A DNA stretch of 64,000 nucleotides from Bacteroidota bacterium (GTDB lineage: Bacteria; Bacteroidota; Bacteroidia; UKL13-3): NCBI GenBank assembly GCA_027488905.1, contig JAIYAT010000020.1, positions 310,490-374,489 of the forward strand, in the 5' to 3' direction. The notes beneath the pieces were generated by a model. That model was not told where the DNA came from, searched no databases, and saw nothing but the letters and a program-made list of their open reading frames with translations. The translations under genes and the position numbers were made by a program. How positions within the stretch are numbered: position 1 is the first letter of the stretch; every line of letters begins with the position of its first letter. This document shows positions 1-64,000 of this stretch, one piece after another.

Positions 1-1174
1 CAGAGGCAAAAAGCTCCACATTTGCAGTAAGTTGGTAGGCAGTAAATGAAAAACTTGCTACAGAAGAAGGTACTGCAATTTTAGTGAAGAAAGTATCTAT
101 TAAGGTATGTTCTAAGCGCCTAAGCAAGTGAAAACCTGTTTCAACCACTAAAGGTCTTCCCAATTTGTCGAGAGTAATTCCGTAAGGATTGCCTACCCTA
201 CCTCTGATACCATTTCCATTTAGGCCTTCGTAAATTCCATCTCCTATTATTGTTGAAACCATGCCATTGGCGGCAATTTTTCTAATTCTTTGGTTGTTTT
301 TATCAGAAACAAAAACGTTCCCAAGAGCATCTGCACACAAACCAGAAGGACCTAAAAACACTGCATTGGTTCCAACACCATCTGCATAGCCACCAACACC
401 AGAACCAGCAAATGTTGAAACTACACCAGAAGGACTAATCTTTCGGATGCAGTTATTTTTATTATCTGCAACATAAACAAAACCTTGCAAATCAACTGTA
501 ATTCCAGTTGGCGTATTGAACCGAGCAACAGAGTCGGCACCATTTATAAATCCTGCAGCATTTGGGGTACCAGCCAAAACGGAAACAACACCTGAGTTGC
601 TAATTTTCCGGATTACATGGCTGTATTGGTCAGCCACATAAAAATTACCATTTACATCGCGGGCGATTCCACAAGGGAAAGTAAAGGTTGAATTGAGTGG
701 AATACCATTATCAGTGCCAACGTTTCCAGTTCCTGCAACAGTAGAAACTAAACCTGCAGGCGTAATGAATCTAATACGCAAGTTAAACTGATCCGCAACA
801 AAAACATTACCTGCTATATCACAGGTTAGTCCAGTTGGGGAGTTAAAACTTGCAGCAGCGCCTAGTCCATCTGCATATCCAGCCACACCAGAGCCAGCAA
901 AAAGGCTTACCTCACCTGTAAGCGGATTAACTTTTCTTATAGAATGATTGGCAAAATCAGCAACATAGATATTACCGGCAGTATCGATGCACACACCAGT
1001 TGGTTCATTAAATCTTGCAGAAGTACCAAAGCTGTTTATATTACCAGCAATACCGGCACCAGCTAATGTTTTAACTTTATTGCTATCGAGTTGAATAATA
1101 GGCTGAGCAAAACCAGATAGCGCAAAACAAAGAAAAAGTATAGTAGAAAATAGGAAACGGGTTGGTGTATTCAT
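1..1174 (-). CDS. Secreted NHL-repeat protein, 3' end outside the window
   Basis: Read leftwards from the ATG at 1174, the frame stays open to base 1, so the C-terminus is missing. The product starts with a signal peptide (RFLFSTILFLCFALSGFAQ, mature protein from about residue 24). About six NHL-type repeats follow, each with a core such as DTAGNIYVADFANHSIRK or DIAGNVFVADQFNLRI. The last repeat in view is degenerate (LDKLGRPLVVETGFHLLR). NHL repeats fold into a beta-propeller, and secreted Bacteroidota proteins of this kind usually carry a C-terminal sorting domain, which would lie off the left edge. The binding partner cannot be told from the sequence. The family call is firm; the role is unknown. 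Confidence 0.85.
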   Translation of the reverse strand, partial: MNTPTRFLFSTILFLCFALSGFAQPIIQLDSNKVKTLAGAGIAGNINSFGTSARFNEPTGVCIDTAGNIYVADFANHSIRKVNPLTGEVSLFAGSGVAGYADGLGAAASFNSPTGLTCDIAGNVFVADQFNLRIRFITPAGLVSTVAGTGNVGTDNGIPLNSTFTFPCGIARDVNGNFYVADQYSHVIRKISNSGVVSVLAGTPNAAGFINGADSVARFNTPTGITVDLQGFVYVADNKNNCIRKISPSGVVSTFAGSGVGGYADGVGTNAVFLGPSGLCADALGNVFVSDKNNQRIRKIAANGMVSTIIGDGIYEGLNGNGIRGRVGNPYGITLDKLGRPLVVETGFHLLRRLEHTLIDTFFTKIAVPSSVASFSFTAYQLTANVELFAS

Positions 1175-1181
1175 GAGCGTG

Positions 1182-1210
1182 ATTACAAGCTTTGTATATA
1201 GGCTTGTAAT
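1182..1210. promoter_or_regulatory. Inverted repeat upstream of the NHL-repeat gene
   Basis: ATTACAAGC at 1182-1190 and GCTTGTAAT at 1202-1210 form a perfect 9-bp inverted repeat with an 11-bp spacer, eight bases upstream of the NHL gene start on the minus strand. The arm centres are 20 bp apart, which would suit a dimeric regulator. A 5'-UTR hairpin is the other reading. Confidence 0.4.
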
Positions 1211-1341
1211 TTAAGTCAACTTATGATTATTCCCTTGTCAATTGTTTAAATTGTTGAAAAATCTATGTAATTAAGCAAAAAACACAGATTGAGATAAACT
1301 GTAAGAACAAAAAATGCGAAAAGAAATCTTTAAGCCTTACA

Positions 1342-3753
1342 TTGAATAAAGCAGATGCACGTAACGAGAAATTAAATGCCAAAGGAAAAAATTTACAAAT
1401 GATTATTTACAACTATTACCCTAACACCGCGCATGGCGAGGTGAACCAACTAAAAAAAGAAGAACTTAAGGTAAACGGCACTCTTGCGCATTATCGTCAA
1501 TTTGATTATTTTCCCGATGGTAATTTAAAAGAAAGTAGAGAAATGGGAGCAAACAACCTTCTATATAGCACCACATATGCATACGATGCTTATATGCGCC
1601 TAACAGAAGTGCGTTATCCCAATATTTCTTTAAGCTATGGATATAATAATTACAACGACCTTATTAGCATAAGTGATGTAGAAACAAACACTATATTATG
1701 GCAAAAAAACCAAGAAGCGGTTGATGGCAGGCCCTTAGAAAACAACTATGGGAATGGGTATATCAACCAACAAAGCTATGACAATTGGTTGCAGTTGTCT
1801 ATGATTAAAAGTATTAAACCTGGTACGCCAAATTTAGTGGCATTACACCAACAATATAATTTTGAGTTGGGCAGCAACAACTTATTAAGCCGAACAACTG
1901 TGGGCGTAGGTTCTGAAATTTTTGGATACGACAACCTCAATAGGTTAACCAGTATCAATGAAATAATTGGCGCAACAAATACCCCAAAAATATTTGAATA
2001 CGAAGACAATGGCAATTTAACCGAGCAGCAAATTGGAACCTCACAAACATTAGAGTATACCTCTGCAAGGCCACATGCCATTACCAACCATCGGTTTACG
2101 CTAAACCAGCCTGTACCTCCATCTTCTGCAGAAACGCATAATTATACTTATACAGATTTTAACAGCATTTCAGAAATCAGTCAAGCTGTACTTAATTCTC
2201 CCACAGCGCAGCCCCACACTTTGCAAATAAGTTATGGGGTAGACCAACAAAGAATTAAAATGGAATATGTGAGCCCAAGCACTGCCTATGCTAGCACCAC
2301 ATTTTATATAGGTTCGGCCAATATGGAACTAAGAGGCGAAGCAGAGTTTACCTATTTGTATGACGGCTATGGAGCACCTTTTGCCATCCAACGCAAAACA
2401 GGAGAAACCAAAGAGCTTTTCTATTTACACTTAGACCACTTGGGCAGTTTAATGGCCATTAGCGATGAGCTAGGAAATATAGTAGAAAGGCGCAGCTATG
2501 ACGCGTGGGGCCGCCACCGCCACCCTACTACTTGGAACTATACGATAGCCAACCCTTTTGGAATGGGAGGCAGCAATGATATAACCTTAAGAGGCTTTAC
2601 CTTTCATGAACACCTACCCCACTTCTCTTTGATTAACATGAATGGCAGGTTGTATGATTACGTTTTAGGTCGAATGTTAAGTCCAGATAACTACGTACAA
2701 TCACCCAACAGTACCCAAAGCTTTAACCGCTATAGCTATTGTTGGAATAATCCTTTGAAGTATACAGATCCGAGTGGGGAGATTGTTTTTGCACCAATTA
2801 TTATAGGCGCTTTAGCTGGTGGCTTTGGAGGTTGGCGTGTTGGCCAGGCCGCAGGAGCAACTGGATGGCAGATGTTTGGATACATTGCCACTGGCGCTGG
2901 AATTGGTGCAATTACAGGTGGAGTTGGTACTGGGGTTTCTGCATTAGGTGGTGGAGCAATTGGTACAGGCATAACATCTGGAGTTGTTGGAGGTGCAGGA
3001 TTCAGTGGGCTTCAATCGAATTGGGACCCAAATGCAATGATGCAAGGTGCGATTTATGGAGCGATTTCAGGTGGAGTTGGCGCTGGGGCTGGTGCAGCAA
3101 TTGGTGGTGGATTAGGTTCTTTTACTGGAGGTTCAATTGGCTCAGGAATTAATACAGCTTTACATGGTGGAAAAATTAAAGACATGGCAATGTCATCAAT
3201 TGGTGGAGGAATTATGGCATTTGGATTATATCATGCAAGTACTTATATCAGTTGGCAATATGAGGGTGGGAAAAGTTGGGGGCCACTGAAAATCAGTTAT
3301 AAACAATTTAACACAATGCAAGCAGACTTTCAAAGGTCAAGGTTTTGGGGCAGAGAATACGGAGGATTTTTATTAGAAAATGGAGGAATTAGTAGAGCAA
3401 AACCAGGTTCTAACTCACAAATAGACTTAGGTATTGCACCTAATGATGCAATAGCAGAGTACCATACACATTGGGATAAACCAGGTGAAACAAGAGATAT
3501 TATTTCTGGCGGTGATGGCAATTATGTAAATCCTCGAAACATTGCTGAGAACACTCCTGTCGGTCAAAGGGTTCTCATGGAAAGCTTTAAAACAGCGAGG
3601 TACCATGGAAATTGGGATTTTAACACAAATGGAAAGCCATCCATAGTAATAAATAGATATGATGGTTCATATTATCCTGGCTATGGTGGAGATTATTCAA
3701 TAATTACCCCACCAATTAATCGATTCATTTACAGCTATATTTTTTGGAAATGA
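1342..3753 (+). CDS. RHS-repeat toxin with Gly-rich linker and JAB/DUF4329-like C-terminal domain; N-terminus truncated
   Basis: Residues about 1-480 are YD/RHS repeats (YDNLNRL, YDAWGR) ending in an RHS core end (NGRLYDYVLGRMLSPDNYVQ, then YTDPSG). A Gly/Ala-rich hydrophobic stretch follows (about 485-640). The variable C-terminal domain then carries REYGG, EYHTH near residue 708, and a downstream Ser/Asp-rich turn (ISGGDG). That E...HTH...S/D pattern recalls DUF4329/JAMM-like RHS tips. Complete RHS proteins are usually over 1,000 residues with a secretion signal. Here the frame opens only at 1258, no ATG precedes 1399, and the earliest usable codon is TTG at 1342. It is therefore probably a 5'-truncated cassette. 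The following gene overlaps its stop codon (ATGA), as expected for an immunity gene. Confidence 0.75.
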   Translation: MNKADARNEKLNAKGKNLQMIIYNYYPNTAHGEVNQLKKEELKVNGTLAHYRQFDYFPDGNLKESREMGANNLLYSTTYAYDAYMRLTEVRYPNISLSYGYNNYNDLISISDVETNTILWQKNQEAVDGRPLENNYGNGYINQQSYDNWLQLSMIKSIKPGTPNLVALHQQYNFELGSNNLLSRTTVGVGSEIFGYDNLNRLTSINEIIGATNTPKIFEYEDNGNLTEQQIGTSQTLEYTSARPHAITNHRFTLNQPVPPSSAETHNYTYTDFNSISEISQAVLNSPTAQPHTLQISYGVDQQRIKMEYVSPSTAYASTTFYIGSANMELRGEAEFTYLYDGYGAPFAIQRKTGETKELFYLHLDHLGSLMAISDELGNIVERRSYDAWGRHRHPTTWNYTIANPFGMGGSNDITLRGFTFHEHLPHFSLINMNGRLYDYVLGRMLSPDNYVQSPNSTQSFNRYSYCWNNPLKYTDPSGEIVFAPIIIGALAGGFGGWRVGQAAGATGWQMFGYIATGAGIGAITGGVGTGVSALGGGAIGTGITSGVVGGAGFSGLQSNWDPNAMMQGAIYGAISGGVGAGAGAAIGGGLGSFTGGSIGSGINTALHGGKIKDMAMSSIGGGIMAFGLYHASTYISWQYEGGKSWGPLKISYKQFNTMQADFQRSRFWGREYGGFLLENGGISRAKPGSNSQIDLGIAPNDAIAEYHTHWDKPGETRDIISGGDGNYVNPRNIAENTPVGQRVLMESFKTARYHGNWDFNTNGKPSIVINRYDGSYYPGYGGDYSIITPPINRFIYSYIFWK
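2671..2778 (+). repeat. RHS core-end repeat, copy 1
   Basis: This 108-bp segment encodes the conserved end of the RHS core (RMLSPDNYVQ to YTDPSG). It matches 5148-5255 at 97 of 108 bases, including an uninterrupted run of 48 identical bases. Such repeats are where RHS tips recombine. Confidence 0.9.
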
Positions 3754-4250
3754 GAAATTTTATTTTCTTTATTTATTTAGGATTTTTTAATCATGCATTT
3801 GGTCAAAATATTGAAACTAAACAATTGGAGCCTTGCGGTGATAACATCAAACAAATGCTAATAGTCAATGGACTTGTTTTTAACCAAAGAACAAAACTGG
3901 ATAGTATAAACAATATCCAAACAAAATTTTGTGATTCTATACCACATATTTACTTTTTAGAAGGACTTGAACTTAGTGAAAGGCAATTTTTGGACATAGG
4001 TATCAAAGCAAAAGATTGTATTCAAGAAAATCTAGTATATGAGTTTGCGAATAATCAAAATGACTCTGTAAAATGTATAGATACAATTTACCTTTTTGTA
4101 AGTCTTGCCATACCTATTCATTTGAACGGAAAAGAGCTAACCCAAATAAAAAAAACCAATTACCTGCAAGACATTAAGATACAAAGCTCCTCCATCAGAA
4201 TAAGAAGAAAATTCATAAAAAAAGCTATTCTAGAAATCATTACCTATTAA
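3750..4250 (+). CDS. Small secreted protein, candidate RHS immunity protein
   Basis: The product has 166 residues. I chose the ATG at 3750 because it overlaps the RHS stop as ATGA, implying translational coupling; a TTG two codons upstream is the alternative. Residues 1-17 form a signal peptide (MRNFIFFIYLGFFNHAFG). Four Cys residues in the mature part could form disulfides. I recognise no domain. Its place directly behind the RHS toxin tip is the only ground for proposing an immunity role, acting in the periplasm where the toxin would be handled. Confidence 0.6.
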   Translation: MRNFIFFIYLGFFNHAFGQNIETKQLEPCGDNIKQMLIVNGLVFNQRTKLDSINNIQTKFCDSIPHIYFLEGLELSERQFLDIGIKAKDCIQENLVYEFANNQNDSVKCIDTIYLFVSLAIPIHLNGKELTQIKKTNYLQDIKIQSSSIRIRRKFIKKAILEIITY

Positions 4251-4272
4251 GTTTAAAATGGCAGTTATCTAA

Positions 4273-5049
4273 ATGCAAGTGGATGTTATAAAAACATATT
4301 TGATCCTTTCATCTTATAGGGCCAATGTCAATATCTTAGTAGTCATTTGCCTTCTTATTTTTGGTTCGAACCAAATTCTGGCACAAAAGATCGATGAAGG
4401 TAATTTTTTCAATAAAAATACGAAGGAGTTTATTTTTATCACAAAGGATAGCATACATTTTAGAATAACAAATAAAGATGCTTTTGGAAGTTACTGTATT
4501 GCAGGAAGTACTTATGATTATATGGGTCGAAATAAATATCAAATAAAAAGCAATGATATTTGGCAAGAAACTTCTGTTTTAGATAGTCTGCCCAGAAAAG
4601 ACTCCACCATCAGTCTTATCGCTGTTTACAAAGACTATACACCAATAGTGGGTGCTTATTTTTACATCAAAACCAATGATGAATCCAATACAACATTTGA
4701 AATTCTTGGTGTAAGCAATTTAGAAGGGGTCTTAAAGATTGATGCCGTAGTAGCAAAAAGACTTATGGGAAGGCAATTAATTTTACAGATAAAGACAATT
4801 GGTTATACTACCCAACAAAAGATAAACATGCAGCTAGGATATGACTATTGCATTAAAAGCACCATGCCAATAGAATATCCTTTTACCTTGTTTCAACCTG
4901 GAGTTATAATTCTAAAACCCTTAGGAAATGATGAAATTGAAGTTGAAATTGAAAGAAGCAAAAATCTTAGAAAATTTTATGGAACTTCTAAATTAAAAAA
5001 GGCAAAGCTTAATGAATTTTCAAAAGACTTAATCTTTGAAATAAAGTGA
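4273..5049 (+). CDS. Secreted protein with a carboxypeptidase-regulatory-like segment
   Basis: This 258-residue protein has a hydrophobic segment at about residues 19-37 ending in LAQ, so it is exported or membrane-anchored. The middle (YIKTNDESNT through GVSNLEGVLKID, then IKTIGYTTQQ) resembles the beta-sandwich 'CarboxypepD_reg-like' repeats common in Bacteroidota surface proteins. It lies between two RHS core ends, so it may be cargo or a second immunity gene of the same locus. A 14-bp palindrome of the dispersed TTGGTT..AACCAA family (4361-4374) lies inside its signal-peptide region. The function is unknown. Confidence 0.55.
   Translation: MQVDVIKTYLILSSYRANVNILVVICLLIFGSNQILAQKIDEGNFFNKNTKEFIFITKDSIHFRITNKDAFGSYCIAGSTYDYMGRNKYQIKSNDIWQETSVLDSLPRKDSTISLIAVYKDYTPIVGAYFYIKTNDESNTTFEILGVSNLEGVLKIDAVVAKRLMGRQLILQIKTIGYTTQQKINMQLGYDYCIKSTMPIEYPFTLFQPGVIILKPLGNDEIEVEIERSKNLRKFYGTSKLKKAKLNEFSKDLIFEIK
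4361..4374. repeat. Perfect palindromic variant of the dispersed TTGGTTCAAACCGAA motif
   Basis: TTGGTTCGAACCAA is a perfect 14-bp palindrome. It keeps the GGTT--AACC core of the dispersed motif described elsewhere in this annotation. Confidence 0.6.
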
Positions 5050-5147
5050 TTTTACAGCTATCCTATAAAAATAGTTATTCAGTTTGTGCTACTAAACAAG
5101 TGAGTTATTTTGCTTCCGGTTCAATTGGCAATAGTGAATGTAATATC

Positions 5148-5255
5148 CGCATGCTAAGCCCCGATAACTACGTTCAATCTCCAGACAATACCCAAAGCTT
5201 TAACCGCTATAGCTATTGTTGGAATAATCCTTTGAAATATACAGACCCGAGTGGG
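5148..5255 (+). repeat. RHS core-end repeat, copy 2
   Basis: The segment is 97/108 identical to 2671-2778. Eight of the eleven differences lie in the first 42 bases; the later part includes a run of 48 identical bases. The two copies bracket the toxin tip and the two small secreted genes. Confidence 0.9.
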
Positions 5256-5277
5256 CTGGTAATAACTAGGTTCAAAC

Positions 5278-5313
5278 AAAAAAGCCTGCTTCAAATTAAT
5301 GAAACAGGCTTTT
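5278..5313 (-). terminator. Intrinsic terminator of the ribosomal-protein operon
   Basis: AAAAGCCTG.TTCA pairs with TGAA.CAGGCTTTT around a short AT loop. Read on the minus strand, the stem is followed by a run of six T residues, 19 bases after the rplQ stop codon. The flanking A and T tracts could let it work in both directions. Confidence 0.85.
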
Positions 5314-5331
5314 CCTATGTTTAAATAAAAA

Positions 5332-5802
5332 CTATGCTTCTTCAGTGCTTGCTTCAACAGCAGCCTCAGCAGGTGCGGTAGTTTTCTTACCTCTTCTAGT
5401 TCTTTTAGTGCTAGTTTTGGTGCTTGTATCTTTTAACAAGTTTTCATTGAAATCAACTAACTCGATGATAGCCATTTCAGCGTTATCACCTTTACGATTC
5501 ATTAGCTTCAAAATACGTGTGTAACCACCTGGTCTATCAGCAATCTTTTGAGCAACTGCTCCAAACAATTCTGAAGTAGACTCTTTGCTTTTAAGGTAAC
5601 TAAATACTACCCTTCTTGAATGAGTTGAGTCATCCTTTGCTTTAGTAATAAGGGGTTCAACGTATTTACGTAATGCCTTTGCTTTAGCAGTAGTTGTAGT
5701 AATACGCTTATGAAGAATTAAAGAAGAAGCCATATTAGATAACAACGACTTCCTATGTGTTGCAGTTCTTCCTAAATGATTAAATGTTTTTCCGTGTCTC
5801 AT
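5332..5802 (-). CDS. rplQ: 50S ribosomal protein L17
   Basis: The start [20 protein letters not shown] and the YTRI/L core are characteristic of L17, which lines the peptide exit region. The globular part ends near residue 120. An additional Lys/Thr/Ala/Glu-rich tail (about 35 residues) is the kind of low-complexity extension common in this phylum. It is the last gene of the array, 44 bases after rpoA, and is followed by an intrinsic terminator. Confidence 0.98.
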
Positions 5803-5846
5803 GATCTTTACCTATTGTCTTTCGGGATGAACAATCATCCTATTAA

Positions 5847-6839
5847 TTATTCTTGGTCTAATTTATATTTAGAAACGTCAATACCAAAAGTTAAACCTTT
5901 ATCTCTTACTAACTCTTCTAATTCACTTAGAGATTTCTTACCAAAGTTGCGGAATTTAAGTAAGTCAGCAATATCGTAAGAAACTAAATCTGCCAAAGAT
6001 TTGATGTCTGCAGCTTTCAAACAATTGTAAGCACGAACAGATAAATCTAAATCAGAAAGTGGGGTTTTAAGGATTTTGCGCACTTGCAAGTAATTTTCAT
6101 CAACTTCTTGCGTTGGTTCTTTTACTTGAGTATCCAAAGTGATTAACTCATCAGAGAATAACATGAAATGTTGGATAAGAATCTTAGCCGCTTCTTTCAA
6201 GGCATCTTCTGGATGGATAGAACCATCAGTTTGTATCTCGATGATTAGTTTCTCGTAATCCGTTTTTTGTTCAACGCGATAATCTTCAACACTAAACTTT
6301 ACATTCTTAATAGGTGTAAAGATTGAATCAATCGCGATAACACCAATTGCTGCATCCTTAATTTTATTTTCTTCAGCAGGAACATAACCTCTTCCCTTTT
6401 CAACTGTAAGTTCTACTTCTAAATGAACAGAAGGTTCCATGTTACAGATAACAAGTTCAGGATTTAACACCTTAAAGCTATTGGTATGCTTTCCAATCTC
6501 CCCAGCTAAAAACTGATTTTGACCTTTGATGTTGATATAGATTTTCTCATTATCAATACCGTCGATGATACGTTTGAAGCGGATTTTCTTAAGATTGAAA
6601 ACCATCGCTGTAACATCCTCAATTACCCCTTTTATGGTAGAGAATTCATGGTCTACACCAGTGATTTTAACCGAGGTGATAGCGAAGCCTTCTAAAGAAG
6701 ACAACAGAATTCTTCTTAAAGAATTACCGATGGTAACACCGTAGCCTTTTTCAAGGGGACGGAATTCAAACTGACCAAAAAAGTCAGTTTCTTTATGCAT
6801 GATAACTTTATCAGGTTTTTGAAAAGTGAGGATACCCAT
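5847..6839 (-). CDS. rpoA: RNA polymerase alpha subunit
   Basis: At 330 residues it is full length. The N-terminal dimerisation domain has [20 protein letters not shown] (about residues 33-52). The C-terminal domain has the helix-hairpin-helix form ([19 protein letters not shown], then [11 protein letters not shown]) that contacts UP elements and activators. It lies between rpsD (20-bp gap) and rplQ, the standard alpha-operon order. Nothing unusual was seen. Confidence 0.99.
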
Positions 6840-6858
6840 TTATATACCGGATTAATGA

Positions 6859-7467
6859 TTATTTTGAATACAATTCAACGATGAGTTGTTCTTTGATATT
6901 TTCAGGAATTTGGTCACGCTCAGGATAAGCGAGAAAAGTTCCGCTAAGGCTATTTGGATCGAAAGTGATCCAATTAAATTTCTTTGGATTGCTTGCGGCT
7001 ACAGAATTTGAGATAACTTCTAGAGATTTAGATTTCTCTCTAACAGCTACTACATCACCAGGCTTAAGTTGGTAAGAAGGAATATTAACCAAATTTCCAT
7101 TCACGGTAATATGGCAATGAGAAACCATCTGACGACCTTGCGCTCTGGTTGGTGCAATACCTAATCTAAATACGGTATTATCTAATCTTGATTCTAAAAA
7201 TCTTAATAAATTTTCACCCGTGATACCTTTTTTTCTAGCTGCTAATTCGAAAGTTTTGAAAAACTGACGCTCTAGTACACCGTAAGTATATTTAGCTTTT
7301 TGTTTTTCAGATAACTGAATAGCGTATTCTGTTTGCTTTGTACGCTTGCGTGAGCCACCGTGCTGACCAGGAGGTGTTTGTCTTTTCTCATAAGACTTAT
7401 CAGGTCCAAAGATTGGATCTTTAAAGCGTCTTGCGATTTTGGTTTTTGGTCCAATATATCTAGCCAT
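6859..7467 (-). CDS. rpsD: 30S ribosomal protein S4, zinc-free form
   Basis: The 202-residue protein binds 16S rRNA early in 30S assembly. It has the S4 RNA-binding segment ([20 protein letters not shown], then [20 protein letters not shown]). The N-terminal region lacks the Cys cluster of zinc-binding S4, so this is the Cys-minus form. It lies between rpsK and rpoA with gaps of about 20 bases. Confidence 0.98.
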
Positions 7468-7487
7468 TTCTCTTCTTTATTAATTAA

Positions 7488-7880
7488 TTAAACCCTACGA
7501 GCCTTAGGAGGACGACAACCATTGTGAGGAAGTGGCGTAATATCTGTGATAGACAATACTTCAAGTCCGCTTGATTGCAATGTTCTGATAGCTGAATCAC
7601 GACCAGATCCAGGCCCTTTTATAAATACATCAACTTTCTTCAAACCAGCATCAACCGCAACTTTAGCACAATCTGCAGAAGCCATTTGTGCAGCATAAGG
7701 TGTATTTTTCTTTGAACCTCTGAAACCCATTTTACCAGCAGAAGCCCAAGATATTACTTGTCCAGTTTGATTTGTGATTGAAATAATCACATTATTAAAA
7801 GAAGCTTTAATGTGAACTTGACCATGAGGTTCTACACTAACTGTCTTCTTTTTGGTTACCTTTTTGTTATTAGCAGCCAT
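7488..7880 (-). CDS. rpsK: 30S ribosomal protein S11
   Basis: The 130 residues contain the S11 hallmarks [19 protein letters not shown] and a C-terminal [13 protein letters not shown]11 forms the platform near the mRNA exit. The N-terminus is Lys-rich. The gene is 17 bases downstream of rpsM in the alpha operon. Confidence 0.98.
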
Positions 7881-7897
7881 GTTCTTTTAATTACTTA

Positions 7898-8275
7898 TTA
7901 TTTAGTTACCTTCTTTTTACCAGCAACTGTTTTACGTTTACCTTTACGAGTGCGTGAATTTGTGCGAGTACGTTGTCCGCGAACTGGCAATCCTTTACGA
8001 TGACGTAATCCTCTGTAACAACCAATGTCCATAAGACGCTTGATGTTCAATTGACGTTCAGAGCGAAGTTCTCCTTCAACAGTTACACCTTCTGTAATGA
8101 ATTTACGAATAGCATTTAACTCTTCGTCATTCCATTCACTTACTTTTTTGTCCCATGATACGTTACAACTGGTCAATATATGTTGAGCAGTTGAGCGACC
8201 AATACCGAAGATGTAGGTTAAACCTATTTCTCCTCTTTTGTTTTTGGGTAAATCTATACCTGATATACGAGCCAT
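7898..8275 (-). CDS. rpsM: 30S ribosomal protein S13
   Basis: The 125-residue protein has the helix-two-turn-helix region ([16 protein letters not shown]), the conserved [20 protein letters not shown] and a basic tail. S13 sits in the 30S head and contacts P-site tRNA and L5. It follows rpmJ by 9 bases. Confidence 0.98.
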
Positions 8276-8284
8276 ATTACTTTA

Positions 8285-8401
8285 TTATCCTTGACGTTGT
8301 TTAAACTTAGGGTTCTTTTTGTTGATAACGTAAACTCTTCCTTTACGTTTAACAATGATGCAGTCTTCACTGCGCTTCTTTACAGATGCTCTGATCTTCA
8401 T
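8285..8401 (-). CDS. rpmJ: 50S ribosomal protein L36, zinc-free form
   Basis: This 38-residue protein ([14 protein letters not shown] at the start, KFKQRQG at the end) aligns with canonical L36 without gaps except in the last third. The zinc ligands are mostly lost: position 11 is Ser, 14 stays Cys, 27 is Asn, and the C-terminal His is Phe. It is therefore the Cys-minus paralogue that needs no zinc. It lies between infA (12-base gap) and rpsM. Confidence 0.97.
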
Positions 8402-8413
8402 TTTTGCCAGTTT

Positions 8414-8632
8414 TTATTTATACCTGTATATAATTCTTCCTTTACTTAAGTCATATGGCGACATTTCTATCGACACTTTATCTCCTGGTAAAATTTTAAT
8501 ATAATGCATTCTCATTTTACCTGAGATATGGGCAATCACTTCGTGCCCATTTTCTAATTGCACTCTGAACATTGCATTACTCAGAGATTCTGTTATTGTT
8601 CCGTCTTGTTTTATCAGCGATTGCTTTGGCAT
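8414..8632 (-). CDS. infA: Translation initiation factor IF-1
   Basis: The 72-residue OB-fold protein has the usual length and core ([20 protein letters not shown], then RIIYRYK). IF-1 occupies the 30S A site during initiation. The gene has its own promoter just upstream (8652-8681), so infA to rplQ can be transcribed independently of secY. No map or adk gene lies between secY and infA. Confidence 0.98.
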
Positions 8633-8651
8633 ATTGTTAGAAAAAGGGGAG

Positions 8652-8681
8652 CAAAAATACGTAATATTTTTATAATATCAA
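8652..8681 (-). promoter_or_regulatory. Bacteroidota-type promoter for infA-rpmJ-rpsM-rpsK-rpsD-rpoA-rplQ
   Basis: On the minus strand TTG (8681-8679), 19 bases, then TATTTTTG (8659-8652) match the -33/-7 consensus TTG-N19-21-TAnnTTTG. The site lies in the 62-bp gap between secY and infA, about 20 bases before the infA start. Confidence 0.75.
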
Positions 8682-8694
8682 CGAAATAATTACT

Positions 8695-10056
8695 TTATAC
8701 CAAAGATCCTGCTGCTTGTCGTCCTTTTATTCTACCGCTCTTCATCAAACCATCATAGTGACGCATCATTAAATGACTCTCTATTTGCTGTAAGGTATCT
8801 AAAACCACACCAACTAAGATGAGTAAAGAAGTACCTCCGTAAAACTGAGCAAACTGGCTATTGATGTTAAAAATGTTTGCTAAAGATGGAAGAATTGCTA
8901 CAAATGCTAAGAAAAATGCACCTGGTAATGTAATTCTAGACATCACATTATCAATGAAATCTGCAGTAGCCTTACCAGGTTTTACACCAGGGATAAATCC
9001 ACCGTTTCTTTTCATTTCATCAGAGATTTGATTAGCATTTACAGTAATAGCAGTATAAAAGTACGTAAACAAGATTATTAGTGTTGCAAAAGTTAGGTTA
9101 TAAACCCAACCCATTGGATTGATAAAAGCACCCATTACCCCTTGCATAGTTTCATAATCTGGGAAGAATTGTGCAACCGTGCTAGGAATGAACATTAATG
9201 CTTGAGCAAAGATGATAGGCATTACTCCAGCAGCGTTAACCTTTAAAGGGATATACTGTCTTACACCACCATATTGCTTATTACCAACAATCCTTTTTGC
9301 GTATTGTACAGGTATTTTTCGGGTACCTTGAACCAATAGGATTGTAATCATAATTACGGCGAATAACACAGCTAACTCTACCAAGAATATCACCAATCCT
9401 CCACCTGTTTCGCCTAATTTAAAATTAAACTCTTTAACCAATGCTTCAGGCAATCTTGCTATGATACCAATCATAATGATTAAAGAAATACCATTGCCAA
9501 TTCCCTTTTCAGTAATTCTTTCACCTAACCACATTACAAACATGGTGCTTGAGGTTAAGACAACTACTGAACTCAACATAAACATGAAGTTAGAAATCAC
9601 CTCTGGATTAGTAACTGAGATAATTGCTTGAGGATTTTCTGTTCTTAAATTAATAAGGAAACCAATTGACTGAACTGCTGTAATTACAATAGTTAAATAT
9701 CTGGTTATCTGATTAATTTTACGTCTTCCATCTTCACCTTCTTTTTGAAGTCTTTGAAAAGAAGGAACAGCTAAACTCAATAGCTGCACAACAATTGATG
9801 CCGAAATATAAGGCATGATACCAAGTGCGAAGATTGAGCCCCTTGCGAAAGCACCACCTGCAAAAGTATTAATCAAACCAAAAATACCACCTTCTGCTTG
9901 TTGAGCAGAACCTTCTAACATGTTTGGATCTACACCTGGGAGGGTAACATACGTACCCAAACGGTAGGCAAGTAACATCCAGAATGTAATAAGCAACTTG
10001 TATCTAAGTTCCTCAATTCTGAATATATTTTGAAATGTTTCAATTAGTTTCTTCAC
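8695..10056 (-). CDS. secY: Protein translocase subunit SecY
   Basis: This 453-residue inner-membrane protein forms the Sec channel. Ten hydrophobic segments can be counted. The family motifs GIMPYISASIVVQLL (after the first plug region) and YAKRIVGNKQYGG (cytosolic loop) are present. It follows rplO by 20 bases as in spc operons and is the last gene before the infA promoter. Confidence 0.98.
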   Translation of the reverse strand: MKKLIETFQNIFRIEELRYKLLITFWMLLAYRLGTYVTLPGVDPNMLEGSAQQAEGGIFGLINTFAGGAFARGSIFALGIMPYISASIVVQLLSLAVPSFQRLQKEGEDGRRKINQITRYLTIVITAVQSIGFLINLRTENPQAIISVTNPEVISNFMFMLSSVVVLTSSTMFVMWLGERITEKGIGNGISLIIMIGIIARLPEALVKEFNFKLGETGGGLVIFLVELAVLFAVIMITILLVQGTRKIPVQYAKRIVGNKQYGGVRQYIPLKVNAAGVMPIIFAQALMFIPSTVAQFFPDYETMQGVMGAFINPMGWVYNLTFATLIILFTYFYTAITVNANQISDEMKRNGGFIPGVKPGKATADFIDNVMSRITLPGAFFLAFVAILPSLANIFNINSQFAQFYGGTSLLILVGVVLDTLQQIESHLMMRHYDGLMKSGRIKGRQAAGSLV

Positions 10057-10076
10057 CGGTCGGGAATATTAAATAA

Positions 10077-10523
10077 TTATTTACTTGTAATTGAACCTCC
10101 AGCTGCTTCAATTGCTTTCTGCGCAGCTTCTGAAAACTTATCAGCTTTAATTTCTAACGCAGCTTTAATTTCACCACGTCCTAAAATTTTCACTAGATCA
10201 TTCTTTCCAATCAATCCATTGTCTCTTAAAACAGATGAATCAATTTTACTTATTCCTTTATCGGCAAGTTCTTGAAGTTTATCTAAGTTAATTGGAGCGT
10301 ACTCAACCCTATTAAGGTTTTTAAAACCAAACTTAGGTATACGACGATACAATGGCATCTGTCCACCTTCAAAACCTCTTTTTGTACTTGTTCCACTTCT
10401 AGAACCAGCACCTTTATGACCACGAGAAGCGGTTCCACCTTTTCCACTACCTTCTCCTCGACCTAACCTTTTACCTTCTCTATGAGTTGAACCAGGAGCT
10501 GGCTTTAATGTATGTAATTTCAT
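10077..10523 (-). CDS. rplO: 50S ribosomal protein L15
   Basis: The 148 residues show the Gly/Arg-rich N-terminal extension (GKRLGRGEGSGKGGTASRGH) and the later core with FEGGQMPLYRRIPKFGF. L15 is a late-assembly protein that threads into 23S rRNA. It lies between rpmD and secY. Confidence 0.98.
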   Translation of the reverse strand: MKLHTLKPAPGSTHREGKRLGRGEGSGKGGTASRGHKGAGSRSGTSTKRGFEGGQMPLYRRIPKFGFKNLNRVEYAPINLDKLQELADKGISKIDSSVLRDNGLIGKNDLVKILGRGEIKAALEIKADKFSEAAQKAIEAAGGSITSK

Positions 10524-10534
10524 GTCTGGTCCTT

Positions 10535-10714
10535 TTAGATTTTTTCAACTTTTAACAAATGAGAAACTTTGTTGATCATACCCATAATTTGTGGTGTAGC
10601 TTCAACCTCTTTTACTTGATGAAGCTTAGTAAACCCAAGGGCACGAACGGTGCGCTTTTGATCTTCTTTACGGTCGATGGCGCTCTTTATTTGTGTAACT
10701 CTTAACTTTTCCAT
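10535..10714 (-). CDS. rpmD: 50S ribosomal protein L30
   Basis: The 59-residue protein (MEKLRVTQIKSAIDRKEDQK at the start, ALGFTKLHQVKEVEAT in the middle) has the L30 fold order and usual length. The start is ATG at 10714. It sits 4 bases after rpsE and 11 bases before rplO. Confidence 0.97.
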   Translation of the reverse strand: MEKLRVTQIKSAIDRKEDQKRTVRALGFTKLHQVKEVEATPQIMGMINKVSHLLKVEKI

Positions 10715-10718
10715 CGTA

Positions 10719-11243
10719 TTATTCTTGTCCGTTAAAAACTTTCTTTAAACTAATTCCTCTTTGTTGTGCAATAGTATATGCATCACGCATTTCTAATAAA
10801 GCGTTAATGGTAGCTTTCACCACATTGTGCGGGTTAGAAGATCCTTTTGACTTTGCCAAAACGTCTGTAACTCCAGCACTTTCCAAAACTGCACGCATCG
10901 CACCACCTGCAATAACACCTGTTCCATGCGCAGCAGGCTTTAAAAATACACGACCACCGCCATATTTACCAAGTTGCTCATGAGGTACAGTGCCTTTTAA
11001 AACTGGCACTTTAACCAAATTTTTCTTAGCATCATCTACTCCTTTAGAAATAGCATCTGTTACTTCCAAAGATTTTCCTAAGCCATAACCAACTATACCA
11101 TTCCCATCACCTACTACCACTAAAGCTGAAAAACTAAATGTTCTACCACCCTTTGTAACTTTAGCTACGCGGTTTATAGAAACAACTTTTTCCTTTAGTT
11201 CAACATCAGTTGTTCTTACTTTTTTTATGTTCGCTGTTGACAT
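10719..11243 (-). CDS. rpsE: 30S ribosomal protein S5
   Basis: The 174 residues include the double-stranded RNA-binding half ([20 protein letters not shown]) and the [20 protein letters not shown] loop. S5 shapes the mRNA entry channel and translational accuracy. It lies between rplR and rpmD, 14 bases after rplR. Confidence 0.98.
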
Positions 11244-11257
11244 ACTCTTTCTTACAA

Positions 11258-11602
11258 TTAAAATTTAAGACCACCTTCACGAGCGCCTTCAGCAAGCGCC
11301 TTAACCCTACCATGATAAAGGTAACCACCTCTATCAAAAACAACTTCTGAAATACCTGCGGCAAGTGCTTTTTCAGCTAAACTTTTTCCAACAAGTACTG
11401 ATGAATCACCTTTTGCTACCTTTTCTGTCAATGCTCTAGATGAACTTGCAATTAAAGTAACACCAGCTATATCATCAATCAATTGAGCATAAATGAATCT
11501 ATTACTCCTAAAAACAGATAGACGTGGCTTCTGAGCTGTACCAGTTACGCGGCTGCGGATACGGGCACGAATTTTTCCTCTTCTTGAATCTTTATTAAAC
11601 AT
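11258..11602 (-). CDS. rplR: 50S ribosomal protein L18
   Basis: The 114 residues contain [18 protein letters not shown] and end in [21 protein letters not shown]18 carries 5S rRNA to the large subunit with L5. The length is normal, and it sits 9 bases after rplF. Confidence 0.98.
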
Positions 11603-11611
11603 AGCTCAATA

Positions 11612-12166
11612 TTATTTAGAAGCAGTTTTACCTGCTTTTCTTCTCAACACTTCATTTACAAACTTAATACCCTTGCCTTTATATGGTTCTGGTGCGCGCA
11701 ATGACCTAATCTTTGCTGCTACTTGACCAACTAATTGCTTATCAATTCCTTCTAAAGTTATGATTGGGTTTTTACCTTTTTCTTGTTCAGTTTTTACTTG
11801 AACTTCTTTGGGTACTTCAAAATAAATATGATGTGAATATCCAAGGGTTAAATCTAAAATATTTCCATCATTAGTAGCTTTGTAACCAACACCCACCAAT
11901 TCTTGTCTTTTTGAATATCCTTGAGTAACACCCGTAACCATATTGTTTACAAGTGACCTATAAAGGCCATGAAGTGCTCTATGGCGCTTATGGTCTGTAG
12001 CTCTAGTAAAAGAAATGATACCATCGGTAACATCTAACTTAATATCTGGATCCATTTGTTGCGTTAATTGACCTTTTGGACCTTTAACTGAAACAAGATT
12101 AGAAGAAGAAACTACCACTTCAACACCTGAAGGAACTTTAATAATTGCTTTACCTATACGTGACAT
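11612..12166 (-). CDS. rplF: 50S ribosomal protein L6
   Basis: The 184 residues start MSRIGKAIIKVPSGVEV and hold both halves of L6, including the C-terminal signature PEPYKGKGIKF. L6 lies near the GTPase centre. It sits 16 bases after rpsH. Confidence 0.98.
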   Translation of the reverse strand: MSRIGKAIIKVPSGVEVVVSSSNLVSVKGPKGQLTQQMDPDIKLDVTDGIISFTRATDHKRHRALHGLYRSLVNNMVTGVTQGYSKRQELVGVGYKATNDGNILDLTLGYSHHIYFEVPKEVQVKTEQEKGKNPIITLEGIDKQLVGQVAAKIRSLRAPEPYKGKGIKFVNEVLRRKAGKTASK

Positions 12167-12182
12167 TTTATTCTCCTTTCAA

Positions 12183-12581
12183 TTAATAAACGAAACATAA
12201 AACTTCACCACCTACATTGTTAATCTTTGCTTCCTTTTCAGTCATTACACCTTTAGAAGTAGTTACAATGGCTATACCCATGCCATTAATAACACGCGGC
12301 AAAGTGTCAACGCCAGTATAACGACGTAAACCTGGACGACTTACGCGCTCAAGTGTCTTAATTGCAGAAGTTTTGGTTAATGGATGATACTTAAGGGCAA
12401 TTTTTATGATACCTTGACGGTTTTCTATATCCTCAAATTTGTAATTAAGAATATAACCCTTCTCGAATAATACTCGAGTAATCTCCTTTTTAATTTTGGA
12501 GCTTGGAATCTCTACTATGCGATGATTTGCCTTGATCGCATTACGAAGCCTAGTTAAATAATCTGATATTGGATCTGTCAT
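12183..12581 (-). CDS. rpsH: 30S ribosomal protein S8
   Basis: The 132 residues start MTDPISDYLTRLRNA and keep the RNA-binding signature GIAIVTTSKGVMTEKEA. In E. coli S8 also represses the spc operon by binding its mRNA. Unusually for this array it is separated from rpsN by 124 bp, which hold a promoter and a leader hairpin, so a local start and possible feedback are likely here. Confidence 0.98.
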   Translation of the reverse strand: MTDPISDYLTRLRNAIKANHRIVEIPSSKIKKEITRVLFEKGYILNYKFEDIENRQGIIKIALKYHPLTKTSAIKTLERVSRPGLRRYTGVDTLPRVINGMGIAIVTTSKGVMTEKEAKINNVGGEVLCFVY

Positions 12582-12606
12582 ATGATATATTTTGTTACTT
12601 GCAAGC

Positions 12607-12626
12607 AGTAAGCCAAGGCTTTTACT
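12607..12626 (-). promoter_or_regulatory. Leader hairpin upstream of rpsH
   Basis: On the minus strand AGTAAAAGCC-TT-GGCTTACT forms a stem with a bulged A, 26 bases before the rpsH start, inside the leader that the 12664-12695 promoter would produce. It could be a ribosomal-protein leader element; S8 is the obvious candidate ligand, by inference only. Confidence 0.4.
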
Positions 12627-12663
12627 CTTACTTGCTAAGTGATTGTTTATATTTTAAGGGCTG

Positions 12664-12695
12664 CAAATATATAAATAATTGCTAAACCTTTACAA
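12664..12695 (-). promoter_or_regulatory. Internal promoter for rpsH and downstream spc genes
   Basis: On the minus strand TTG (12695-12693), 21 bases, then TATATTTG (12671-12664) fit the Bacteroidota promoter pattern. It is downstream of the rpsN stop and about 80 bases upstream of rpsH, leaving a leader of about 75 bases. Confidence 0.7.
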
Positions 12696-12705
12696 TTTAT
12701 TTTTA

Positions 12706-12975
12706 TTACCAGCTAGATTTGGTAACACCTGGAATTTTACCCATTAAGGCAAGTTCACGAAATTGATTACGGCAAATACCGAAATCCTTCATGTATCCTT
12801 TAGGCCTTCCTGTTAATTTGCAACGATTTTTAAGACGAACAGGTGAAGCATTTTTAGGAAGTTTTTGCAACCCAATATAATCACCTGCTTGTTTTAATGC
12901 CTCACGCTTAGCAGCAAACTTTGCCACCATTTTCTCTCTTTTGCGTTGACGGGCTTTTACTGACTCTTTTGCCAT
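12706..12975 (-). CDS. rpsN: 30S ribosomal protein S14, long zinc-free form
   Basis: At 89 residues this is the long S14. The C-terminal region ([20 protein letters not shown], then [11 protein letters not shown]) has only two isolated Cys residues instead of the CxxC...CxxC knuckle, so no zinc is bound. S14 assembles late in the 30S head. It lies between rplE (10-base gap) and the rpsH promoter. Confidence 0.98.
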
Positions 12976-12985
12976 TATTTAAATA

Positions 12986-13534
12986 TTACGCTTTTTTAAA
13001 TGGTAAACCAAACTCCTTTAGCAATTCTAAGCATTGCTCATCCGAACTGGCAGTAGTTACAAATGTAATGTCCATACCATTGATTCTGTTAACCTTATCG
13101 ATAACAATCTCAGGGAAAATGATTTGTTCTGTTACACCCATGTTATAATTTCCTCTGCCATCAAAACCTTTAAGTTTTAAGCCTTGAAAATCCCTTACAC
13201 GAGGTAAAGAAACTGAAATTAAACGATCTAAGAACTCATACATACGGTCTCCACGCAAAGTTACACGTGTTCCAACCGGAACACCTTTTCTTAACTTGAA
13301 GTTTGAGATATCTTTCTTTGAACGTGTAGGAACAGCTTTTTGTCCAGCAATATTTGAAAGTTCTTCAATTGCTTGGTCAACCAATTTCTTATCTGCAACA
13401 GCAGCTCCAACTCCTTGGTTAATACAAATTTTAAGTAACTTAGGAACCATCATTGGGTTCTTATACTTGAATCTTTCCTGCATTGCGGGAACGATTTCTT
13501 TTGAATATTGTTCTTTTAATCTTGGCGTGTACAT
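12986..13534 (-). CDS. rplE: 50S ribosomal protein L5
   Basis: The 182 residues include [33 protein letters not shown] and [19 protein letters not shown]5 binds 5S rRNA and touches P-site tRNA. I chose ATG at 13534 ([10 protein letters not shown]); a TTG two codons earlier is the other possible start. It lies 12 bases after rplX. Confidence 0.97.
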
Positions 13535-13546
13535 ATACAATAAATA

Positions 13547-13885
13547 TTAGTCAATAAAATCACCAGATTTTTTTGATACCCTTAATAATTTTCCACTTTC
13601 ATTGGTTTTGCGACCAATTTTAGTTGGATTACCTGTTTTATCTACAACTTTAAGGTTGGAGATATGAACAGGCGCCTCTTTTGAAATAATGCCACCGTTT
13701 TGATTCTGAGCATTAGGTTTAGTATGACGCTTAACAATGTTAACGCCCTCAACAATTGCTCTGTTTGTTTCGGTAATTACTTCTATTACCCTTCCTTTTT
13801 TGCCTTTATCGTCACCAGTAATAACAAGAACGTTATCACCTTTTTTTACATGACGTTTAGCCTGGCTGTTAAACTTTCTTTCCAT
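13547..13885 (-). CDS. rplX: 50S ribosomal protein L24
   Basis: The 112 residues carry the KOW motif (KKGDNVLVITGDDKGKKGRV) that nucleates 50S assembly, followed by KRHTKPNAQNQNGGII. The length is normal. It lies 2 bases after rplN. Confidence 0.98.
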   Translation of the reverse strand: MERKFNSQAKRHVKKGDNVLVITGDDKGKKGRVIEVITETNRAIVEGVNIVKRHTKPNAQNQNGGIISKEAPVHISNLKVVDKTGNPTKIGRKTNESGKLLRVSKKSGDFID

Positions 13886-13887
13886 TA

Positions 13888-14256
13888 TTATAGAACCTCC
13901 GGTGCTAAAGATACAATTTTCATGAACTGTTTTTCTCTAAGCTCACGAGCAACTGGTCCGAAAATACGGGTTGCGCGTGGCTCATCTTGCGCGTTCAATA
14001 AAACGCAAGAATTATCGTCAAAGCGAATGTAAGATCCGTCTTGTCTGCGCACTTCTTTTTTCGTGCGAACGACTACTGCTTTAGAAACAGCACCTTTTTT
14101 AACTGTTCCAGAAGGAATCGCTGATTTTACAGTCACTACAATTTTATCACCTACAGAGGCGTATCTTCTACCCGTACCACCTAGCACACGAATACAAAGT
14201 ACTTCTTTTGCGCCGCTGTTATCTGCTACTTTTAGCCTTGATTCTTGTTGTATCAT
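13888..14256 (-). CDS. rplN: 50S ribosomal protein L14
   Basis: The 122 residues start [19 protein letters not shown] and are colinear with L14 to the end ([19 protein letters not shown]). L14 forms an intersubunit bridge. It starts 2 bases after the rpsQ stop. Confidence 0.99.
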
Positions 14257-14258
14257 CG

Positions 14259-14528
14259 TTACTTAGCTTTTTCAATGATTTCTACTAATCTCCAACGCTT
14301 ATCTTTACTAAGCGGACGAGTTTCCATCACTCTTACAATATCATTCATATTACACTCATTCTTTTCATCATGAGCTTTAAATTTTGAGGTCATCTTGATG
14401 AACTTACCATATTTAGGGTGCATCACTTTACGCTCAACGGAAACAACAATAGTTTTTTGCATTTTATTGCTAACTACTTTGCCGATGATAACCTTCCTCG
14501 AATTTCTTTCTTCAGTTGTATTTTCCAT
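14259..14528 (-). CDS. rpsQ: 30S ribosomal protein S17
   Basis: The 89-residue OB-fold protein shows [20 protein letters not shown] and ends with the conserved [16 protein letters not shown]. It binds 16S rRNA early. A ten-residue polar N-terminal extension precedes the conserved part. It lies between rpmC and rplN. Confidence 0.98.
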
Positions 14529-14537
14529 ATTCCCGAT

Positions 14538-14738
14538 TTATTGTGCACTTACAATCTGACGTTTACGTTGCTCAGTTACTAAACGTGCAATCAACTTCTT
14601 ATTTTCCTTAATGATGTTGGGATTTTCAACAGGAGAAATCGCATGGTTTAACAAAAGCTTGTTAAAACTAGCTCTTTCTTCACGAATTCTTGCTGCCAAC
14701 TCTTTGTTAGACAATTCCCTGATTTCTGTATTATTCAT
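14538..14738 (-). CDS. rpmC: 50S ribosomal protein L29
   Basis: The 66-residue two-helix protein has EIRELSNKELAARIREER at the N-terminus and IARLVTEQRKRQ at the end. L29 lies at the exit-tunnel rim, where trigger factor and SRP dock. The start codon is 2 bases after the rplP stop. Confidence 0.98.
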   Translation of the reverse strand: MNNTEIRELSNKELAARIREERASFNKLLLNHAISPVENPNIIKENKKLIARLVTEQRKRQIVSAQ

Positions 14739-14740
14739 AA

Positions 14741-15160
14741 TTATTCGCTATATTCAGGTTTAACCACAAATTTAGTAACCACTGGAAGTTTTTGTGAAGC
14801 CAATCTCATAGCTTCTTGAGCAACCGCTTTTGGAACACCATCCGCTTCAAAAATGATGGTACCTGGCCAGCAACGAGCTACCCAAAATTCTGGTGCTCCC
14901 TTACCTTTACCCATACGTACTTCGGCTGGTTTACGTGTCATTGGTTTATCAGGAAAAACCCTGATCCAAACTTGCCCCTCACGTTTCATGTAGCGATTTA
15001 GAGCCACACGGGCTGCTTCTAATTGCTTAGAAGTCAAGAAACAGGTATCAAGTGCTTTTAATCCAAAGCTACCAAAGGCAACATTAAAGCCACGAGTGGC
15101 ATTACCTTTCATTCTACCTTTTTGCTGTTTCCTATATTTCGTCTTTTTAGGCTGTAACAT
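14741..15160 (-). CDS. rplP: 50S ribosomal protein L16
   Basis: The 139 residues match L16 throughout ([37 protein letters not shown]). L16 organises the A-site region and peptidyl-transferase centre. It lies between rpsC and rpmC. Confidence 0.99.
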
Positions 15161-15192
15161 TTTTACAGTTAATTATACTATCGAACAATTTA

Positions 15193-15987
15193 TTACTTTC
15201 TTCTGCGATCTCCGCCACCAGAATTTCTTCTGTCTCCACCACCACCACCACCTGGTCTTCTATCTCTTCTATCTCCACCTTCTTGTCTTCTATCCGGTCT
15301 ACCTCCACCTGAAGGTTTATCATTTCCAGTGTTGATTCCAATATTTGGTGATAAATCTCTCTTTCCAAAAACTTCACCTTTACAAATCCATACCTTGATG
15401 CCAATTTTTCCGTATACTGTCAATGCTTCTGCAATGGTATAATCAATATCAGCTCTTAACGTATGAAGCGGTGTTCTACCTTCTTTGAAAACTTCAGATC
15501 TAGCCATCTCCGCGCCACCTAATCTTCCACTTACCATTACTTTAATACCTTCAGCACCCATTCTCATTGTTGAAGCAATTGCCATTTTTACAGCTCTCTT
15601 GTAAGATACACGAGCTTCAACTTGGTTTGCAATTGATTCCCCAACTAATGTTGCATCTAATTCTGGTCTTTTGATTTCAAAAATATTGATTGCAACATCC
15701 TTCTTGGTTAATTTCTTAACCTCTTCCTTTATCTTGTCTACTTCTGAACCAGCTTTACCGATAACAATACCAGGTCTGCTTGTATGAATAGTGATTATTA
15801 CACGCTTTATAGTACGCTCAATTATAATTTTAGCAATACCACCTTTTGTGATACGAGCGTTTAAATATTTTCTGATTTTCTCATCTTCGATAAGTTTTTC
15901 AGAGAAATTTTTTCCTCCATACCAATTAGACTCCCAGCCTCTAATAATACCTAAACGTATTCCTATAGGGTTAACCTTTTGTCCCAT
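15193..15987 (-). CDS. rpsC: 30S ribosomal protein S3 with Gly/Arg/Asp-rich tail
   Basis: Residues 1 to about 215 are standard S3, with the KH-domain loop [20 protein letters not shown] and the C-terminal half [13 protein letters not shown] low-complexity tail of about 45 residues follows, made of RPDRR, GGDRR and poly-Gly blocks. S3 forms the mRNA entry site and helicase activity, and the tail should protrude from the 30S surface. The tail DNA is itself a short imprecise repeat. It lies 7 bases after rplV. Confidence 0.98.
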
Positions 15988-15994
15988 TCTGTTA

Positions 15995-16384
15995 TTAATT
16001 ATCGTTTTCTATTACTTCACTATTTTCTACAGTAGCAGCAACTTTGCTGTCTACTACAAGCGTTACATGGTTGGAACGTTTGCGAATTCTATGCGCTCTA
16101 CCTTGTGGTGCTGGCAAAATGCGTTTAATCATCGGGCCTCCATCAACAAATATAGTTTTAACATACAACTGACTTTCTTCTACCCTTAAACCTTCATTCT
16201 TTTGTTGCCAGTTAGAAATGGCTGAACGAAGAAGTTTTTCTAAACGAAGAGAGTTTTCTTTCTTAGCATTAAATACTAATATATTGAAGGCCTCTTCTAC
16301 GCGCTTCCCGCGAATTAGGTCGGCCAACAACCTCATCTTACGTGGCGAGGTAGGGCAATTATTTAATTTAGCTACAGCTTCCAT
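15995..16384 (-). CDS. rplV: 50S ribosomal protein L22
   Basis: The 129 residues carry [20 protein letters not shown] and the long hairpin end [17 protein letters not shown] that lines the exit tunnel. A short acidic tail extends beyond the usual end. It lies 5 bases after rpsS. Confidence 0.98.
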
Positions 16385-16389
16385 TCTTC

Positions 16390-16656
16390 TTAATCTTTCT
16401 TAACAGGATGCGACTTAAATGTTCTAGTTGGGGCAAATTCTCCTAACTTATGACCAACCATATTCTCAGTAACATAAACAGGAATAAACTTACTACCGTT
16501 ATGAACTGCAAATGTATGACCAACAAAATCAGGTGTAATCATTGACCTACGACTCCAAGTCTTAATTACAGTTTTCTTTTTGTTATCATTCATAGCAAAA
16601 ACTTTCTTCTCAAGTTTTACTTCTACAAATGGACCTTTCTTTAATGAACGCGCCAT
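16390..16656 (-). CDS. rpsS: 30S ribosomal protein S19
   Basis: The 88 residues start [19 protein letters not shown] and contain [20 protein letters not shown] and [14 protein letters not shown]19 pairs with S13 in the head. It lies 5 bases after rplB. Confidence 0.99.
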
Positions 16657-16661
16657 ATTTC

Positions 16662-17492
16662 TTATTTCTTCTTACGACTTTCTATAATCATTGAATTCGA
16701 ATATTTTTTAGGCGAGCGGGTTTTGTAACCTTTAGCCTTTAGGCCTTTGCGTGACCTTGGATGACCTCCAGAAGCTCTACCTTCACCACCACCCATTGGG
16801 TGATCCACTGGATTCATCGCTACTGGACGAGTACGAGGACGTCTACCTAACCAACGATTAGCACCAGCCTTACCTTTACGCTCATTCATGTGGTCTTGGT
16901 TAGAAACTTGACCTACTGTTGCAAAACAAGTAACCAAGATATTTCTAGTTTCGCCAGATGCTAATTTAACAGTGGCATATTTTCCATCACGGTTAAGCAA
17001 TTGTGCTGCGCTACCTGCTGACCTTACCAATTGACCCCCACGACCTGGTTGTAACTCGATGTTGTGAATGGTTGTACCCAATGGTATTTCAGATAATGGC
17101 AATGCATTTCCTAAATCTGGTGAAACACCAGTACCACTACTAATTGTCATTCCAGCTTCTAGTCCTTTAGGTGCAAGAATATATCTTTTTTCACCATCAG
17201 TATAGACTAATAAAGCAATCCTGCATGTACGATTTGGATCGTATTGAATTGAATCAACATTAGCTTCAATACCATGTTTGTTTCTTTTGAAATCAATGAT
17301 ACGGTATTGCTTCTTATGACCACCACCTAAATAGCGCATGGTCATTTTACCACTGTTATTTCTACCACCAGAACTTTTCTGGCTTAACAAAAGTGATTTT
17401 TCCACTTTATACCCCGGTGTCAACTCTTCGAAAGTGTTGGCAGCCTTAAATCTGGTACCGGGTGTTACTGGTTTATATTTCCTAATTCCCAT
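16662..17492 (-). CDS. rplB: 50S ribosomal protein L2
   Basis: The 276 residues contain [20 protein letters not shown], the peptidyl-transferase-proximal loop ([20 protein letters not shown]) with its conserved His, and [18 protein letters not shown] near the end. L2 is needed for subunit joining and peptide bond formation. It lies 8 bases after rplW. Confidence 0.99.
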
Positions 17493-17500
17493 TGCTTCTA

Positions 17501-17791
17501 TTAAATATTAGCGAAGAAGTCAATTTTTTGACCATCTTGCAAGGTTATTATTGCTTTTTTGAAAGAAGCTTTACGACCGGAAAAATTTCCTTTTTTAGTA
17601 AATCTACTCTTAGCTTTACCGGCGTAAATCATAGTGTTAACATTTACAACGTTTACACTGTAGATTGTTTCAACAGCTTGCTTAATTTCAGTTTTAGTTG
17701 CCGCTTTAGCTACTATAAAACTTACTTTATTAAGCTTATCGCTTATTGCTGTGAACTTCTCTGTAACTAAAGGCTTTTTTAATATAGTCAT
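17501..17791 (-). CDS. rplW: 50S ribosomal protein L23
   Basis: The 96 residues start [19 protein letters not shown] and have [21 protein letters not shown]23 is the exit-tunnel docking site for trigger factor and SRP. Normal bacterial length. It lies 6 bases after rplD. Confidence 0.97.
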
Positions 17792-17797
17792 AATGCC

Positions 17798-18424
17798 TTA
17801 TTTTAAAATATTCTCTATTACTTCTACTGAACCTTCTAACAAAATCAACTTATCAGCATTTAATATATCATAAGTGCTTAAGTCTTTTGCAGCCATTACT
17901 TTAGCTTTAGGCAAATTTCTACCGCTCTTTAATATATTCTCGTTGTAATCAGCCAAAACCATGATTGTTTTGCTATCTGATGCCTTCAAGCTGTTTAAAA
18001 TATTGATATAGTTCTTTGTTTTTGGTGCATCCATGTTAAAGTTTTCAAGAATGGTTATACCATTTTCTTTAACTTTATAAGCCAATGCACTTTTACGTGC
18101 AAGTTGCTTTAACTTACGGTTCAACTTAAAACTATAATCTCTTGGACGTGGGCCATGAATACGAGCACCACCTACAAAAGTACCTGATTTAATTGAACCT
18201 TTACGTGAACCACCTGTACCTTTTTGTCTGTGCAACTTCTTAGTTGAACCACTAATTGTACTTTTCTCTTTAGAAGAGTGGGTACCTTGGCGTTGATTAG
18301 CCAAGTATTGTTTCACGTCCAAGTAAATGGCATGATCGTTAGGTTCGATACCAAATATATCGCTATTTAACTTGACCTTTTTACCGGTCTCTGTTCCACT
18401 GGTATTTAATACTGCTAATTCCAT
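17798..18424 (-). CDS. rplD: 50S ribosomal protein L4
   Basis: The 208 residues include the tunnel-loop segment KLHRQKGTGGSRKGSIKSGT and GGARIHGPRPRDYSFKLNRK. L4 lines the exit tunnel, and in E. coli it also feeds back on the S10 operon. It starts one base after the rplC stop. Confidence 0.98.
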   Translation of the reverse strand: MELAVLNTSGTETGKKVKLNSDIFGIEPNDHAIYLDVKQYLANQRQGTHSSKEKSTISGSTKKLHRQKGTGGSRKGSIKSGTFVGGARIHGPRPRDYSFKLNRKLKQLARKSALAYKVKENGITILENFNMDAPKTKNYINILNSLKASDSKTIMVLADYNENILKSGRNLPKAKVMAAKDLSTYDILNADKLILLEGSVEVIENILK

Positions 18425-18425
18425 T

Positions 18426-19043
18426 TTACTTTTCTATCAAAACAATTGAACCTTTGTGACCAGGTATTGAACCTTTAACAACCAAAAGATTTTGGTCTTT
18501 ATGAACTTTTAGCACTTCAAGATTGGTTTTCTTCACGCGAGTACCACCTGTTCTTCCAGCCATGCGCATTCCTTTGAATACACGTGAAGGATCTGATGAG
18601 GCACCCAATGAACCTGGAGCACGTAAGCGATTATGCTGACCGTGAGTTTGCATACCAACCCCACTGAAACCATGGCGCTTAACAACACCTTGAAAACCTT
18701 TACCTTTTGAAGTACCTACTACATCCACAAATTCTCCAATCTCAAATAAGTCTACAGTTAGTACTTGGCCTACCGCTAGGGTTTGCTCAAATCCTTTAAA
18801 CTCTGCCATTTTTGATTTTGGAGTCGTATTGGCTTTTGTATAAATACCTTTTAACGCAGCGGGTGTGTTTTTTTCTTTCGCATCACCATACGCTATCTGA
18901 ACAGCTGAGTATCCATCTTTATCAGATGTTTTAACTTGTGTTACTACACAAGGGCCCACTTCGAGTACCGTACAAGCAATTTGCTTTCCGTTTACATCAA
19001 AGATGCTGGTCATTCCTACTTTTTTTCCTATTAAACCTGACAT
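18426..19043 (-). CDS. rplC: 50S ribosomal protein L3
   Basis: The 205 residues start [20 protein letters not shown], with the methylation/tunnel loop [20 protein letters not shown] in place. I chose the ATG at 19043; a TTG five codons upstream would overlap the rpsJ stop and is less likely. L3 reaches the peptidyl-transferase centre. Confidence 0.98.
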
Positions 19044-19054
19044 AGTTATCGCTA

Positions 19055-19363
19055 TCAAACTTTAATTTCAACATCAACTCCGCTAGGCAATTCGAGCTTC
19101 ATTAAAGCATCAACAGTTTTTGCGGTAGAACTATAAATATCCAACAACCTTTTGTATGAGCACAACTGGAATTGTTCTCTGGCTTTTTTGTTCACGTGTG
19201 GTGAACGAAGAACTGTGTAAATTCTTTTGTGTGTAGGAAGCGGAATTGGTCCGCTAACCACAGCACCAGTGGCTTTTACAGTTCTTACGATCTTTTCAGC
19301 TGACTTGTCAACTAAATTGTGATCGAATGACTTTAATTTAATCCTTATTCTTTGGCTTACCAT
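19055..19363 (-). CDS. rpsJ: 30S ribosomal protein S10
   Basis: The 102 residues ([20 protein letters not shown], then [20 protein letters not shown]) are those of S10, a head protein that also joins transcription antitermination as NusE. It directly follows fusA with a 4-base gap; tuf, which often lies here, is absent. Confidence 0.99.
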
Positions 19364-19367
19364 AACT

Positions 19368-21473
19368 TTATGCTTTGGCGGCTTTGCCGTTTACTTTTGC
19401 TAATACTTCATCCATAACATTTCTTGGAGCTTCTGCATAATGGCTAAATTCCATTGTTGAAGTTGCTCTTCCCGAAGAAAGTGTTCTTAACTGCGTTACA
19501 TATCCGAACATTTCTGCCAACGGAACTTTTGCTTTTACAACTTGTGCGCCAGCTCTTGAATCCATTCCTTCTAATTGTCCGCGACGTCTATTTAAATCCC
19601 CAATTACATCACCCATGTTTTCTTCTGGAGTAATTACCTCCAACTTCATGATAGGCTCAAGTAATACTGGTTTTGCTTTACGTGCTGCTTCTTTGAAAGC
19701 TATTCTTGCTGCAATTTCGAATGAAAGTGAATCAGAGTCAACTGCGTGGAATGAACCATCAAACAATCTAACTTTTAAACTTTCAACTGCATATCCAGCT
19801 AGGACACCATTTTGCATTGCCGATTTGAAACCTTTTTCAACTGAAGGGATAAATTCTTTTGGAATTGAACCACCCACAATCTCATTCACAAATTCCAAAC
19901 CTACTTTATCTTGAGCACCTGGTATCAATTCAAATTGAATATCAGCAAACTTACCTCTACCACCCGATTGTTTCTTATAAACTTCACGGTGCGATACTGA
20001 CTGGGTGATTGTTTCTTTGTAAGAAACTTGTGGTGCACCTTGATTAATCTCAACTTTAAACTCACGTTTTAAGCGGTCAACGATAATCTCTAAATGCAAC
20101 TCTCCCATTCCTGAGATTACGGTTTGACCCGAATCCTCATCTGTATGAACCTTAAAGGTTGGATCTTCTTCAGCTAATTTAGCTAAAGCCATACCTAATT
20201 TATCTGAATCTGCTTGTGTTTTTGGCTCAACCGCTAATCCAATAACTGGATCTGGGAAATCCATAGCTTCTAATACGATAGGGAATTTCTCTGCACACAA
20301 AGTATCTCCTGTTTTGATATCTTTAAAACCTACCGCTGCACCAATATCTCCAGCCTCTAATGAATCAATAGGATTTTGTTTGTTAGCATGCATTTGGAAG
20401 ATACGTGAGATACGTTCTTTGTTACCGCTTCTGGTATTAAGAATGTATGAACCTGCATCTAATTTACCTGAATATGCACGCATAAAAGCTAATCTTCCTA
20501 CAAAAGGATCGGTAGCAATTTTAAATGCTAGGGCTGTAAATGGCTCGTCTACACTAGGTTTACGAACAATTTCTGCACCAGTATCAGGATTTATTCCGGT
20601 AACACCTTCTTTGTCCATTGGACTAGGAAGTAATTCCATTACTAGATCCAACATGGTTTGAACACCTTTGTTTTTGAATGAAGAACCGCACAACATAGGT
20701 ACAATTTTCATGTCAATAACAGCCTTGCGCAACGCATCTAATATTTCTCTTTCAGTTATTGTCGTAGGATCATCGAAGAATTTCTCCATCAATTTATCGT
20801 CGTACTCTGAAACAGCTTCTAGTAATTTCTCTCTCCACTCAGTAGCTTCTTCCAACATGTCTGCAGGAATATCAACTACTTCATAGGTCATACCTTTATC
20901 GTGCTCATTCCAAACCATTCCGCGGAAGTTAATTAAATCAACTACTCCTTTGAAATTGTCTTCTGCACCGATAGGCAATTGCAATGGAACTGCGTGGCTA
21001 CCTAACATTTCTTTAACTTGTTTTACCACGTTTAAGAAATCTGCACCTGAGCGGTCCATTTTATTTACGAAGCCCAAACGAGCAACGTTATAATTATTTG
21101 CTAATCTCCAGTTAGTTTCTGATTGAGGTTCTACCCCATCAACTGCTGAGAAAAGGAAAACAAGACCATCTAATACACGCAAAGAACGGTTTACCTCTAC
21201 GGTAAAGTCAACGTGTCCTGGCGTATCGATGATATTGATATGATACTTATTATTTCTGTATTTCCATTCAACTGTGGTAGCGGCAGAGGTAATGGTTATA
21301 CCACGTTCTGCTTCTTGCACCATCCAGTCCATTGTTGATGCACCATCATGCACTTCACCTATCTTGTGATTTACACCAGAATAGTAAAGGATACGCTCTG
21401 TGGTGGTAGTTTTACCTGCATCAATGTGTGCAGCAATACCAATGTTTCTTGTGAATTTTAAGTCGCGTGACAT
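19368..21473 (-). CDS. fusA: Translation elongation factor G
   Basis: The 701 residues form a complete five-domain EF-G that drives ribosomal translocation. G motifs are visible: [15 protein letters not shown] (P loop, residue 17 on), [19 protein letters not shown]. Domain IV has the [20 protein letters not shown] region. It lies between rpsG and rpsJ as in other str operons. Confidence 0.99.
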
Positions 21474-21494
21474 TTTATATTATCTCCGTATTAT

Positions 21495-21965
21495 TTAGCT
21501 AATTTTAAAATGCGAGAATGCTTTATTTGCTTCGGCCATTTTATGTGTGTCTTCGCGCTTTTTAACTGAGGCTCCTTCATTTCTTGAAGCTGCCAAAATT
21601 TCTCCAGCCAATTTATCCGCCATTGTTTTCTCTCCACGTGAGCGGCTATATTTAATCATCCATTTCATACCTACTGCGATTTTACGGTCAGCTGGTACTT
21701 CCATAGGAATTTGAAATGTTGCTCCACCTACTCTACGTGATTTAACTTCTACAGATGGCATTACATTATTAAGTGCTTTCTTCCAAACGTCTATTCCACG
21801 TTCTTGTGCTTTTGCTTCTACCTTATCTAAAGCTTCGTAGAAAATGTGATAAGCAGTAGATTTTTTACCACTCCACATCATGTTATTTACAAAGCGAGTT
21901 ACTAATATATCAGTAAACTTAGGATCTGGTAACAGAATATGCTTCTTTGCTCTTGATTTTCTCAT
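21495..21965 (-). CDS. rpsG: 30S ribosomal protein S7
   Basis: The 156 residues contain VTRFVNNMMWSGKKSTAYHI, SVEVKSRRVGGATFQIPMEV and a C-terminal AFSHFKIS. S7 nucleates the 30S head and lies at the E-site exit. Normal length. It lies between rpsL and fusA. Confidence 0.99.
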   Translation of the reverse strand: MRKSRAKKHILLPDPKFTDILVTRFVNNMMWSGKKSTAYHIFYEALDKVEAKAQERGIDVWKKALNNVMPSVEVKSRRVGGATFQIPMEVPADRKIAVGMKWMIKYSRSRGEKTMADKLAGEILAASRNEGASVKKREDTHKMAEANKAFSHFKIS

Positions 21966-21990
21966 TGTATTATTTGCTAACGCTTAATAA

Positions 21991-22407
21991 TTACTTCTTT
22001 TTACCTTTTGCTTTTGGATCAACTGCAACCTGTCCTGGCTTAGGACGTTTAGTTCCGTATTTAGAACGACGTTGGTTACGACCAGCTACGCCGGCAGTAT
22101 CCAATGCCCCACGTACAATATGATAACGTACACCTGGTAAATCTTTCACCCTGCCGCCTCTAACCAATACGATAGAGTGTTCTTGCAAGTTGTGACCTTC
22201 TCCCGGAATGTATGCATTAATTTCGTTTCCGTTAGTTAAACGAACACGAGCAACTTTACGCATTGCTGAATTAGGTTTCTTTGGAGTAGTTGTGTACACA
22301 CGGGTACAAACACCTCTGCGTTGTGGACATGAGTCCAAAGCTGGAGATTTACTCTTTGTTGTTATGTCGTTGCGGCCCTTACGAACCAATTGCTGAATAG
22401 TAGGCAT
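21991..22407 (-). CDS. rpsL: 30S ribosomal protein S12
   Basis: The 138 residues include [20 protein letters not shown] and [17 protein letters not shown]. Both Lys residues where streptomycin-resistance changes arise (in TPKKPNS and GRVKDLPG) are wild type, and the decoding-centre Asp is present. It is the first gene of the array, and a good promoter lies 51 bases upstream. Confidence 0.99.
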
Positions 22408-22457
22408 ATCTTGCTTTTTCTACTTAATTTTTATACTGTCTTAAAAAAAAGGGACGG

Positions 22458-22488
22458 CAAAAGTAGTGATTTAAAATGAGCGGTGCAA
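22458..22488 (-). promoter_or_regulatory. Promoter of the rpsL-led ribosomal array
   Basis: On the minus strand TTG (22488-22486), 20 bases, then TACTTTTG (22465-22458) match the Bacteroidota consensus. The expected start site near 22451 gives a leader of about 44 bases before rpsL. Confidence 0.8.
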
Positions 22489-22795
22489 GTGCTTGACAAA
22501 AAATATCTTAAGATATTAAATGCTGAGCGGGTTACACAAACTGTTTTAACCATCAGTCTTACCAGGAAATCCTTAGTTTTAAGGGGCTGCAAACTTAGGC
22601 CTCTTCAATCACTTACACAAGCATTTATGTAAAATATTTATTATTTAAATGTTAAACACACATCTTATTACCATATAGTATTCATAATGAATAATTTACA
22701 TTTGAAGCTTTTAAAATATTCTAATCGATTTTTTTCGCTTTTGTAAATTAATAACATCGAAAATAGGCTTGTATTAAAATTAAAAATCCTCCTAT

Positions 22796-22810
22796 TTGGT
22801 TCAAACCGAA
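22796..22810 (+). repeat. Dispersed motif TTGGTTCAAACCGAA, exact copy
   Basis: Intergenic copy, 69 bases before the uvrC start. The core GGTT--AACC is palindromic. Other exact copies are at 44560, 50184, 54338 and 61624. Confidence 0.7.
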
Positions 22811-22878
22811 ACCTAAAACAACTAAAAAAACAATTATTCTTACACGAATATTAATTTTTGCTTACCTATTTTCGCTGC

Positions 22879-24687
22879 ATGTCAACAGACCTTAAGGCAA
22901 TCATTGCTTCCCTTCCAGAGAGCCCAGGTATCTATAAATACTATGATGCCGCTGGTGTATTGATGTATATTGGTAAAGCCAAAAGTCTCAAGAAGCGAGT
23001 TAGCAGCTATTTTAATAAAAACCACTACGAAAACCGCAAGACGGCTGTTATGGTGAGTAAAATAGCTAATATTGAATATACTTTAGTTGAATCTGAAATG
23101 GATGCCCTGTTACTTGAAAATGCACTCATCAAAAGGTATCAGCCTAGGTTTAACATCAGTCTAAAGGATGATAAGACTTATCCATCTATCATCATAAAAA
23201 AAGAAAAATTTCCTCGTATTTTCTATACACGCAACATTATTAAAGACGGAAGCGAGTATTTTGGACCCTATGCCAGCGGAAATATGATGCATACCCTACT
23301 CGACCTTATTAAAAGCACATACCCTTTTAGAACTTGCTCCCTACACCTTACCGAAAAAAATATAAATGCTGGGAAATTTAGGGCCTGCCTAGAATATGAT
23401 ATTGGCAATTGCGCCGCTCCTTGCATTGGCTTGCAATCTGAAGCCGAATACAATGAACATGTAAAAGCTGCTAAAGGCCTAATTAGGGGCCAACTACAAG
23501 AAGCCAAACAACAACTAAAACTTAGCATGCAAACAGCTGCCGCCGAAATGAAATTTGAAGATGCAGGCAGGTTTAAAAAGAAATTAGACAGTCTTGAGAA
23601 CTATCAAAGTAAATCTACCATTGTGAATGACATTAGGCATGATGTAGACATTTTCTCAATTGTAAGCGATGATAAGTTTGCCTTTGCCAACTTTATTAAG
23701 GTAAGCAATGGCATTATTTGTCAAACCCAAACTTTTGAAATTAAGAAAAAACTAGATGAACGTGACGAAGACCTCCTAAATTTTGCCATTGCGGAGGTGC
23801 GCGAAGAATATAAAAGCATGTCGAGAGAAATTATCGTTCCGTTTGAACTCGATTGGGCCGATGAAAAGGTTACCATCACTGTACCCAAAACTGGGGAGAA
23901 GAAAAAGCTGCTCGATCTTTCGCTTAAGAATGCCTTTTATTATAAAAAGGAGCGCCTCGCACAATATGAAAAGTTAAACCCCGACTTTAAAGTTGACCGA
24001 ATCATGCAAACCATGATGCAAGATTTGCGTTTAACTGATCAGCCGCGCCACATTGAATGTTTTGATAACAGTAACCTACAAGGTACTAATCCTGTAAGTG
24101 CTTGTGTGGTGTTTAAGGATGGTAAACCCAGTAAAAAAGATTACCGACATTTTATTCCTAAAACCGTTGTGGGTCCAGATGATTTTGCTACCATGCGCGA
24201 AGTTGTTTACCGCCGTTACCATCGCATGATGGAGGAACAACAAGTGCTACCCAATCTTATTATTGTAGATGGCGGCAAAGGCCAATTAAGTTCTGCTGTT
24301 GAAAGCCTAAAATTGCTAAATATTTATGGCAAAGTGCCTATCATTGGCATTGCAAAACGACTAGAAGAACTTTACTACCCTGAAGACGAACTGCCTTTGT
24401 ATATTGATAAGAAATCTGAAACTTTACGCATTATCCAACAATTGCGAGACGAAGCGCATCGCTTTGGAATTACCCACCACCGCAAACGCAGGAGTAAAAA
24501 TACCATTGTGACTGAATTAGAAGACATCAAAGGAATTGGACCAGAAACGGCTAAACAATTGCTTACAGAACTAAAAAGTGTAAAGAAAATTAAAGAAGCT
24601 TCTTTAGACTTGCTAACAGATATGATAGGTTCAGCCAAAGGAAAGATTGTATTTGCTCACTTTGAAAAACAAAAAACAAATGATTAA
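22879..24687 (+). CDS. uvrC: UvrABC excinuclease subunit C
   Basis: The 602-residue protein makes both incisions in nucleotide excision repair. The GIY-YIG nuclease domain is at the N-terminus (SPGIYKYYDAAGVLMYIGKA), the UVR helix near 200-235 (AAAEMKFEDAGRFKKKLDSL), the RNase H-like domain with IECFDNSNLQGT and IVDGGKGQL, and the helix-hairpin-helix pair at the end (LEDIKGIGPETAKQLLTELK). I chose ATG at 22879 because the residues just after it align with UvrC starts; the TTG at 22858 would add seven unlike residues. The next gene overlaps its last 8 bases. Confidence 0.97.
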   Translation: MSTDLKAIIASLPESPGIYKYYDAAGVLMYIGKAKSLKKRVSSYFNKNHYENRKTAVMVSKIANIEYTLVESEMDALLLENALIKRYQPRFNISLKDDKTYPSIIIKKEKFPRIFYTRNIIKDGSEYFGPYASGNMMHTLLDLIKSTYPFRTCSLHLTEKNINAGKFRACLEYDIGNCAAPCIGLQSEAEYNEHVKAAKGLIRGQLQEAKQQLKLSMQTAAAEMKFEDAGRFKKKLDSLENYQSKSTIVNDIRHDVDIFSIVSDDKFAFANFIKVSNGIICQTQTFEIKKKLDERDEDLLNFAIAEVREEYKSMSREIIVPFELDWADEKVTITVPKTGEKKKLLDLSLKNAFYYKKERLAQYEKLNPDFKVDRIMQTMMQDLRLTDQPRHIECFDNSNLQGTNPVSACVVFKDGKPSKKDYRHFIPKTVVGPDDFATMREVVYRRYHRMMEEQQVLPNLIIVDGGKGQLSSAVESLKLLNIYGKVPIIGIAKRLEELYYPEDELPLYIDKKSETLRIIQQLRDEAHRFGITHHRKRRSKNTIVTELEDIKGIGPETAKQLLTELKSVKKIKEASLDLLTDMIGSAKGKIVFAHFEKQKTND

Positions 24688-25951
24688 AGCAGACGCGCAT
24701 TTTAAACAACAAGCACTTTTATGGGCCAATGCGTTTGACACTGTTTGCATACTAGATAACAATGAAGCGCTCAATGCCTTTGGCTTGCATGATGTTAATT
24801 TTGCTATTGCTGTTGGCATTCAGGATGAAATTTATGGCAATGGCGCCAATGATTGGCAGAAGTTCAAAGATTTTAATGACAAGTATTTTGAAAGTATGCC
24901 CATGTTTGGGTATTTGAGTTACGACTTAAAAAACCAGTTAGAGGCGCTTGGTTCAAACCACCCTGATGGAATTGGCTTTGCTCCTATGTACTTTTTTGTG
25001 CCGCAACATGTTTTGCTTTTTGATAGCCATGACCAATTAATGGTGCTAAGTGAAGATGCCAATGGTATTTTATCAGCCATAAAAAAGGTTCGGGTTGAAC
25101 CAACTCCAGCGCCTGCAAAGCTTAGCATCACTCAAAAAGTTGACAAGGAAACTTATATTAATACGGTTAAGCAAATACAAGAACACATTGTTGCTGGAGA
25201 TGTCTATGAATTGAACTACTGCGTTGAGTTTTTTGCAGAAAATGTGCAATTGAATCCTTTAGCCGTTTATAAAAGGTTAACCGAAATCTCTCCTACCCCA
25301 TTTGCAGCATTTTTTAAGTTGAACCAACAGTATGTGATGTGTGCAAGTCCGGAGCGTTTTTTAAAAAAGTCATCAGACAAATTATACTCTCAGCCCATAA
25401 AAGGCACTGCCCGCAGGTCGATGGAGGTTGAGGAAGATGAAAAGATAAAAGCAACTTTGCTAGGCAGTGAAAAAGAGCGTGCCGAAAACTTGATGATTGT
25501 AGATTTGGTTCGGAATGATTTGGCAAAAAGCAGCGAAACGGGCAGCGTAGCTGTAGATGAACTTTTTGGGATTTATAGCTTTAAGCAAGTTCATCAGATG
25601 ATTTCTACTGTTTCATCAACTATTTCATTGGCTGTTCATCCTATAGATGCGATTGCAAATGCTTTTCCAATGGGAAGCATGACGGGCGCACCGAAGGTGC
25701 GCGTTATGCAGTTGATAGAGGAATTTGAAAACACCAAGCGAGGTTTGTATAGTGGTGCCATTGGTTACCTTGCCCCTAATGGCGACTTCGACTTTAATGT
25801 GGTGATTCGAAGTATTCAATACAACCAAAAGACTGGCTACCTTAACTTCATGGTTGGTTCAGCCATAACCTATGATGCCATACCTGAAGAGGAATATGAA
25901 GAATGTTTACTAAAAGCCAAAGCCATGCTCCATGCTTTGAATGCCATTTGA
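24680..25951 (+). CDS. pabB: Aminodeoxychorismate synthase component I-like, chorismate-binding enzyme
   Basis: The 423-residue protein belongs to the anthranilate synthase/PabB family. The chorismate-binding half shows CASPERFLKK, QPIKGTARR, RAENLMIVDLVRND, PMGSMTGAPKVRVMQLIEE and a C-terminal VGSAITYDAIPEEEYEE. The Lys in PIKGT is the residue that PabB enzymes use as nucleophile (anthranilate synthases have a different residue), so a folate-pathway role is favoured. It starts inside the uvrC stop region (8-base overlap). No pabA or pabC is nearby. Function: formation of 4-amino-4-deoxychorismate for p-aminobenzoate. Confidence 0.88.
   Translation: MIKADAHFKQQALLWANAFDTVCILDNNEALNAFGLHDVNFAIAVGIQDEIYGNGANDWQKFKDFNDKYFESMPMFGYLSYDLKNQLEALGSNHPDGIGFAPMYFFVPQHVLLFDSHDQLMVLSEDANGILSAIKKVRVEPTPAPAKLSITQKVDKETYINTVKQIQEHIVAGDVYELNYCVEFFAENVQLNPLAVYKRLTEISPTPFAAFFKLNQQYVMCASPERFLKKSSDKLYSQPIKGTARRSMEVEEDEKIKATLLGSEKERAENLMIVDLVRNDLAKSSETGSVAVDELFGIYSFKQVHQMISTVSSTISLAVHPIDAIANAFPMGSMTGAPKVRVMQLIEEFENTKRGLYSGAIGYLAPNGDFDFNVVIRSIQYNQKTGYLNFMVGSAITYDAIPEEEYEECLLKAKAMLHALNAI
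24948..24960 (+). repeat. Dispersed motif, partial match (TTGGTTCAAACCA)
   Basis: This copy keeps the first 12 bases of the dispersed motif, inside the pabB-like gene, where it encodes part of LGSNH. Confidence 0.5.
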
Positions 25952-25966
25952 TTATTGATATATTTG
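25937..25966 (+). promoter_or_regulatory. Promoter of the DUF4159 gene, leaderless arrangement
   Basis: TTG (25937-25939), 19 bases and TATATTTG (25959-25966) match the phylum consensus. The ATG begins only 4 bases after the -7 box, so the expected start of transcription falls at or within the start codon. Confidence 0.7.
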
Positions 25967-25970
25967 ACAC

Positions 25971-26627
25971 ATGAAGCAAAAGCTTTTGATTTTTCTTTTG
26001 GGTTGTATGCTATGCAGTTTTGCTCCTGCACCTCCTGCCCTAAAAATTGCTAGGCTAAAATACAATGGCGGTGGCGATTGGTATGCCAACAAAACCTCAT
26101 TGCCCAACTTAATCGAATTTTGCAATAAACAACTAGGAATGCAATTACACCCCGAGGAAGAAGTGGTGGAACCTGGTAGTGCAGATATTTTTAATTACCC
26201 TTTTGTGCATTTAACGGGTCACGGCAATATCATCTTTAGCGATCAAGAAGCTAAAAACCTAAGAAATTACCTGCTCGCAGGAGGCTTTCTTCATGCAGAT
26301 GATAATTATGGATTGGATAAGTTTTTTAGAAGAGAAATGAAGAAGGTTTTTCCAGAATTGGATTTTGTGGAATTACCTTTTTCGCATCCTATTTATCATC
26401 AGAAGTACAATTTTGCCAATGGTTTGCCCAAAGTGCACGAACATGACAACAAAGCTCCCCAAGGTTTTGGACTAATTTACGAAGGCCGTTTGGTTTGCTT
26501 TTATACTTACGAATGCGATTTAGGCAATGGCTGGGAAGACCAAGAAATCTATAACGACCCAGAAGCCACGAGGCAAAAGGCACTGCAATGTGGGGCAAAT
26601 ATCTTGCAGTATGTTTTTATGAGATAG
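25971..26627 (+). CDS. Exported DUF4159 protein
   Basis: The 218-residue protein has a signal peptide (LLIFLLGCMLCSFAPAPP). The mature part is colinear with DUF4159: IARLKYNGGGDWYANKTSLP at the start, FVHLTGHGNIIFSD, then a nucleotide-free GATase-like stretch LLAGGFLHADDNYGLDKFFR. DUF4159 often resembles class I glutamine amidotransferase folds without the catalytic Cys; its function is not established. It is transcribed from its own promoter just after pabB. Confidence 0.85.
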   Translation: MKQKLLIFLLGCMLCSFAPAPPALKIARLKYNGGGDWYANKTSLPNLIEFCNKQLGMQLHPEEEVVEPGSADIFNYPFVHLTGHGNIIFSDQEAKNLRNYLLAGGFLHADDNYGLDKFFRREMKKVFPELDFVELPFSHPIYHQKYNFANGLPKVHEHDNKAPQGFGLIYEGRLVCFYTYECDLGNGWEDQEIYNDPEATRQKALQCGANILQYVFMR

Positions 26628-26639
26628 TCGATGGACCAT
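26627..26639 (+). repeat. Intergenic 13-mer GTCGATGGACCAT, copy 1
   Basis: The 13-mer begins on the last base of the DUF4159 stop codon. The same 13-mer occurs inverted at 56306-56318 inside a longer hairpin. Confidence 0.5.
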
Positions 26640-27120
26640 CTAAATTAGTTTTTGAGATTTAATTATCTCTTTCCATAAACCTTAAGATTACCTGCTTTTC
26701 CTCAACAAAATGTGGGATAGATGTAATTTATACCGCGTAAAGCGTAACATTTAAAGTCTTTCAAGAAATCACCTTTGAGTTCGTTATTTCACAAGACAAA
26801 ACCACTAAGAAATTTATAAACTTAAACTGCGTTTTAAGGCAATCTTTTCCTATTTATTTGACTTAGTTTTAAAATCTAAAGGGATAAAAGGCCCTCTTTT
26901 AGAGAATAAAAAAACCATAGTTAACTATAAATCAAGCTTTTAATTATTCTGAGTTACGCACGATTGTATAATATGACAATTGAAATGAAACTATTGCAAA
27001 AAGCCTCTGTTTAACTATTTAAATAAAACGTTAAACAAAACTAATTGGAGGTGCAAACCAATTCAATAAACACGGAGATCCTGAAAATCCTTAAGAGTAA
27101 GACAAACTAAACAACAAACA
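26640..27120. other. Long regulatory/leader region upstream of the rhodopsin gene
   Basis: This 481-bp region has no open frame worth calling. It contains a perfect 12-bp palindrome ATAGTTAACTAT (26917-26928), an imperfect stem TCTAAAGGG...CCCTCTTTTAGA (about 26876-26904), and a spaced inverted repeat at 27009-27036. I could not find a clean TTG/TAnnTTTG promoter for the rhodopsin gene. Confidence 0.5.
27009..27036. promoter_or_regulatory. Operator-like inverted repeat upstream of the rhodopsin gene
   Basis: GTTTAAC (27009-27015) and GTTAAAC (27030-27036) are perfect inverted arms with 14 bases between, so their centres are 21 bp apart, two helical turns. The site is 85 bp upstream of the rhodopsin start. 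A light- or nutrient-responsive regulator could bind here; that is inference. Confidence 0.4.
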
Positions 27121-27843
27121 ATGGAACATTTAAAAATTGCGAGCGACAATTACGTCGCCTTCACGTTCTTTATCGGAACAATGGCCATGATGGCCGCGTC
27201 TGTTTTCTTTTTTATGGAACTAAACAATACTTCTCCAAAATGGAGAACTTCTGTGTTAGTTTCTGGCCTTATCACTTTTATTGCCGCAGTGCATTATTAT
27301 TACATGAGAGGTTACAATCTTTCAACTGGAGAGTCACCAACTTTCTTCCGTTATGTAGATTGGATTCTTACTGTGCCTTTGATGTGTGTTGAGTTTTACT
27401 TAATCACCAAAAAAGCAGGTGCTAAAATTGCCCTACTTTGGAAATTGATTTTTGCTTCTTTAGTAATGTTAGTTACAGGATACTTTGGCGAAACCATCGA
27501 CCGTGACAATAGCGTTATGTGGGGCGTAATCTCAGGTGCTGCGTATTTCTACATTGTTTACTTAATTTGGTTTGGAGAAGTTGCTCAATTATCACAAACT
27601 GCTGGTCCGGAAGTAGCAAAAGCTACCCGTGTATTAGGTTGGTTTGTATTAGTAGGTTGGGCCATCTATCCTTTAGGTTACATCTTAGGAACTCCAGGTG
27701 GATTGTTTGGAATGCAATTAGTTTCTGACCCAGCTGCTGCTGCGCACTCAATGGACATCGTTTACAACATTGCTGATGCCATTAACAAAATTGGTTTTGG
27801 TTTAGTAATCTATGGTTTGTCTAGAAGTGGTAACGATAATTAA
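27121..27843 (+). CDS. Proteorhodopsin, light-driven proton pump, green-tuned
   Basis: The 240-residue protein has seven hydrophobic helices. Helix C reads RYVDWILTVPLMCVEF, giving the proton-pump triad Asp80 (acceptor), Thr84 and Glu91 (donor). His58 in AAVHYYYMR matches the His that pairs with the acceptor in proteorhodopsins. Lys223 in ADAINKIGFG is the retinal Schiff-base site. The spectral-tuning position is Met88, the residue found in green-absorbing flavobacterial pumps. By eye, helix E places Tyr143/Phe144 where carotenoid-antenna rhodopsins have Gly, so an antenna seems unlikely. A strong terminator follows, and the retinal-synthesis gene lies next. Confidence 0.96.
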   Translation: MEHLKIASDNYVAFTFFIGTMAMMAASVFFFMELNNTSPKWRTSVLVSGLITFIAAVHYYYMRGYNLSTGESPTFFRYVDWILTVPLMCVEFYLITKKAGAKIALLWKLIFASLVMLVTGYFGETIDRDNSVMWGVISGAAYFYIVYLIWFGEVAQLSQTAGPEVAKATRVLGWFVLVGWAIYPLGYILGTPGGLFGMQLVSDPAAAAHSMDIVYNIADAINKIGFGLVIYGLSRSGNDN

Positions 27844-27875
27844 TTACTCGCTATAGCAAACATTTATACTACGTT

Positions 27876-27916
27876 AAAGGGAGGTTGCACTCATTGCAGT
27901 GCTTCCTCCCTTTTTT
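27876..27916 (+). terminator. Strong intrinsic terminator after the rhodopsin gene
   Basis: AAAGGGAGG pairs with CCTCCCTTT, with an inner GCACT/AGTGC stem, and is followed by a run of six T residues. It lies 33 bases after the rhodopsin stop and 31 bases before the cyclase-dioxygenase gene, so the two genes are at least partly separate transcripts. Confidence 0.9.
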
Positions 27917-27924
27917 ATGAACTG

Positions 27925-27938
27925 AACTTTTAAAAGTT
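27925..27938. promoter_or_regulatory. 14-bp palindrome upstream of the cyclase-dioxygenase gene
   Basis: AACTTTTAAAAGTT is a perfect palindrome 9 bases before the ATG at 27948. It may be an operator or may sequester the ribosome-binding region, which has no clear Shine-Dalgarno sequence. Confidence 0.35.
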
Positions 27939-27947
27939 AATTAAAGT

Positions 27948-29960
27948 ATGGAAGCAAATAATTTTTTTGTTCGGGTTGAACCAAGCGTTAGATATGATTA
28001 TATATTTTGCGGTACTGGGGCATCAGCTTCGCTATTAATTCTAGCGCTACAAAGAAATAATTTACTTCTAAATAAAAAGGTACTCCTTATAGACCCAGAA
28101 AACAAAAACAGAAAAGATAAAACCTTTTGCTTTTGGTCTAAAGAGGAAGAACCCATTACTCAAAATTTAAAACCTTTGATTTCAAAATCCTGGGATACGA
28201 TAGCGCATACACCTTCAGAACAATTAAGTCTTTCACCGTTTAGCTACAATCATGTAGATAGCATTGACCTGTACAATAAAATTCAATCACTTGCAGAAAT
28301 TCATCATTGGGATAAAATAGTTGGATACGTTACAGGGTTTGCCAAAGAAGCCGAAGAAACTTTTGTAGTAGTAAATAACACTAGGATAGCTGGTCAGAAT
28401 ATTTTTGATTCGAGACCACCTGTTCACCAGAAAGCACAAACAAATGAGGTGCATATCTACCAAAGTTTTATAGGATGGATAATTGAAACCGAAAGTGCTG
28501 TTTTGAACCCAGAAGTATTTAAGTTTATGGACTTCAACATTGCGCAACAAGGATTTACGCAATTTGTATATGTGTTGCCGTTTACTTCAAGCAAAGCCCT
28601 TGTTGAAGTTACTCGGTTTGGGTCAAACCAAATTAATACAACAGAAGCAGAAGAAATACTAAAAGATTATATTTTAAATTGTTACGGCAACTTTAAAATA
28701 ATAGATATTGAAAGGGGCAGTATTCCTATGAGTAACACAAAAATTGAAAGTGAAACCACAGAAGGAGTTATCAACCTAGGGGCTAGAAATTATAATATTA
28801 AACCGAGCACTGGGTATGCCTTTAAAAATATGTATTACCAAGCATTGGCAATAACTGAAACCCTAAAAAGTGGCGGTAACCTTAGTGCTTTTAACAAAGA
28901 CCACCACAATACTTTTAAAGGGCGTTTTGCCTTTTATGATTCTTTACTTTTGGATATTCTAAAAAACAATCCAAGCTATGGGAAACCTATTTTTATTGAA
29001 CTTTTGAAAAATGTAGATACCAAAACAACTTTAAAGTTTCTAGATGAACAAACCAATTTGATTGAGGAGATTTCTATTTTCATGCAATTGCCATGGAAAC
29101 CTTTTTTGCAAGCCTTGTATAAAAAAATCATTTCTACTACTTTGGTTCAACCACTTATACTATTATTTACTACCCTGCTTTTTGTACTGTTAAATAAATT
29201 CTCTGCTTTACAAAATGTAGTTGGATATGCATTGTTTTTCATAGGAATGGTTGCTGTTGGCATTCCGCATGGAGCAGTAGACCACTTGCTTGAAACTGGC
29301 AATTGGGACCTAAAAAAAGCACCACTTTTTGTATTGAAGTACTTACTGTTAGCAGCATTGATGGGATTATTTTGGTATTTTATTCCACCCATGGCGTTAA
29401 CCGCATTTCTGATATACTCGAGTTGGCACTTTGGCGAAGCAGATGGCAAAAAGTGGCACTTTAACCCTTTAACTTCTTTGCTTTGGGGAGCCTCAGTACT
29501 AGCGTTTATATTAGGAACTCATGTAGATGAAGCCAATACTATATTAGCTGGCATGGGTAACATCATATTGCCATTTTCTGTTCCGGTTTGGGCACTATTA
29601 CCTTGGATGATTTGGGCATTGTTTCGAAAACAAACTGGATTTGTGCTTACCCTTATTTGGTTGAGTTTGTCGAGTCAAATTCCGCTAATGTTGTCGTTTG
29701 GACTTTACTTCATAGGACAGCATAGCTTTGCAAGTTGGAAGCATTTACAATTGCATTTAAAGATAAGCAACAAAATCATTTGGCTACAATCGCTTCCATT
29801 TCATTTAGGAGCTTGGTTGATATTAGGATTATTCTATTTCTTTTGGCCTTTGCAATCTGAATTTAATCAAAGCCAGCAATGGGGAGTTTTCTTCATTTTC
29901 ATTGCTTGTATTAGCTTCCCGCATGTCATTGCCATGCATTTGATGTATAGGAAAAAATAG
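27948..29960 (+). CDS. Lycopene cyclase (CrtY) fused to Blh-type beta-carotene 15,15'-dioxygenase
   Basis: This 670-residue protein joins two pathway steps. Residues about 14-385 are a CrtY-type cyclase: an FAD-binding start (YDYIFCGTGASASLLILAL), QSFIGW at 172-177, PFTSSKALVEVTRF at 211-224 and KPSTGYAF at 285-292. Residues about 395-670 are a multi-helix Brp/Blh membrane domain with the iron-ligand His motifs GIPHGAVDH (His441, His446), SSWHFGEAD (His494), GQHSFASWKH (His592) and FPHVIAMH (His659, His664). The product should convert lycopene to beta-carotene and cleave that to retinal for the neighbouring rhodopsin. There is no stop or frame break between the halves. Lycopene must be made by genes outside the window. 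Confidence 0.93.
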   Translation: MEANNFFVRVEPSVRYDYIFCGTGASASLLILALQRNNLLLNKKVLLIDPENKNRKDKTFCFWSKEEEPITQNLKPLISKSWDTIAHTPSEQLSLSPFSYNHVDSIDLYNKIQSLAEIHHWDKIVGYVTGFAKEAEETFVVVNNTRIAGQNIFDSRPPVHQKAQTNEVHIYQSFIGWIIETESAVLNPEVFKFMDFNIAQQGFTQFVYVLPFTSSKALVEVTRFGSNQINTTEAEEILKDYILNCYGNFKIIDIERGSIPMSNTKIESETTEGVINLGARNYNIKPSTGYAFKNMYYQALAITETLKSGGNLSAFNKDHHNTFKGRFAFYDSLLLDILKNNPSYGKPIFIELLKNVDTKTTLKFLDEQTNLIEEISIFMQLPWKPFLQALYKKIISTTLVQPLILLFTTLLFVLLNKFSALQNVVGYALFFIGMVAVGIPHGAVDHLLETGNWDLKKAPLFVLKYLLLAALMGLFWYFIPPMALTAFLIYSSWHFGEADGKKWHFNPLTSLLWGASVLAFILGTHVDEANTILAGMGNIILPFSVPVWALLPWMIWALFRKQTGFVLTLIWLSLSSQIPLMLSFGLYFIGQHSFASWKHLQLHLKISNKIIWLQSLPFHLGAWLILGLFYFFWPLQSEFNQSQQWGVFFIFIACISFPHVIAMHLMYRKK

Positions 29961-30095
29961 CCACCCCTTTTCCTCAAAGTTAGCACAGCCTTGATTTTCC
30001 TTCTATGTAAATCTGCGAAATTTCTTTTACCTAAATTGATTACTTTGCTTGCAGGTTTAAAAACTTAAATTTTAACCAGCAAAATAACCTATTTT

Positions 30096-31088
30096 ATGAA
30101 AGCAGCTGTGCATACCGAATACGGACCGCCTGAAGTGGTTCGAATCATGGAATTACCTAAACCCATACCCAAAGACAATGAAATTCTGGTTAGGGTGTAT
30201 GCCGCTACTGTAAACCGCACCGATGCAGGATTTAGAAGCGCGGTTTATGTTATCTCAAGACTCTTTAGTGGTTTGTTTAAACCTAAGCAACAAATCTTGG
30301 GTTGCGAATTTGCAGGTGTTGTGGCAGCTTGTGGCAAATCGGTTAAAAATTTCAAAGTAGGCCACCGTGTTTTTGGCTACAATGATGAAACCTTTGGGGC
30401 ACATGCAGAATACCTAACCATAGCCGAAACGGATGCTGTTACCCATATGCCTATTCATTTTAGCATGGAAGAAGCTGCCGCCATTGGCGAAGGTGCCCAT
30501 TATGCCTTGTTTAACATTAGAGCTGCCAAAGTTCAAAAAGGTGAAAAAGTTCTAGTGTATGGCGCAACTGGTGCTATTGGCTCTGCTGCAGTGCAACTTC
30601 TTAAGTATTTTGGGGCCAAGGTTACAGCAGTTTGCAATACCAAAAATGTTGCGCTTGTAAAAGGCCTAGGCGCCAATATTGTAATCGACTATCAAACACA
30701 AGATTTTACAGATACCAAGGAACGCTATTCCTTTATTTTTGATGCCGTAGGCAAAAGCTCCTTCGGTGCATGCAAACCCTTGCTTACTCCGCATGGTATT
30801 TACATTTCTACCGAGCTTGGTAAACGCTCTGAAAATATTTTTCTAGCTTTGATTACTCCTTTATTTAAAGGTAAAAAAGTGCTCTTTCCTATTCCAATAA
30901 TGAACAAAGTGATGCTAGTGTTCTTAAAAGACTTGGCAGAAGGAGGGTATTTTAGTCCGGTTATTGACAGAGAATACAAGTTAAACCAAATAGTAGAAGC
31001 GTACCGATATGTTGAATCGGAGCAAAAAACGGGCAATGTGATTATAAGTATGGTTAAGGAGGAACAAAGCGAATCACCTTTTAATTAA
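30096..31088 (+). CDS. Medium-chain dehydrogenase/reductase (quinone oxidoreductase-like)
   Basis: The 330-residue NAD(P)-dependent oxidoreductase has an N-terminal GroES-like fold (LGCEFAGVVAACGKSVKNFK) and a Rossmann fold with VYGATGAIGSAAVQLLKYFG near 151-170. The structural and catalytic zinc Cys clusters of alcohol dehydrogenases are absent, so it belongs to the zinc-free quinone-reductase branch. The substrate is unknown. It is not clearly linked to the carotenoid genes upstream; a 135-bp gap separates them. Confidence 0.85.
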   Translation: MKAAVHTEYGPPEVVRIMELPKPIPKDNEILVRVYAATVNRTDAGFRSAVYVISRLFSGLFKPKQQILGCEFAGVVAACGKSVKNFKVGHRVFGYNDETFGAHAEYLTIAETDAVTHMPIHFSMEEAAAIGEGAHYALFNIRAAKVQKGEKVLVYGATGAIGSAAVQLLKYFGAKVTAVCNTKNVALVKGLGANIVIDYQTQDFTDTKERYSFIFDAVGKSSFGACKPLLTPHGIYISTELGKRSENIFLALITPLFKGKKVLFPIPIMNKVMLVFLKDLAEGGYFSPVIDREYKLNQIVEAYRYVESEQKTGNVIISMVKEEQSESPFN

Positions 31089-31101
31089 CTAAAAACGGGG
31101 T

Positions 31102-31116
31102 TTGGGTCAAACCGAA
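31102..31116 (+). repeat. Dispersed motif, one-mismatch copy (TTGGGTCAAACCGAA)
   Basis: Intergenic copy, 13 bases after the oxidoreductase stop and 14 bases before the DinB-like gene. Confidence 0.6.
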
Positions 31117-31129
31117 ATATGAATAAGCA

Positions 31130-31609
31130 ATGAGCAGAACTGAACAATTGGCCAAAAGAATTAGGGAAGTTTATTTGGAGGGTTATTGGATTGCCAATAC
31201 CAATTACAAGGCACAAATTGAATCCCTCACATGGTATCAAGCCCAACAAAAAGTGCCAGCCATAAATAGCATTGCGGCCTTAATCTTTCATGTAAATTAT
31301 TATTTAGAGGGGTTAATAGTGGCATTTGAAACAGGAACCTTGACCATTAAAGACCAGTTTAGTTTTGACATGCCAAGCCTAAACACAGCGTCTGATTGGG
31401 ATGAATTGAGAATGCGTTTGTTAAACAATGCAAATACCTTTGCCCTTTGCGTTGCGCAGCTAGATGAGGCAAAGTTAGCTACCCATTTTATTGACGAAAA
31501 ATATGGTTCATACCTTAGAAATATTGAAGGCGTATTGGAACATAGTTATTACCATTTGGGGCAAATTGTTCTTATTAACAAGTTAATTAAATCAGGTGAA
31601 TCAAATTAG
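31130..31609 (+). CDS. DinB-like protein (DUF1572 type)
   Basis: The 159-residue protein is a predicted four-helix bundle with His residues placed like the DinB/YfiT metal triad: LIFHVNYYLEG near residue 58, and EHSYYHLGQI near 145. Such proteins are thiol-transferase or metal-dependent hydrolase relatives with mostly unknown substrates. Its stop codon is overlapped by the next gene, implying co-translation. Confidence 0.75.
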   Translation: MSRTEQLAKRIREVYLEGYWIANTNYKAQIESLTWYQAQQKVPAINSIAALIFHVNYYLEGLIVAFETGTLTIKDQFSFDMPSLNTASDWDELRMRLLNNANTFALCVAQLDEAKLATHFIDEKYGSYLRNIEGVLEHSYYHLGQIVLINKLIKSGESN

Positions 31610-32174
31610 TACTTTTGAGTATGTTTCTATCCTAATATCCATCATCTTGGGATTGGGAATTACCCATCTGTTAACGGCCTTATCAGAAATACTCTACCAG
31701 CCCAAGCATTTAAAATTTTATTGGCCACATGCCATTTGGGTATATTTTATTTTGTTCCTTTTCATTCAAGATTGGATCATCAGTTACCAATTGAAAGATA
31801 AAAACATTTGGTATTTTCATGAGGTATTGTTTGTGTTACTTTATCCTATTTTACTTTTTGGTGCAGCCAAAATGCTTTTGCCAACCCATGCAGGTGAAGA
31901 ACAGCAAGACATGAAGGCTTTTTATTTTCATCAGTATCCAGCTATTTTTACGATCATGGGCATTAGCGCAATTGTATCGCTTTTGTTTAATCATTTTTTA
32001 TTACGGGTTGAACCGATTGAGCAAGTTCCCATTGCCTTGCTGTTAGTCATTTTAACCCTAATGGTTTTTAAGCAACCAAAAAACGAAATTTACCATAAAT
32101 TGCTGGCACTACTTGTGCTAATGGGTTCAATCCTATCCCTAATAGTGGCAAGAGAAATTTGGGTGATTAAGTGA
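31596..32174 (+). CDS. Six-helix inner-membrane protein of unknown function
   Basis: The 192-residue product has about six membrane segments, beginning FEYVSILISIILGLGITHLL, with short polar loops. No enzyme motif is visible. The start is GTG at 31596, overlapping the end of the DinB-like gene by 14 bases; no internal ATG gives a comparable product. The remnant of a dinD gene begins in the same frame right after its stop. Confidence 0.65.
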   Translation: MNQISTFEYVSILISIILGLGITHLLTALSEILYQPKHLKFYWPHAIWVYFILFLFIQDWIISYQLKDKNIWYFHEVLFVLLYPILLFGAAKMLLPTHAGEEQQDMKAFYFHQYPAIFTIMGISAIVSLLFNHFLLRVEPIEQVPIALLLVILTLMVFKQPKNEIYHKLLALLVLMGSILSLIVAREIWVIK

Positions 32175-32180
32175 AAGGTA

Positions 32181-32426
32181 ATTGATAAAGCAAAATCTGC
32201 TTGTAAACATGCAGGTGAAGAGCTAGCCGACCATTTTCCTGAGGTCAGGAAAATGGTTCAAATAGGCTCTGGTGCTGAAAAAGAGATTAATGACATGCTA
32301 CTTACACGAAACGCTTGCTATCTGGTTGCGCAAAACGGTGACAGCAGAAAAGAAAATATTAAAAGCAACCAAACTGAAGAAAAAAATAAGATTAACCAAG
32401 GGTTGCTTCCTATCCTATTTCTATGA
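32181..32426 (+). pseudogene. Relic of a DinD-like gene
   Basis: The 81-codon stretch has no start codon but reads IDKAKSACKHAGEELADHFP, EVRKMVQIGSGAEKEINDML and TRNACYLVAQNGDSRKENI, which matches the middle part of DinD (DNA-damage-inducible protein D). The N-terminal antirepressor-like part and most of the C-terminal part are missing. It lies just left of a KilA-N gene, a related phage-type DNA-binding family, so this spot has seen mobile-element turnover. Confidence 0.8.
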
Positions 32427-32501
32427 TTTATTAAATGGCTGAAGCTATAAGGCTGTTTGGCAATTTCGTATAGTTGTGGGAAAAATATTAGCAAGAAAAA
32501 A

Positions 32502-33326
32502 ATGGCAAAAAGTAAAATTCTAGCTGTTCAAGGTAGAAAAATCACATTAATTTCAGACAATATAAATGACTATATTTCATTAACAGATATGGCTCGTTAC
32601 AGAGATGCTGACAGGACAAACTACATTATTCAAAACTGGATGAGAACACGAAGTGCTATTGAGTTTTGTGGACTTTGGGAACAACTTAATAATTCTGATT
32701 TTAAAAGCATCGAATTCGATGCCTTTAAAAATGATTCAGGGTCAAATAGCTTTGCACTAACTCCTCAAAAATGGATTGATAGTACCAATGCTAAAGGCAT
32801 CATTTCGAAGTCTGGAAGATATGGTGGCACTTTCGCGCATCGTGATATTGCCTTTGAATTTGCAACTTGGATTAGCGCAGAATTCAAATTTTATTTCATA
32901 AAAGAATTTCAGCGATTAAAAGAGGACGAAAATGACCGACTAAAATTAGATTGGAACTTGCAACGTACCTTAGCAAAAATTAATTATCACATTCAAACGG
33001 ATGCTATCAAAGAAAATTTGATTCCAAATGAATTGAATAAATTTCAAATATATTTTGTTTATGCAACTGAAGCAGACTTATTAAACGTTGCACTCTTTGG
33101 CATAACTGCCAAACAATGGAGGGATATTAACCCTAGCGCACCTGGAAATATAAGAGACACGGCCACATTAGAGCAGTTGGTAGTTCTTAGTAATTTGGAA
33201 AGCATTAATGCAGTATTGATTCACCAAGGTTTAAAACAATCAGAAAGATTAATTCATTTAAACAAAAATGCGATTACCCAAATGAAATCGCTAATGAATC
33301 TAAAAACCATTAAGAGAATAAAATAA
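32502..33326 (+). CDS. KilA-N domain protein
   Basis: The 274-residue protein has a KilA-N DNA-binding domain in its first half: ISLTDMARYRD, NYIIQNWMRTRSAIEFCGLW, then GRYGGTFAHRDIAFEFATWI and FKFYFIKEFQRLK. KilA-N proteins are phage or mobile-island regulators. I chose ATG at 32502; the track-like extension to 32457 adds 15 unlike residues. The second half (ATEADLLNVALFGITAKQWR) is shared with other bacterial KilA-N proteins but has no known activity. It marks the left side of the variable island. Confidence 0.85.
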   Translation: MAKSKILAVQGRKITLISDNINDYISLTDMARYRDADRTNYIIQNWMRTRSAIEFCGLWEQLNNSDFKSIEFDAFKNDSGSNSFALTPQKWIDSTNAKGIISKSGRYGGTFAHRDIAFEFATWISAEFKFYFIKEFQRLKEDENDRLKLDWNLQRTLAKINYHIQTDAIKENLIPNELNKFQIYFVYATEADLLNVALFGITAKQWRDINPSAPGNIRDTATLEQLVVLSNLESINAVLIHQGLKQSERLIHLNKNAITQMKSLMNLKTIKRIK

Positions 33327-33369
33327 TAAACCCTTTTAAAGGGGCGTTACTCATACAAATTAACTGCTT

Positions 33370-34275
33370 ATGAGAGGGATTAAACAAGGGTTACGTGGGA
33401 GCTTCATTAGAACTTGCCTATCAAGTATCTTTTATATATTACTTTCTTTTCATGCACTACCTGTTCAGGCAGAAACTACGCCAAGACATCGTTCAATTGA
33501 TAGCCTGATAGCAGAAGGTTTTATCAAGGCAAGCTTTGTTTCATTGGGCGGGTATCAAGGCAATTGTGTAGAGGCAAGCCTTGAAAACAATACAGGCAAT
33601 TGGGTCTTCGTTTGGATTGAAGCAGGTAGGCGTTTAATTGCAGGCGATAGTACCAAACAAGATATATTTATTGTAAAAGATAACAAGATAAAACTAGGGC
33701 CATGGGCAAAGTTAAAAACAAAGGTTTTTGGCTTTTGCTGCCAAAGTTCGGATGGCGCTCCTAAAGAAAAAATGAAGTTTAGTGTAGGCTATATGGCCCC
33801 AACAGATTGGGTGAGACTGGCACAATTTTTAAATGCTTCGAACTTCGAAAACAATACCATACAATCCGCAGTATGGTGCATCTCTAACAACCACTCTATT
33901 AGTGGCGTACATGGCGAGCCAGAAGCTTTGGTTAAAGCGTTAAAAGACACTCTAGGCATTATCAAAAAAATACCCGTTCCGTGGTATACCACAACTTATG
34001 AAACCAACGATACCAGTGTATTTACTGGCGACCCAAAAAGAGTATTTGGCAAGTTTAGTTATTATGTAAAACACCATGGCGACTTGGCGATTGCCATTAA
34101 AAACAAAAACGGTCATACCGTAAAAATCCTTTCAGAATTTTACAACCATGGAGAAGGTAGTTTTGAGTACCAGTTTGATTTAAATGTAAAAGGATGGACG
34201 AAGGGTGAATACCACCTTGTGGTGTATGAAGACTACGCCACCGTACTTGCTACTAAGTCGTTTAAGATTGAGTAG
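33370..34275 (+). CDS. Secreted protein of unknown function
   Basis: The 301-residue product has a signal peptide at about residues 11-34 (SFIRTCLSSIFYILLSFHAL, cut near VQA). The mature protein looks like two parts. The first is a Cys-containing domain (FGFCCQSSDGAP, VWCISNNHS) and the second a beta-rich C-terminal domain (FSYYVKHHGDLAIAIKNKNG through KGEYHLVVYEDYATV) with an Ig-like strand pattern. I recognise no family. Confidence 0.6.
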   Translation: MRGIKQGLRGSFIRTCLSSIFYILLSFHALPVQAETTPRHRSIDSLIAEGFIKASFVSLGGYQGNCVEASLENNTGNWVFVWIEAGRRLIAGDSTKQDIFIVKDNKIKLGPWAKLKTKVFGFCCQSSDGAPKEKMKFSVGYMAPTDWVRLAQFLNASNFENNTIQSAVWCISNNHSISGVHGEPEALVKALKDTLGIIKKIPVPWYTTTYETNDTSVFTGDPKRVFGKFSYYVKHHGDLAIAIKNKNGHTVKILSEFYNHGEGSFEYQFDLNVKGWTKGEYHLVVYEDYATVLATKSFKIE

Positions 34276-34426
34276 TTCTGGACCCTGTTAAAAGAGCAAT
34301 CATGATTTTATTAAAAGATACCTATAAGTGGGTATAGGAAAATGGTTTGGGTTGGGTAGTTTTGTTTTGAACCTAAAAAGGTTAAACTTTACCAATAAGC
34401 AAGCAATATTAACAAACCAAATTTTC

Positions 34427-34930
34427 ATGAAGCATCTTATACTCCCCTCCATCATTTTACTGATATTAGTAAGTTGTACGAATAATCAAATAAGTAAAAC
34501 TGAAAATAAGGATGAACCAGATACATACCATGTTACTCAGGATGATGCTGAGATGAACGATGCCATTAAAACAGCTAAGCAAACACTGGATAAATTTGCT
34601 AACGCTTTGAAAAGTGGCAATAAAGATTATCAAAATTTCGCATTGAAAATAAGGTTCAATGCACCAAATGGAGGAGAACACATTTGGGTAAGTGATATCA
34701 CACTTAAAGATAATAACTACATAGGCATTGTAGACAATACGCCTGAGGCTACCACAGAGGTGAAAATTGGGGATACGATTCAAATTGAAAATGACCATAT
34801 CAGCGACTGGATGTTTTTTGAAAACCAAAAACTTCGAGGGGGCTATACCCTTAGACTATTAAGAGATCGGATGACAGAAGAAGAAAGAAACCAATTTGAC
34901 CGTGAAAGTGGGCTTATTATTGAAGACTAA
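34427..34930 (+). CDS. DUF2314 lipoprotein
   Basis: The 167-residue protein begins with a lipoprotein signal (MKHLILPSIILLILVSC), so it is membrane-anchored at the Cys. The mature part matches DUF2314: DDAEMNDAIKTAKQTLDKF, then ALKSGNKDYQNFALKIRF and GEHIWVSDI. DUF2314 proteins occur in Gram-negative bacteria without assigned function. The ATG at 34427 is chosen because it starts the lipobox peptide; the frame is open further upstream. Confidence 0.85.
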   Translation: MKHLILPSIILLILVSCTNNQISKTENKDEPDTYHVTQDDAEMNDAIKTAKQTLDKFANALKSGNKDYQNFALKIRFNAPNGGEHIWVSDITLKDNNYIGIVDNTPEATTEVKIGDTIQIENDHISDWMFFENQKLRGGYTLRLLRDRMTEEERNQFDRESGLIIED

Positions 34931-35022
34931 AAGGTGGGAAAGGAAACCTCATTAAAGTTTAAATTGGAGTAGTAGATTTCTTTATGTTACAAGATAAAAA
35001 ATCATATAACTAATCAATAGAA

Positions 35023-35352
35023 ATGGATTTTTTGATTTTACTTGTTATCCTAGTTGCATTTGTAATATGGCTGTTCAAACAAATAAAAGAAGAACCATTA
35101 AAAAATCAATCTGAAGATAAGGAATCCCTTAGCCTAAGGCAAGACTACTACCGAAATGTCTATTTAAAATCTGATGCTTGGCGTCGCAAACGTTATGTAG
35201 TGCTTAGAAGAGACAATTGGCGCTGTGTTTATTGCGGCGCAAAAGCAACCCAAGTTCACCATACTCGCTACGCTAAAATAAACATTGGCAAAGAACCTAT
35301 TGATTGGTTAGTGTCTGTTTGTAAGCCTTGTCATGATAAGAAGCATAGTTAG
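35023..35352 (+). CDS. Membrane-anchored HNH endonuclease-like protein
   Basis: The 109-residue protein has one N-terminal membrane helix (residues 2-18, FLILLVILVAFVIWLF), a 35-residue charged linker and an HNH module. The module has a zinc knuckle Cys68-x2-Cys71 and Cys100-x2-Cys103, with His79-His80 as the catalytic region and His104. HNH folds cut DNA non-specifically or at a site set by partners. A nuclease fixed to the membrane, with the module probably on the cytoplasmic face, would suit a role against incoming DNA. It lies 556 bp before the restriction-modification genes. No partner gene overlaps it. Confidence 0.8.
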   Translation: MDFLILLVILVAFVIWLFKQIKEEPLKNQSEDKESLSLRQDYYRNVYLKSDAWRRKRYVVLRRDNWRCVYCGAKATQVHHTRYAKINIGKEPIDWLVSVCKPCHDKKHS

Positions 35353-35409
35353 TTAAACTATTTGACTTTAGTTTTTTGTATCTAATATGAAACAATTGTC
35401 TTGTTAACA

Positions 35410-35718
35410 ATGCTTAGGAAAAAGAAAATTACAAGATTTGAAATAAAAGAACTTTACATAATATTTATTCATTATTTTTATGTCGAAAACAAACCTAATA
35501 TGATGAACACCATATCCGCTTATTACCAAGAAATTGAATATTCTGTTGGAGAAAAATGGGTAAATACCGAAAATGGCGTTGAATTCTTTATCACAGAGAT
35601 TAGCGAGAATTTGATTTCTATGGATGATGGCCAAAAGAAGTTAAGTTCTTTTGACCACATGAATAAAGTTCTATTTTTTCGTCTAGTAAGAGAAGGGGTT
35701 TACAAAAGACTTTTGTGA
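35410..35718 (+). CDS. Small protein of unknown function
   Basis: A 102-residue product. The start is uncertain: ATG at 35410 is used here, and MM at 35500-35505 would give a 69-residue protein (ISAYYQEIEYSVGEKWVNTE...). The later half looks beta-rich (GVEFFITEISENLISMDDGQ). No family recognised. It sits in the AT-rich gap before the methyltransferase gene and could belong to the same island. Confidence 0.4.
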   Translation: MLRKKKITRFEIKELYIIFIHYFYVENKPNMMNTISAYYQEIEYSVGEKWVNTENGVEFFITEISENLISMDDGQKKLSSFDHMNKVLFFRLVREGVYKRLL

Positions 35719-35908
35719 AAAACGACCTGGCTTTTCTATTAATTAATAAAAAAAAATAATTAATAATAAGCTGCTAACCATAATTAGACAATCCAACAAA
35801 TAGGAAAATTTAATTCTTTAAATTGAATATTCGAAAGTAAAAATGTAGGTTAGCTGTTGTTTTATTTAAGAATAATTAATTGATGTAAATAGTTAAGGGT
35901 GCTTTTAA

Positions 35909-37180
35909 ATGAATTTTAAAGAAAAAATTAGCATAAATGAGTTTGATGGTAAAAAGTTTAAGGTTAGGCTAATTGAAGCTGTTGACGTAAATCAAAAAAA
36001 GGCAGTAATAACTCATTATCTCCATAACTTAAACAATCAATCAGAAAAAGTTTTCAAAAAAGATGCATTAAAATTTATTAAAGAGCATGCTAAGTACTAT
36101 GAAAATGAATTGCCTGTTACAATTTTTGCAGAAAACGCATTACAGGAATTACTATTTGAAATAAACAACGTTCCATTCCCGACCCCAGAAAACTACACCT
36201 TTAAATTTATTGACCTATTTGCAGGAATTGGTGGTTTTAGAATTGCTTTGCAGAATTTAGGAGGCAAATGTATTTTTACAAGCGAATGGGATAAAGAAGC
36301 ACAAAAAACCTACCTAGCAAATTTTGGAGAAGTTCCTTTTGGAGATATTACCAATGAGGAAACAAAAAAATTCATACCAGGTGGATTTGAGGTTTTATGT
36401 GCAGGCTTTCCTTGTCAAGCTTTTTCAATAGCAGGAAAACGTGGCGGATTTGAGGATACCAGAGGCACCTTATTTTTTGATGTAGCTGAAATCATCAAAC
36501 GTAAACAACCTAAAGCCATATTTTTAGAAAACGTAAAAGGGCTAAGAAATCATGACAAAGGTAAAACTTTAGAAACCATCTTAAATGTCCTTAGAAATGA
36601 TTTAGGTTACTATGTACCAGAACCGCAAATTATTAATGCAAAAGATTTTGGAGTTCCTCAAAATAGAGAGCGCATATTCATTGTTGGTTTCCATAAAAGC
36701 ACCCAAGTTTCTAACTTTGAATATCCTAATCCAATAAACAAAAAAGTAATGTTTGCAGACATTAAAGAAAAAAAAGTTCCACCTACCAAGTTCTTTTTGT
36801 CTACCCAATACCTGCAAACTTTACAAAATCATAAAGCAAGACATGAGAGTAAAGGTAATGGATTTGGATTTGAAATTATTTCAGACAATGGCATTGCCAA
36901 TGCAGTGGTTTGCGGTGGAATGGGAAGGGAAAGAAATTTGGTGGTAGACCATCGAATTACTGATTTCACGCCTACTACCCATATTAAAGGACAGGTTAAT
37001 AGAGAGGGTATTCGTAAAATGACCCCACGTGAATGGGCAAGACTACAAGGCTTTCCAGATAATTTTTTAATACCTGTAGCTGACGCATCAGCCTATAAGC
37101 AGTTTGGCAACTCAGTTGCTGTCCCTGCTATTCAAGCAACTGCAGAGCAAGTAATTAAAGCAATAAATAAGCATCAATAA
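35909..37180 (+). CDS. DNA (cytosine-5) methyltransferase of a Type II restriction-modification system
   Basis: The 423-residue enzyme carries all main C5-methyltransferase motifs: DLFAGIGGF (motif I, 102-110), GFPCQAFSIAG with catalytic Cys169 (IV), ENV (VI, 207-209), QNRERIF (VIII, 251-257) and QFGNSVAVP (X, 398-406). The target-recognition region lies between VIII and X (about 262-370). A 95-residue N-terminal extension precedes motif I. The downstream gene starts immediately after its stop (TAA then ATG), so the two are co-translated. The recognition sequence cannot be read from the protein by eye. Confidence 0.95.
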   Translation: MNFKEKISINEFDGKKFKVRLIEAVDVNQKKAVITHYLHNLNNQSEKVFKKDALKFIKEHAKYYENELPVTIFAENALQELLFEINNVPFPTPENYTFKFIDLFAGIGGFRIALQNLGGKCIFTSEWDKEAQKTYLANFGEVPFGDITNEETKKFIPGGFEVLCAGFPCQAFSIAGKRGGFEDTRGTLFFDVAEIIKRKQPKAIFLENVKGLRNHDKGKTLETILNVLRNDLGYYVPEPQIINAKDFGVPQNRERIFIVGFHKSTQVSNFEYPNPINKKVMFADIKEKKVPPTKFFLSTQYLQTLQNHKARHESKGNGFGFEIISDNGIANAVVCGGMGRERNLVVDHRITDFTPTTHIKGQVNREGIRKMTPREWARLQGFPDNFLIPVADASAYKQFGNSVAVPAIQATAEQVIKAINKHQ

Positions 37181-37804
37181 ATGAGTCAACTTAATCAATT
37201 AGGAATTACCGTTGGAAAAAATAAAAAAGCAAATATTGTATTTGATAGTTTGATTCCAAATTTTTTAAATGTAAAGTATAAAAAGCCTTCTGAGTATATA
37301 TCAATATATTGGGAAGCCTATCAAAAACATCCTGAAGGCAATAACAACCTTAATGGAAAAATATTTGAATACATCTTGGCAACATTGTGTGTAAGAGAAA
37401 AAATATTACCCCTTTACATGAGTGCAAAGGTTGCATTTGTTCCAAATGTAATTTATGATTTAATGTTTTACACTTCCGATAGAGGACCAATTTGCATTTC
37501 TGCAAAAACTAGTTTAAGGGAACGTTATAAGCAAGCAGATTTAGAAGCGATTGCCCTAAAATATGTTCATAGAAAAGCCTTAAGCTACTTGGTTACATTA
37601 GAAGAAAAAGAGGCAAAAAGTGTAAAACTTAAAATAAAAAGTGGAGATGTAATTGGACTTGATAATGTTGTAGTGGCCACAAATAATGAATTCAATGATC
37701 TTATTGAAGAACTTAAATCATTTAAATTCTCCGAACCACCAACTGTTAAGGTAATAGAAAGTAATCAGATAATAACAATGGATAAAGTAAAAAAGCTTTA
37801 TTAA
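37181..37804 (+). CDS. Probable Type II restriction endonuclease, PD-(D/E)XK-like
   Basis: The 207-residue protein follows the methyltransferase with no gap. It has a candidate PD-(D/E)XK core: Glu63 in GKIFEYILATL, Asp93 in VIYDLMFY and Ser107-Ala-Lys109 in ISAKTSLRERYKQAD. The KTSLRERYKQ segment resembles the post-catalytic helix of several Type II enzymes. Family membership is inferred from position and core pattern; I cannot name the subtype. It is the last plus-strand gene before the convergent DUF262 operon. Confidence 0.75.
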   Translation: MSQLNQLGITVGKNKKANIVFDSLIPNFLNVKYKKPSEYISIYWEAYQKHPEGNNNLNGKIFEYILATLCVREKILPLYMSAKVAFVPNVIYDLMFYTSDRGPICISAKTSLRERYKQADLEAIALKYVHRKALSYLVTLEEKEAKSVKLKIKSGDVIGLDNVVVATNNEFNDLIEELKSFKFSEPPTVKVIESNQIITMDKVKKLY

Positions 37805-37866
37805 AGATTCTCATTTTCAGTAAACTTTAATACTCTTTCGAGATTATTTAAAAAATTTAAATCAAC

Positions 37867-37891
37867 GTTTTGTTTTAGTACAGAACAAAAC
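37867..37891. terminator. Possible bidirectional terminator between the two defence operons
   Basis: GTTTTGTT (37867-37874) and AACAAAAC (37884-37891) form an 8-bp stem with a 9-base loop midway between convergent genes. The stem is AT-rich, so termination would be modest. Confidence 0.4.
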
Positions 37892-37989
37892 TAACCATAA
37901 GTTATTTCCCAAAGCAAACAGGTAATAACATCAATTTCCTTTTAAGTAGCTTTCATTTCCTTAGGCTCGATATTTTATGCTTGCATAAT

Positions 37990-39522
37990 CTAAGTGAGGT
38001 TTTCTATAAAACTAGTATAGTTATACTTACCTATATTCAAAACATTGACTTCTCCATTGATTATAATTAATGCCAATTCGTTATTTGCAACTGCAAATTC
38101 TTTTAAGTTAGTGAACCAAATACGGAAGTCTCCTCTTCCATTTGACCTATATAGGGAAATCTCAGTATCAATTTTAGAAAAATCTTGATTTATGAGAAAA
38201 CCCTTGATTTTAACTTTGTTAAAAGGACCCAATTTCTGTAACTCATAGTTGTGTATTGAATTCTGTTTTAAAAATTCACGTACAATTGATGTTGCATCCA
38301 TAATGCTTTTACTTAACCCAGTTTCAGTTGGGATTAACTTTGCGAAAGAAATACTTTTTTCATTAAATGAGGAAATATTAATATCTGCAATATTTATAAA
38401 ATTATTCTTCACAACGTTGTTTTGAGGTAGTGCTTGTTTAATTAAACTGCCAATTACTTTTCCTCTATGTTCCCTTGCTGATAGTTCGTGGCTGCCTTGT
38501 CGTGATAATTCAAAAAATTTAGTTTCATCTGATGATAATAACATAATTTCATTTTCATCCCCGTTAAAATAAATATCAACTTTGTTTTCTAAATCTAAAA
38601 GCAGTAGTTCTAGTTTTTGAACATCTAAATTACAGTTAGGTTCAATCCTGCTTAACTCAATAATTAATGTAAATAAATTAGCTTTATTAAACCAGTAACT
38701 TCCTTCTGATAATTTTAGTTTCTGAATAGTTTCAATTGCTTTTGTTATTAGGTCTAAAACTTTTGAGTAATTTGTAAATCCTAGATTATATTTTTCAAGA
38801 TAGTAATTAATTCTGGTATTTCTTCCAAAATACTTACCCTCTAATATCGTGGAAGATATCAACATAATATATTGGGAATCAAACATTCTTTTAATGTCAT
38901 TATCTGAGAATATACTATTGTCTTTAAAAAATCTAGTTATTAAATCTCTTGATTCGATTGGAACTAAAATGTCTGTTGATTCTGAAGAAACATCATAATC
39001 TTTATCTGCTAACTGCTTACTAAAAATCGCGAATTCTCCATCTCCAAACTGTGCATTAATTATTTCATTAGCATTTAAAGAATAATCAGTGCTATTAATT
39101 CGTTTAAATATTTCTTTTATATTTTCTGATCCAATATCCTTTAAATCTTTAACCGTCACTGAATAATTCAAAAATTCTTTTTTTTCTTCTATGAGTAAAT
39201 TGTCAAATGGAGTAATTTTACCTTGACTAGCAAAATCATTAACACCCTTAATGTAATCTACAATTGCATTAAGCCGTTGTTGACCATCAACCACTATCTC
39301 TTTTGCTTTTAAATTAAGGACATCCATTTCGGCACTGGCAATATAAACCTCAGGGAATGGATAATTAAGCAGTATGGTTTGTATAAAAGCATACTTGTGT
39401 TGTTTTTTCCATACAAGCTTCCTCTGAAAATTAGGACTGGTATCTAATAGTCCAGAATCAATTTTATTGTACAAGTCTATTATCTTTAGACTATTTGAAG
39501 GTATGCTTTCTTTTAGTTTCAT
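37990..39522 (-). CDS. DUF262 protein, third gene of the methyltransferase-NTase-DUF262 operon
   Basis: The 510-residue protein has a DUF262 (ParB/sulfiredoxin-like) N-terminal domain: FQRKLVW at 32-38, the signature VVDGQQRL at 77-84, and FKRINSTDYSLNANEIINAQ at 139-158. DUF262 proteins such as GmrSD hydrolyse nucleotides and restrict phage DNA. No HNH motif of the DUF1524 type follows. Instead the C-terminus has a compact beta-rich domain with YRSNGRGDFRIWF at 458-470, perhaps for DNA or substrate recognition. It starts 2 bases after the NTase stop on the minus strand. Confidence 0.85.
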   Translation of the reverse strand: MKLKESIPSNSLKIIDLYNKIDSGLLDTSPNFQRKLVWKKQHKYAFIQTILLNYPFPEVYIASAEMDVLNLKAKEIVVDGQQRLNAIVDYIKGVNDFASQGKITPFDNLLIEEKKEFLNYSVTVKDLKDIGSENIKEIFKRINSTDYSLNANEIINAQFGDGEFAIFSKQLADKDYDVSSESTDILVPIESRDLITRFFKDNSIFSDNDIKRMFDSQYIMLISSTILEGKYFGRNTRINYYLEKYNLGFTNYSKVLDLITKAIETIQKLKLSEGSYWFNKANLFTLIIELSRIEPNCNLDVQKLELLLLDLENKVDIYFNGDENEIMLLSSDETKFFELSRQGSHELSAREHRGKVIGSLIKQALPQNNVVKNNFINIADINISSFNEKSISFAKLIPTETGLSKSIMDATSIVREFLKQNSIHNYELQKLGPFNKVKIKGFLINQDFSKIDTEISLYRSNGRGDFRIWFTNLKEFAVANNELALIIINGEVNVLNIGKYNYTSFIENLT

Positions 39523-39524
39523 AA

Positions 39525-40106
39525 TTATCGTATTAAATTTATTTGAATATTTTTAATATTTTGTTCGTGATAAGTTTCAAAAAAATACCAAGATTTATAG
39601 ACTTCAATATTTACCTCTCTGCTATATTTCATTTGATACTCCTCTTGAACTTCACTAATCTCTTTCGTAAGTTTAAAGTCCATCGGTAAAAAACGAGTTG
39701 CGATTTTTCCTTTAAGTGCATATTGAGCCAAACTATTTCGATCTTTCCAAATATTTTTGTAAAAATTGGTATGGGTGTATAATTGTTTTATTGCACTATC
39801 AAAAAGTAGTTGAGATACAATTGCTACGTCTAAATCGGAAATCTTGCTTGAATCAAATTCTCTAAACAAATATAATCCAGGCGCATCCTTTTCAGGTTTA
39901 AGACTAAATCCAAGTTTGCCAGAACCGACAATAACAATGTCTCTAAAATGCACATTTAGTTTTGATGCAATATCTTTTTTAAATTCAAACTCTTCTCCTG
40001 TTTTAATTTTATCAAAAAAATGCGCTTTATTTTCAATCAAATATTTCTGTACCAAAATATCTGACTTATACAAAATACAATGCTTTTTAAATTCTTCTAA
40101 AACCAT
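39525..40106 (-). CDS. Nucleotidyltransferase-fold protein, second gene of the same operon
   Basis: The 193-residue protein has a nucleotidyltransferase core: VGSGKLGFSL (Gly61-Ser62) and SDLDVAIVS with Asp91 and Asp93, the two metal-binding Asp residues of the GS...DxD pattern. The rest (LFDSAIKQLY and YKSWYFFETYHEQNIKNI) recalls NTase-like proteins that occur beside DUF262 genes. Its start codon overlaps the methyltransferase stop by one base (TAATG), and its stop is 2 bases from the DUF262 start. The substrate (tRNA, protein or nucleotide signal) is unknown. Confidence 0.75.
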   Translation of the reverse strand: MVLEEFKKHCILYKSDILVQKYLIENKAHFFDKIKTGEEFEFKKDIASKLNVHFRDIVIVGSGKLGFSLKPEKDAPGLYLFREFDSSKISDLDVAIVSQLLFDSAIKQLYTHTNFYKNIWKDRNSLAQYALKGKIATRFLPMDFKLTKEISEVQEEYQMKYSREVNIEVYKSWYFFETYHEQNIKNIQINLIR

Positions 40107-42328
40107 TATCGTATTTGTTTTAAAATTTCAATTGCGATTGCCTTAGCAAGTAATGGTGGAACAGCATTTCCTACTAAGGTATATTGTGGAACTGTATTTT
40201 TTCTATCATCACCACCAGTAGTTCTTTTCCCTTGAAATACAAAAGAATCATCAAAGGACTGCAATCGAGCCATTTCACGCACTGTTAGCGCTCTTGGAGT
40301 TGAAAAATGAATGTAATCATCTGGTATAGTCATTACTGTAGGACTTTGTGAATTTGGATTCAACACATTATAACTTCTTTTATCAGTATCAAGATTAACT
40401 TTTCTTAAAGCTTCTCTTGCCAATTGATACTCACCGAATTCATGAATAATTGATAGTCTTTTCAATACCTCAACTGTATGATTACTAGTTTTATGATTAT
40501 GTAATTCAGAAACAATATGTTCATTATTCTCTAATTCTTCTATATTTCTTACATAAAAAGGATTTTTAGCATTCTTAAAGCGGTCATTTAACCTACCTTT
40601 TTTTGACCATTCTGCATAAGTCAATCCGCTATTTTCATCAGGCTTACCATCAATATTTCTTTTTTTGATAAGTGCTTTCATTTTTGATGTTGTACCATTG
40701 TATTTGGCCTTTAAATCAATAGGTTCATAATTAAACTTTTCATCATCATTACCAACAAAATCTAAATCATATAAAGCTTCAAAAACAGTTACCTTTTCAG
40801 CTTCACTCACTGTAGGTGGTACTGCTGAAATTAACTTTTGGTCTTTTCTACAGCCAATAAACATAACCCGTTCTCTGTTTTGAGGCACACCGTAATTTGA
40901 GGCCAAAGCCACAAAGGGTTGGTCTATATTATACAAACGTATATGTGCAAGTATTTCCTCAAATTCCTTTTCTGTTTTGCTTCCTAAAACAAAAGGCTTT
41001 AGTCCTTGAATACATTCTTCAAATGAATAATTATAGATTTCTAAGGCACTTATGATTTCAGCAATTTCTATTTCAAAAGCTTTTGCAGGTTTAATGTTAT
41101 TAAAGGCCTCACTAATTTGAGAAATAATAGTATCAGGTTCAATTGCTGTTAAAAATGAATCAAATGGTTCTGCAAAATAATCATTGTCTAAATCGCTATG
41201 TGCCTTTTCTAAAATTACTTTTTTGCGCACATAGGCCAATTCTTTACTACGCTTAAGCAAGTTGAACCCATGTCGAATGGTATTGATATGAATATCAGTT
41301 TTACTAGTCTTATAATCCACTATTTTAGGGGTAAGCATCCTAAACTTATTTTCGACCAATTGCAAATAAGTCTCTCTCAGTTTATCCAACTCCTTTTCCT
41401 TTGCAGATTCAAACTTCATTCTCAAAGCATAACAGTCTAAAGTGAAAAGTTTCTCTTTTTCTAACTTTCTAAGTTTAACTAAAAACTCAGTAAGCTTGTA
41501 AAGCTCTTTTAAGTCGATAATAGACTTTATTTCCTGCAAAATCATTTCTTTAATTTTGCCACCTTCTTTGGTGAGAATCCCTTTAACATTCTCCATTACA
41601 AAGTATTTAGGTCTTAACACCCGAATCACATTTAAATAATGGGCAAACAAATCATCCTTTTTATCAAACTTTTTACGCTTACCAGCTAGGCTAAAACTTT
41701 GGCACGGAGGGCCCCCACAAACTACATCCACTGGTTTGTTTTTAAGCTGTTTTTGCAATTGCTCTAAAAAGTCTGGTTCTGTAATATCTTGGCGAAGAAA
41801 TGCCGCATCCAATCCTAATTGAAAATTGTATCGAGCCAAATGGGTGAGTTCGCAATTCTCATTGATGTCACTTCCTAGTAAGAATTCAAAATACTTATTT
41901 TCAAATTCTGCCTGCAAAAAGCCTTCACTAAACCCCCCTGCTCCAGCAAATAAATCTACAAAAGTTACCTTTTCTTTACTATCATAAGCATCTAAGTGCT
42001 CCTCAACCATTTTCACCTCTGTATTTAGCTTGCGGCCACTAACCAATGATTGAATTTTCTCCTTAACTTTAGTGGTAGTAAGTTGGTTATGAGGTACAGA
42101 ATTAAAGTGCTTTTCAACTTCACTTTTTAGAAAAGCCAAAAAATTATTGATAGACTTGTGGTCATAGGCTGTATCTTTAACCTTTTGGCCTTTCCCATCC
42201 CAATTTTCTTTATTCGTTTTTTCACCTGTTGCTACCTTAATTTGAGCGTCCTTTTGACGAATAACCAAATGAATTGGTGATCTTTTTTGTTTATCTGCCT
42301 TGTCTAAATAATACTTTACTTGAATCAT
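40106..42328 (-). CDS. Cytosine-5 DNA methyltransferase with N-terminal integrase-type Arm domain
   Basis: The 740-residue protein leads the three-gene operon. Residues 1 to about 95 look like the Arm DNA-binding domain of Bacteroidota tyrosine recombinases (KYYLDKADKQKRSPIHLVIR, VATGEKTNKENWDGKGQKVK, then KSINNFLAFLKSEVEK). The methyltransferase begins at motif I (VDLFAGAGGF, 124-133), with GGPPCQSFSLAG (Cys209), ENV (246-248), QNRERVMFIG (483-492) and LVGNAVPP (718-725). About 220 mostly helical residues are inserted between motifs VI and VIII. No catalytic recombinase residues are present. The upstream DNA has TCCGTAAA direct repeats that this Arm domain might bind. Confidence 0.9.
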   Translation of the reverse strand: MIQVKYYLDKADKQKRSPIHLVIRQKDAQIKVATGEKTNKENWDGKGQKVKDTAYDHKSINNFLAFLKSEVEKHFNSVPHNQLTTTKVKEKIQSLVSGRKLNTEVKMVEEHLDAYDSKEKVTFVDLFAGAGGFSEGFLQAEFENKYFEFLLGSDINENCELTHLARYNFQLGLDAAFLRQDITEPDFLEQLQKQLKNKPVDVVCGGPPCQSFSLAGKRKKFDKKDDLFAHYLNVIRVLRPKYFVMENVKGILTKEGGKIKEMILQEIKSIIDLKELYKLTEFLVKLRKLEKEKLFTLDCYALRMKFESAKEKELDKLRETYLQLVENKFRMLTPKIVDYKTSKTDIHINTIRHGFNLLKRSKELAYVRKKVILEKAHSDLDNDYFAEPFDSFLTAIEPDTIISQISEAFNNIKPAKAFEIEIAEIISALEIYNYSFEECIQGLKPFVLGSKTEKEFEEILAHIRLYNIDQPFVALASNYGVPQNRERVMFIGCRKDQKLISAVPPTVSEAEKVTVFEALYDLDFVGNDDEKFNYEPIDLKAKYNGTTSKMKALIKKRNIDGKPDENSGLTYAEWSKKGRLNDRFKNAKNPFYVRNIEELENNEHIVSELHNHKTSNHTVEVLKRLSIIHEFGEYQLAREALRKVNLDTDKRSYNVLNPNSQSPTVMTIPDDYIHFSTPRALTVREMARLQSFDDSFVFQGKRTTGGDDRKNTVPQYTLVGNAVPPLLAKAIAIEILKQIR

Positions 42329-42366
42329 TTTACGGATGAATTTACGGACACGGACAAATTTACGGA
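42329..42366 (-). promoter_or_regulatory. Three TCCGTAAA direct repeats at the methyltransferase start
   Basis: On the minus strand TCCGTAAA occurs at 42366-42359, 42348-42341 and 42336-42329, the last touching the ATG at 42328. Steps are 18 and 12 bases, and a partial TGTCCG copy lies between the first two. The sites could be operators for self-regulation or leftover recombinase arm sites. Confidence 0.65.
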
Positions 42367-42725
42367 CAGAACTTAAAAATAAAAGGCTTATTGAAAATAA
42401 ATAATTTTAATGCATCACTATTTATTAAAATCAAATTTATCGATGGCTTATTTAAGTAAACTGAAAAAGCTTATAAGCATATGTTAGATATTAATATCAA
42501 CTTGAAACAATCCTTAAAAACACTAGGCATACTTATAACTTCTTATCTGTTGTGTTCTGGCTGTTGGTTACTAACCCTCAGAATTTTCAGGCTCAACCCC
42601 CATCAAAAACCCTTTCATTTTAACCTTGAACATCTTTTAAAAAAACTGTGCTCAAAATTTTGTGCACTACCCTTGCTTGCATTATTCAAGATTTTTTCAA
42701 ATCATGCAGTACCAATGTTAACAAA
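42367..42725. other. Intergenic region right of the defence island
   Basis: This 359-bp AT-rich stretch lies between divergent genes. It has a 10-bp palindrome GCTTATAAGC near 42470 and a weak open frame (42481-42729) with no family resemblance. No promoter box was found. Confidence 0.4.
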
Positions 42726-43460
42726 ATGAAAACCCTAAAGGATGGAACTTTTGCTAAGCAAGCCAGGAATTTATATATATTGATTCAGATGGTAGAAGGC
42801 TTGGAAGGCGATTTTAACCCCAGCAGCCCCGATTTAAAACTTACCCATTTACATGCGCTTAACCAAGCTGCCAACGAGGCCATAGATCATTGGCATCACC
42901 AAGAAAATGTTTACCAAAGGGCAATCTCCTTGCGCAAAGAGGCCTTTGATGCCCTCAATCCATTGATGCACCATGTGCGACGGGAAATCAATATTTGTGG
43001 CATACACGGAAGCGAAAAAGAAGACATCTTGCAAATCATCAAACACATCTATCGTAGCAAAAAACATATAGCTGTTTCTAATGAAGCAGAAGGGGAAGCA
43101 GAGGCTAAGGCGGTTAAAAAAACCAGCTACAAAGGTGTTTCCTTTCACAAAAAGTTAGACGTGTTTGAAAGGATAGTACTCAAATTAGAAACAACAGCTG
43201 CCTACCAAAGTAGCTTTGAGGAGCTAAGCAGTGCTGCCTTGCGAAATAGATTAACTGACCTTAAAACGCTTCAAGGCAAAACCATGTCTGCCCTCCTAGA
43301 TTTACAAAAAGCGCGGTCGGATAGAGACCTACTTTTCCATCATCCCACAACTGGATTGGTGAGCCGGGGTATCCGAATCAAAGAATACCTTAAAATACAT
43401 TTTGCAAAGAATCCTGCACATTTGAAAGGGCTTGCTGCAATTAAACTCACACGCAGGTAA
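42726..43460 (+). CDS. Helical protein of unknown function
   Basis: The 244-residue protein is predicted to be mostly helical with His-rich segments (ANEAIDHWHHQENVYQRAIS) and a Ser/Glu-rich linker around residues 120-140. I recognise no family. I chose ATG at 42726 (MKTLKDGTFAKQARN); the frame is open 78 bases upstream. Its stop is 17 bases before a 14-copy tandem repeat, so it may come from a lineage-specific gene pool. Confidence 0.6.
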   Translation: MKTLKDGTFAKQARNLYILIQMVEGLEGDFNPSSPDLKLTHLHALNQAANEAIDHWHHQENVYQRAISLRKEAFDALNPLMHHVRREINICGIHGSEKEDILQIIKHIYRSKKHIAVSNEAEGEAEAKAVKKTSYKGVSFHKKLDVFERIVLKLETTAAYQSSFEELSSAALRNRLTDLKTLQGKTMSALLDLQKARSDRDLLFHHPTTGLVSRGIRIKEYLKIHFAKNPAHLKGLAAIKLTRR

Positions 43461-43477
43461 TCCTTCATGTTTGCAAC

Positions 43478-43771
43478 TTGTTGCGTCACACTTGGAGTTG
43501 CATGCGTCACATTTGTTATTACATACATCACATTTAAAGTTGCACGTATCGCATTTGGAGTTGAACCTTTCACGTTTGGTATTGCACTCATCACATTCGA
43601 AGTTTCATGGGTCACATCTGGAGTTGCACGCATCAGATCAGGAGTTACACGCGTCACATCTAAAGTTGCACGCCTCATATTTTGTGTTGCATATGTCACA
43701 TTTGGTGTTGAACACATCACACATGCTGTTGCTCAAATCACAATTGATGTTAGTGGTATAACATGTTGTGT
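43478..43771. repeat. 21-bp tandem repeat, 14 degenerate copies
   Basis: The array is exactly 294 bp. A typical unit is TGCACGCGTCACATCTGGAGT-like; the TCACAT and GGAGT/AAAGT parts are best kept. Because 21 is a multiple of three, two plus frames and one minus frame stay open through it, giving 7-residue repeats such as ASHLELH. No spacers or flanking cas genes exist, so it is not CRISPR. Confidence 0.9.
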
Positions 43772-43855
43772 TGGAAGCATCGGGTTTCCCTGCCACAATT
43801 GTGTTTTTGCCAGTTGCAAGGGGCCAGATGCCAGTTGTTTATTATTTTTACCTTA

Positions 43856-43920
43856 TCTGTGAGATCTGTGTAATCTGTTAGAAATCATTTTGGCTCACAG
43901 ATAGCACAGATTTACACAGA
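43856..43920. repeat. Inverted repeat of CTGTG units (REP-like hairpin)
   Basis: TCTGTGAGATCTGTGTAATC on the left pairs with a right arm ending AGATTTACACAGA, over about 26 bp with one gap. Each arm is itself built of ATCTGTG units. Hairpins of this type recur between genes in Bacteroidota genomes. Confidence 0.75.
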
Positions 43921-43951
43921 AGTAGTACTTGCAAAAAGAAATCTTAATAAA

Positions 43952-44548
43952 ATGCGTTTTAAACACATGAAACGTAACCTAATCTTAATTTGCCTCTTTA
44001 TATTACTTAACTTTTTTTCGCTAAATGCACAAAACACTGTTGGACTTAAACTGGCGGAAGCTGCTTTGAGCCTCACCCAACAACAGGTAACCTATGACCC
44101 CTCCTATTTTGTTATCCCCTATCCAAATGGAGATGTGCCGTCTAACAAAGGTGTTTGCACCGATGTGGTGATTAGGGCTTACCGCTTACTTAAAATTGAC
44201 TTGCAGCAATTGGTGCACGAAGACATGAAGGCCAATTTTAAACTATATCCCAAAAATTGGGGCTTGGTTCAACCCGATAAAAACATAGACCACCGCAGGG
44301 TACCCAATTTGATGGTATTCTTTAAACACCATGGAAAAGTGAAACCCATCTCTAAAAATGCGGCCGATTATAGCCCCGGAGATATTGTTTGCTGGCATTT
44401 AGGCAATGGCATTACCCATATTGGAATTGTCTCTAACATAAAATCTGCTGACGGCAAACGCTACCAAATTGTGCACAATATTGGCGCTGGGCAGGTGCTC
44501 GAGGATTGTTTGCTGCTATTTAACATCATTGGGCATTATAGTTACTAA
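43952..44548 (+). CDS. Exported DUF1287 protein, NlpC/P60-like fold
   Basis: The 198-residue protein has a signal peptide (LILICLFILLNFFSLNAQ) and DUF1287 content. VCTDVVIRAYR carries the candidate nucleophile Cys, and DIVCWHLGNGITHIGIVSN carries the candidate His, placed as in papain-like NlpC/P60 enzymes. A cell-wall hydrolase role in the periplasm is possible. The start may be ATG at 43967 instead, removing five residues. The gene ends 12 bases before an exact dispersed motif copy. Confidence 0.85.
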   Translation: MRFKHMKRNLILICLFILLNFFSLNAQNTVGLKLAEAALSLTQQQVTYDPSYFVIPYPNGDVPSNKGVCTDVVIRAYRLLKIDLQQLVHEDMKANFKLYPKNWGLVQPDKNIDHRRVPNLMVFFKHHGKVKPISKNAADYSPGDIVCWHLGNGITHIGIVSNIKSADGKRYQIVHNIGAGQVLEDCLLLFNIIGHYSY

Positions 44549-44559
44549 CCTTAATGGGT

Positions 44560-44574
44560 TTCGGTTTGAACCAA
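44560..44574 (-). repeat. Dispersed motif TTGGTTCAAACCGAA, exact copy
   Basis: This minus-orientation copy lies in the 62-bp gap between the DUF1287 and DUF4256 genes. Confidence 0.7.
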
Positions 44575-44598
44575 AGTAAATTTTCATAAAACTTTAAA

Positions 44599-44606
44599 TA
44601 CTTTTG
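44599..44606 (+). promoter_or_regulatory. -7 box TACTTTTG before the DUF4256 gene
   Basis: The box matches TAnnTTTG and ends 4 bases before the ATG at 44611, the same spacing as at the DUF4159 gene. No TTG was found at the expected -33 position, so the call is tentative. Confidence 0.45.
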
Positions 44607-44610
44607 GGGC

Positions 44611-45168
44611 ATGAAAAAACTACTCGATGCCAACCAAACTTCTCAATTGTTAGCAAGCTTAGCCAAGCGTTTTGAGCAAAACCTCCACAGGCACAAAGCA
44701 GTTCAATGGAGCGAGGTGCTTGAAAAGTTAGAAGCCCAACCTCAAAAATTGGTTTCGCTTTGGCTAATGGAGGAGCGCGGTGGTGAGCCAGACATTATTG
44801 GTATCGACCCAAGCTCACAAAGTTTAGCTTTTTATGATTGCGCAGCAGAAAGTCCAAAAGAACGCCGCAGCCTTTGCTATGATGAAGCGGCTTTGGCTTC
44901 CCGCAAAGAAAACAAACCCAAAGGCAGTGCAGTAGGTATGGCCACGGAAATGGGTATCACTTTGCTCAATGAAGCCCAGTATAGGCATTTACAGCAATTA
45001 CAGTCGGTAGACCTAAAAACTTCTAGTTGGTTGCTATCACCGGCCAATATTAGAAAATTAGGCGGTGCCATTTTTGGAGACAATAGATTTGAAACCATTT
45101 TTATTTATCACAATGGGGCCGAGTCTTACTATGGCTCAAGAGGGTTTAGAGGCTGTTTAACGCTTTGA
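44611..45168 (+). CDS. DUF4256 protein
   Basis: The 185-residue cytoplasmic protein matches DUF4256 over its whole length: LASLAKRFEQNLHRHKAVQW, EERGGEPDIIGIDPSSQSL, YDCAAESPKERRSLCYDE, and a C-terminal FETIFIYHNGAESYYGSRGF. The function of the family is unknown. The gene probably has its own promoter immediately upstream. Confidence 0.9.
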   Translation: MKKLLDANQTSQLLASLAKRFEQNLHRHKAVQWSEVLEKLEAQPQKLVSLWLMEERGGEPDIIGIDPSSQSLAFYDCAAESPKERRSLCYDEAALASRKENKPKGSAVGMATEMGITLLNEAQYRHLQQLQSVDLKTSSWLLSPANIRKLGGAIFGDNRFETIFIYHNGAESYYGSRGFRGCLTL

Positions 45169-45209
45169 TGACTCAGCGTTATATAAACAAACATTTAACA
45201 TAAATACAA

Positions 45210-46379
45210 GTGTTCTCCTTAACGCCAATTTTACCCTTAGCTATTTTTGCAGTAGCCTTTTTATGTGCCCACTTCATCGCTAAAAAGTATAAAATTGTTG
45301 CACACACCAACAGGTTCGAAACCATTGATGGCTTAAGAGGATTCTTAGGCATAGGAGTATTTATTCACCATACTGCGGTTTGGTATCAATACTTGCACAT
45401 AGGTTTTTGGCGACCGCCACAGTCAAATCTCTATAACCAATTGGGTCAAACCAGTGTAAGCTTGTTTTTTATGATAACTGCCTTTTTGTTTTTCACAAAG
45501 TTAAAGCAACAACAAGAAGGCAAATTAATCAATTGGAAAGCGCTATTTGTTTCAAGGATATTTAGGCTAAGTCCTTTGTATTTAGTTTCCATCTTTGTTT
45601 TGGTATTAATCGTTTTGAACCTGAGCAATTGGACACTCAGCATTCCCGCCTTAAGTTTTATCAGACAATTAGCCTATTGGGCAAGTTTCACCATCACCAG
45701 AAATCCCAACATCAATCAATGCGAGCTTACACACCAAATCAATGCAGGCGTAGTATGGTCGCTGCCCTATGAATGGCTATTTTATTTAAGCCTACCTATG
45801 CTTTCTGTATTGCTTTTTAGGAAAAGACCGCCCTTGCAATTCATTGGTTTGAGCCTATTATTTTTAGCCATTTACTTTAACTATAAAAACCCTTCGTATC
45901 ATCATTTACTCTCCTTTGTAGGCGGTGCCATTGCTCCCTTTTTGTTGGCTTGGTTCGAACCTAAAAAAATCAACTTCAATGCTTGGTATTTTAACGCCCT
46001 ACTCTTGATTTGTCTGGGTTCAATCCTATTTTTTGAGGACAGTAGCTACTTAATCTGCAAACTACTCATTACAATTATTTTCAATCTAGTTGTATTGGGA
46101 AATAACCTATTTGGCTTACTTAAAAAACCAGCCCTAAAGTTGCTAGGAGAAATTAGTTATAGCACCTATTTATTGCATGGCATATTGTTGTTTACCGTAA
46201 TGTATTATGGAATTGGGTTTGAAAATGCCAGGTTATTAAGCTTGAACCAATATTACGTATTGACCTTAATGTTAACGCCTTTGGTAGTTTTATTAAGTTT
46301 ATTAAGCTATTTAGGCATAGAAAAACCCTTTATGGATTTAAACAAAAAATGGTTCAGAAAAAGAGAGAATCAAAATTAA
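45210..46379 (+). CDS. Acyltransferase family 3 (OafA/YrhL-like) membrane protein
   Basis: The 389-residue protein has about ten membrane segments and the family's N-terminal signature ETIDGLRGFLGIGVFIHHTA with the conserved Arg and His-His. Such enzymes acetylate sugars of O-antigen, exopolysaccharide or peptidoglycan. The start is GTG at 45210. No glycan operon surrounds it, so the acceptor is unknown. Confidence 0.9.
   Translation: MFSLTPILPLAIFAVAFLCAHFIAKKYKIVAHTNRFETIDGLRGFLGIGVFIHHTAVWYQYLHIGFWRPPQSNLYNQLGQTSVSLFFMITAFLFFTKLKQQQEGKLINWKALFVSRIFRLSPLYLVSIFVLVLIVLNLSNWTLSIPALSFIRQLAYWASFTITRNPNINQCELTHQINAGVVWSLPYEWLFYLSLPMLSVLLFRKRPPLQFIGLSLLFLAIYFNYKNPSYHHLLSFVGGAIAPFLLAWFEPKKINFNAWYFNALLLICLGSILFFEDSSYLICKLLITIIFNLVVLGNNLFGLLKKPALKLLGEISYSTYLLHGILLFTVMYYGIGFENARLLSLNQYYVLTLMLTPLVVLLSLLSYLGIEKPFMDLNKKWFRKRENQN
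45950..45961 (+). repeat. Dispersed motif variant (TTGGTTCGAACC)
   Basis: Palindromic variant inside the acyltransferase gene. Same 12 bases as at 58985. Confidence 0.45.
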
Positions 46380-46389
46380 ACATAGCCTT

Positions 46390-46755
46390 TTACATCTCGT
46401 TTTTTACATAAAGCCAAGAATACAATAAAGCAATCAAAAACCCAGTAGAGGCTGGTACAAGCAATAAAATTGAAAAGCTATGGGTCCAATACATGCTTAT
46501 AAAAACCAAAAGTGAGCCAAAGGCATAAATGCCACTTAGGTTCAACCCTAATAAATTAGCCCATTTCTTATTTTTATAAATTCCTAAGCCTACCACAATA
46601 GAAAGCGGTCCAGTAAGGAGAAGGTCGGCAAAAGGTATTAGAACTTTAGCCAATTCATTTTGTGCAAATAGGTTGCCTTCTCCCCAAGTATACAAAGCAC
46701 CAGCAATGGCAAAAATGCCTGTGAGGGTAAAAAGTATGCCGAAGGTCTTATTCAT
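46390..46755 (-). CDS. Small four-helix membrane protein
   Basis: The product has 121 residues and four membrane segments (FGILFTLTGIFAIAGALYTW first), with little else. The start is ambiguous: ATG codons at 46755, 46773 and 46791 are all possible, and I use the one at the first hydrophobic helix. A TACCTTTG box lies near the earliest start. The function is unknown. It converges on the acyltransferase gene with a 10-base gap. Confidence 0.6.
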   Translation of the reverse strand: MNKTFGILFTLTGIFAIAGALYTWGEGNLFAQNELAKVLIPFADLLLTGPLSIVVGLGIYKNKKWANLLGLNLSGIYAFGSLLVFISMYWTHSFSILLLVPASTGFLIALLYSWLYVKNEM

Positions 46756-46865
46756 CTTTTTATGGAAAAACATTTGCAAAGGTAGGAACATAATTTCACC
46801 ATCACTGATTTCGTCCAAACAAAATAAAAAATACCAATAAGCAAAAATGCGATTACATTTGCAAA

Positions 46866-47309
46866 GTGATTTATAGTTCTAAAGGCAATCAATTTTATTT
46901 AGAATTTTCAAAACCATCCTTCAAAAGGGGTTTTGGCAGTTTTTTACTGCTCATTTGGTTATTGTTTAGCTTTGGTCAAATTCAAGCGCAACTTCCACAA
47001 AAACGGATAAGTACGGGTTCAATTGGTGTTAGTTCTATAAACTATAGCAAGCAGGCAAACTTAGTTAAGTCAGAAAAACCAATCCCTTCAGCCTACTTTG
47101 CAGAAATTCTTGATGAAGAAATTGGTGAAGAGGATGAAGATTCAAAAGAAGAATTAAGGGCTTTTCTAACCATTTATTACAAGTGCTATTTAGCCACCTA
47201 CATACATCATGAGCAAACCCGTTTTGCCGAAATAAATGCCGCTGTGCAACAAATACAAACCCTTCCCTTATTTGTATTGCACAAAAGCTTCAAACATTTT
47301 TTAAGTTAA
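46866..47309 (+). CDS. Small exported protein upstream of the efflux operon
   Basis: A 147-residue product starting at GTG 46866. Residues 23-42 form a membrane or signal segment (GSFLLLIWLLFSFGQIQAQ). An acidic stretch (ILDEEIGEEDEDSKEE) precedes a C-terminal helical part with YYKCYLATYIHH. No other Met codon is in the frame. A TACATTTG box ends 4 bases before the GTG, so the message may be leaderless. No family recognised. The gap to the efflux genes is 101 bp. Confidence 0.5.
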   Translation: MIYSSKGNQFYLEFSKPSFKRGFGSFLLLIWLLFSFGQIQAQLPQKRISTGSIGVSSINYSKQANLVKSEKPIPSAYFAEILDEEIGEEDEDSKEELRAFLTIYYKCYLATYIHHEQTRFAEINAAVQQIQTLPLFVLHKSFKHFLS

Positions 47310-47410
47310 TTTTTTGGAATCTCTGCCTTGTGCAGAAAATTATGATTTAGGCCTTGAACCAAGGACCTAGACAGTTCTATTATTTCAAATTTTAAGTATA
47401 AAAAATCAAC

Positions 47411-48496
47411 ATGAGAATCATTCAAATTTCCATAATGGCTGCCCTGTTAATGGTTACAGCATGCCAGCATTCTGCTACACATACAGCAGAAGAAAGTAGG
47501 TACACGGCTACTTTACCCATAAAAAAAGACACCCTTATCTACAATGAGTATGTGAGTCAAATTCGCTCCATTCAGCACATAGAGTTAAGGGCTTTAGAAA
47601 AAGGCTACCTTCAAAAAATATTTGTAGACGAAGGTAAGTTTGTAAAAAAGGGACAATTGCTATTTCAAATCCTTCCCATAGTTTACGAAGCCGAAGCCCA
47701 AAAGGCTGAAGCTGAAAAACAGTTTGCAGAAATTGAGTACTTAAATACCAAGGCCCTTGCTGATAGCAATATTGTTTCTAAAAACGAATTGTCTTTGGCC
47801 AAAGCTAAGTTAACCAAAGCCAGCGCAGAATTAAACCTTGCTAAGGCGCACTTAAAATTCACAGAACTCCGAGCCCCTTTTGATGGTATAGTTGGCCGCT
47901 TTAACAATGTTAGAGTTGGGAGTTTGCTAGATGAAGGAGAATTGTTAACCACCCTATCTGATAACAACAAGATGTGGGTGTATTTTAATGTACCAGAGGC
48001 TGAGTATATTCATTACAAAACGCATCAAGGCAACAATGAACACGCTAAAGTAAAGCTTCAAATGGCCAACAACGAAATGTTTGAAGAAGCAGGACAAATA
48101 GAAACTATTGAAGCCGATTTTAACAATGAAACGGGTAATATTGCCTTTAGAGCCACCTTTAATAATCCCAAAGGCATCTTAAGACATGGAGAAACGGGCA
48201 ATATATTTATGCCTACCCTTTTAAAGCAAGCCATATTAATTCCACAAAAAGCCACTTTCGAAATACTAGATAAAAAATATGTTTACGTTGTTGGCAAAGA
48301 AAACATTTTAGAAGCGAGAGAAATTACCATTGGGCAAGAAATCCCTCATTTATACAGCGTGCTAAAGGGATTACAACCTTCAGATACCATTTTAGTAGAA
48401 GGTCTTAGGAAGGTTAAAAGTGGCGATGAGGTACATATAAAACTTAAGCAATTCAATACGATCATCAATGAACTTAAACAGTTAAAAGCTGAGTAA
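47411..48496 (+). CDS. RND efflux periplasmic adaptor (MFP) lipoprotein
   Basis: The 361-residue protein starts with a lipobox (MAALLMVTAC), so it is anchored by lipid at the membrane. The lipoyl/biotinyl-like halves are visible (GYLQKIFVDEGKFVKKGQLL and RAPFDGIVGRFNNVRVG), separated by a coiled-coil hairpin (KAEAEKQFAEIEYLNTKALA). The beta-barrel and membrane-proximal domains follow. It links the pump and the outer-membrane channel of the next two genes. Confidence 0.95.
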   Translation: MRIIQISIMAALLMVTACQHSATHTAEESRYTATLPIKKDTLIYNEYVSQIRSIQHIELRALEKGYLQKIFVDEGKFVKKGQLLFQILPIVYEAEAQKAEAEKQFAEIEYLNTKALADSNIVSKNELSLAKAKLTKASAELNLAKAHLKFTELRAPFDGIVGRFNNVRVGSLLDEGELLTTLSDNNKMWVYFNVPEAEYIHYKTHQGNNEHAKVKLQMANNEMFEEAGQIETIEADFNNETGNIAFRATFNNPKGILRHGETGNIFMPTLLKQAILIPQKATFEILDKKYVYVVGKENILEAREITIGQEIPHLYSVLKGLQPSDTILVEGLRKVKSGDEVHIKLKQFNTIINELKQLKAE

Positions 48497-48521
48497 TTCA
48501 ATTAAACTTTAAGTTAAAAAC

Positions 48522-51500
48522 ATGATAAGTAAGTTTATACAGCGTCCAGTATTGGCGCTATCGCTTTCTATTGCGATTGTTTTCTTAGGGATTTTAGCCA
48601 TAAAAACCCGCCCAATATCTCAGTTTCCTGACATTGCCCCTCCAAGGGTAAATATATTTATTGCTTACCCAGGCGCAAGTGCGCAGATTCTTGTGGAATC
48701 TACGCTTATTCCATTAGAGCGTGCCATCAATGGGGTGCAAGGCATGTTGTATTTAACCTCAGATGCCACAAGTGCAGGTGAAGCCACTTTGCAAATTGTT
48801 TTTGAACCAGGCACAGACCCGAACGCGGCGGTGGTAAACATCAAAACCAGGGTAGATGCCATCATGAACAATTTACCTCCTTTGGTTCAACGAGAAGGAA
48901 TTATCATCACCCCCATACAACCTAGCATGTTGATGTATGTGAACTTGTATAGCACCTATAAAGATGCAGAAGAAAAGTTTCTTTACAATTATGCCAATGT
49001 TCATATCATTCCAGAATTGCAGCGTATCAAAGGAATGGGAAGGGCTCAAATTTTAGGGAGTAGAACTTATGCCATGCGCATTTGGCTAAAGCCCGACCGC
49101 ATGCGCGCTTACAATGTATCTACTGAGGAAGTAATGAAGGCCATGGAAGAACAAAGCATTATAGGTAGACCAGGCAGATTGGGTCAAGCCTCTGGAAAAA
49201 CAGCCCAGTCTTTAGAGTTTACTTTGTCTTATAAAGGCAGGTTCAACAAACCCGAAGAATATGAAAACATCATCATCAGGGCCAATCCAGATGGGGAAAT
49301 TTTAAAGCTAAAAGAAGTAGCTGAAGTGGAACTAGGCAGTGAATTTTTCGACATTTACTCTAATAAAGATGGGTATGCCTCTGCTTCTTTGGTGCTCAAG
49401 CAAAATTTTGGCACCAATGCCAGTGATGTCATAGAAAGAACAAAGGCCAAGTTAGAAGAACTTAAAAAGGACTTTCCGCCCGGAATAGAATATGAAATAA
49501 ACTATGATGTATCCAAGTTTGTGAATGCCTCCATAGAAAAGGTAATGCATACCTTAATAGAAGCCTTTATTTTGGTGGCATTGGTAGTGTTTATTTTCCT
49601 TGGGGATTGGCGTTCTACGCTTATCCCAATTATTGCAGTGCCAGTATCGCTTATTGGTGCATTTGTGTTTATGCAAATGTTTGGCTTAACCATCAATCTC
49701 ATTACCCTTTTTGCCTTGGTACTTGCCATAGGAATTGTAGTAGACGATGCCATTGTGGTGGTAGAAGCAGTGCATACCAAAATGGAAGAAGAGCACTTAC
49801 AACCTTTCCCAGCCGTAAAAAAGGTGCTTGGAGAAATTAGCGGTGCGGTAATCGCCATTACCCTAATTATGACGGCAGTATTTGTTCCCATTGCCTTTAT
49901 GACTGGGCCAGTGGGTGTGTTTTACCGACAGTTTTCTATTACCATGGCCAGCGCTATTGTACTTTCTGGCATAGTAGCCTTAACCTTAACTCCGGTTTTA
50001 TGTGCCATGATTTTAAAGAATAACCATGGTAAACCTAAAAGACTAACTCCTATTCAGCGCTTCCTGAATTGGTTCAACAAAAACTTTGATAAGCTTAATG
50101 GCAAATACACCAAGTTATTGCAATTGATTGTCAACAGAAGAGTAATCACCTTTGGGCTTTTAGCTGCATTTGGGTTTGGTATATTCGGTTTGAACCAAGT
50201 ATTGCCAACAGGCTTTATTCCAAACGAAGACCAAGGACAAATTTATGCCATCATTCAAACACCACCTGGAAGCACCTTAGAAAGAACCAATGATGTGGCA
50301 AGGGAACTACAAGAAATAGCCAAAGAAATTCCAGACATTCAATCTGTAACCTCCTTGGCAGGTTATGAAATTCTAACAGAAGGTAGAGGCTCCAATGCAG
50401 GCACCTGTTTAATTAACCTAAAAGACTGGAAAGATAGAAAGCACAATGTGAAAGAGGTGATGGAAGAATTAGAGGAAAAAACAGGCAATTTAGGCGCGGT
50501 GGTAGAATTTTTCGAACCCCCTGCAGTACCTGGATATGGCTCATCAGACGGATTTTCTTTGCGCATGTTAAATAAAAACAGCACCATAGATTACCAAGAT
50601 TTCGACCAAGTAAACATTGCTTTTATGGATGCCCTAAGAAAGCGTAAAGAACTCTCTGGGCTATTTACTTTTTATGCAGCTAATTATCCTCAGTATGAAA
50701 TTATCATAGACAATGAAAAGGCCATGCAAAAAGGAGTATCTATTGGGGCAGCTATGGAAAACCTAAACATATTAATTGGCAGTACCTATGAGCAGGGCTT
50801 TACACGTTTCAACACTTTTTTTAAAGTCTATGCGCAAGCTGGACCGCAATACAGAAGGCTGCCATCAGATATCCTCAGCTTATATGTAAAGAACGACAGA
50901 AACGAAATGGTACCTTATAGTTCATTTGTAACCTTAAAAAAGACGCAAGGCCCAAATGAAATAACGAGGTATAACCTATATACTTCATCCGCAATTAGAG
51001 GAATTCCTGCCAAAGGTTTTACAACTGGAGATGCCATAAAAGCCATCAACGAGGTGGCCAAACAAAATTTGCCCAATGGATATGATATTGCCTGGGAAGG
51101 CTTATCTTATGACGAAGCCAACAGAGGAAACGAAGCGGTTTATATTTTCATCATTGTACTCATCTTTGTTTACTTGGTATTGGCTTCACAATACGAAAGC
51201 TTTATCATTCCGTTGGCCGTAGTATTCTCTTTGCCTGCAGGTATATTTGGCTCATTTCTTTTATTGAAATTACTGGGTTTATCAAATGACATTTATGCTC
51301 AAATTGGGTTAATTATGCTAGTTGGACTGCTTGGAAAAAATGCAGTCTTAATTGTAGAGTTTGCTGTTCAAAAACGCAACCAAGGCTACTCAATACTTGC
51401 AGCGGCAATAGAAGGTGCTAAAGTAAGGTTTAGACCAATCTTAATGACCTCCTTTGCCTTTATAGCAGGTCTCATTCCGCTAGTAAGAGCAACTGGAGCT

Positions 51501-51767
51501 GGGGCAATAGGGAATAAAACCATTGGTTCATCAGCCATGGGGGGCATGTTATTAGGTACCTTTTTTGGGGTTATTCTGGTACCAGGGCTTTACTATGTTT
51601 TTGCAAGCATAGCTGGTGATAAAAAGCTTATACAAGATGAAGATTTAAATCCACTGACAGAAGATTTGGTTCAAACCGATACTAGGGCTTCCCTTTTAAA
51701 AAGAATCTCGAAACTCAATTTGCTTTTGAAACGTAGGCAATCAAAAAAATCAACGCATGAAAACTAA
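48522..51767 (+). CDS. RND-family multidrug efflux pump, HAE-1 type
   Basis: The 1081-residue inner-membrane protein has 12 membrane segments and two large periplasmic loops. The helix-4 motif GIVVDDAIVVVEAV contains Asp408-Asp409, matching the AcrB proton-relay pair, so it is proton-driven. The N-terminal half has the docking-domain features of AcrB relatives (QFPDIAPPRVNIFIAYPGAS). It could expel drugs, bile-like amphiphiles or metabolites; the substrate is not readable. The OMF gene overlaps its end. Two copies of the dispersed motif lie inside it. Confidence 0.97.
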   Translation: MISKFIQRPVLALSLSIAIVFLGILAIKTRPISQFPDIAPPRVNIFIAYPGASAQILVESTLIPLERAINGVQGMLYLTSDATSAGEATLQIVFEPGTDPNAAVVNIKTRVDAIMNNLPPLVQREGIIITPIQPSMLMYVNLYSTYKDAEEKFLYNYANVHIIPELQRIKGMGRAQILGSRTYAMRIWLKPDRMRAYNVSTEEVMKAMEEQSIIGRPGRLGQASGKTAQSLEFTLSYKGRFNKPEEYENIIIRANPDGEILKLKEVAEVELGSEFFDIYSNKDGYASASLVLKQNFGTNASDVIERTKAKLEELKKDFPPGIEYEINYDVSKFVNASIEKVMHTLIEAFILVALVVFIFLGDWRSTLIPIIAVPVSLIGAFVFMQMFGLTINLITLFALVLAIGIVVDDAIVVVEAVHTKMEEEHLQPFPAVKKVLGEISGAVIAITLIMTAVFVPIAFMTGPVGVFYRQFSITMASAIVLSGIVALTLTPVLCAMILKNNHGKPKRLTPIQRFLNWFNKNFDKLNGKYTKLLQLIVNRRVITFGLLAAFGFGIFGLNQVLPTGFIPNEDQGQIYAIIQTPPGSTLERTNDVARELQEIAKEIPDIQSVTSLAGYEILTEGRGSNAGTCLINLKDWKDRKHNVKEVMEELEEKTGNLGAVVEFFEPPAVPGYGSSDGFSLRMLNKNSTIDYQDFDQVNIAFMDALRKRKELSGLFTFYAANYPQYEIIIDNEKAMQKGVSIGAAMENLNILIGSTYEQGFTRFNTFFKVYAQAGPQYRRLPSDILSLYVKNDRNEMVPYSSFVTLKKTQGPNEITRYNLYTSSAIRGIPAKGFTTGDAIKAINEVAKQNLPNGYDIAWEGLSYDEANRGNEAVYIFIIVLIFVYLVLASQYESFIIPLAVVFSLPAGIFGSFLLLKLLGLSNDIYAQIGLIMLVGLLGKNAVLIVEFAVQKRNQGYSILAAAIEGAKVRFRPILMTSFAFIAGLIPLVRATGAGAIGNKTIGSSAMGGMLLGTFFGVILVPGLYYVFASIAGDKKLIQDEDLNPLTEDLVQTDTRASLLKRISKLNLLLKRRQSKKSTHEN
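50184..50198 (-). repeat. Dispersed motif, exact copy inside the efflux pump gene
   Basis: On the plus strand the copy is read in frame as TTC GGT TTG AAC CAA (FGLNQ). Confidence 0.7.
51666..51680 (+). repeat. Dispersed motif, one-mismatch copy inside the efflux pump gene
   Basis: TTGGTTCAAACCGAT is read in frame as LVQTD, opposite in orientation to the copy at 50184. Confidence 0.6.
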
Positions 51768-53193
51768 AAACATCCTTCCATTTATATTCATGGCCTTGCT
51801 TTTGTTTTTAAGTTGGGGCTGTAGTTCACTCAAAACCAACTTAAAGCAAGAGGACAAAAACCTGCCCTCCCAATTTGGAAAGTTCTCAAATAAAAGTCAA
51901 TCCAATTTTGCCAAGGCTAATTGGCGCAATTACTTTTCAGACTCCTTTCTGGTTGCTTTAATAGATACTGCTTTGCAAAACAATCAAGAGTTAAACATTG
52001 TACAACAAGAAATTCTCATTCATAAAAATGAAATCCGTGCGAGAAAAGGAGAATACTTACCCTTTGTTAATTTTGGTTCAAACAGTTCAATAGAAAAAAC
52101 AGGAAGTTTTACCCGATTAGGAGCAGTAGAAAAACAGCTTGAAATTGCGCCAGGAAAATCATTTCCTGATCCCTTAAAAGATTACATGTTGGGTATTAAT
52201 GCCAATTGGGAACTTGACATTTGGAAAAAACTTAGAAATGCAAAAAAAGCCGCTACATTAAGATATCTGGCAAGTGTGCAAGGCAAAAACTTTTTGGTTA
52301 CCCAATTGATTGCTGAAATCTCTGAGGCTTACTTTGAACTTATGGCTTTGGACAATATGTTAGCGATAATTGAAAAGAATATTGGCATTCAAACCAATGC
52401 GCTCAAGGTAGTAAAACAACAAAAAGAATCGGCCAAAGTTACTCAACTTGCTGTGAATAGGTTTGAAGCACAATTGCTCAATACCCAAAATTTGCAATAT
52501 GCCATTAAGCAAAAAATTACTGAAACCGAAAGTAAAATCAACCTCTTGTGTGGTAGTTTTCAGCAACCCATTTCTAGAAATGCAGAACAGTTTTTTGGCT
52601 TGGGCATTGACACAAGTTGGACAGGCTTACCATCAGATTTATTGAGCAATAGGCCAGATGTTATGCAAGCAGAATATAATTTAGCGGCTAGTAAAATAGA
52701 TGTAAAAGTTGCGAAGGCTAATTTTTATCCAAGTTTAGGTTTGAGAGCAGGAATTGGGTTTCAAGCCTTTAATCCAAGGTATTTGGTTCAACCTGAATCT
52801 ATGTTATACAATTTAACAGGAGATTTAGTGGCACCTCTTATAAACAGGAACGCGATTAAGGCGGCTTATGCAAATGCCAATGCAAAGCAAATTCAATCTG
52901 TTTATGCTTATCAGCAAACCCTTGTAAGGGCTTACCTAGAAGTAGTAAATCAATTATCGAAAGCAAATAATTACGAGCAAAGCTACCGTACCAAGAACAA
53001 AGAAGTAGAAATTTTAATGCAATCTATTCATATTGCAGACAACCTGTTTTATTCGGCAAGAGCCGATTATACAGAGGTATTGTTAACGCAAAGGGAGGCC
53101 TTGGCTTCTAAAATGGAGTTGATAGAAATTAAGCTAAATCAGTTGCAGGCAAAGGTAAATTTATATAGAAGTTTGGGAGGAGGCTGGCAATAA
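51757..53193 (+). CDS. Outer-membrane efflux channel (OMF, NodT/TolC-type) lipoprotein
   Basis: The 478-residue protein has a lipobox (LLLFLSWGC), then two repeats of the OMF helical barrel (NWRNYFSDSFLVALIDTALQ; GINANWELDIWKKLRNAKKA; LPSDLLSNRPDVMQAEYNLA). It overlaps the pump gene by 11 bases and completes the tripartite system. Its stop is 1 base from the convergent photolyase stop, with no terminator visible between them. Confidence 0.95.
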   Translation: MKTKNILPFIFMALLLFLSWGCSSLKTNLKQEDKNLPSQFGKFSNKSQSNFAKANWRNYFSDSFLVALIDTALQNNQELNIVQQEILIHKNEIRARKGEYLPFVNFGSNSSIEKTGSFTRLGAVEKQLEIAPGKSFPDPLKDYMLGINANWELDIWKKLRNAKKAATLRYLASVQGKNFLVTQLIAEISEAYFELMALDNMLAIIEKNIGIQTNALKVVKQQKESAKVTQLAVNRFEAQLLNTQNLQYAIKQKITETESKINLLCGSFQQPISRNAEQFFGLGIDTSWTGLPSDLLSNRPDVMQAEYNLAASKIDVKVAKANFYPSLGLRAGIGFQAFNPRYLVQPESMLYNLTGDLVAPLINRNAIKAAYANANAKQIQSVYAYQQTLVRAYLEVVNQLSKANNYEQSYRTKNKEVEILMQSIHIADNLFYSARADYTEVLLTQREALASKMELIEIKLNQLQAKVNLYRSLGGGWQ

Positions 53194-53194
53194 T

Positions 53195-54547
53195 TTATGG
53201 TTCCTTTAAGGCCGCCTTATACGTTTCTAAACACCTATTTCTAGCAAACTCATGTACCACAATTGGTTGAGGATAAGAGTGGGTGCCAAGTTCTGGCACC
53301 CACTTTTTAATGTATTCTCCTTGTGGGTCAAACTTACTGGTTTGTAAAGTTGGATTAAACACCCTAAAATACGGTGCGGCATCTGTGCCACTCCCTGATG
53401 CCCATTGCCATCCCCCATTGTTTGCAGACAAATCAAAATCTAAGAGCTTAGCGGCAAAATAGGCTTCGCCCCAACGCCAATCAATGAGCAAATGTTTGGT
53501 TAAAAAACTTGCAACAATCATGCGCACGCGGTTGTGCATAAAACCAGTAGTATTTAACTCGCGCATGCCTGCATCTACAATGGGATAGCCTGTTTGGCCT
53601 TCGCACCACTTTTTAAATTCTTCATCATTGTTGCGCCAAGCAATCTTATTATAAGCTGGCTTAAAAGCGCTACTCGCCACATGCGGAAAATACCAAAGTA
53701 TCTGCATGTAAAATTCACGCCATATCAATTCATTTAAATACGTTTCGCTTAAGGCAATTGCTTTTGCTGCTTTCTCGCGCACACTGATGGTGCCAAACCT
53801 AAAGTGCAAACCCAATCTAGAAGTGCCCTCAATGGCTGGAAAATCGCGTTGTGCCTTGTAGTTTTTAATGACACTTTGCCTAGTTTCAGTGTCGGGATAA
53901 TTCGAAGTAACGCTTGGTTCAAAACCCATTTCATTTAAACTTGGCATTGGCAAATTACTCACTTTAAATAAAGACTGGTAATGCCGTGCGCAAGCAAAAG
54001 GCTTTAAGGAAGGTAAGCTTGGTAAATTTTCTGGCATGGCTTTAAAGGTTTCAATGCCCAAGAGCTTTGCTTTCCATTTTCGACTGTAAGGCGTGAAAAC
54101 TGTATAGGGTTTTCCATCATCTTTCAAGACATCAGAATGGTTAAAGACAACTTGGTCTTTAAAAGATTTAAAAGCAATACCACGAGCCTCTGCCAAGCTT
54201 TTGATTTGTTCATCTCGCGCGCGGGCATAGGGTTCGTAATCTTCGTTTACATAAATTTCTTGGATGTCGTATCTTTCAATTAGCTCCTTCCAAATTACCT
54301 CAGGATTGCCATATTCAATGATTATATCTGCGCCCATTTGGTTCAAACCGAACTTTAAATTGCTTAAAGTTTGATGCAAGAATTGAACACGTAAGTCTTT
54401 TTTATTTTCTAGTTTAGCTAAAATGCTGGTGTCAAAAATAAACAAAGGCAAGACAGGGAAGCCCGATTGCAGCGCAAAATGCAAGGCTGCATTGTCTTCC
54501 AGGCGCAGGTCTCGCCTCAACCACATCACTACCAATTTATTTTTCAT
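53195..54547 (-). CDS. phrB: Deoxyribodipyrimidine photolyase, class I CPD type
   Basis: The 450-residue flavoprotein repairs cyclobutane dimers with light. The N-terminal photolyase domain begins VVMWLRRDLRLEDNAALHFA. The FAD domain shows EGTSRLGLHFRFGTISVRE, WREFYMQILWYFPH, GYPIVDAGMRELNTTGFMHN and DLSANNGGWQWASGSGTDA, including the Asn that contacts FAD and Trp residues of the electron-transfer chain. The presence of a light-driven pump and photolyase together fits a sunlit habitat. It contains an exact dispersed motif copy. Confidence 0.96.
   Translation of the reverse strand: MKNKLVVMWLRRDLRLEDNAALHFALQSGFPVLPLFIFDTSILAKLENKKDLRVQFLHQTLSNLKFGLNQMGADIIIEYGNPEVIWKELIERYDIQEIYVNEDYEPYARARDEQIKSLAEARGIAFKSFKDQVVFNHSDVLKDDGKPYTVFTPYSRKWKAKLLGIETFKAMPENLPSLPSLKPFACARHYQSLFKVSNLPMPSLNEMGFEPSVTSNYPDTETRQSVIKNYKAQRDFPAIEGTSRLGLHFRFGTISVREKAAKAIALSETYLNELIWREFYMQILWYFPHVASSAFKPAYNKIAWRNNDEEFKKWCEGQTGYPIVDAGMRELNTTGFMHNRVRMIVASFLTKHLLIDWRWGEAYFAAKLLDFDLSANNGGWQWASGSGTDAAPYFRVFNPTLQTSKFDPQGEYIKKWVPELGTHSYPQPIVVHEFARNRCLETYKAALKEP
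54338..54352 (+). repeat. Dispersed motif TTGGTTCAAACCGAA, exact copy inside phrB
   Basis: The minus-strand reading is in frame as FGLNQ, the same peptide as the copy at 50184 in an unrelated gene. Confidence 0.7.
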
Positions 54548-54578
54548 ATAGACACAAACCTCAAATAAATTGAAATGT

Positions 54579-54610
54579 TTGAATAAAAATAGTCAAAACC
54601 ATTTACTTTG
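54579..54610 (+). promoter_or_regulatory. Promoter of the exported-protein/folA pair
   Basis: TTG (54579-54581), 21 bases, then TTACTTTG (54603-54610), a one-base variant of TAnnTTTG. The ATG at 54616 begins 5 bases later, again a near-leaderless layout. Confidence 0.55.
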
Positions 54611-54615
54611 CCTTT

Positions 54616-55122
54616 ATGGAAAATAAGCTTCTAGCCATTTTACTCTTTTTTCTTTTATTCGGTTTGAACCCAACCTTACATGCGCAAAAACATGAAAAAC
54701 AAAAATTTGAACTGCGCGTAGATGCCTACAAAAAAATCAGAGATACTGCTTTGGTGAGGGTGCAACAATGGAGAAACGACACGTTGATACAAGAGCTTTA
54801 CTGCCTTCAAATTCCGAGTTGCCGAATAGATTATGGAATTAAATTAGGTAAGCTAAAAGCATTTAAACGCTACCATTCTGTAGATGTTTTGATTCCACAT
54901 GGGCGTTATTTTAAAGTTTATGAAGAAGGAAAATGGGAAAGGGTTTTTGACCATGGCGAGTTAGTTTCAACACAATTTACAGATGCCAACGGAGATATTT
55001 CACCTATCCCATCCTTTGCAAATAAGTTGGATGACATTAAGCTAATCGACCATAAAAGACGCTGCAAGGTGCAAGAAAAGCGATATCTAAACATACTTCT
55101 TTACCCAGATTCTAATTCATGA
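54616..55122 (+). CDS. Small exported protein co-transcribed with folA
   Basis: The 168-residue product has a signal peptide (AILLFFLLFGLNPTLHAQ). The mature part looks like a short beta-rich protein with two Cys (ELYCLQIPSCRID) that may pair. I recognise no family. It overlaps folA by 4 bases (ATGA), so the two are translationally coupled, although a functional link is not obvious. Close variants of the dispersed motif lie in its signal-peptide region. Confidence 0.6.
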   Translation: MENKLLAILLFFLLFGLNPTLHAQKHEKQKFELRVDAYKKIRDTALVRVQQWRNDTLIQELYCLQIPSCRIDYGIKLGKLKAFKRYHSVDVLIPHGRYFKVYEEGKWERVFDHGELVSTQFTDANGDISPIPSFANKLDDIKLIDHKRRCKVQEKRYLNILLYPDSNS

Positions 55123-55601
55123 AACTCTCGATTATAGTAGCAGCTGACGAGCAAAATGGCATTGGGAAAAACAATGCTTTGTTGTGTCATTTACCCAACG
55201 ATTTAAAATTCTTCAAAAAGACAACCAGTGGTTTCCCAATTGTGATGGGCAGAAAAACCTTTGAATCTATTGGCAAAGCCTTACCTAAAAGAAGAAATGT
55301 GGTAATCAGCAGAACCCTTACCGAGCTAGAAGGTTGTGAAGTTTATGCAAGTATAGGCTTGGCCTTAGAAGCCTTGAAAGAAGAAGCGCAAGTATTTATT
55401 ATAGGTGGAGATTCTATTTACAAGCAAGCCATATCCATTACCAACGAAGTGATCTTAACCCGCATTCACCATACGTTTGAGGCAGATGCATTTTTTCCAG
55501 CGCTAACATCAGACAATTGGAAATTAAAGTTTAACGCCAGTTATGAGGCAGACGAGAAGCACGCACATGATTATAGCTTTCAGTTGTATAGTAGAATTTA
55601 G
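55119..55601 (+). CDS. folA: Dihydrofolate reductase
   Basis: The 160-residue enzyme reduces dihydrofolate with NADPH. Motifs: SIIVAADEQNGIGKNNALLC at the N-terminus, PNDLKFFKKTTSGFPIVMGR in the middle, and FIIGGDSIYKQAI. An acidic residue in the active site (Asp28 of LPNDLKFFKK) is present. No thyA follows. Confidence 0.95.
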   Translation: MKLSIIVAADEQNGIGKNNALLCHLPNDLKFFKKTTSGFPIVMGRKTFESIGKALPKRRNVVISRTLTELEGCEVYASIGLALEALKEEAQVFIIGGDSIYKQAISITNEVILTRIHHTFEADAFFPALTSDNWKLKFNASYEADEKHAHDYSFQLYSRI

Positions 55602-55681
55602 TAAGTCTATTATAATAAATATGGTTTAATTCACCTCGAACAATTTAACTGAAGAAAAAGTAAATACTTTATATTTGTGTT

Positions 55682-55975
55682 ATGATTTTAGATGACTCGA
55701 AACTTAATTCCATCAAAAACTTTTTTAAAACTAGGCCAGTTTTAAAAGCATATTTGTTTGGTTCTTATGTTCGAGGAGAAGCAGACAGTGCGAGTGATTT
55801 GGACATTTTGGTTGATTTGGACTATTCACAAAGAATAGGGTTAGGCTTTGTTCAAATGCAATTGGATTTAGAAGAACTTTTAAAAGTAAAGGTAGATTTG
55901 GTATCTTCAAATGGCTTATCAAAACATATTAAAGAATATGTGGATAGTGAAAAGCAAATGATATATGCGAGGTAA
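55682..55975 (+). CDS. Minimal nucleotidyltransferase, MntA-type antitoxin
   Basis: The 97-residue protein has an intact core: YLFGSYVRGEADSASDLDIL, which is the GSx10DxD pattern with Gly-Ser and two Asp. In HepT/MntA pairs this protein AMPylates the HEPN toxin. The partner gene overlaps its end by 11 bases in the order MntA then HepT, but the partner is truncated (see next entry). Confidence 0.85.
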   Translation: MILDDSKLNSIKNFFKTRPVLKAYLFGSYVRGEADSASDLDILVDLDYSQRIGLGFVQMQLDLEELLKVKVDLVSSNGLSKHIKEYVDSEKQMIYAR

Positions 55976-56210
55976 GCTAGGAAATATTGCTCGATTAAAT
56001 CATATACTTGAGGCTATCACTGAAATTGAAAGCTACTTAGTGAATATTGATTTCGATAAATTTATGGAAAACTCAATGATGCGATTTGCCTGCATTAAGC
56101 AAATTGAAATTATTGGAGAAGCGAGTGATCATATATCTGAAAATGTTAAAACTCAATTTTCAGAAATAGAATGGCGTCAATTTAAAGGAATTGCCTCATT
56201 AAACAAATAA
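55965..56210 (+). pseudogene. Truncated HepT (HEPN) toxin lacking its catalytic motif
   Basis: The 81-residue frame is HepT-like (LNHILEAITEIESYLVNIDF, IKQIEIIGEASDHISE, then EIEWRQFKGIASLNK). Normal HepT proteins continue with an Rx4-6H catalytic motif and about 30 more residues. Here a stop follows GIASLNK, and no frame downstream supplies the missing motif. The RNase activity is thus probably lost, leaving the antitoxin alone. Confidence 0.8.
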
Positions 56211-56305
56211 GACAACTTGGATATAAAGGAATTGAAGTTGGAATGTTAGTTACTTTTAAATAAATATTCAATCTAGTTGGAATTAACTATTGACCTTTAT
56301 CGACT

Positions 56306-56330
56306 ATGGTCCATCGACCATGGACTATAG
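56306..56330. repeat. Intergenic hairpin with 13-mer ATGGTCCATCGAC, copy 2
   Basis: CTATGGTCCAT and ATGGACTATAG form a near-perfect inverted repeat starting at 56304. The first 13 bases of this span are the reverse complement of the 13-mer at 26627. It lies 57 bases upstream of purD, beside a dispersed motif copy. Confidence 0.5.
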
Positions 56331-56335
56331 ACAAT

Positions 56336-56367
56336 TTGGTTCAAACCGAGAAATGAAACTATATTTG
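56336..56367 (+). promoter_or_regulatory. purD promoter; its -33 box is part of a dispersed motif copy
   Basis: TTG (56336-56338), 21 bases, then TATATTTG (56360-56367) fit the consensus. The TTG is the start of TTGGTTCAAACCGAG (56336-56350), a one-mismatch copy of the dispersed motif. The ATG is 19 bases beyond the -7 box. Confidence 0.65.
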
Positions 56368-56386
56368 CCACTCATTTTTTGCTTGT

Positions 56387-57661
56387 ATGAATATTTTACT
56401 TTTAGGGTCTGGCGGCAGAGAACATGCCTTTGCCCGCGCATTATCGGCCAGTGAACTTTGCTCCCAACTCTTTATAGCCCCAGGAAATGCTGGAACTTTA
56501 GCACATGGCAAAAATGTAAATTTGTCTATCATCGACTTTCCAAGCATTGGCAAATTTTGTGTAGACAACAACATTAACTTAGTAATTGTAGGTCCAGAAG
56601 AACCCTTAGTAAAAGGCATCAGAAATTATTTTGAGGCAGATGCTCAATTAAAAAATATAGCATTTGTGGGCCCAGACCAAACTGGCGCACAAATGGAAGG
56701 CAGCAAAGATTGGAGCAAACAGTTTATGCAGAAGTACAAAATTCCTACTGCTGCTTATGCCACTTTTACTGCAGAAAATTTAGAAGCAGGACTAAACTAT
56801 ATCGACCAAATGCAAGGAACCATTGTGCTCAAAGCGGATGGTTTAGCAGCGGGAAAAGGCGTTTTAATTATAGATGATAAAGAAACAGCTAAGGCAGAAT
56901 TAAAAGCCATGATTAGTGAGCTTAAGTTTGGAGCAGCCAGCAGCAAAGTAGTGATAGAAGAGTTTTTACAAGGCATTGAGCTTTCTGTTTTTGTACTTAG
57001 CGATGGCAATGGCTATAAACTCTTACCTTCAGCCAAAGACTACAAACGCATTGGCGAGGGAGATACAGGCTTAAACACGGGTGGCATGGGCGCCGTAAGC
57101 CCGGTACCTTTTGCCGATGAAAGCTTCTTAAGCAAAGTAGCATCCCAAATTGTAGTCCCAACCATTGAAGGCCTCAAAGCAGAAGGGATTGTTTATAAAG
57201 GTTTTATTTTTATTGGCCTCATGAATGTTAATGGCAATCCAATGGTAATTGAATACAATTCCAGAATGGGCGACCCAGAAACAGAGGTGGTATTGCCTAG
57301 AATACAATCGGATTTGGTAGCATTGATGTTGGCCACTGCCCAAGGTAATTTACATGAAATAAGGGTAGAGATAGACCCTAGAGCAGCCACTACCATTATG
57401 TTGGTTTCTGAAGGCTACCCGGGCGACTATGAAAAAGGAAAAGAAATAACAGGATTAGAAAATATTGAAGGTTCAATTGTGTTTCATGCCGGAACCAAAT
57501 TAGGTGCAGAGGGCCAACTATTAAGCAATGGCGGACGGGTTTTGGCTATCACAAGTTTAGCCAATACTTTAGCAGAGGCATTGGCAATGAGTAATAAAAA
57601 CGCAGAAAAAGTAATCTTTAGCAACAAGTATTACCGTAAAGACATTGGGTATGAGTTTTAA
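56387..57661 (+). CDS. purD: Phosphoribosylamine-glycine ligase
   Basis: The 424-residue ATP-grasp enzyme catalyses the second step of purine synthesis. It starts MNILLLGSGGREHAFARAL. Further motifs are GPEEPLVKGI, VLKADGLAAGKGVLI and RMGDPETEVVLPRIQSDLV. Full length; the promoter is immediately upstream. No other pur gene is in the window. Confidence 0.97.
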   Translation: MNILLLGSGGREHAFARALSASELCSQLFIAPGNAGTLAHGKNVNLSIIDFPSIGKFCVDNNINLVIVGPEEPLVKGIRNYFEADAQLKNIAFVGPDQTGAQMEGSKDWSKQFMQKYKIPTAAYATFTAENLEAGLNYIDQMQGTIVLKADGLAAGKGVLIIDDKETAKAELKAMISELKFGAASSKVVIEEFLQGIELSVFVLSDGNGYKLLPSAKDYKRIGEGDTGLNTGGMGAVSPVPFADESFLSKVASQIVVPTIEGLKAEGIVYKGFIFIGLMNVNGNPMVIEYNSRMGDPETEVVLPRIQSDLVALMLATAQGNLHEIRVEIDPRAATTIMLVSEGYPGDYEKGKEITGLENIEGSIVFHAGTKLGAEGQLLSNGGRVLAITSLANTLAEALAMSNKNAEKVIFSNKYYRKDIGYEF

Positions 57662-57663
57662 GC

Positions 57664-59958
57664 TTAGGGCTTAATCACCGTAAACATAGTATCTACCTCT
57701 AAAGGATAATTGTCCCAAATAATCATTTCGTCGGTAGTTGGGAAATAGACATGATTGGGGCGTTCAAACATTAAGAAACTGGCTAATTTATAAGCGCTTC
57801 CATCTGCCTCTATGAGAACTGAATTCTCCGAAGATTTTGGCTTATAGGTTAGCGCAACCCTTCTGCACTCGCTGTGAATTTGTGGGTAAGGCTCTAGGTG
57901 CGAATTACAATGGTAAACTGTGTTTCCATTTGGGTCTTTCTCGGTAACCAAGAGATTGGCAAAGCGGTTTATGGCAGTTTGACTGCGTGTCCAAAAAGAA
58001 ATCTCAATACTATCACTTGAATTAATTTTCCCTTCGAATAAGGTTTGTTTGCCAGATAGGGTATTCTCCTTTACCGCTTCACCAAATAGCATATTAATAC
58101 CTTCGTATTTCTCATATTTAAAAAAACCAAGTTTGGGGGTGGTGGCAAATACATCCTTAAGATGGCTTTCGTAAACAGGCACTTTTGTGATAGAATCGTT
58201 GAAATACCTAAAAGAGGAAGGAAAAACAGCTGGGTTTAAACTATAGAAACGAATATCGTTGTGTGTAAAAAGATAGTTTGCCTTTGCCAAAAATGATTCC
58301 TCAAAGGGAGCAAGCCCATTGGGCGTAACCATTATCAAAAAAGGCTTTTCATCCTCGAATTGGTAGAAATAATAATTAGGAAGAATAGGATGACTCATGA
58401 TGGCTGTAATTTTGAGACCTTCACTCACACTAGCCCTAGACATGATGTAATTTACCATTGGCAAACCAGTATTGTAAGTAAATGACAAGGCACTAAACAC
58501 AGAATTCTCAGAGCCAGAAAAGCCAGCCTTTTCATTACCGATGGTAAAAAATGGAAGCGCAATTAAAGCCCTATACTGGGAGGTATCTAATTTGTGTTCA
58601 ACCATTACCTTTTGCCAATCTGCATTTAAAAAAGTTTTTCCTTCATTGTGTTGATTGACTGCTGCAAACATGCTAGCCTGAAGAGAAAAACCTTCAATCA
58701 TCAGCAATGTAGCAGGCAAAACATAAAGATATTTAACTAAAGGTTTAACTGAAAAAATAGTCTTCCTATAAAAATACAACAACATAAAAACCGTAAAGAC
58801 ATAATAGAAAATCCAAGCAAACCTCCCAGGGGAACGAAACTGTAAAATGGGTTTTAAAAATTGAATGAAATAATCCAAGGGTGGCATATAGAAAGGAAAA
58901 ACCGCCGCAAAAATCAAAGCAAAAACGCCTGTATAAATGTACAAGGTAAAGCTTGGCAACTCAATTAAATTAAGCGTAAAGGTTTTGGTTCGAACCCAAT
59001 TTTTAACAGTAACAAAAACCACAAATGCAGCAAAGAACAAGCCTAGAAAACTTAAATAAGCATCTCCCTCCCATTCATATTTACCCACTTTAATTGCTTC
59101 AGGAATGAGTTTATCAAATGGGCTTTCGGCAGCAAAGAAAATACTTCTAAACGTAGCGCGATAGTTTAAGAATCCCCAAGGAATTTCTACCCTATCAGTT
59201 TTGGTATCCATTACCCACATAAAAATCTTTACAAGGAGAATTGGAAGCACCCCCATAAGCACGATTTGCAAAGTATTTTTCCAAGTATGCTTGAACTGCT
59301 TAAGATGCATGAGGAAATACCCTAACGCTGTAAAGCCAAAAAACACTAAGGAAATGGCCAAATAATACATGTGTAGGAAACTCATGAAAGTTACAAAAGC
59401 AAGACTTAGGTAAAGGTATGTCCTTGAAAAACTTTGAAGGAATTTAAGGTTCAAATACCAAAGAGCTGGAATAAAAAATCCATAAGCCAAACCATAGTGC
59501 CCAAACATTCTTTCATTTTGAGGGGCGAGCATGGCAATGGCAAAAGCAAACAAAAAGGCTGGAAAGGGCTTTACTTCGTAGTGCTGGAAAATCTTATAAA
59601 GAAAATAAACCGATAAAGGCAAAGCCAGAAGCATTAAGACATTAAAAATTGCCAAGGCTGCTGTTAAGGAGATGGTTTCTGGGGCTCCAAATAACTTTAA
59701 CAACAATACCAACAAAGGTTGATTATCTGTAAACGTAATTAAATCTTGATATGGATAAGCCATACCTTTAAACACAAACCCACTTTCAAATTTTAGGTAA
59801 TGCAAAAAGGTGAAGTAGTTTTTAATACCATCATTTACAGAACTAAAAAAAGTGCTGTTTAAATTGGCTAAGCCTGTTGGGAAAACCAATGCTAAAAAAG
59901 CGGTATAGCAGGCTAAGGCTGCAAAAAACACCCAAATAAATTCCTTTAGTTTATTCAT
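57664..59958 (-). CDS. Large multi-pass membrane protein with periplasmic C-terminal domain
   Basis: The 764-residue protein has about a dozen membrane helices in the first 450 residues (first FFAALACYTAFLALVFP), with luminal motifs such as NDGIKNYFTFLHYLKFE in loop 1. A soluble domain of about 300 residues follows. The layout (acidic first loop, many helices, C-terminal domain) resembles GT-C glycosyltransferases or YfhO-like proteins. I cannot assign a family. It sits next to a GT51 gene, so an envelope-glycan role is plausible. Its stop is 2 bases from the purD stop. Confidence 0.6.
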   Translation of the reverse strand: MNKLKEFIWVFFAALACYTAFLALVFPTGLANLNSTFFSSVNDGIKNYFTFLHYLKFESGFVFKGMAYPYQDLITFTDNQPLLVLLLKLFGAPETISLTAALAIFNVLMLLALPLSVYFLYKIFQHYEVKPFPAFLFAFAIAMLAPQNERMFGHYGLAYGFFIPALWYLNLKFLQSFSRTYLYLSLAFVTFMSFLHMYYLAISLVFFGFTALGYFLMHLKQFKHTWKNTLQIVLMGVLPILLVKIFMWVMDTKTDRVEIPWGFLNYRATFRSIFFAAESPFDKLIPEAIKVGKYEWEGDAYLSFLGLFFAAFVVFVTVKNWVRTKTFTLNLIELPSFTLYIYTGVFALIFAAVFPFYMPPLDYFIQFLKPILQFRSPGRFAWIFYYVFTVFMLLYFYRKTIFSVKPLVKYLYVLPATLLMIEGFSLQASMFAAVNQHNEGKTFLNADWQKVMVEHKLDTSQYRALIALPFFTIGNEKAGFSGSENSVFSALSFTYNTGLPMVNYIMSRASVSEGLKITAIMSHPILPNYYFYQFEDEKPFLIMVTPNGLAPFEESFLAKANYLFTHNDIRFYSLNPAVFPSSFRYFNDSITKVPVYESHLKDVFATTPKLGFFKYEKYEGINMLFGEAVKENTLSGKQTLFEGKINSSDSIEISFWTRSQTAINRFANLLVTEKDPNGNTVYHCNSHLEPYPQIHSECRRVALTYKPKSSENSVLIEADGSAYKLASFLMFERPNHVYFPTTDEMIIWDNYPLEVDTMFTVIKP
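58985..58996 (+). repeat. Dispersed motif variant (TTGGTTCGAACC)
   Basis: This palindromic variant lies inside the large membrane protein gene. It keeps GGTT--AACC with CG at the centre, like the copies at 4361 and 45950. Confidence 0.45.
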
Positions 59959-60006
59959 GGCGAAACAATTTAGGTAGCAAGATAAAAAGATTAAACTTCA
60001 AAAAAT

Positions 60007-62028
60007 CTAATTGCCATCAATATCATCGGCATCCACTTCTTGGTTCAATACATCTTCTATTAAAGAATCGTTTGCCAAAGTATCAGATATGATGATGTAG
60101 TTAAGTGCTGGTCCGTTAATCTTAATCAAATGGGTAAGGCCAAGCGTATCTTCTGGCGGCAATACACCTCGGTTAATCATTTTATTGGCCACAAACCTAA
60201 AACTCTTTTCTAGGTAGGGACGTAACATGCCATCCTTACCAAAACGCCACATAAATTTCTTTGGACTAGGAATAATATTGGCTAAAAACATGCATTCACT
60301 TAGCGTGAGTTCGGAAGCACTTTTTCTAAAATAAAACTGAGAAGCTTCACCAATTCCATAAACATTTGGCCCCCATTCAATGATGTTCAAGTACACCTCA
60401 TACATTCTATTTTTAGAACTGATGTTATTATTTTCGAGAATATAAACCAATAAGATTTCTTCAAGCTTTCTGGCCATGGTTTTCTCACGGGTTAGAAAAA
60501 CATTTTTCACCAATTGCATGCTAATGGTGCTTGCCCCGCGTTTAAACTTACCCGTCCTAATGTTTTTAGCAATGGATTGTCTAAAGGCTTCTGTTACAAA
60601 ACCCTTATGCCAATAAAAAGAAGGGTCTTCGGTGGTTAAAATTGTTTTTTGCAATAGCATCGAAATGCTCTCGAGTGGCACAAAAGAAGGATTGGATGGT
60701 CCAACTAAAATTCCCCTAACTGGCCTTCCATTCTCATAGGGGTGATGCATAAATTCGCGGTTAAGCTTGGTTAAATCGGCTTCCCCAAATTGTTGAATGC
60801 GCAGTTTATCTTTTTCGAGTGCGCTTTCAAAAACCATTTCATCAGGCTTGTTTTCATTAAAGATAAAATCCAATCTATAAGAAAAACTACCCGTTGCATT
60901 CATTCCTTTGACATGAGAAAAAAGTCCTTCAGGCAAGGCGTCTACAAAAGTTTGTGCTTCTGTTTTCTCGGTTTTAATTACCAAATGATAAATGGTATCA
61001 GGGCCATTTTGGAAATAAACAAAGGGCCTAATCACAATGCCATTAAAATTAACCTTACTACTGCTATCTAAAGAAACATAATTAGGTCCAATTCTATAGG
61101 CATAATCAAATTCCATGTTGTCTATAACCACATCTTTCGACGCAATTTTAGGATGATTCAGTAGAAAAGAATTTACGCTTGCTTTTCCATCAATATGTAG
61201 CACCTCGTCTTCTAGACTTATATTATTAATCACAAATCTAGCAGAACTAAAACCCGTTTTAAGGTTAAAACGCTCAGGCAAATAAGGCATTAAAATTCTA
61301 CCGGTATCTGCTTTAGAAAAAATAATGTCTGCTTGTTTTACATCTGGTTTTGCTGACCCACTTAGGCTCCAATTTTGGGAGAGCAACTGGGTATTCACCT
61401 GCATTTTTGAATCTACCTCGCCATTTTCATAGTTGAGCGAAAGCACTTTAAAATCTACCCATTTTTCATCATCTACACCCTTAATTGAAAAGTTATTAAT
61501 ATTAACTTTGGCAGGAATTTTATTGAGCACTTTAGAAATAAGTTTAAAGGCTATTTCTGCATAATTGGGTGGTTCATTATCTATCTCCTCGGGCTTATTG
61601 TTATCATTAAGGCTAAGGCTGTCTTCGGTTTGAACCAAAAATGAGTCGAAATTTTTGATACTATCTCTTTTGGTAAGTTGAAGGTAACCCTCGTTTAGGG
61701 TAACTTCTGCAATGCGAATATCTCCAATAAGCGCATACAGAAATTTAATGCGCAAAGAGAAATCCCCTAAGGTTAGCAGGGTATCCTTATGCTCAGGAAT
61801 TATTTGCATTTGCTTGATGCTAACGCCAGATATACCAGAGAAGCCAGCCTCCCCTACAATTAATTCTGTTTGATATTTTTGCTTAAGTTTTACTTGAGCC
61901 TTTTGTATGGCTTTTTGTAAAAAGTAGCCTCTGAGTGAGAAATAAAATAGGACAATCAAAAAGACAGCAATACCAAACACCTTTAGGGATAGTATTCCTA
62001 GCTTTTTATAGTTAAGGTTTTTAAGCAT
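60007..62028 (-). CDS. GT51 peptidoglycan transglycosylase with AsmA-like N-terminal part
   Basis: The 673-residue protein has an N-terminal anchor (LSLKVFGIAVFLIVLFYFSL) and then about 400 residues resembling AsmA-type membrane-associated repeats (SIKQMQIIPEHKDTLLTLGD). Residues about 455-640 are a GT51 glycosyltransferase: TEDPSFYWHKGF with the catalytic Glu, GASTISMQLVKNVFLTREKT, YEVYLNIIEWGPNVYGIGEA and AFRQSIAKN. No transpeptidase domain follows, so it polymerises glycan strands only, like MtgA. It lies between the membrane-protein gene and frr. An exact dispersed motif copy is inside it. Confidence 0.85.
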   Translation of the reverse strand: MLKNLNYKKLGILSLKVFGIAVFLIVLFYFSLRGYFLQKAIQKAQVKLKQKYQTELIVGEAGFSGISGVSIKQMQIIPEHKDTLLTLGDFSLRIKFLYALIGDIRIAEVTLNEGYLQLTKRDSIKNFDSFLVQTEDSLSLNDNNKPEEIDNEPPNYAEIAFKLISKVLNKIPAKVNINNFSIKGVDDEKWVDFKVLSLNYENGEVDSKMQVNTQLLSQNWSLSGSAKPDVKQADIIFSKADTGRILMPYLPERFNLKTGFSSARFVINNISLEDEVLHIDGKASVNSFLLNHPKIASKDVVIDNMEFDYAYRIGPNYVSLDSSSKVNFNGIVIRPFVYFQNGPDTIYHLVIKTEKTEAQTFVDALPEGLFSHVKGMNATGSFSYRLDFIFNENKPDEMVFESALEKDKLRIQQFGEADLTKLNREFMHHPYENGRPVRGILVGPSNPSFVPLESISMLLQKTILTTEDPSFYWHKGFVTEAFRQSIAKNIRTGKFKRGASTISMQLVKNVFLTREKTMARKLEEILLVYILENNNISSKNRMYEVYLNIIEWGPNVYGIGEASQFYFRKSASELTLSECMFLANIIPSPKKFMWRFGKDGMLRPYLEKSFRFVANKMINRGVLPPEDTLGLTHLIKINGPALNYIIISDTLANDSLIEDVLNQEVDADDIDGN
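61624..61638 (-). repeat. Dispersed motif TTGGTTCAAACCGAA, exact copy inside the GT51 gene
   Basis: Read in frame on the minus strand as LVQTE. Confidence 0.7.
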
Positions 62029-62041
62029 ACAATAAAATTGC

Positions 62042-62608
62042 TTAAACCTGCATCAAATCTGCTTCTTTAGCAGCGCACAACTCATCAATTTTCTTGATAT
62101 AATTATCAGTAGTTTTTTGAACCTGAGCTTCTGCTGTTTTAGCATCATCCTCTGGAACACCATCTTTTTGTACTTTTTTAATGGCCTCGTTGGTGTCTTT
62201 TCTGATATTTCTTACTTGAACTTTGGCACTTTCGGCCTCAGCTTTCACTTTTTTTACAATATCTTTTCTGCGCTCTTCTGTTAAAGGAGGCAAACTAATT
62301 CTAATCATAAGTCCATCATTTGATGGTGCAAAACCCAGGTTAGAAATAATGATTCCCTTCTCAATAGCTTGAATCATATTTTTTTCCCAGGGCTGAATAG
62401 CAATACTACGGGCATCGGGTGTATTGATGTTAGCAACCTGACTGATAGGCACTAACTGGCCATAATACTCTACTTTTACAACATCCAACATAGAAGGATG
62501 TGCTTTTCCAGCTCTGATTTTTGTGAATTCATTTGCAGCATGGTCTACGGCTGCATCCATGCTTTTCTTTAATTGGTCAAACAAGGGTTGTAATCTAGGA
62601 TCGCTCAT
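62042..62608 (-). CDS. frr: Ribosome recycling factor
   Basis: The 188-residue three-helix protein splits ribosomes after termination with EF-G. It shows FTKIRAGKAHPSMLDVVKVE, PISQVANINTPDARSIAIQP and RKDTNEAIKKVQKDGVPEDD. I chose ATG at 62608 (MSDPRLQPLFDQ); the frame continues 27 bases upstream. pyrH, often upstream of frr, is absent. Confidence 0.97.
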   Translation of the reverse strand: MSDPRLQPLFDQLKKSMDAAVDHAANEFTKIRAGKAHPSMLDVVKVEYYGQLVPISQVANINTPDARSIAIQPWEKNMIQAIEKGIIISNLGFAPSNDGLMIRISLPPLTEERRKDIVKKVKAEAESAKVQVRNIRKDTNEAIKKVQKDGVPEDDAKTAEAQVQKTTDNYIKKIDELCAAKEADLMQV

Positions 62609-62689
62609 AATTGATGTCTTTTTGGGAGTTCGCAAATTACAAACCTGAACCTGAATTTATGAAATATTTTTTAGAACGAGCCTCATTTT

Positions 62690-62697
62690 TATCTTTG
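62690..62697 (+). promoter_or_regulatory. -7 box TATCTTTG before gltX
   Basis: The box fits TAnnTTTG and ends 11 bases before the gltX start. No convincing TTG at -33; tentative. Confidence 0.45.
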
Positions 62698-62708
62698 CAG
62701 CATAAATT

Positions 62709-64000
62709 ATGGATAGAAGAGTAAGAGTTAGGTTCGCACCTAGTCCAACTGGAGCACTGCATATTGGCGGCGTAAGGACGGCATTGTACAATTATTTGTT
62801 TGCAAAAAAACATGGAGGTGATTTTCTTCTCCGCATCGAAGACACCGACCAAACGCGCTTTGTGCCAGGTGCTGAAGCCTATATTATTGAGTCTTTAAAA
62901 TGGCTAGGCATCGAACCGGTTGAAGGCGTTGGTTTTGGTTCAGATGCTTCAGGTGGGCCGCATACGCCTTACCGCCAAAGTGAGCGTAAACCTATGTATA
63001 GGCAATATGCTATGCAATTGATGGAAGCCGGACATGCATATTACGCATTTGACACGGCAGAGGAACTAGACGGTATGCGCGAGCGTCTGAAGGCTAGCAA
63101 TGTAGACGCAAAATACGATGCCATTACAAGGTCTACCATGAAAAACTCATTGACCTTATCGGAAGATGAAGTGCAAAAACGCTTAGAAAGTGGCGACCCA
63201 TATGTGGTTCGGTTCAAACTGCCAAGAAAAGAAGAAGTAAAATTTCATGATGAAATACGCGGCTGGGTAAGCTTTAATACTGGTCAGTTAGATGATAAAG
63301 TATTATTTAAAAGTGACGGAATGCCGACGTATCATTTGGCCAATGTGGTAGATGATTATTTAATGGAAATCTCCCATGTGATTAGAGGTGAAGAGTGGTT
63401 ACCTTCGGCGCCTTTGCATGTACTTTTATACAGGGCTTTTGGTTGGGAAGACAAAATGCCAAAATTTGCGCATTTGCCTTTATTATTAAAACCAGAAGGT
63501 AATGGAAAGCTTAGCAAAAGAGATGGCGATCGTCTAGGATTTCCAGTATTTCCATTAAATTGGGTTGACCCAAGCACGGGTGAAATGAGCTCCGGATACA
63601 GGGAGGCAGGCTATTTACCAGATGCAGTGGTTAACTTGTTGGCCATGTTAGGCTGGAATCCAGGAAGCAATCAAGAGATATTTACTATAGAGGAGCTGAT
63701 TGCTGCATTTTCATTAGAAAGGGTAAGTAAATCGGGTGCAAAATTCGACCAAAACAAAGCCAAGTGGTATAACCAACAATACCTTAGAAAATTAGACGAT
63801 AGCGCTTTGTTGCCTTTTCTTTTGAAGAGTTTAGAAGCAAACGGATTGAACACTAATTTTTCGGAGGCATATAGTTTAATGGTTTGCAGTTTGGTAAAGG
63901 AGAAAATGAGTTTTACCAAAGAGATTTGGGACATCAGCAGATATTTCTTTTTAGACCCTTCGGAATATGATTTGGCGGTTATACAAAAAAGATGGAATGA
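62709..64000 (+). CDS. gltX: Glutamyl-tRNA synthetase, 3' end outside the window
   Basis: At least 430 residues; the frame runs off the right edge. Class I synthetase: the HIGH motif is [20 protein letters not shown] near residue 11, and KMSKS is KLSKRDGD near 265. It contains [36 protein letters not shown] and the anticodon-binding domain start ([14 protein letters not shown]). It charges tRNA-Glu. The gene is divergent from frr with a 100-bp gap. Confidence 0.97.

What the first reader, a model, noticed from the sequence alone, without database searches (positions are those of the whole stretch)
27948..29960. Single gene for lycopene cyclase and retinal-forming dioxygenase
crtY and blh are normally separate genes. 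Here one 670-residue frame holds an FAD-binding cyclase and a Blh membrane domain with all expected His motifs and no break. Channelled conversion of lycopene to retinal, beside the rhodopsin gene, would avoid beta-carotene build-up.
Basis: partly seen in the sequence, partly recalled or inferred. Interest (0 to 1): 0.72.

Follow-up and report, generated by a model that had tools for sequence, protein, structure and literature searches.

The report
Fused lycopene cyclase and retinal-forming enzyme
One gene beside a light-driven proton pump joins the last two enzymes of retinal synthesis into a single protein; it is a real, widespread and apparently unnamed gene fusion of Bacteroidota that probably makes the pump's retinal separately from the cell's other carotenoids.

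Summary
Window 27948-29960 (+) is one uninterrupted 670-residue frame: a complete CrtY-type lycopene cyclase (PF05834) followed by a complete Blh/Brp beta-carotene 15,15'-dioxygenase (PF15461), 105 nt downstream of a proteorhodopsin gene. It is no assembly error: 47 homologous fusions were read from other Bacteroidota, both halves are under purifying selection, and both fit one fusion event. It is not rare: 33 of 72 blh-positive genomes in a 395-genome class sample carry it. The likely ancestral state survives as overlapping crtY-blh gene pairs.

In the sample, 38 of 40 genomes with fused or adjacent crtY-blh have a second cyclase, against 0 of 18 with blh away from crtY. I read the fusion as a private retinal branch off the lycopene pool. 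Channelling is plausible but untested. Both halves are known enzymes and eukaryotic Thecamonas has an analogous fusion, so this is a new variant of a known kind. No description of a CrtY-Blh fusion was found in the open papers searched.

The parts
27121..27843 (+). Proteorhodopsin (240 aa), proton-pump motif D80/T84/E91, green-type M88, Schiff-base Lys, glycine G135 at the apparent antenna fenestration position
   Evidence: PF01036 146 bits; nearest solved chains are 9jov/9jou proteorhodopsins; residues conserved in all 61 opsins compared
27876..27913 (+). Terminator-like hairpin followed by a T run, between opsin and fusion gene; probable attenuator
   Evidence: Sequence and fold; such a hairpin lies in 24 of 26 opsin-to-fusion gaps against 21 of 120 other co-directional gaps
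27948..29960 (+). crtY-blh fusion gene, 670 aa
27996..29114 (+). CrtY-type lycopene cyclase half (residues 17-389): FAD motif (G22, G24), DKTFCFW, invariant catalytic-type Glu E220
   Evidence: PF05834; residue table; flavoprotein fold, best matches geranylgeranyl reductases and a viral lycopene cyclase
29115..29243 (+). Junction (residues 390-432): natural CrtY C-terminus, basic stretch KK, then the first transmembrane helix of Blh
   Evidence: Comparison with C- and N-termini of unfused neighbours; helices 383-395, 400-414, 420-443 in the model
29244..29948 (+). Blh/Brp beta-carotene 15,15'-dioxygenase half (residues 433-667): His H441, H494, H592, H659; fusion-type H525, E528, W597
   Evidence: PF15461, TIGR03753; residue table

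Best explanation
The gene encodes a bifunctional membrane protein. The N-terminal FAD cyclase closes both ends of lycopene to give beta-carotene. The C-terminal membrane dioxygenase cleaves beta-carotene centrally into retinal, which goes to the proteorhodopsin encoded 105 nt upstream. It arose once, by fusion of an overlapping crtY-blh gene pair. In nearly all of its hosts it is a second cyclase dedicated to retinal, while an unrelated cyclase (CrtYcd, or a stand-alone CrtY) with CruF, CrtD and CrtZ makes the bulk hydroxylated, probably monocyclic, xanthophyll. A terminator-like hairpin between opsin and fusion probably lets through only part of the transcription, giving much opsin and little enzyme. 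Shown: the fusion, its conservation, consistency with a single origin, intact motifs, second cyclase, rhodopsin linkage and hairpin. Inferred: both activities, exclusive use for retinal, attenuation. Open: whether beta-carotene is handed over inside the protein.
For: Both full domains in one frame. AlphaFold2 model of the whole chain: mean pLDDT 89.6, pTM 0.79, complete cyclase and all Blh helices. E220 (CrtY) and H441/H494/H592 invariant (gaps aside) in fused, adjacent and unlinked homologues, H659 in all but one row. dN/dS 0.18 in both halves. Fusion Blh halves form one clade, SH-aLRT 99, the few unfused rows inside being mostly truncated or frameshifted. CrtY halves held as one clade fit better than the free tree, AU p 0.75. 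Rhodopsin in 46 of 47 fusion genomes; within the family 19/19 with fusion vs 3/15 without, p 8e-7. Opsin directly beside the fusion in most loci, and no crtB or crtI at those screened. Second cyclase in 38/40 fused or adjacent genomes vs 0/18 unlinked, p 4e-13. Five fusion genomes lacking CrtYcd carry a stand-alone CrtY instead. Own CrtYcd, CrtZ-like and CruF-like genes on C25; CrtD, CrtI, CrtB, Idi-like on C1. The f89 fusion genomes with a single cyclase also lack CruF and CrtD. Hairpins.
Against: No activity data. The cyclase half misses the TIGR01789 and TIGR01790 cut-offs (42.6 and 79.7 bits), so two-ended cyclisation rests on the family, not a curated model. The cyclase-count association has few phylogenetically independent contrasts (2, both in the expected direction). 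CruF and CrtD are also common in genomes with unlinked blh and a single cyclase, so one cyclase can serve both needs. G376 has CruF but the fusion as its only detected cyclase. In about a dozen loci the opsin is not next to the fusion.
Confidence: 0.8

Rival explanations
1. Physical channelling: beta-carotene passes from cyclase to dioxygenase inside the fused protein and never reaches the membrane pool.
For: Covalent link at the natural C- and N-termini, single origin and wide retention, fusion-only invariant residues H525, E528, W597, confident single-chain model.
Against: No tunnel or interface was measured. Unlinked, adjacent and fused arrangements all occur, so the link is not required. 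beta-carotene is membrane-soluble and both enzymes sit at the membrane. One fusion-type Blh seems to have lost its cyclase half (L210).
Confidence: 0.25
2. Only co-expression and stoichiometry: the fusion fixes a 1:1 ratio of two enzymes with no catalytic advantage, a by-product of losing the stop codon between overlapping genes.
For: Overlapping or touching out-of-frame crtY-blh pairs with gaps of -49 to +10 nt; the linker evolves faster than the domains.
Against: A single-origin fusion kept across 12 family-level groups with very few reversions suggests that the link itself is of use.
Confidence: 0.4
3. One half is inactive: the cyclase half is a relic or scaffold because the host has CrtYcd, and only Blh works.
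For: A second cyclase exists in most fusion genomes.
Against: Cyclase motifs are kept in 46-48 of 48 fusions, dN/dS is 0.18 in the cyclase half, and in f89 genomes the fusion is the only detected cyclase.
Confidence: 0.05
4. Assembly or sequencing artefact that removes a stop between two genes.
For: None found.
Against: Same architecture in 48 loci from many separately assembled genomes.
Confidence: 0.01

Closest known systems
[quoted passage not shown]
   Same: A lycopene cyclase and Blh in one polypeptide, with Blh C-terminal, proposed by its authors to yield retinal directly
   Different: Eukaryote; the cyclase there is the unrelated CrtYc/d type and CrtI and CrtB are included; here the cyclase is FAD-type CrtY alone and the host is bacterial
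Separate crtY and blh genes of marine proteorhodopsin operons, e.g. [quoted passage not shown]
   Same: Same two reactions serving a neighbouring proteorhodopsin
   Different: Separate genes within a full carotenoid operon; here only opsin and fusion are together, and crtB, crtI and an idi-like gene lie on another contig
Overlapping opsin-crtY-blh genes in other Bacteroidota (loci L108, L120, L125)
   Same: Same gene order and same second-cyclase pattern
   Different: Unfused, in different reading frames
Fusion-type lycopene cyclase of Algoriphagus (Tao 2006, title seen in the reference list of PMC2889829; that it is CrtYcd is from memory)
   Same: Probably the same family as the second cyclase of this genome, not the fusion itself
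   Different: Joins two cyclase domains, no dioxygenase

Membership tests
CrtY-type lycopene cyclase (PF05834) | Pfam model over curated cut-off, full length | tested here: met
   145 bits vs 23.4, profile 1-378 of 380
CrtY-type lycopene cyclase (PF05834) | FAD-binding glycine motif and conserved active-site Glu (E196 of Erwinia CrtY, from memory) | tested here: met
   G22, G24 in 46 of 48 fusions (gaps in 2); E220 in all fusions and all unfused homologues compared
CrtY-type lycopene cyclase (PF05834) | NCBIfam CrtY equivalog TIGR01789 over cut-off | tested here: not met
   42.6 bits vs 215.2; I therefore file it in the PF05834 family, not as the TIGR01789 equivalog
CrtY-type lycopene cyclase (PF05834) | Cyclises both ends of lycopene | not testable with these tools
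   Needs expression and HPLC
Blh/Brp beta-carotene 15,15'-dioxygenase | PF15461 and TIGR03753 over cut-off | tested here: met
   103.6 vs 28 bits; 113.1 vs 95.25 bits
Blh/Brp beta-carotene 15,15'-dioxygenase | Conserved His and multi-helix membrane fold | tested here: met
   H441, H494, H592 invariant (gaps aside) and H659 in all but one row; all-helical C-terminal half, block pLDDT 70-95
Blh/Brp beta-carotene 15,15'-dioxygenase | Retinal formed from beta-carotene | not testable with these tools
   Needs assay
Thecamonas-type carotenoid multifusion | CrtYc/d-type cyclase (PF18916) fused to Blh | tested here: not met
   The fusion's cyclase is PF05834; this genome's PF18916 protein is separate, on contig C25

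The most novel reading that the evidence does not exclude
Opsin plus CrtY-Blh fusion form a compact two-gene light-pump cassette that needs only lycopene from the host: a channelling enzyme makes retinal without a free beta-carotene pool, a built-in attenuator sets opsin above enzyme, and the cassette has moved between Bacteroidota families, leaving the host's own cyclase free for the xanthophyll that may serve as the pump's antenna.
Probability: 0.2. Interest if true: 0.72.

Novelty: new variant of a known kind. Interest (0 to 1): 0.52.

Why it matters
It gives retinal supply in many Bacteroidota a single genetic marker. It offers a testable case of metabolic insulation: two non-homologous cyclases in one cell, one tied to retinal. 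Gene surveys that count crtY and blh as separate genes will miscount it. A natural lycopene-to-retinal enzyme would also be a handy part for optogenetics and retinoid production in E. coli.

Tried and rejected
Artefact or hidden stop: rejected by 47 homologous fusions. Independent fusion events: not supported, both halves are consistent with one origin. Virus or phage origin: no relative in the phage collection or IMG/VR; the only viral hits are by structure, e.g. a ChoanoV1 lycopene cyclase. Solved structures by sequence: nothing meaningful for the fusion. CruF/CrtD (monocyclic bulk pathway) as a sufficient cause of the second cyclase: rejected, since unlinked single-cyclase genomes often have them too. 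The paper searches found no CrtY-Blh fusion; subscription papers and protein-architecture databases were not searchable, so an earlier description is possible.

Full report
What is there. Window 27948-29960 on the + strand is a single open frame of 670 residues; the opposite strand is full of stops. Pfam places Lycopene_cycl at residues 17-389 and BCD (Blh) at 433-667, each covering almost the whole profile. NCBIfam supports the Blh half over its cut-off but leaves the cyclase half below the stricter CrtY cut-offs. The gene starts 105 nt after a proteorhodopsin gene with proton-pump residues. The next downstream gene, an alcohol-dehydrogenase-like protein at 30096, has no evident link to carotenoids.

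It is a real family. One genome-contig scan gave 11 fusions at 49-92% identity, all from assemblies labelled as Bacteroidota groups. Of the 60 closest genomes 24 had matches, mostly full-length fusions. In a 395-genome sample of the class, 72 genomes have a blh match and in 33 it lies in a frame of 650-720 residues. Outside the class but inside the phylum three genomes of one genus have it. Forty-eight complete fusions of 634-702 aa were read, the window's own included. Selection is purifying: dN/dS 0.18 in each half and 0.39 in the linker.

How it arose. In several Bacteroidota crtY and blh are separate but overlapping or touching genes, in the order crtY then blh, sometimes with opsin directly upstream. 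The pairs are in different frames, so a small indel that removes the stop would fuse them. The window's junction lies at the natural CrtY end (motif IFxxLPxxPFLxAL) and keeps Blh's first membrane helix. Blh halves of fusions form one clade with SH-aLRT 99. Most unfused rows inside it are contig ends or a frameshift, and one (L210) appears to have lost its cyclase. CrtY halves held together give a better likelihood than the free search, AU p 0.75. The fusion tree needs 15 changes of family label for 12 families, and the window's genus appears in several distant places. That fits some transfer between families but does not prove it.

Active sites. In 48 fusions and in the unfused homologues E220 of the cyclase and H441, H494, H592 of Blh are invariant apart from gaps; H659 is kept in all but one row. 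H525, E528 and W597 are invariant only in fusions. The model of the full chain is confident (pLDDT 89.6, pTM 0.79). Its cyclase half resembles geranylgeranyl reductases and a viral lycopene cyclase.

Why a second cyclase matters. This genome has one other real lycopene cyclase, an unrelated CrtYcd-type protein on contig C25, next to a CrtZ-like hydroxylase and a CruF-like (PF04240) protein. CrtD, CrtI, CrtB and an Idi-like NUDIX protein lie on contig C1. From the known reactions of these families the bulk product is expected to be a monocyclic, hydroxylated carotenoid of the saproxanthin kind; this is inference. In the class sample 31 of 33 fusion genomes and 7 of 7 adjacent-pair genomes have a further cyclase, while all 18 tabulated genomes with blh away from crtY have exactly one (Fisher p 4e-13). 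Five fusion genomes without CrtYcd carry a stand-alone CrtY. The two exceptions are G315 (77% complete) and G376. Three genomes of family f89 have only the fusion and also lack CruF and CrtD. Caveats: relatedness leaves few independent contrasts, and CruF and CrtD also occur in many single-cyclase genomes. The simplest reading is that fused or adjacent crtY-blh is a self-contained retinal branch drawing on the lycopene pool.

Link to rhodopsin. 46 of 47 fusion genomes have a rhodopsin. Within the window's family it is 19 of 19 with fusion and 3 of 15 without. Opsin is usually directly upstream on the same strand, 42-155 nt away. No crtB or crtI was found at the fusion loci screened. All 61 opsins compared have the proton-pump residues, and a glycine at what I take, from memory and helix register, to be the carotenoid-antenna fenestration.

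Expression. Between opsin and fusion the window has a 38-base hairpin followed by T residues (27876-27913). A comparable hairpin lies in 24 of 26 opsin-to-fusion gaps and 11 of 12 opsin-to-unfused crtY or blh gaps, against 21 of 120 other co-directional gaps in the same loci. In several loci it ends 2-20 nt before the start codon, leaving no room for a promoter, so partial read-through is likely. This was not tested experimentally.

Fusion, domains and rhodopsin neighbourhood are confirmed, and the retinal role is well supported. Channelling remains a hypothesis. The stronger comparative claim is insulation of the retinal branch by a private cyclase. The open papers searched describe a fused cyclase-Blh only in Thecamonas, with a different cyclase type (PMC10016063), and none found describes CrtY-Blh.

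Noticed in passing
window 27876-27913: Terminator-like hairpin between opsin and fusion gene, recurrent at this position across opsin-retinal gene pairs (35 of 38 gaps vs 21 of 120 controls); probable attenuator.
   Followed up: partly
window 27121-27843, residue G135: Glycine at the apparent carotenoid-antenna (fenestration) position of the proteorhodopsin, conserved in all 61 opsins compared; may allow a hydroxylated carotenoid antenna.
   Followed up: partly
L190:782-2650 (own genome contig C25): Cluster of CrtYcd lycopene cyclase, CrtZ-like hydroxylase and CruF-like protein: the second, bulk carotenoid route.
   Followed up: yes
L107:3492-5586 and 8256-11658: CrtD with a MarR-type regulator on one strand; CrtI, CrtB and an Idi-like NUDIX gene on the other, with a TonB-receptor-like gene between.
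   Followed up: no
L210:2239-3087: Fusion-type Blh without a cyclase half in genome G253, which also has another blh; apparent loss of the CrtY half.
   Followed up: partly
L196:7646-10513: 956-residue frame with Blh at the C-terminus and about 650 residues with no Pfam match before it: another kind of Blh fusion elsewhere in the phylum.
   Followed up: partly
L007:577-4677: Opsin genes on both sides of a fusion gene in one Cryomorphaceae-labelled assembly.
   Followed up: no
L198:3556-5666: Fusion gene split by a frame change in G317; either assembly error or a real split.
   Followed up: no
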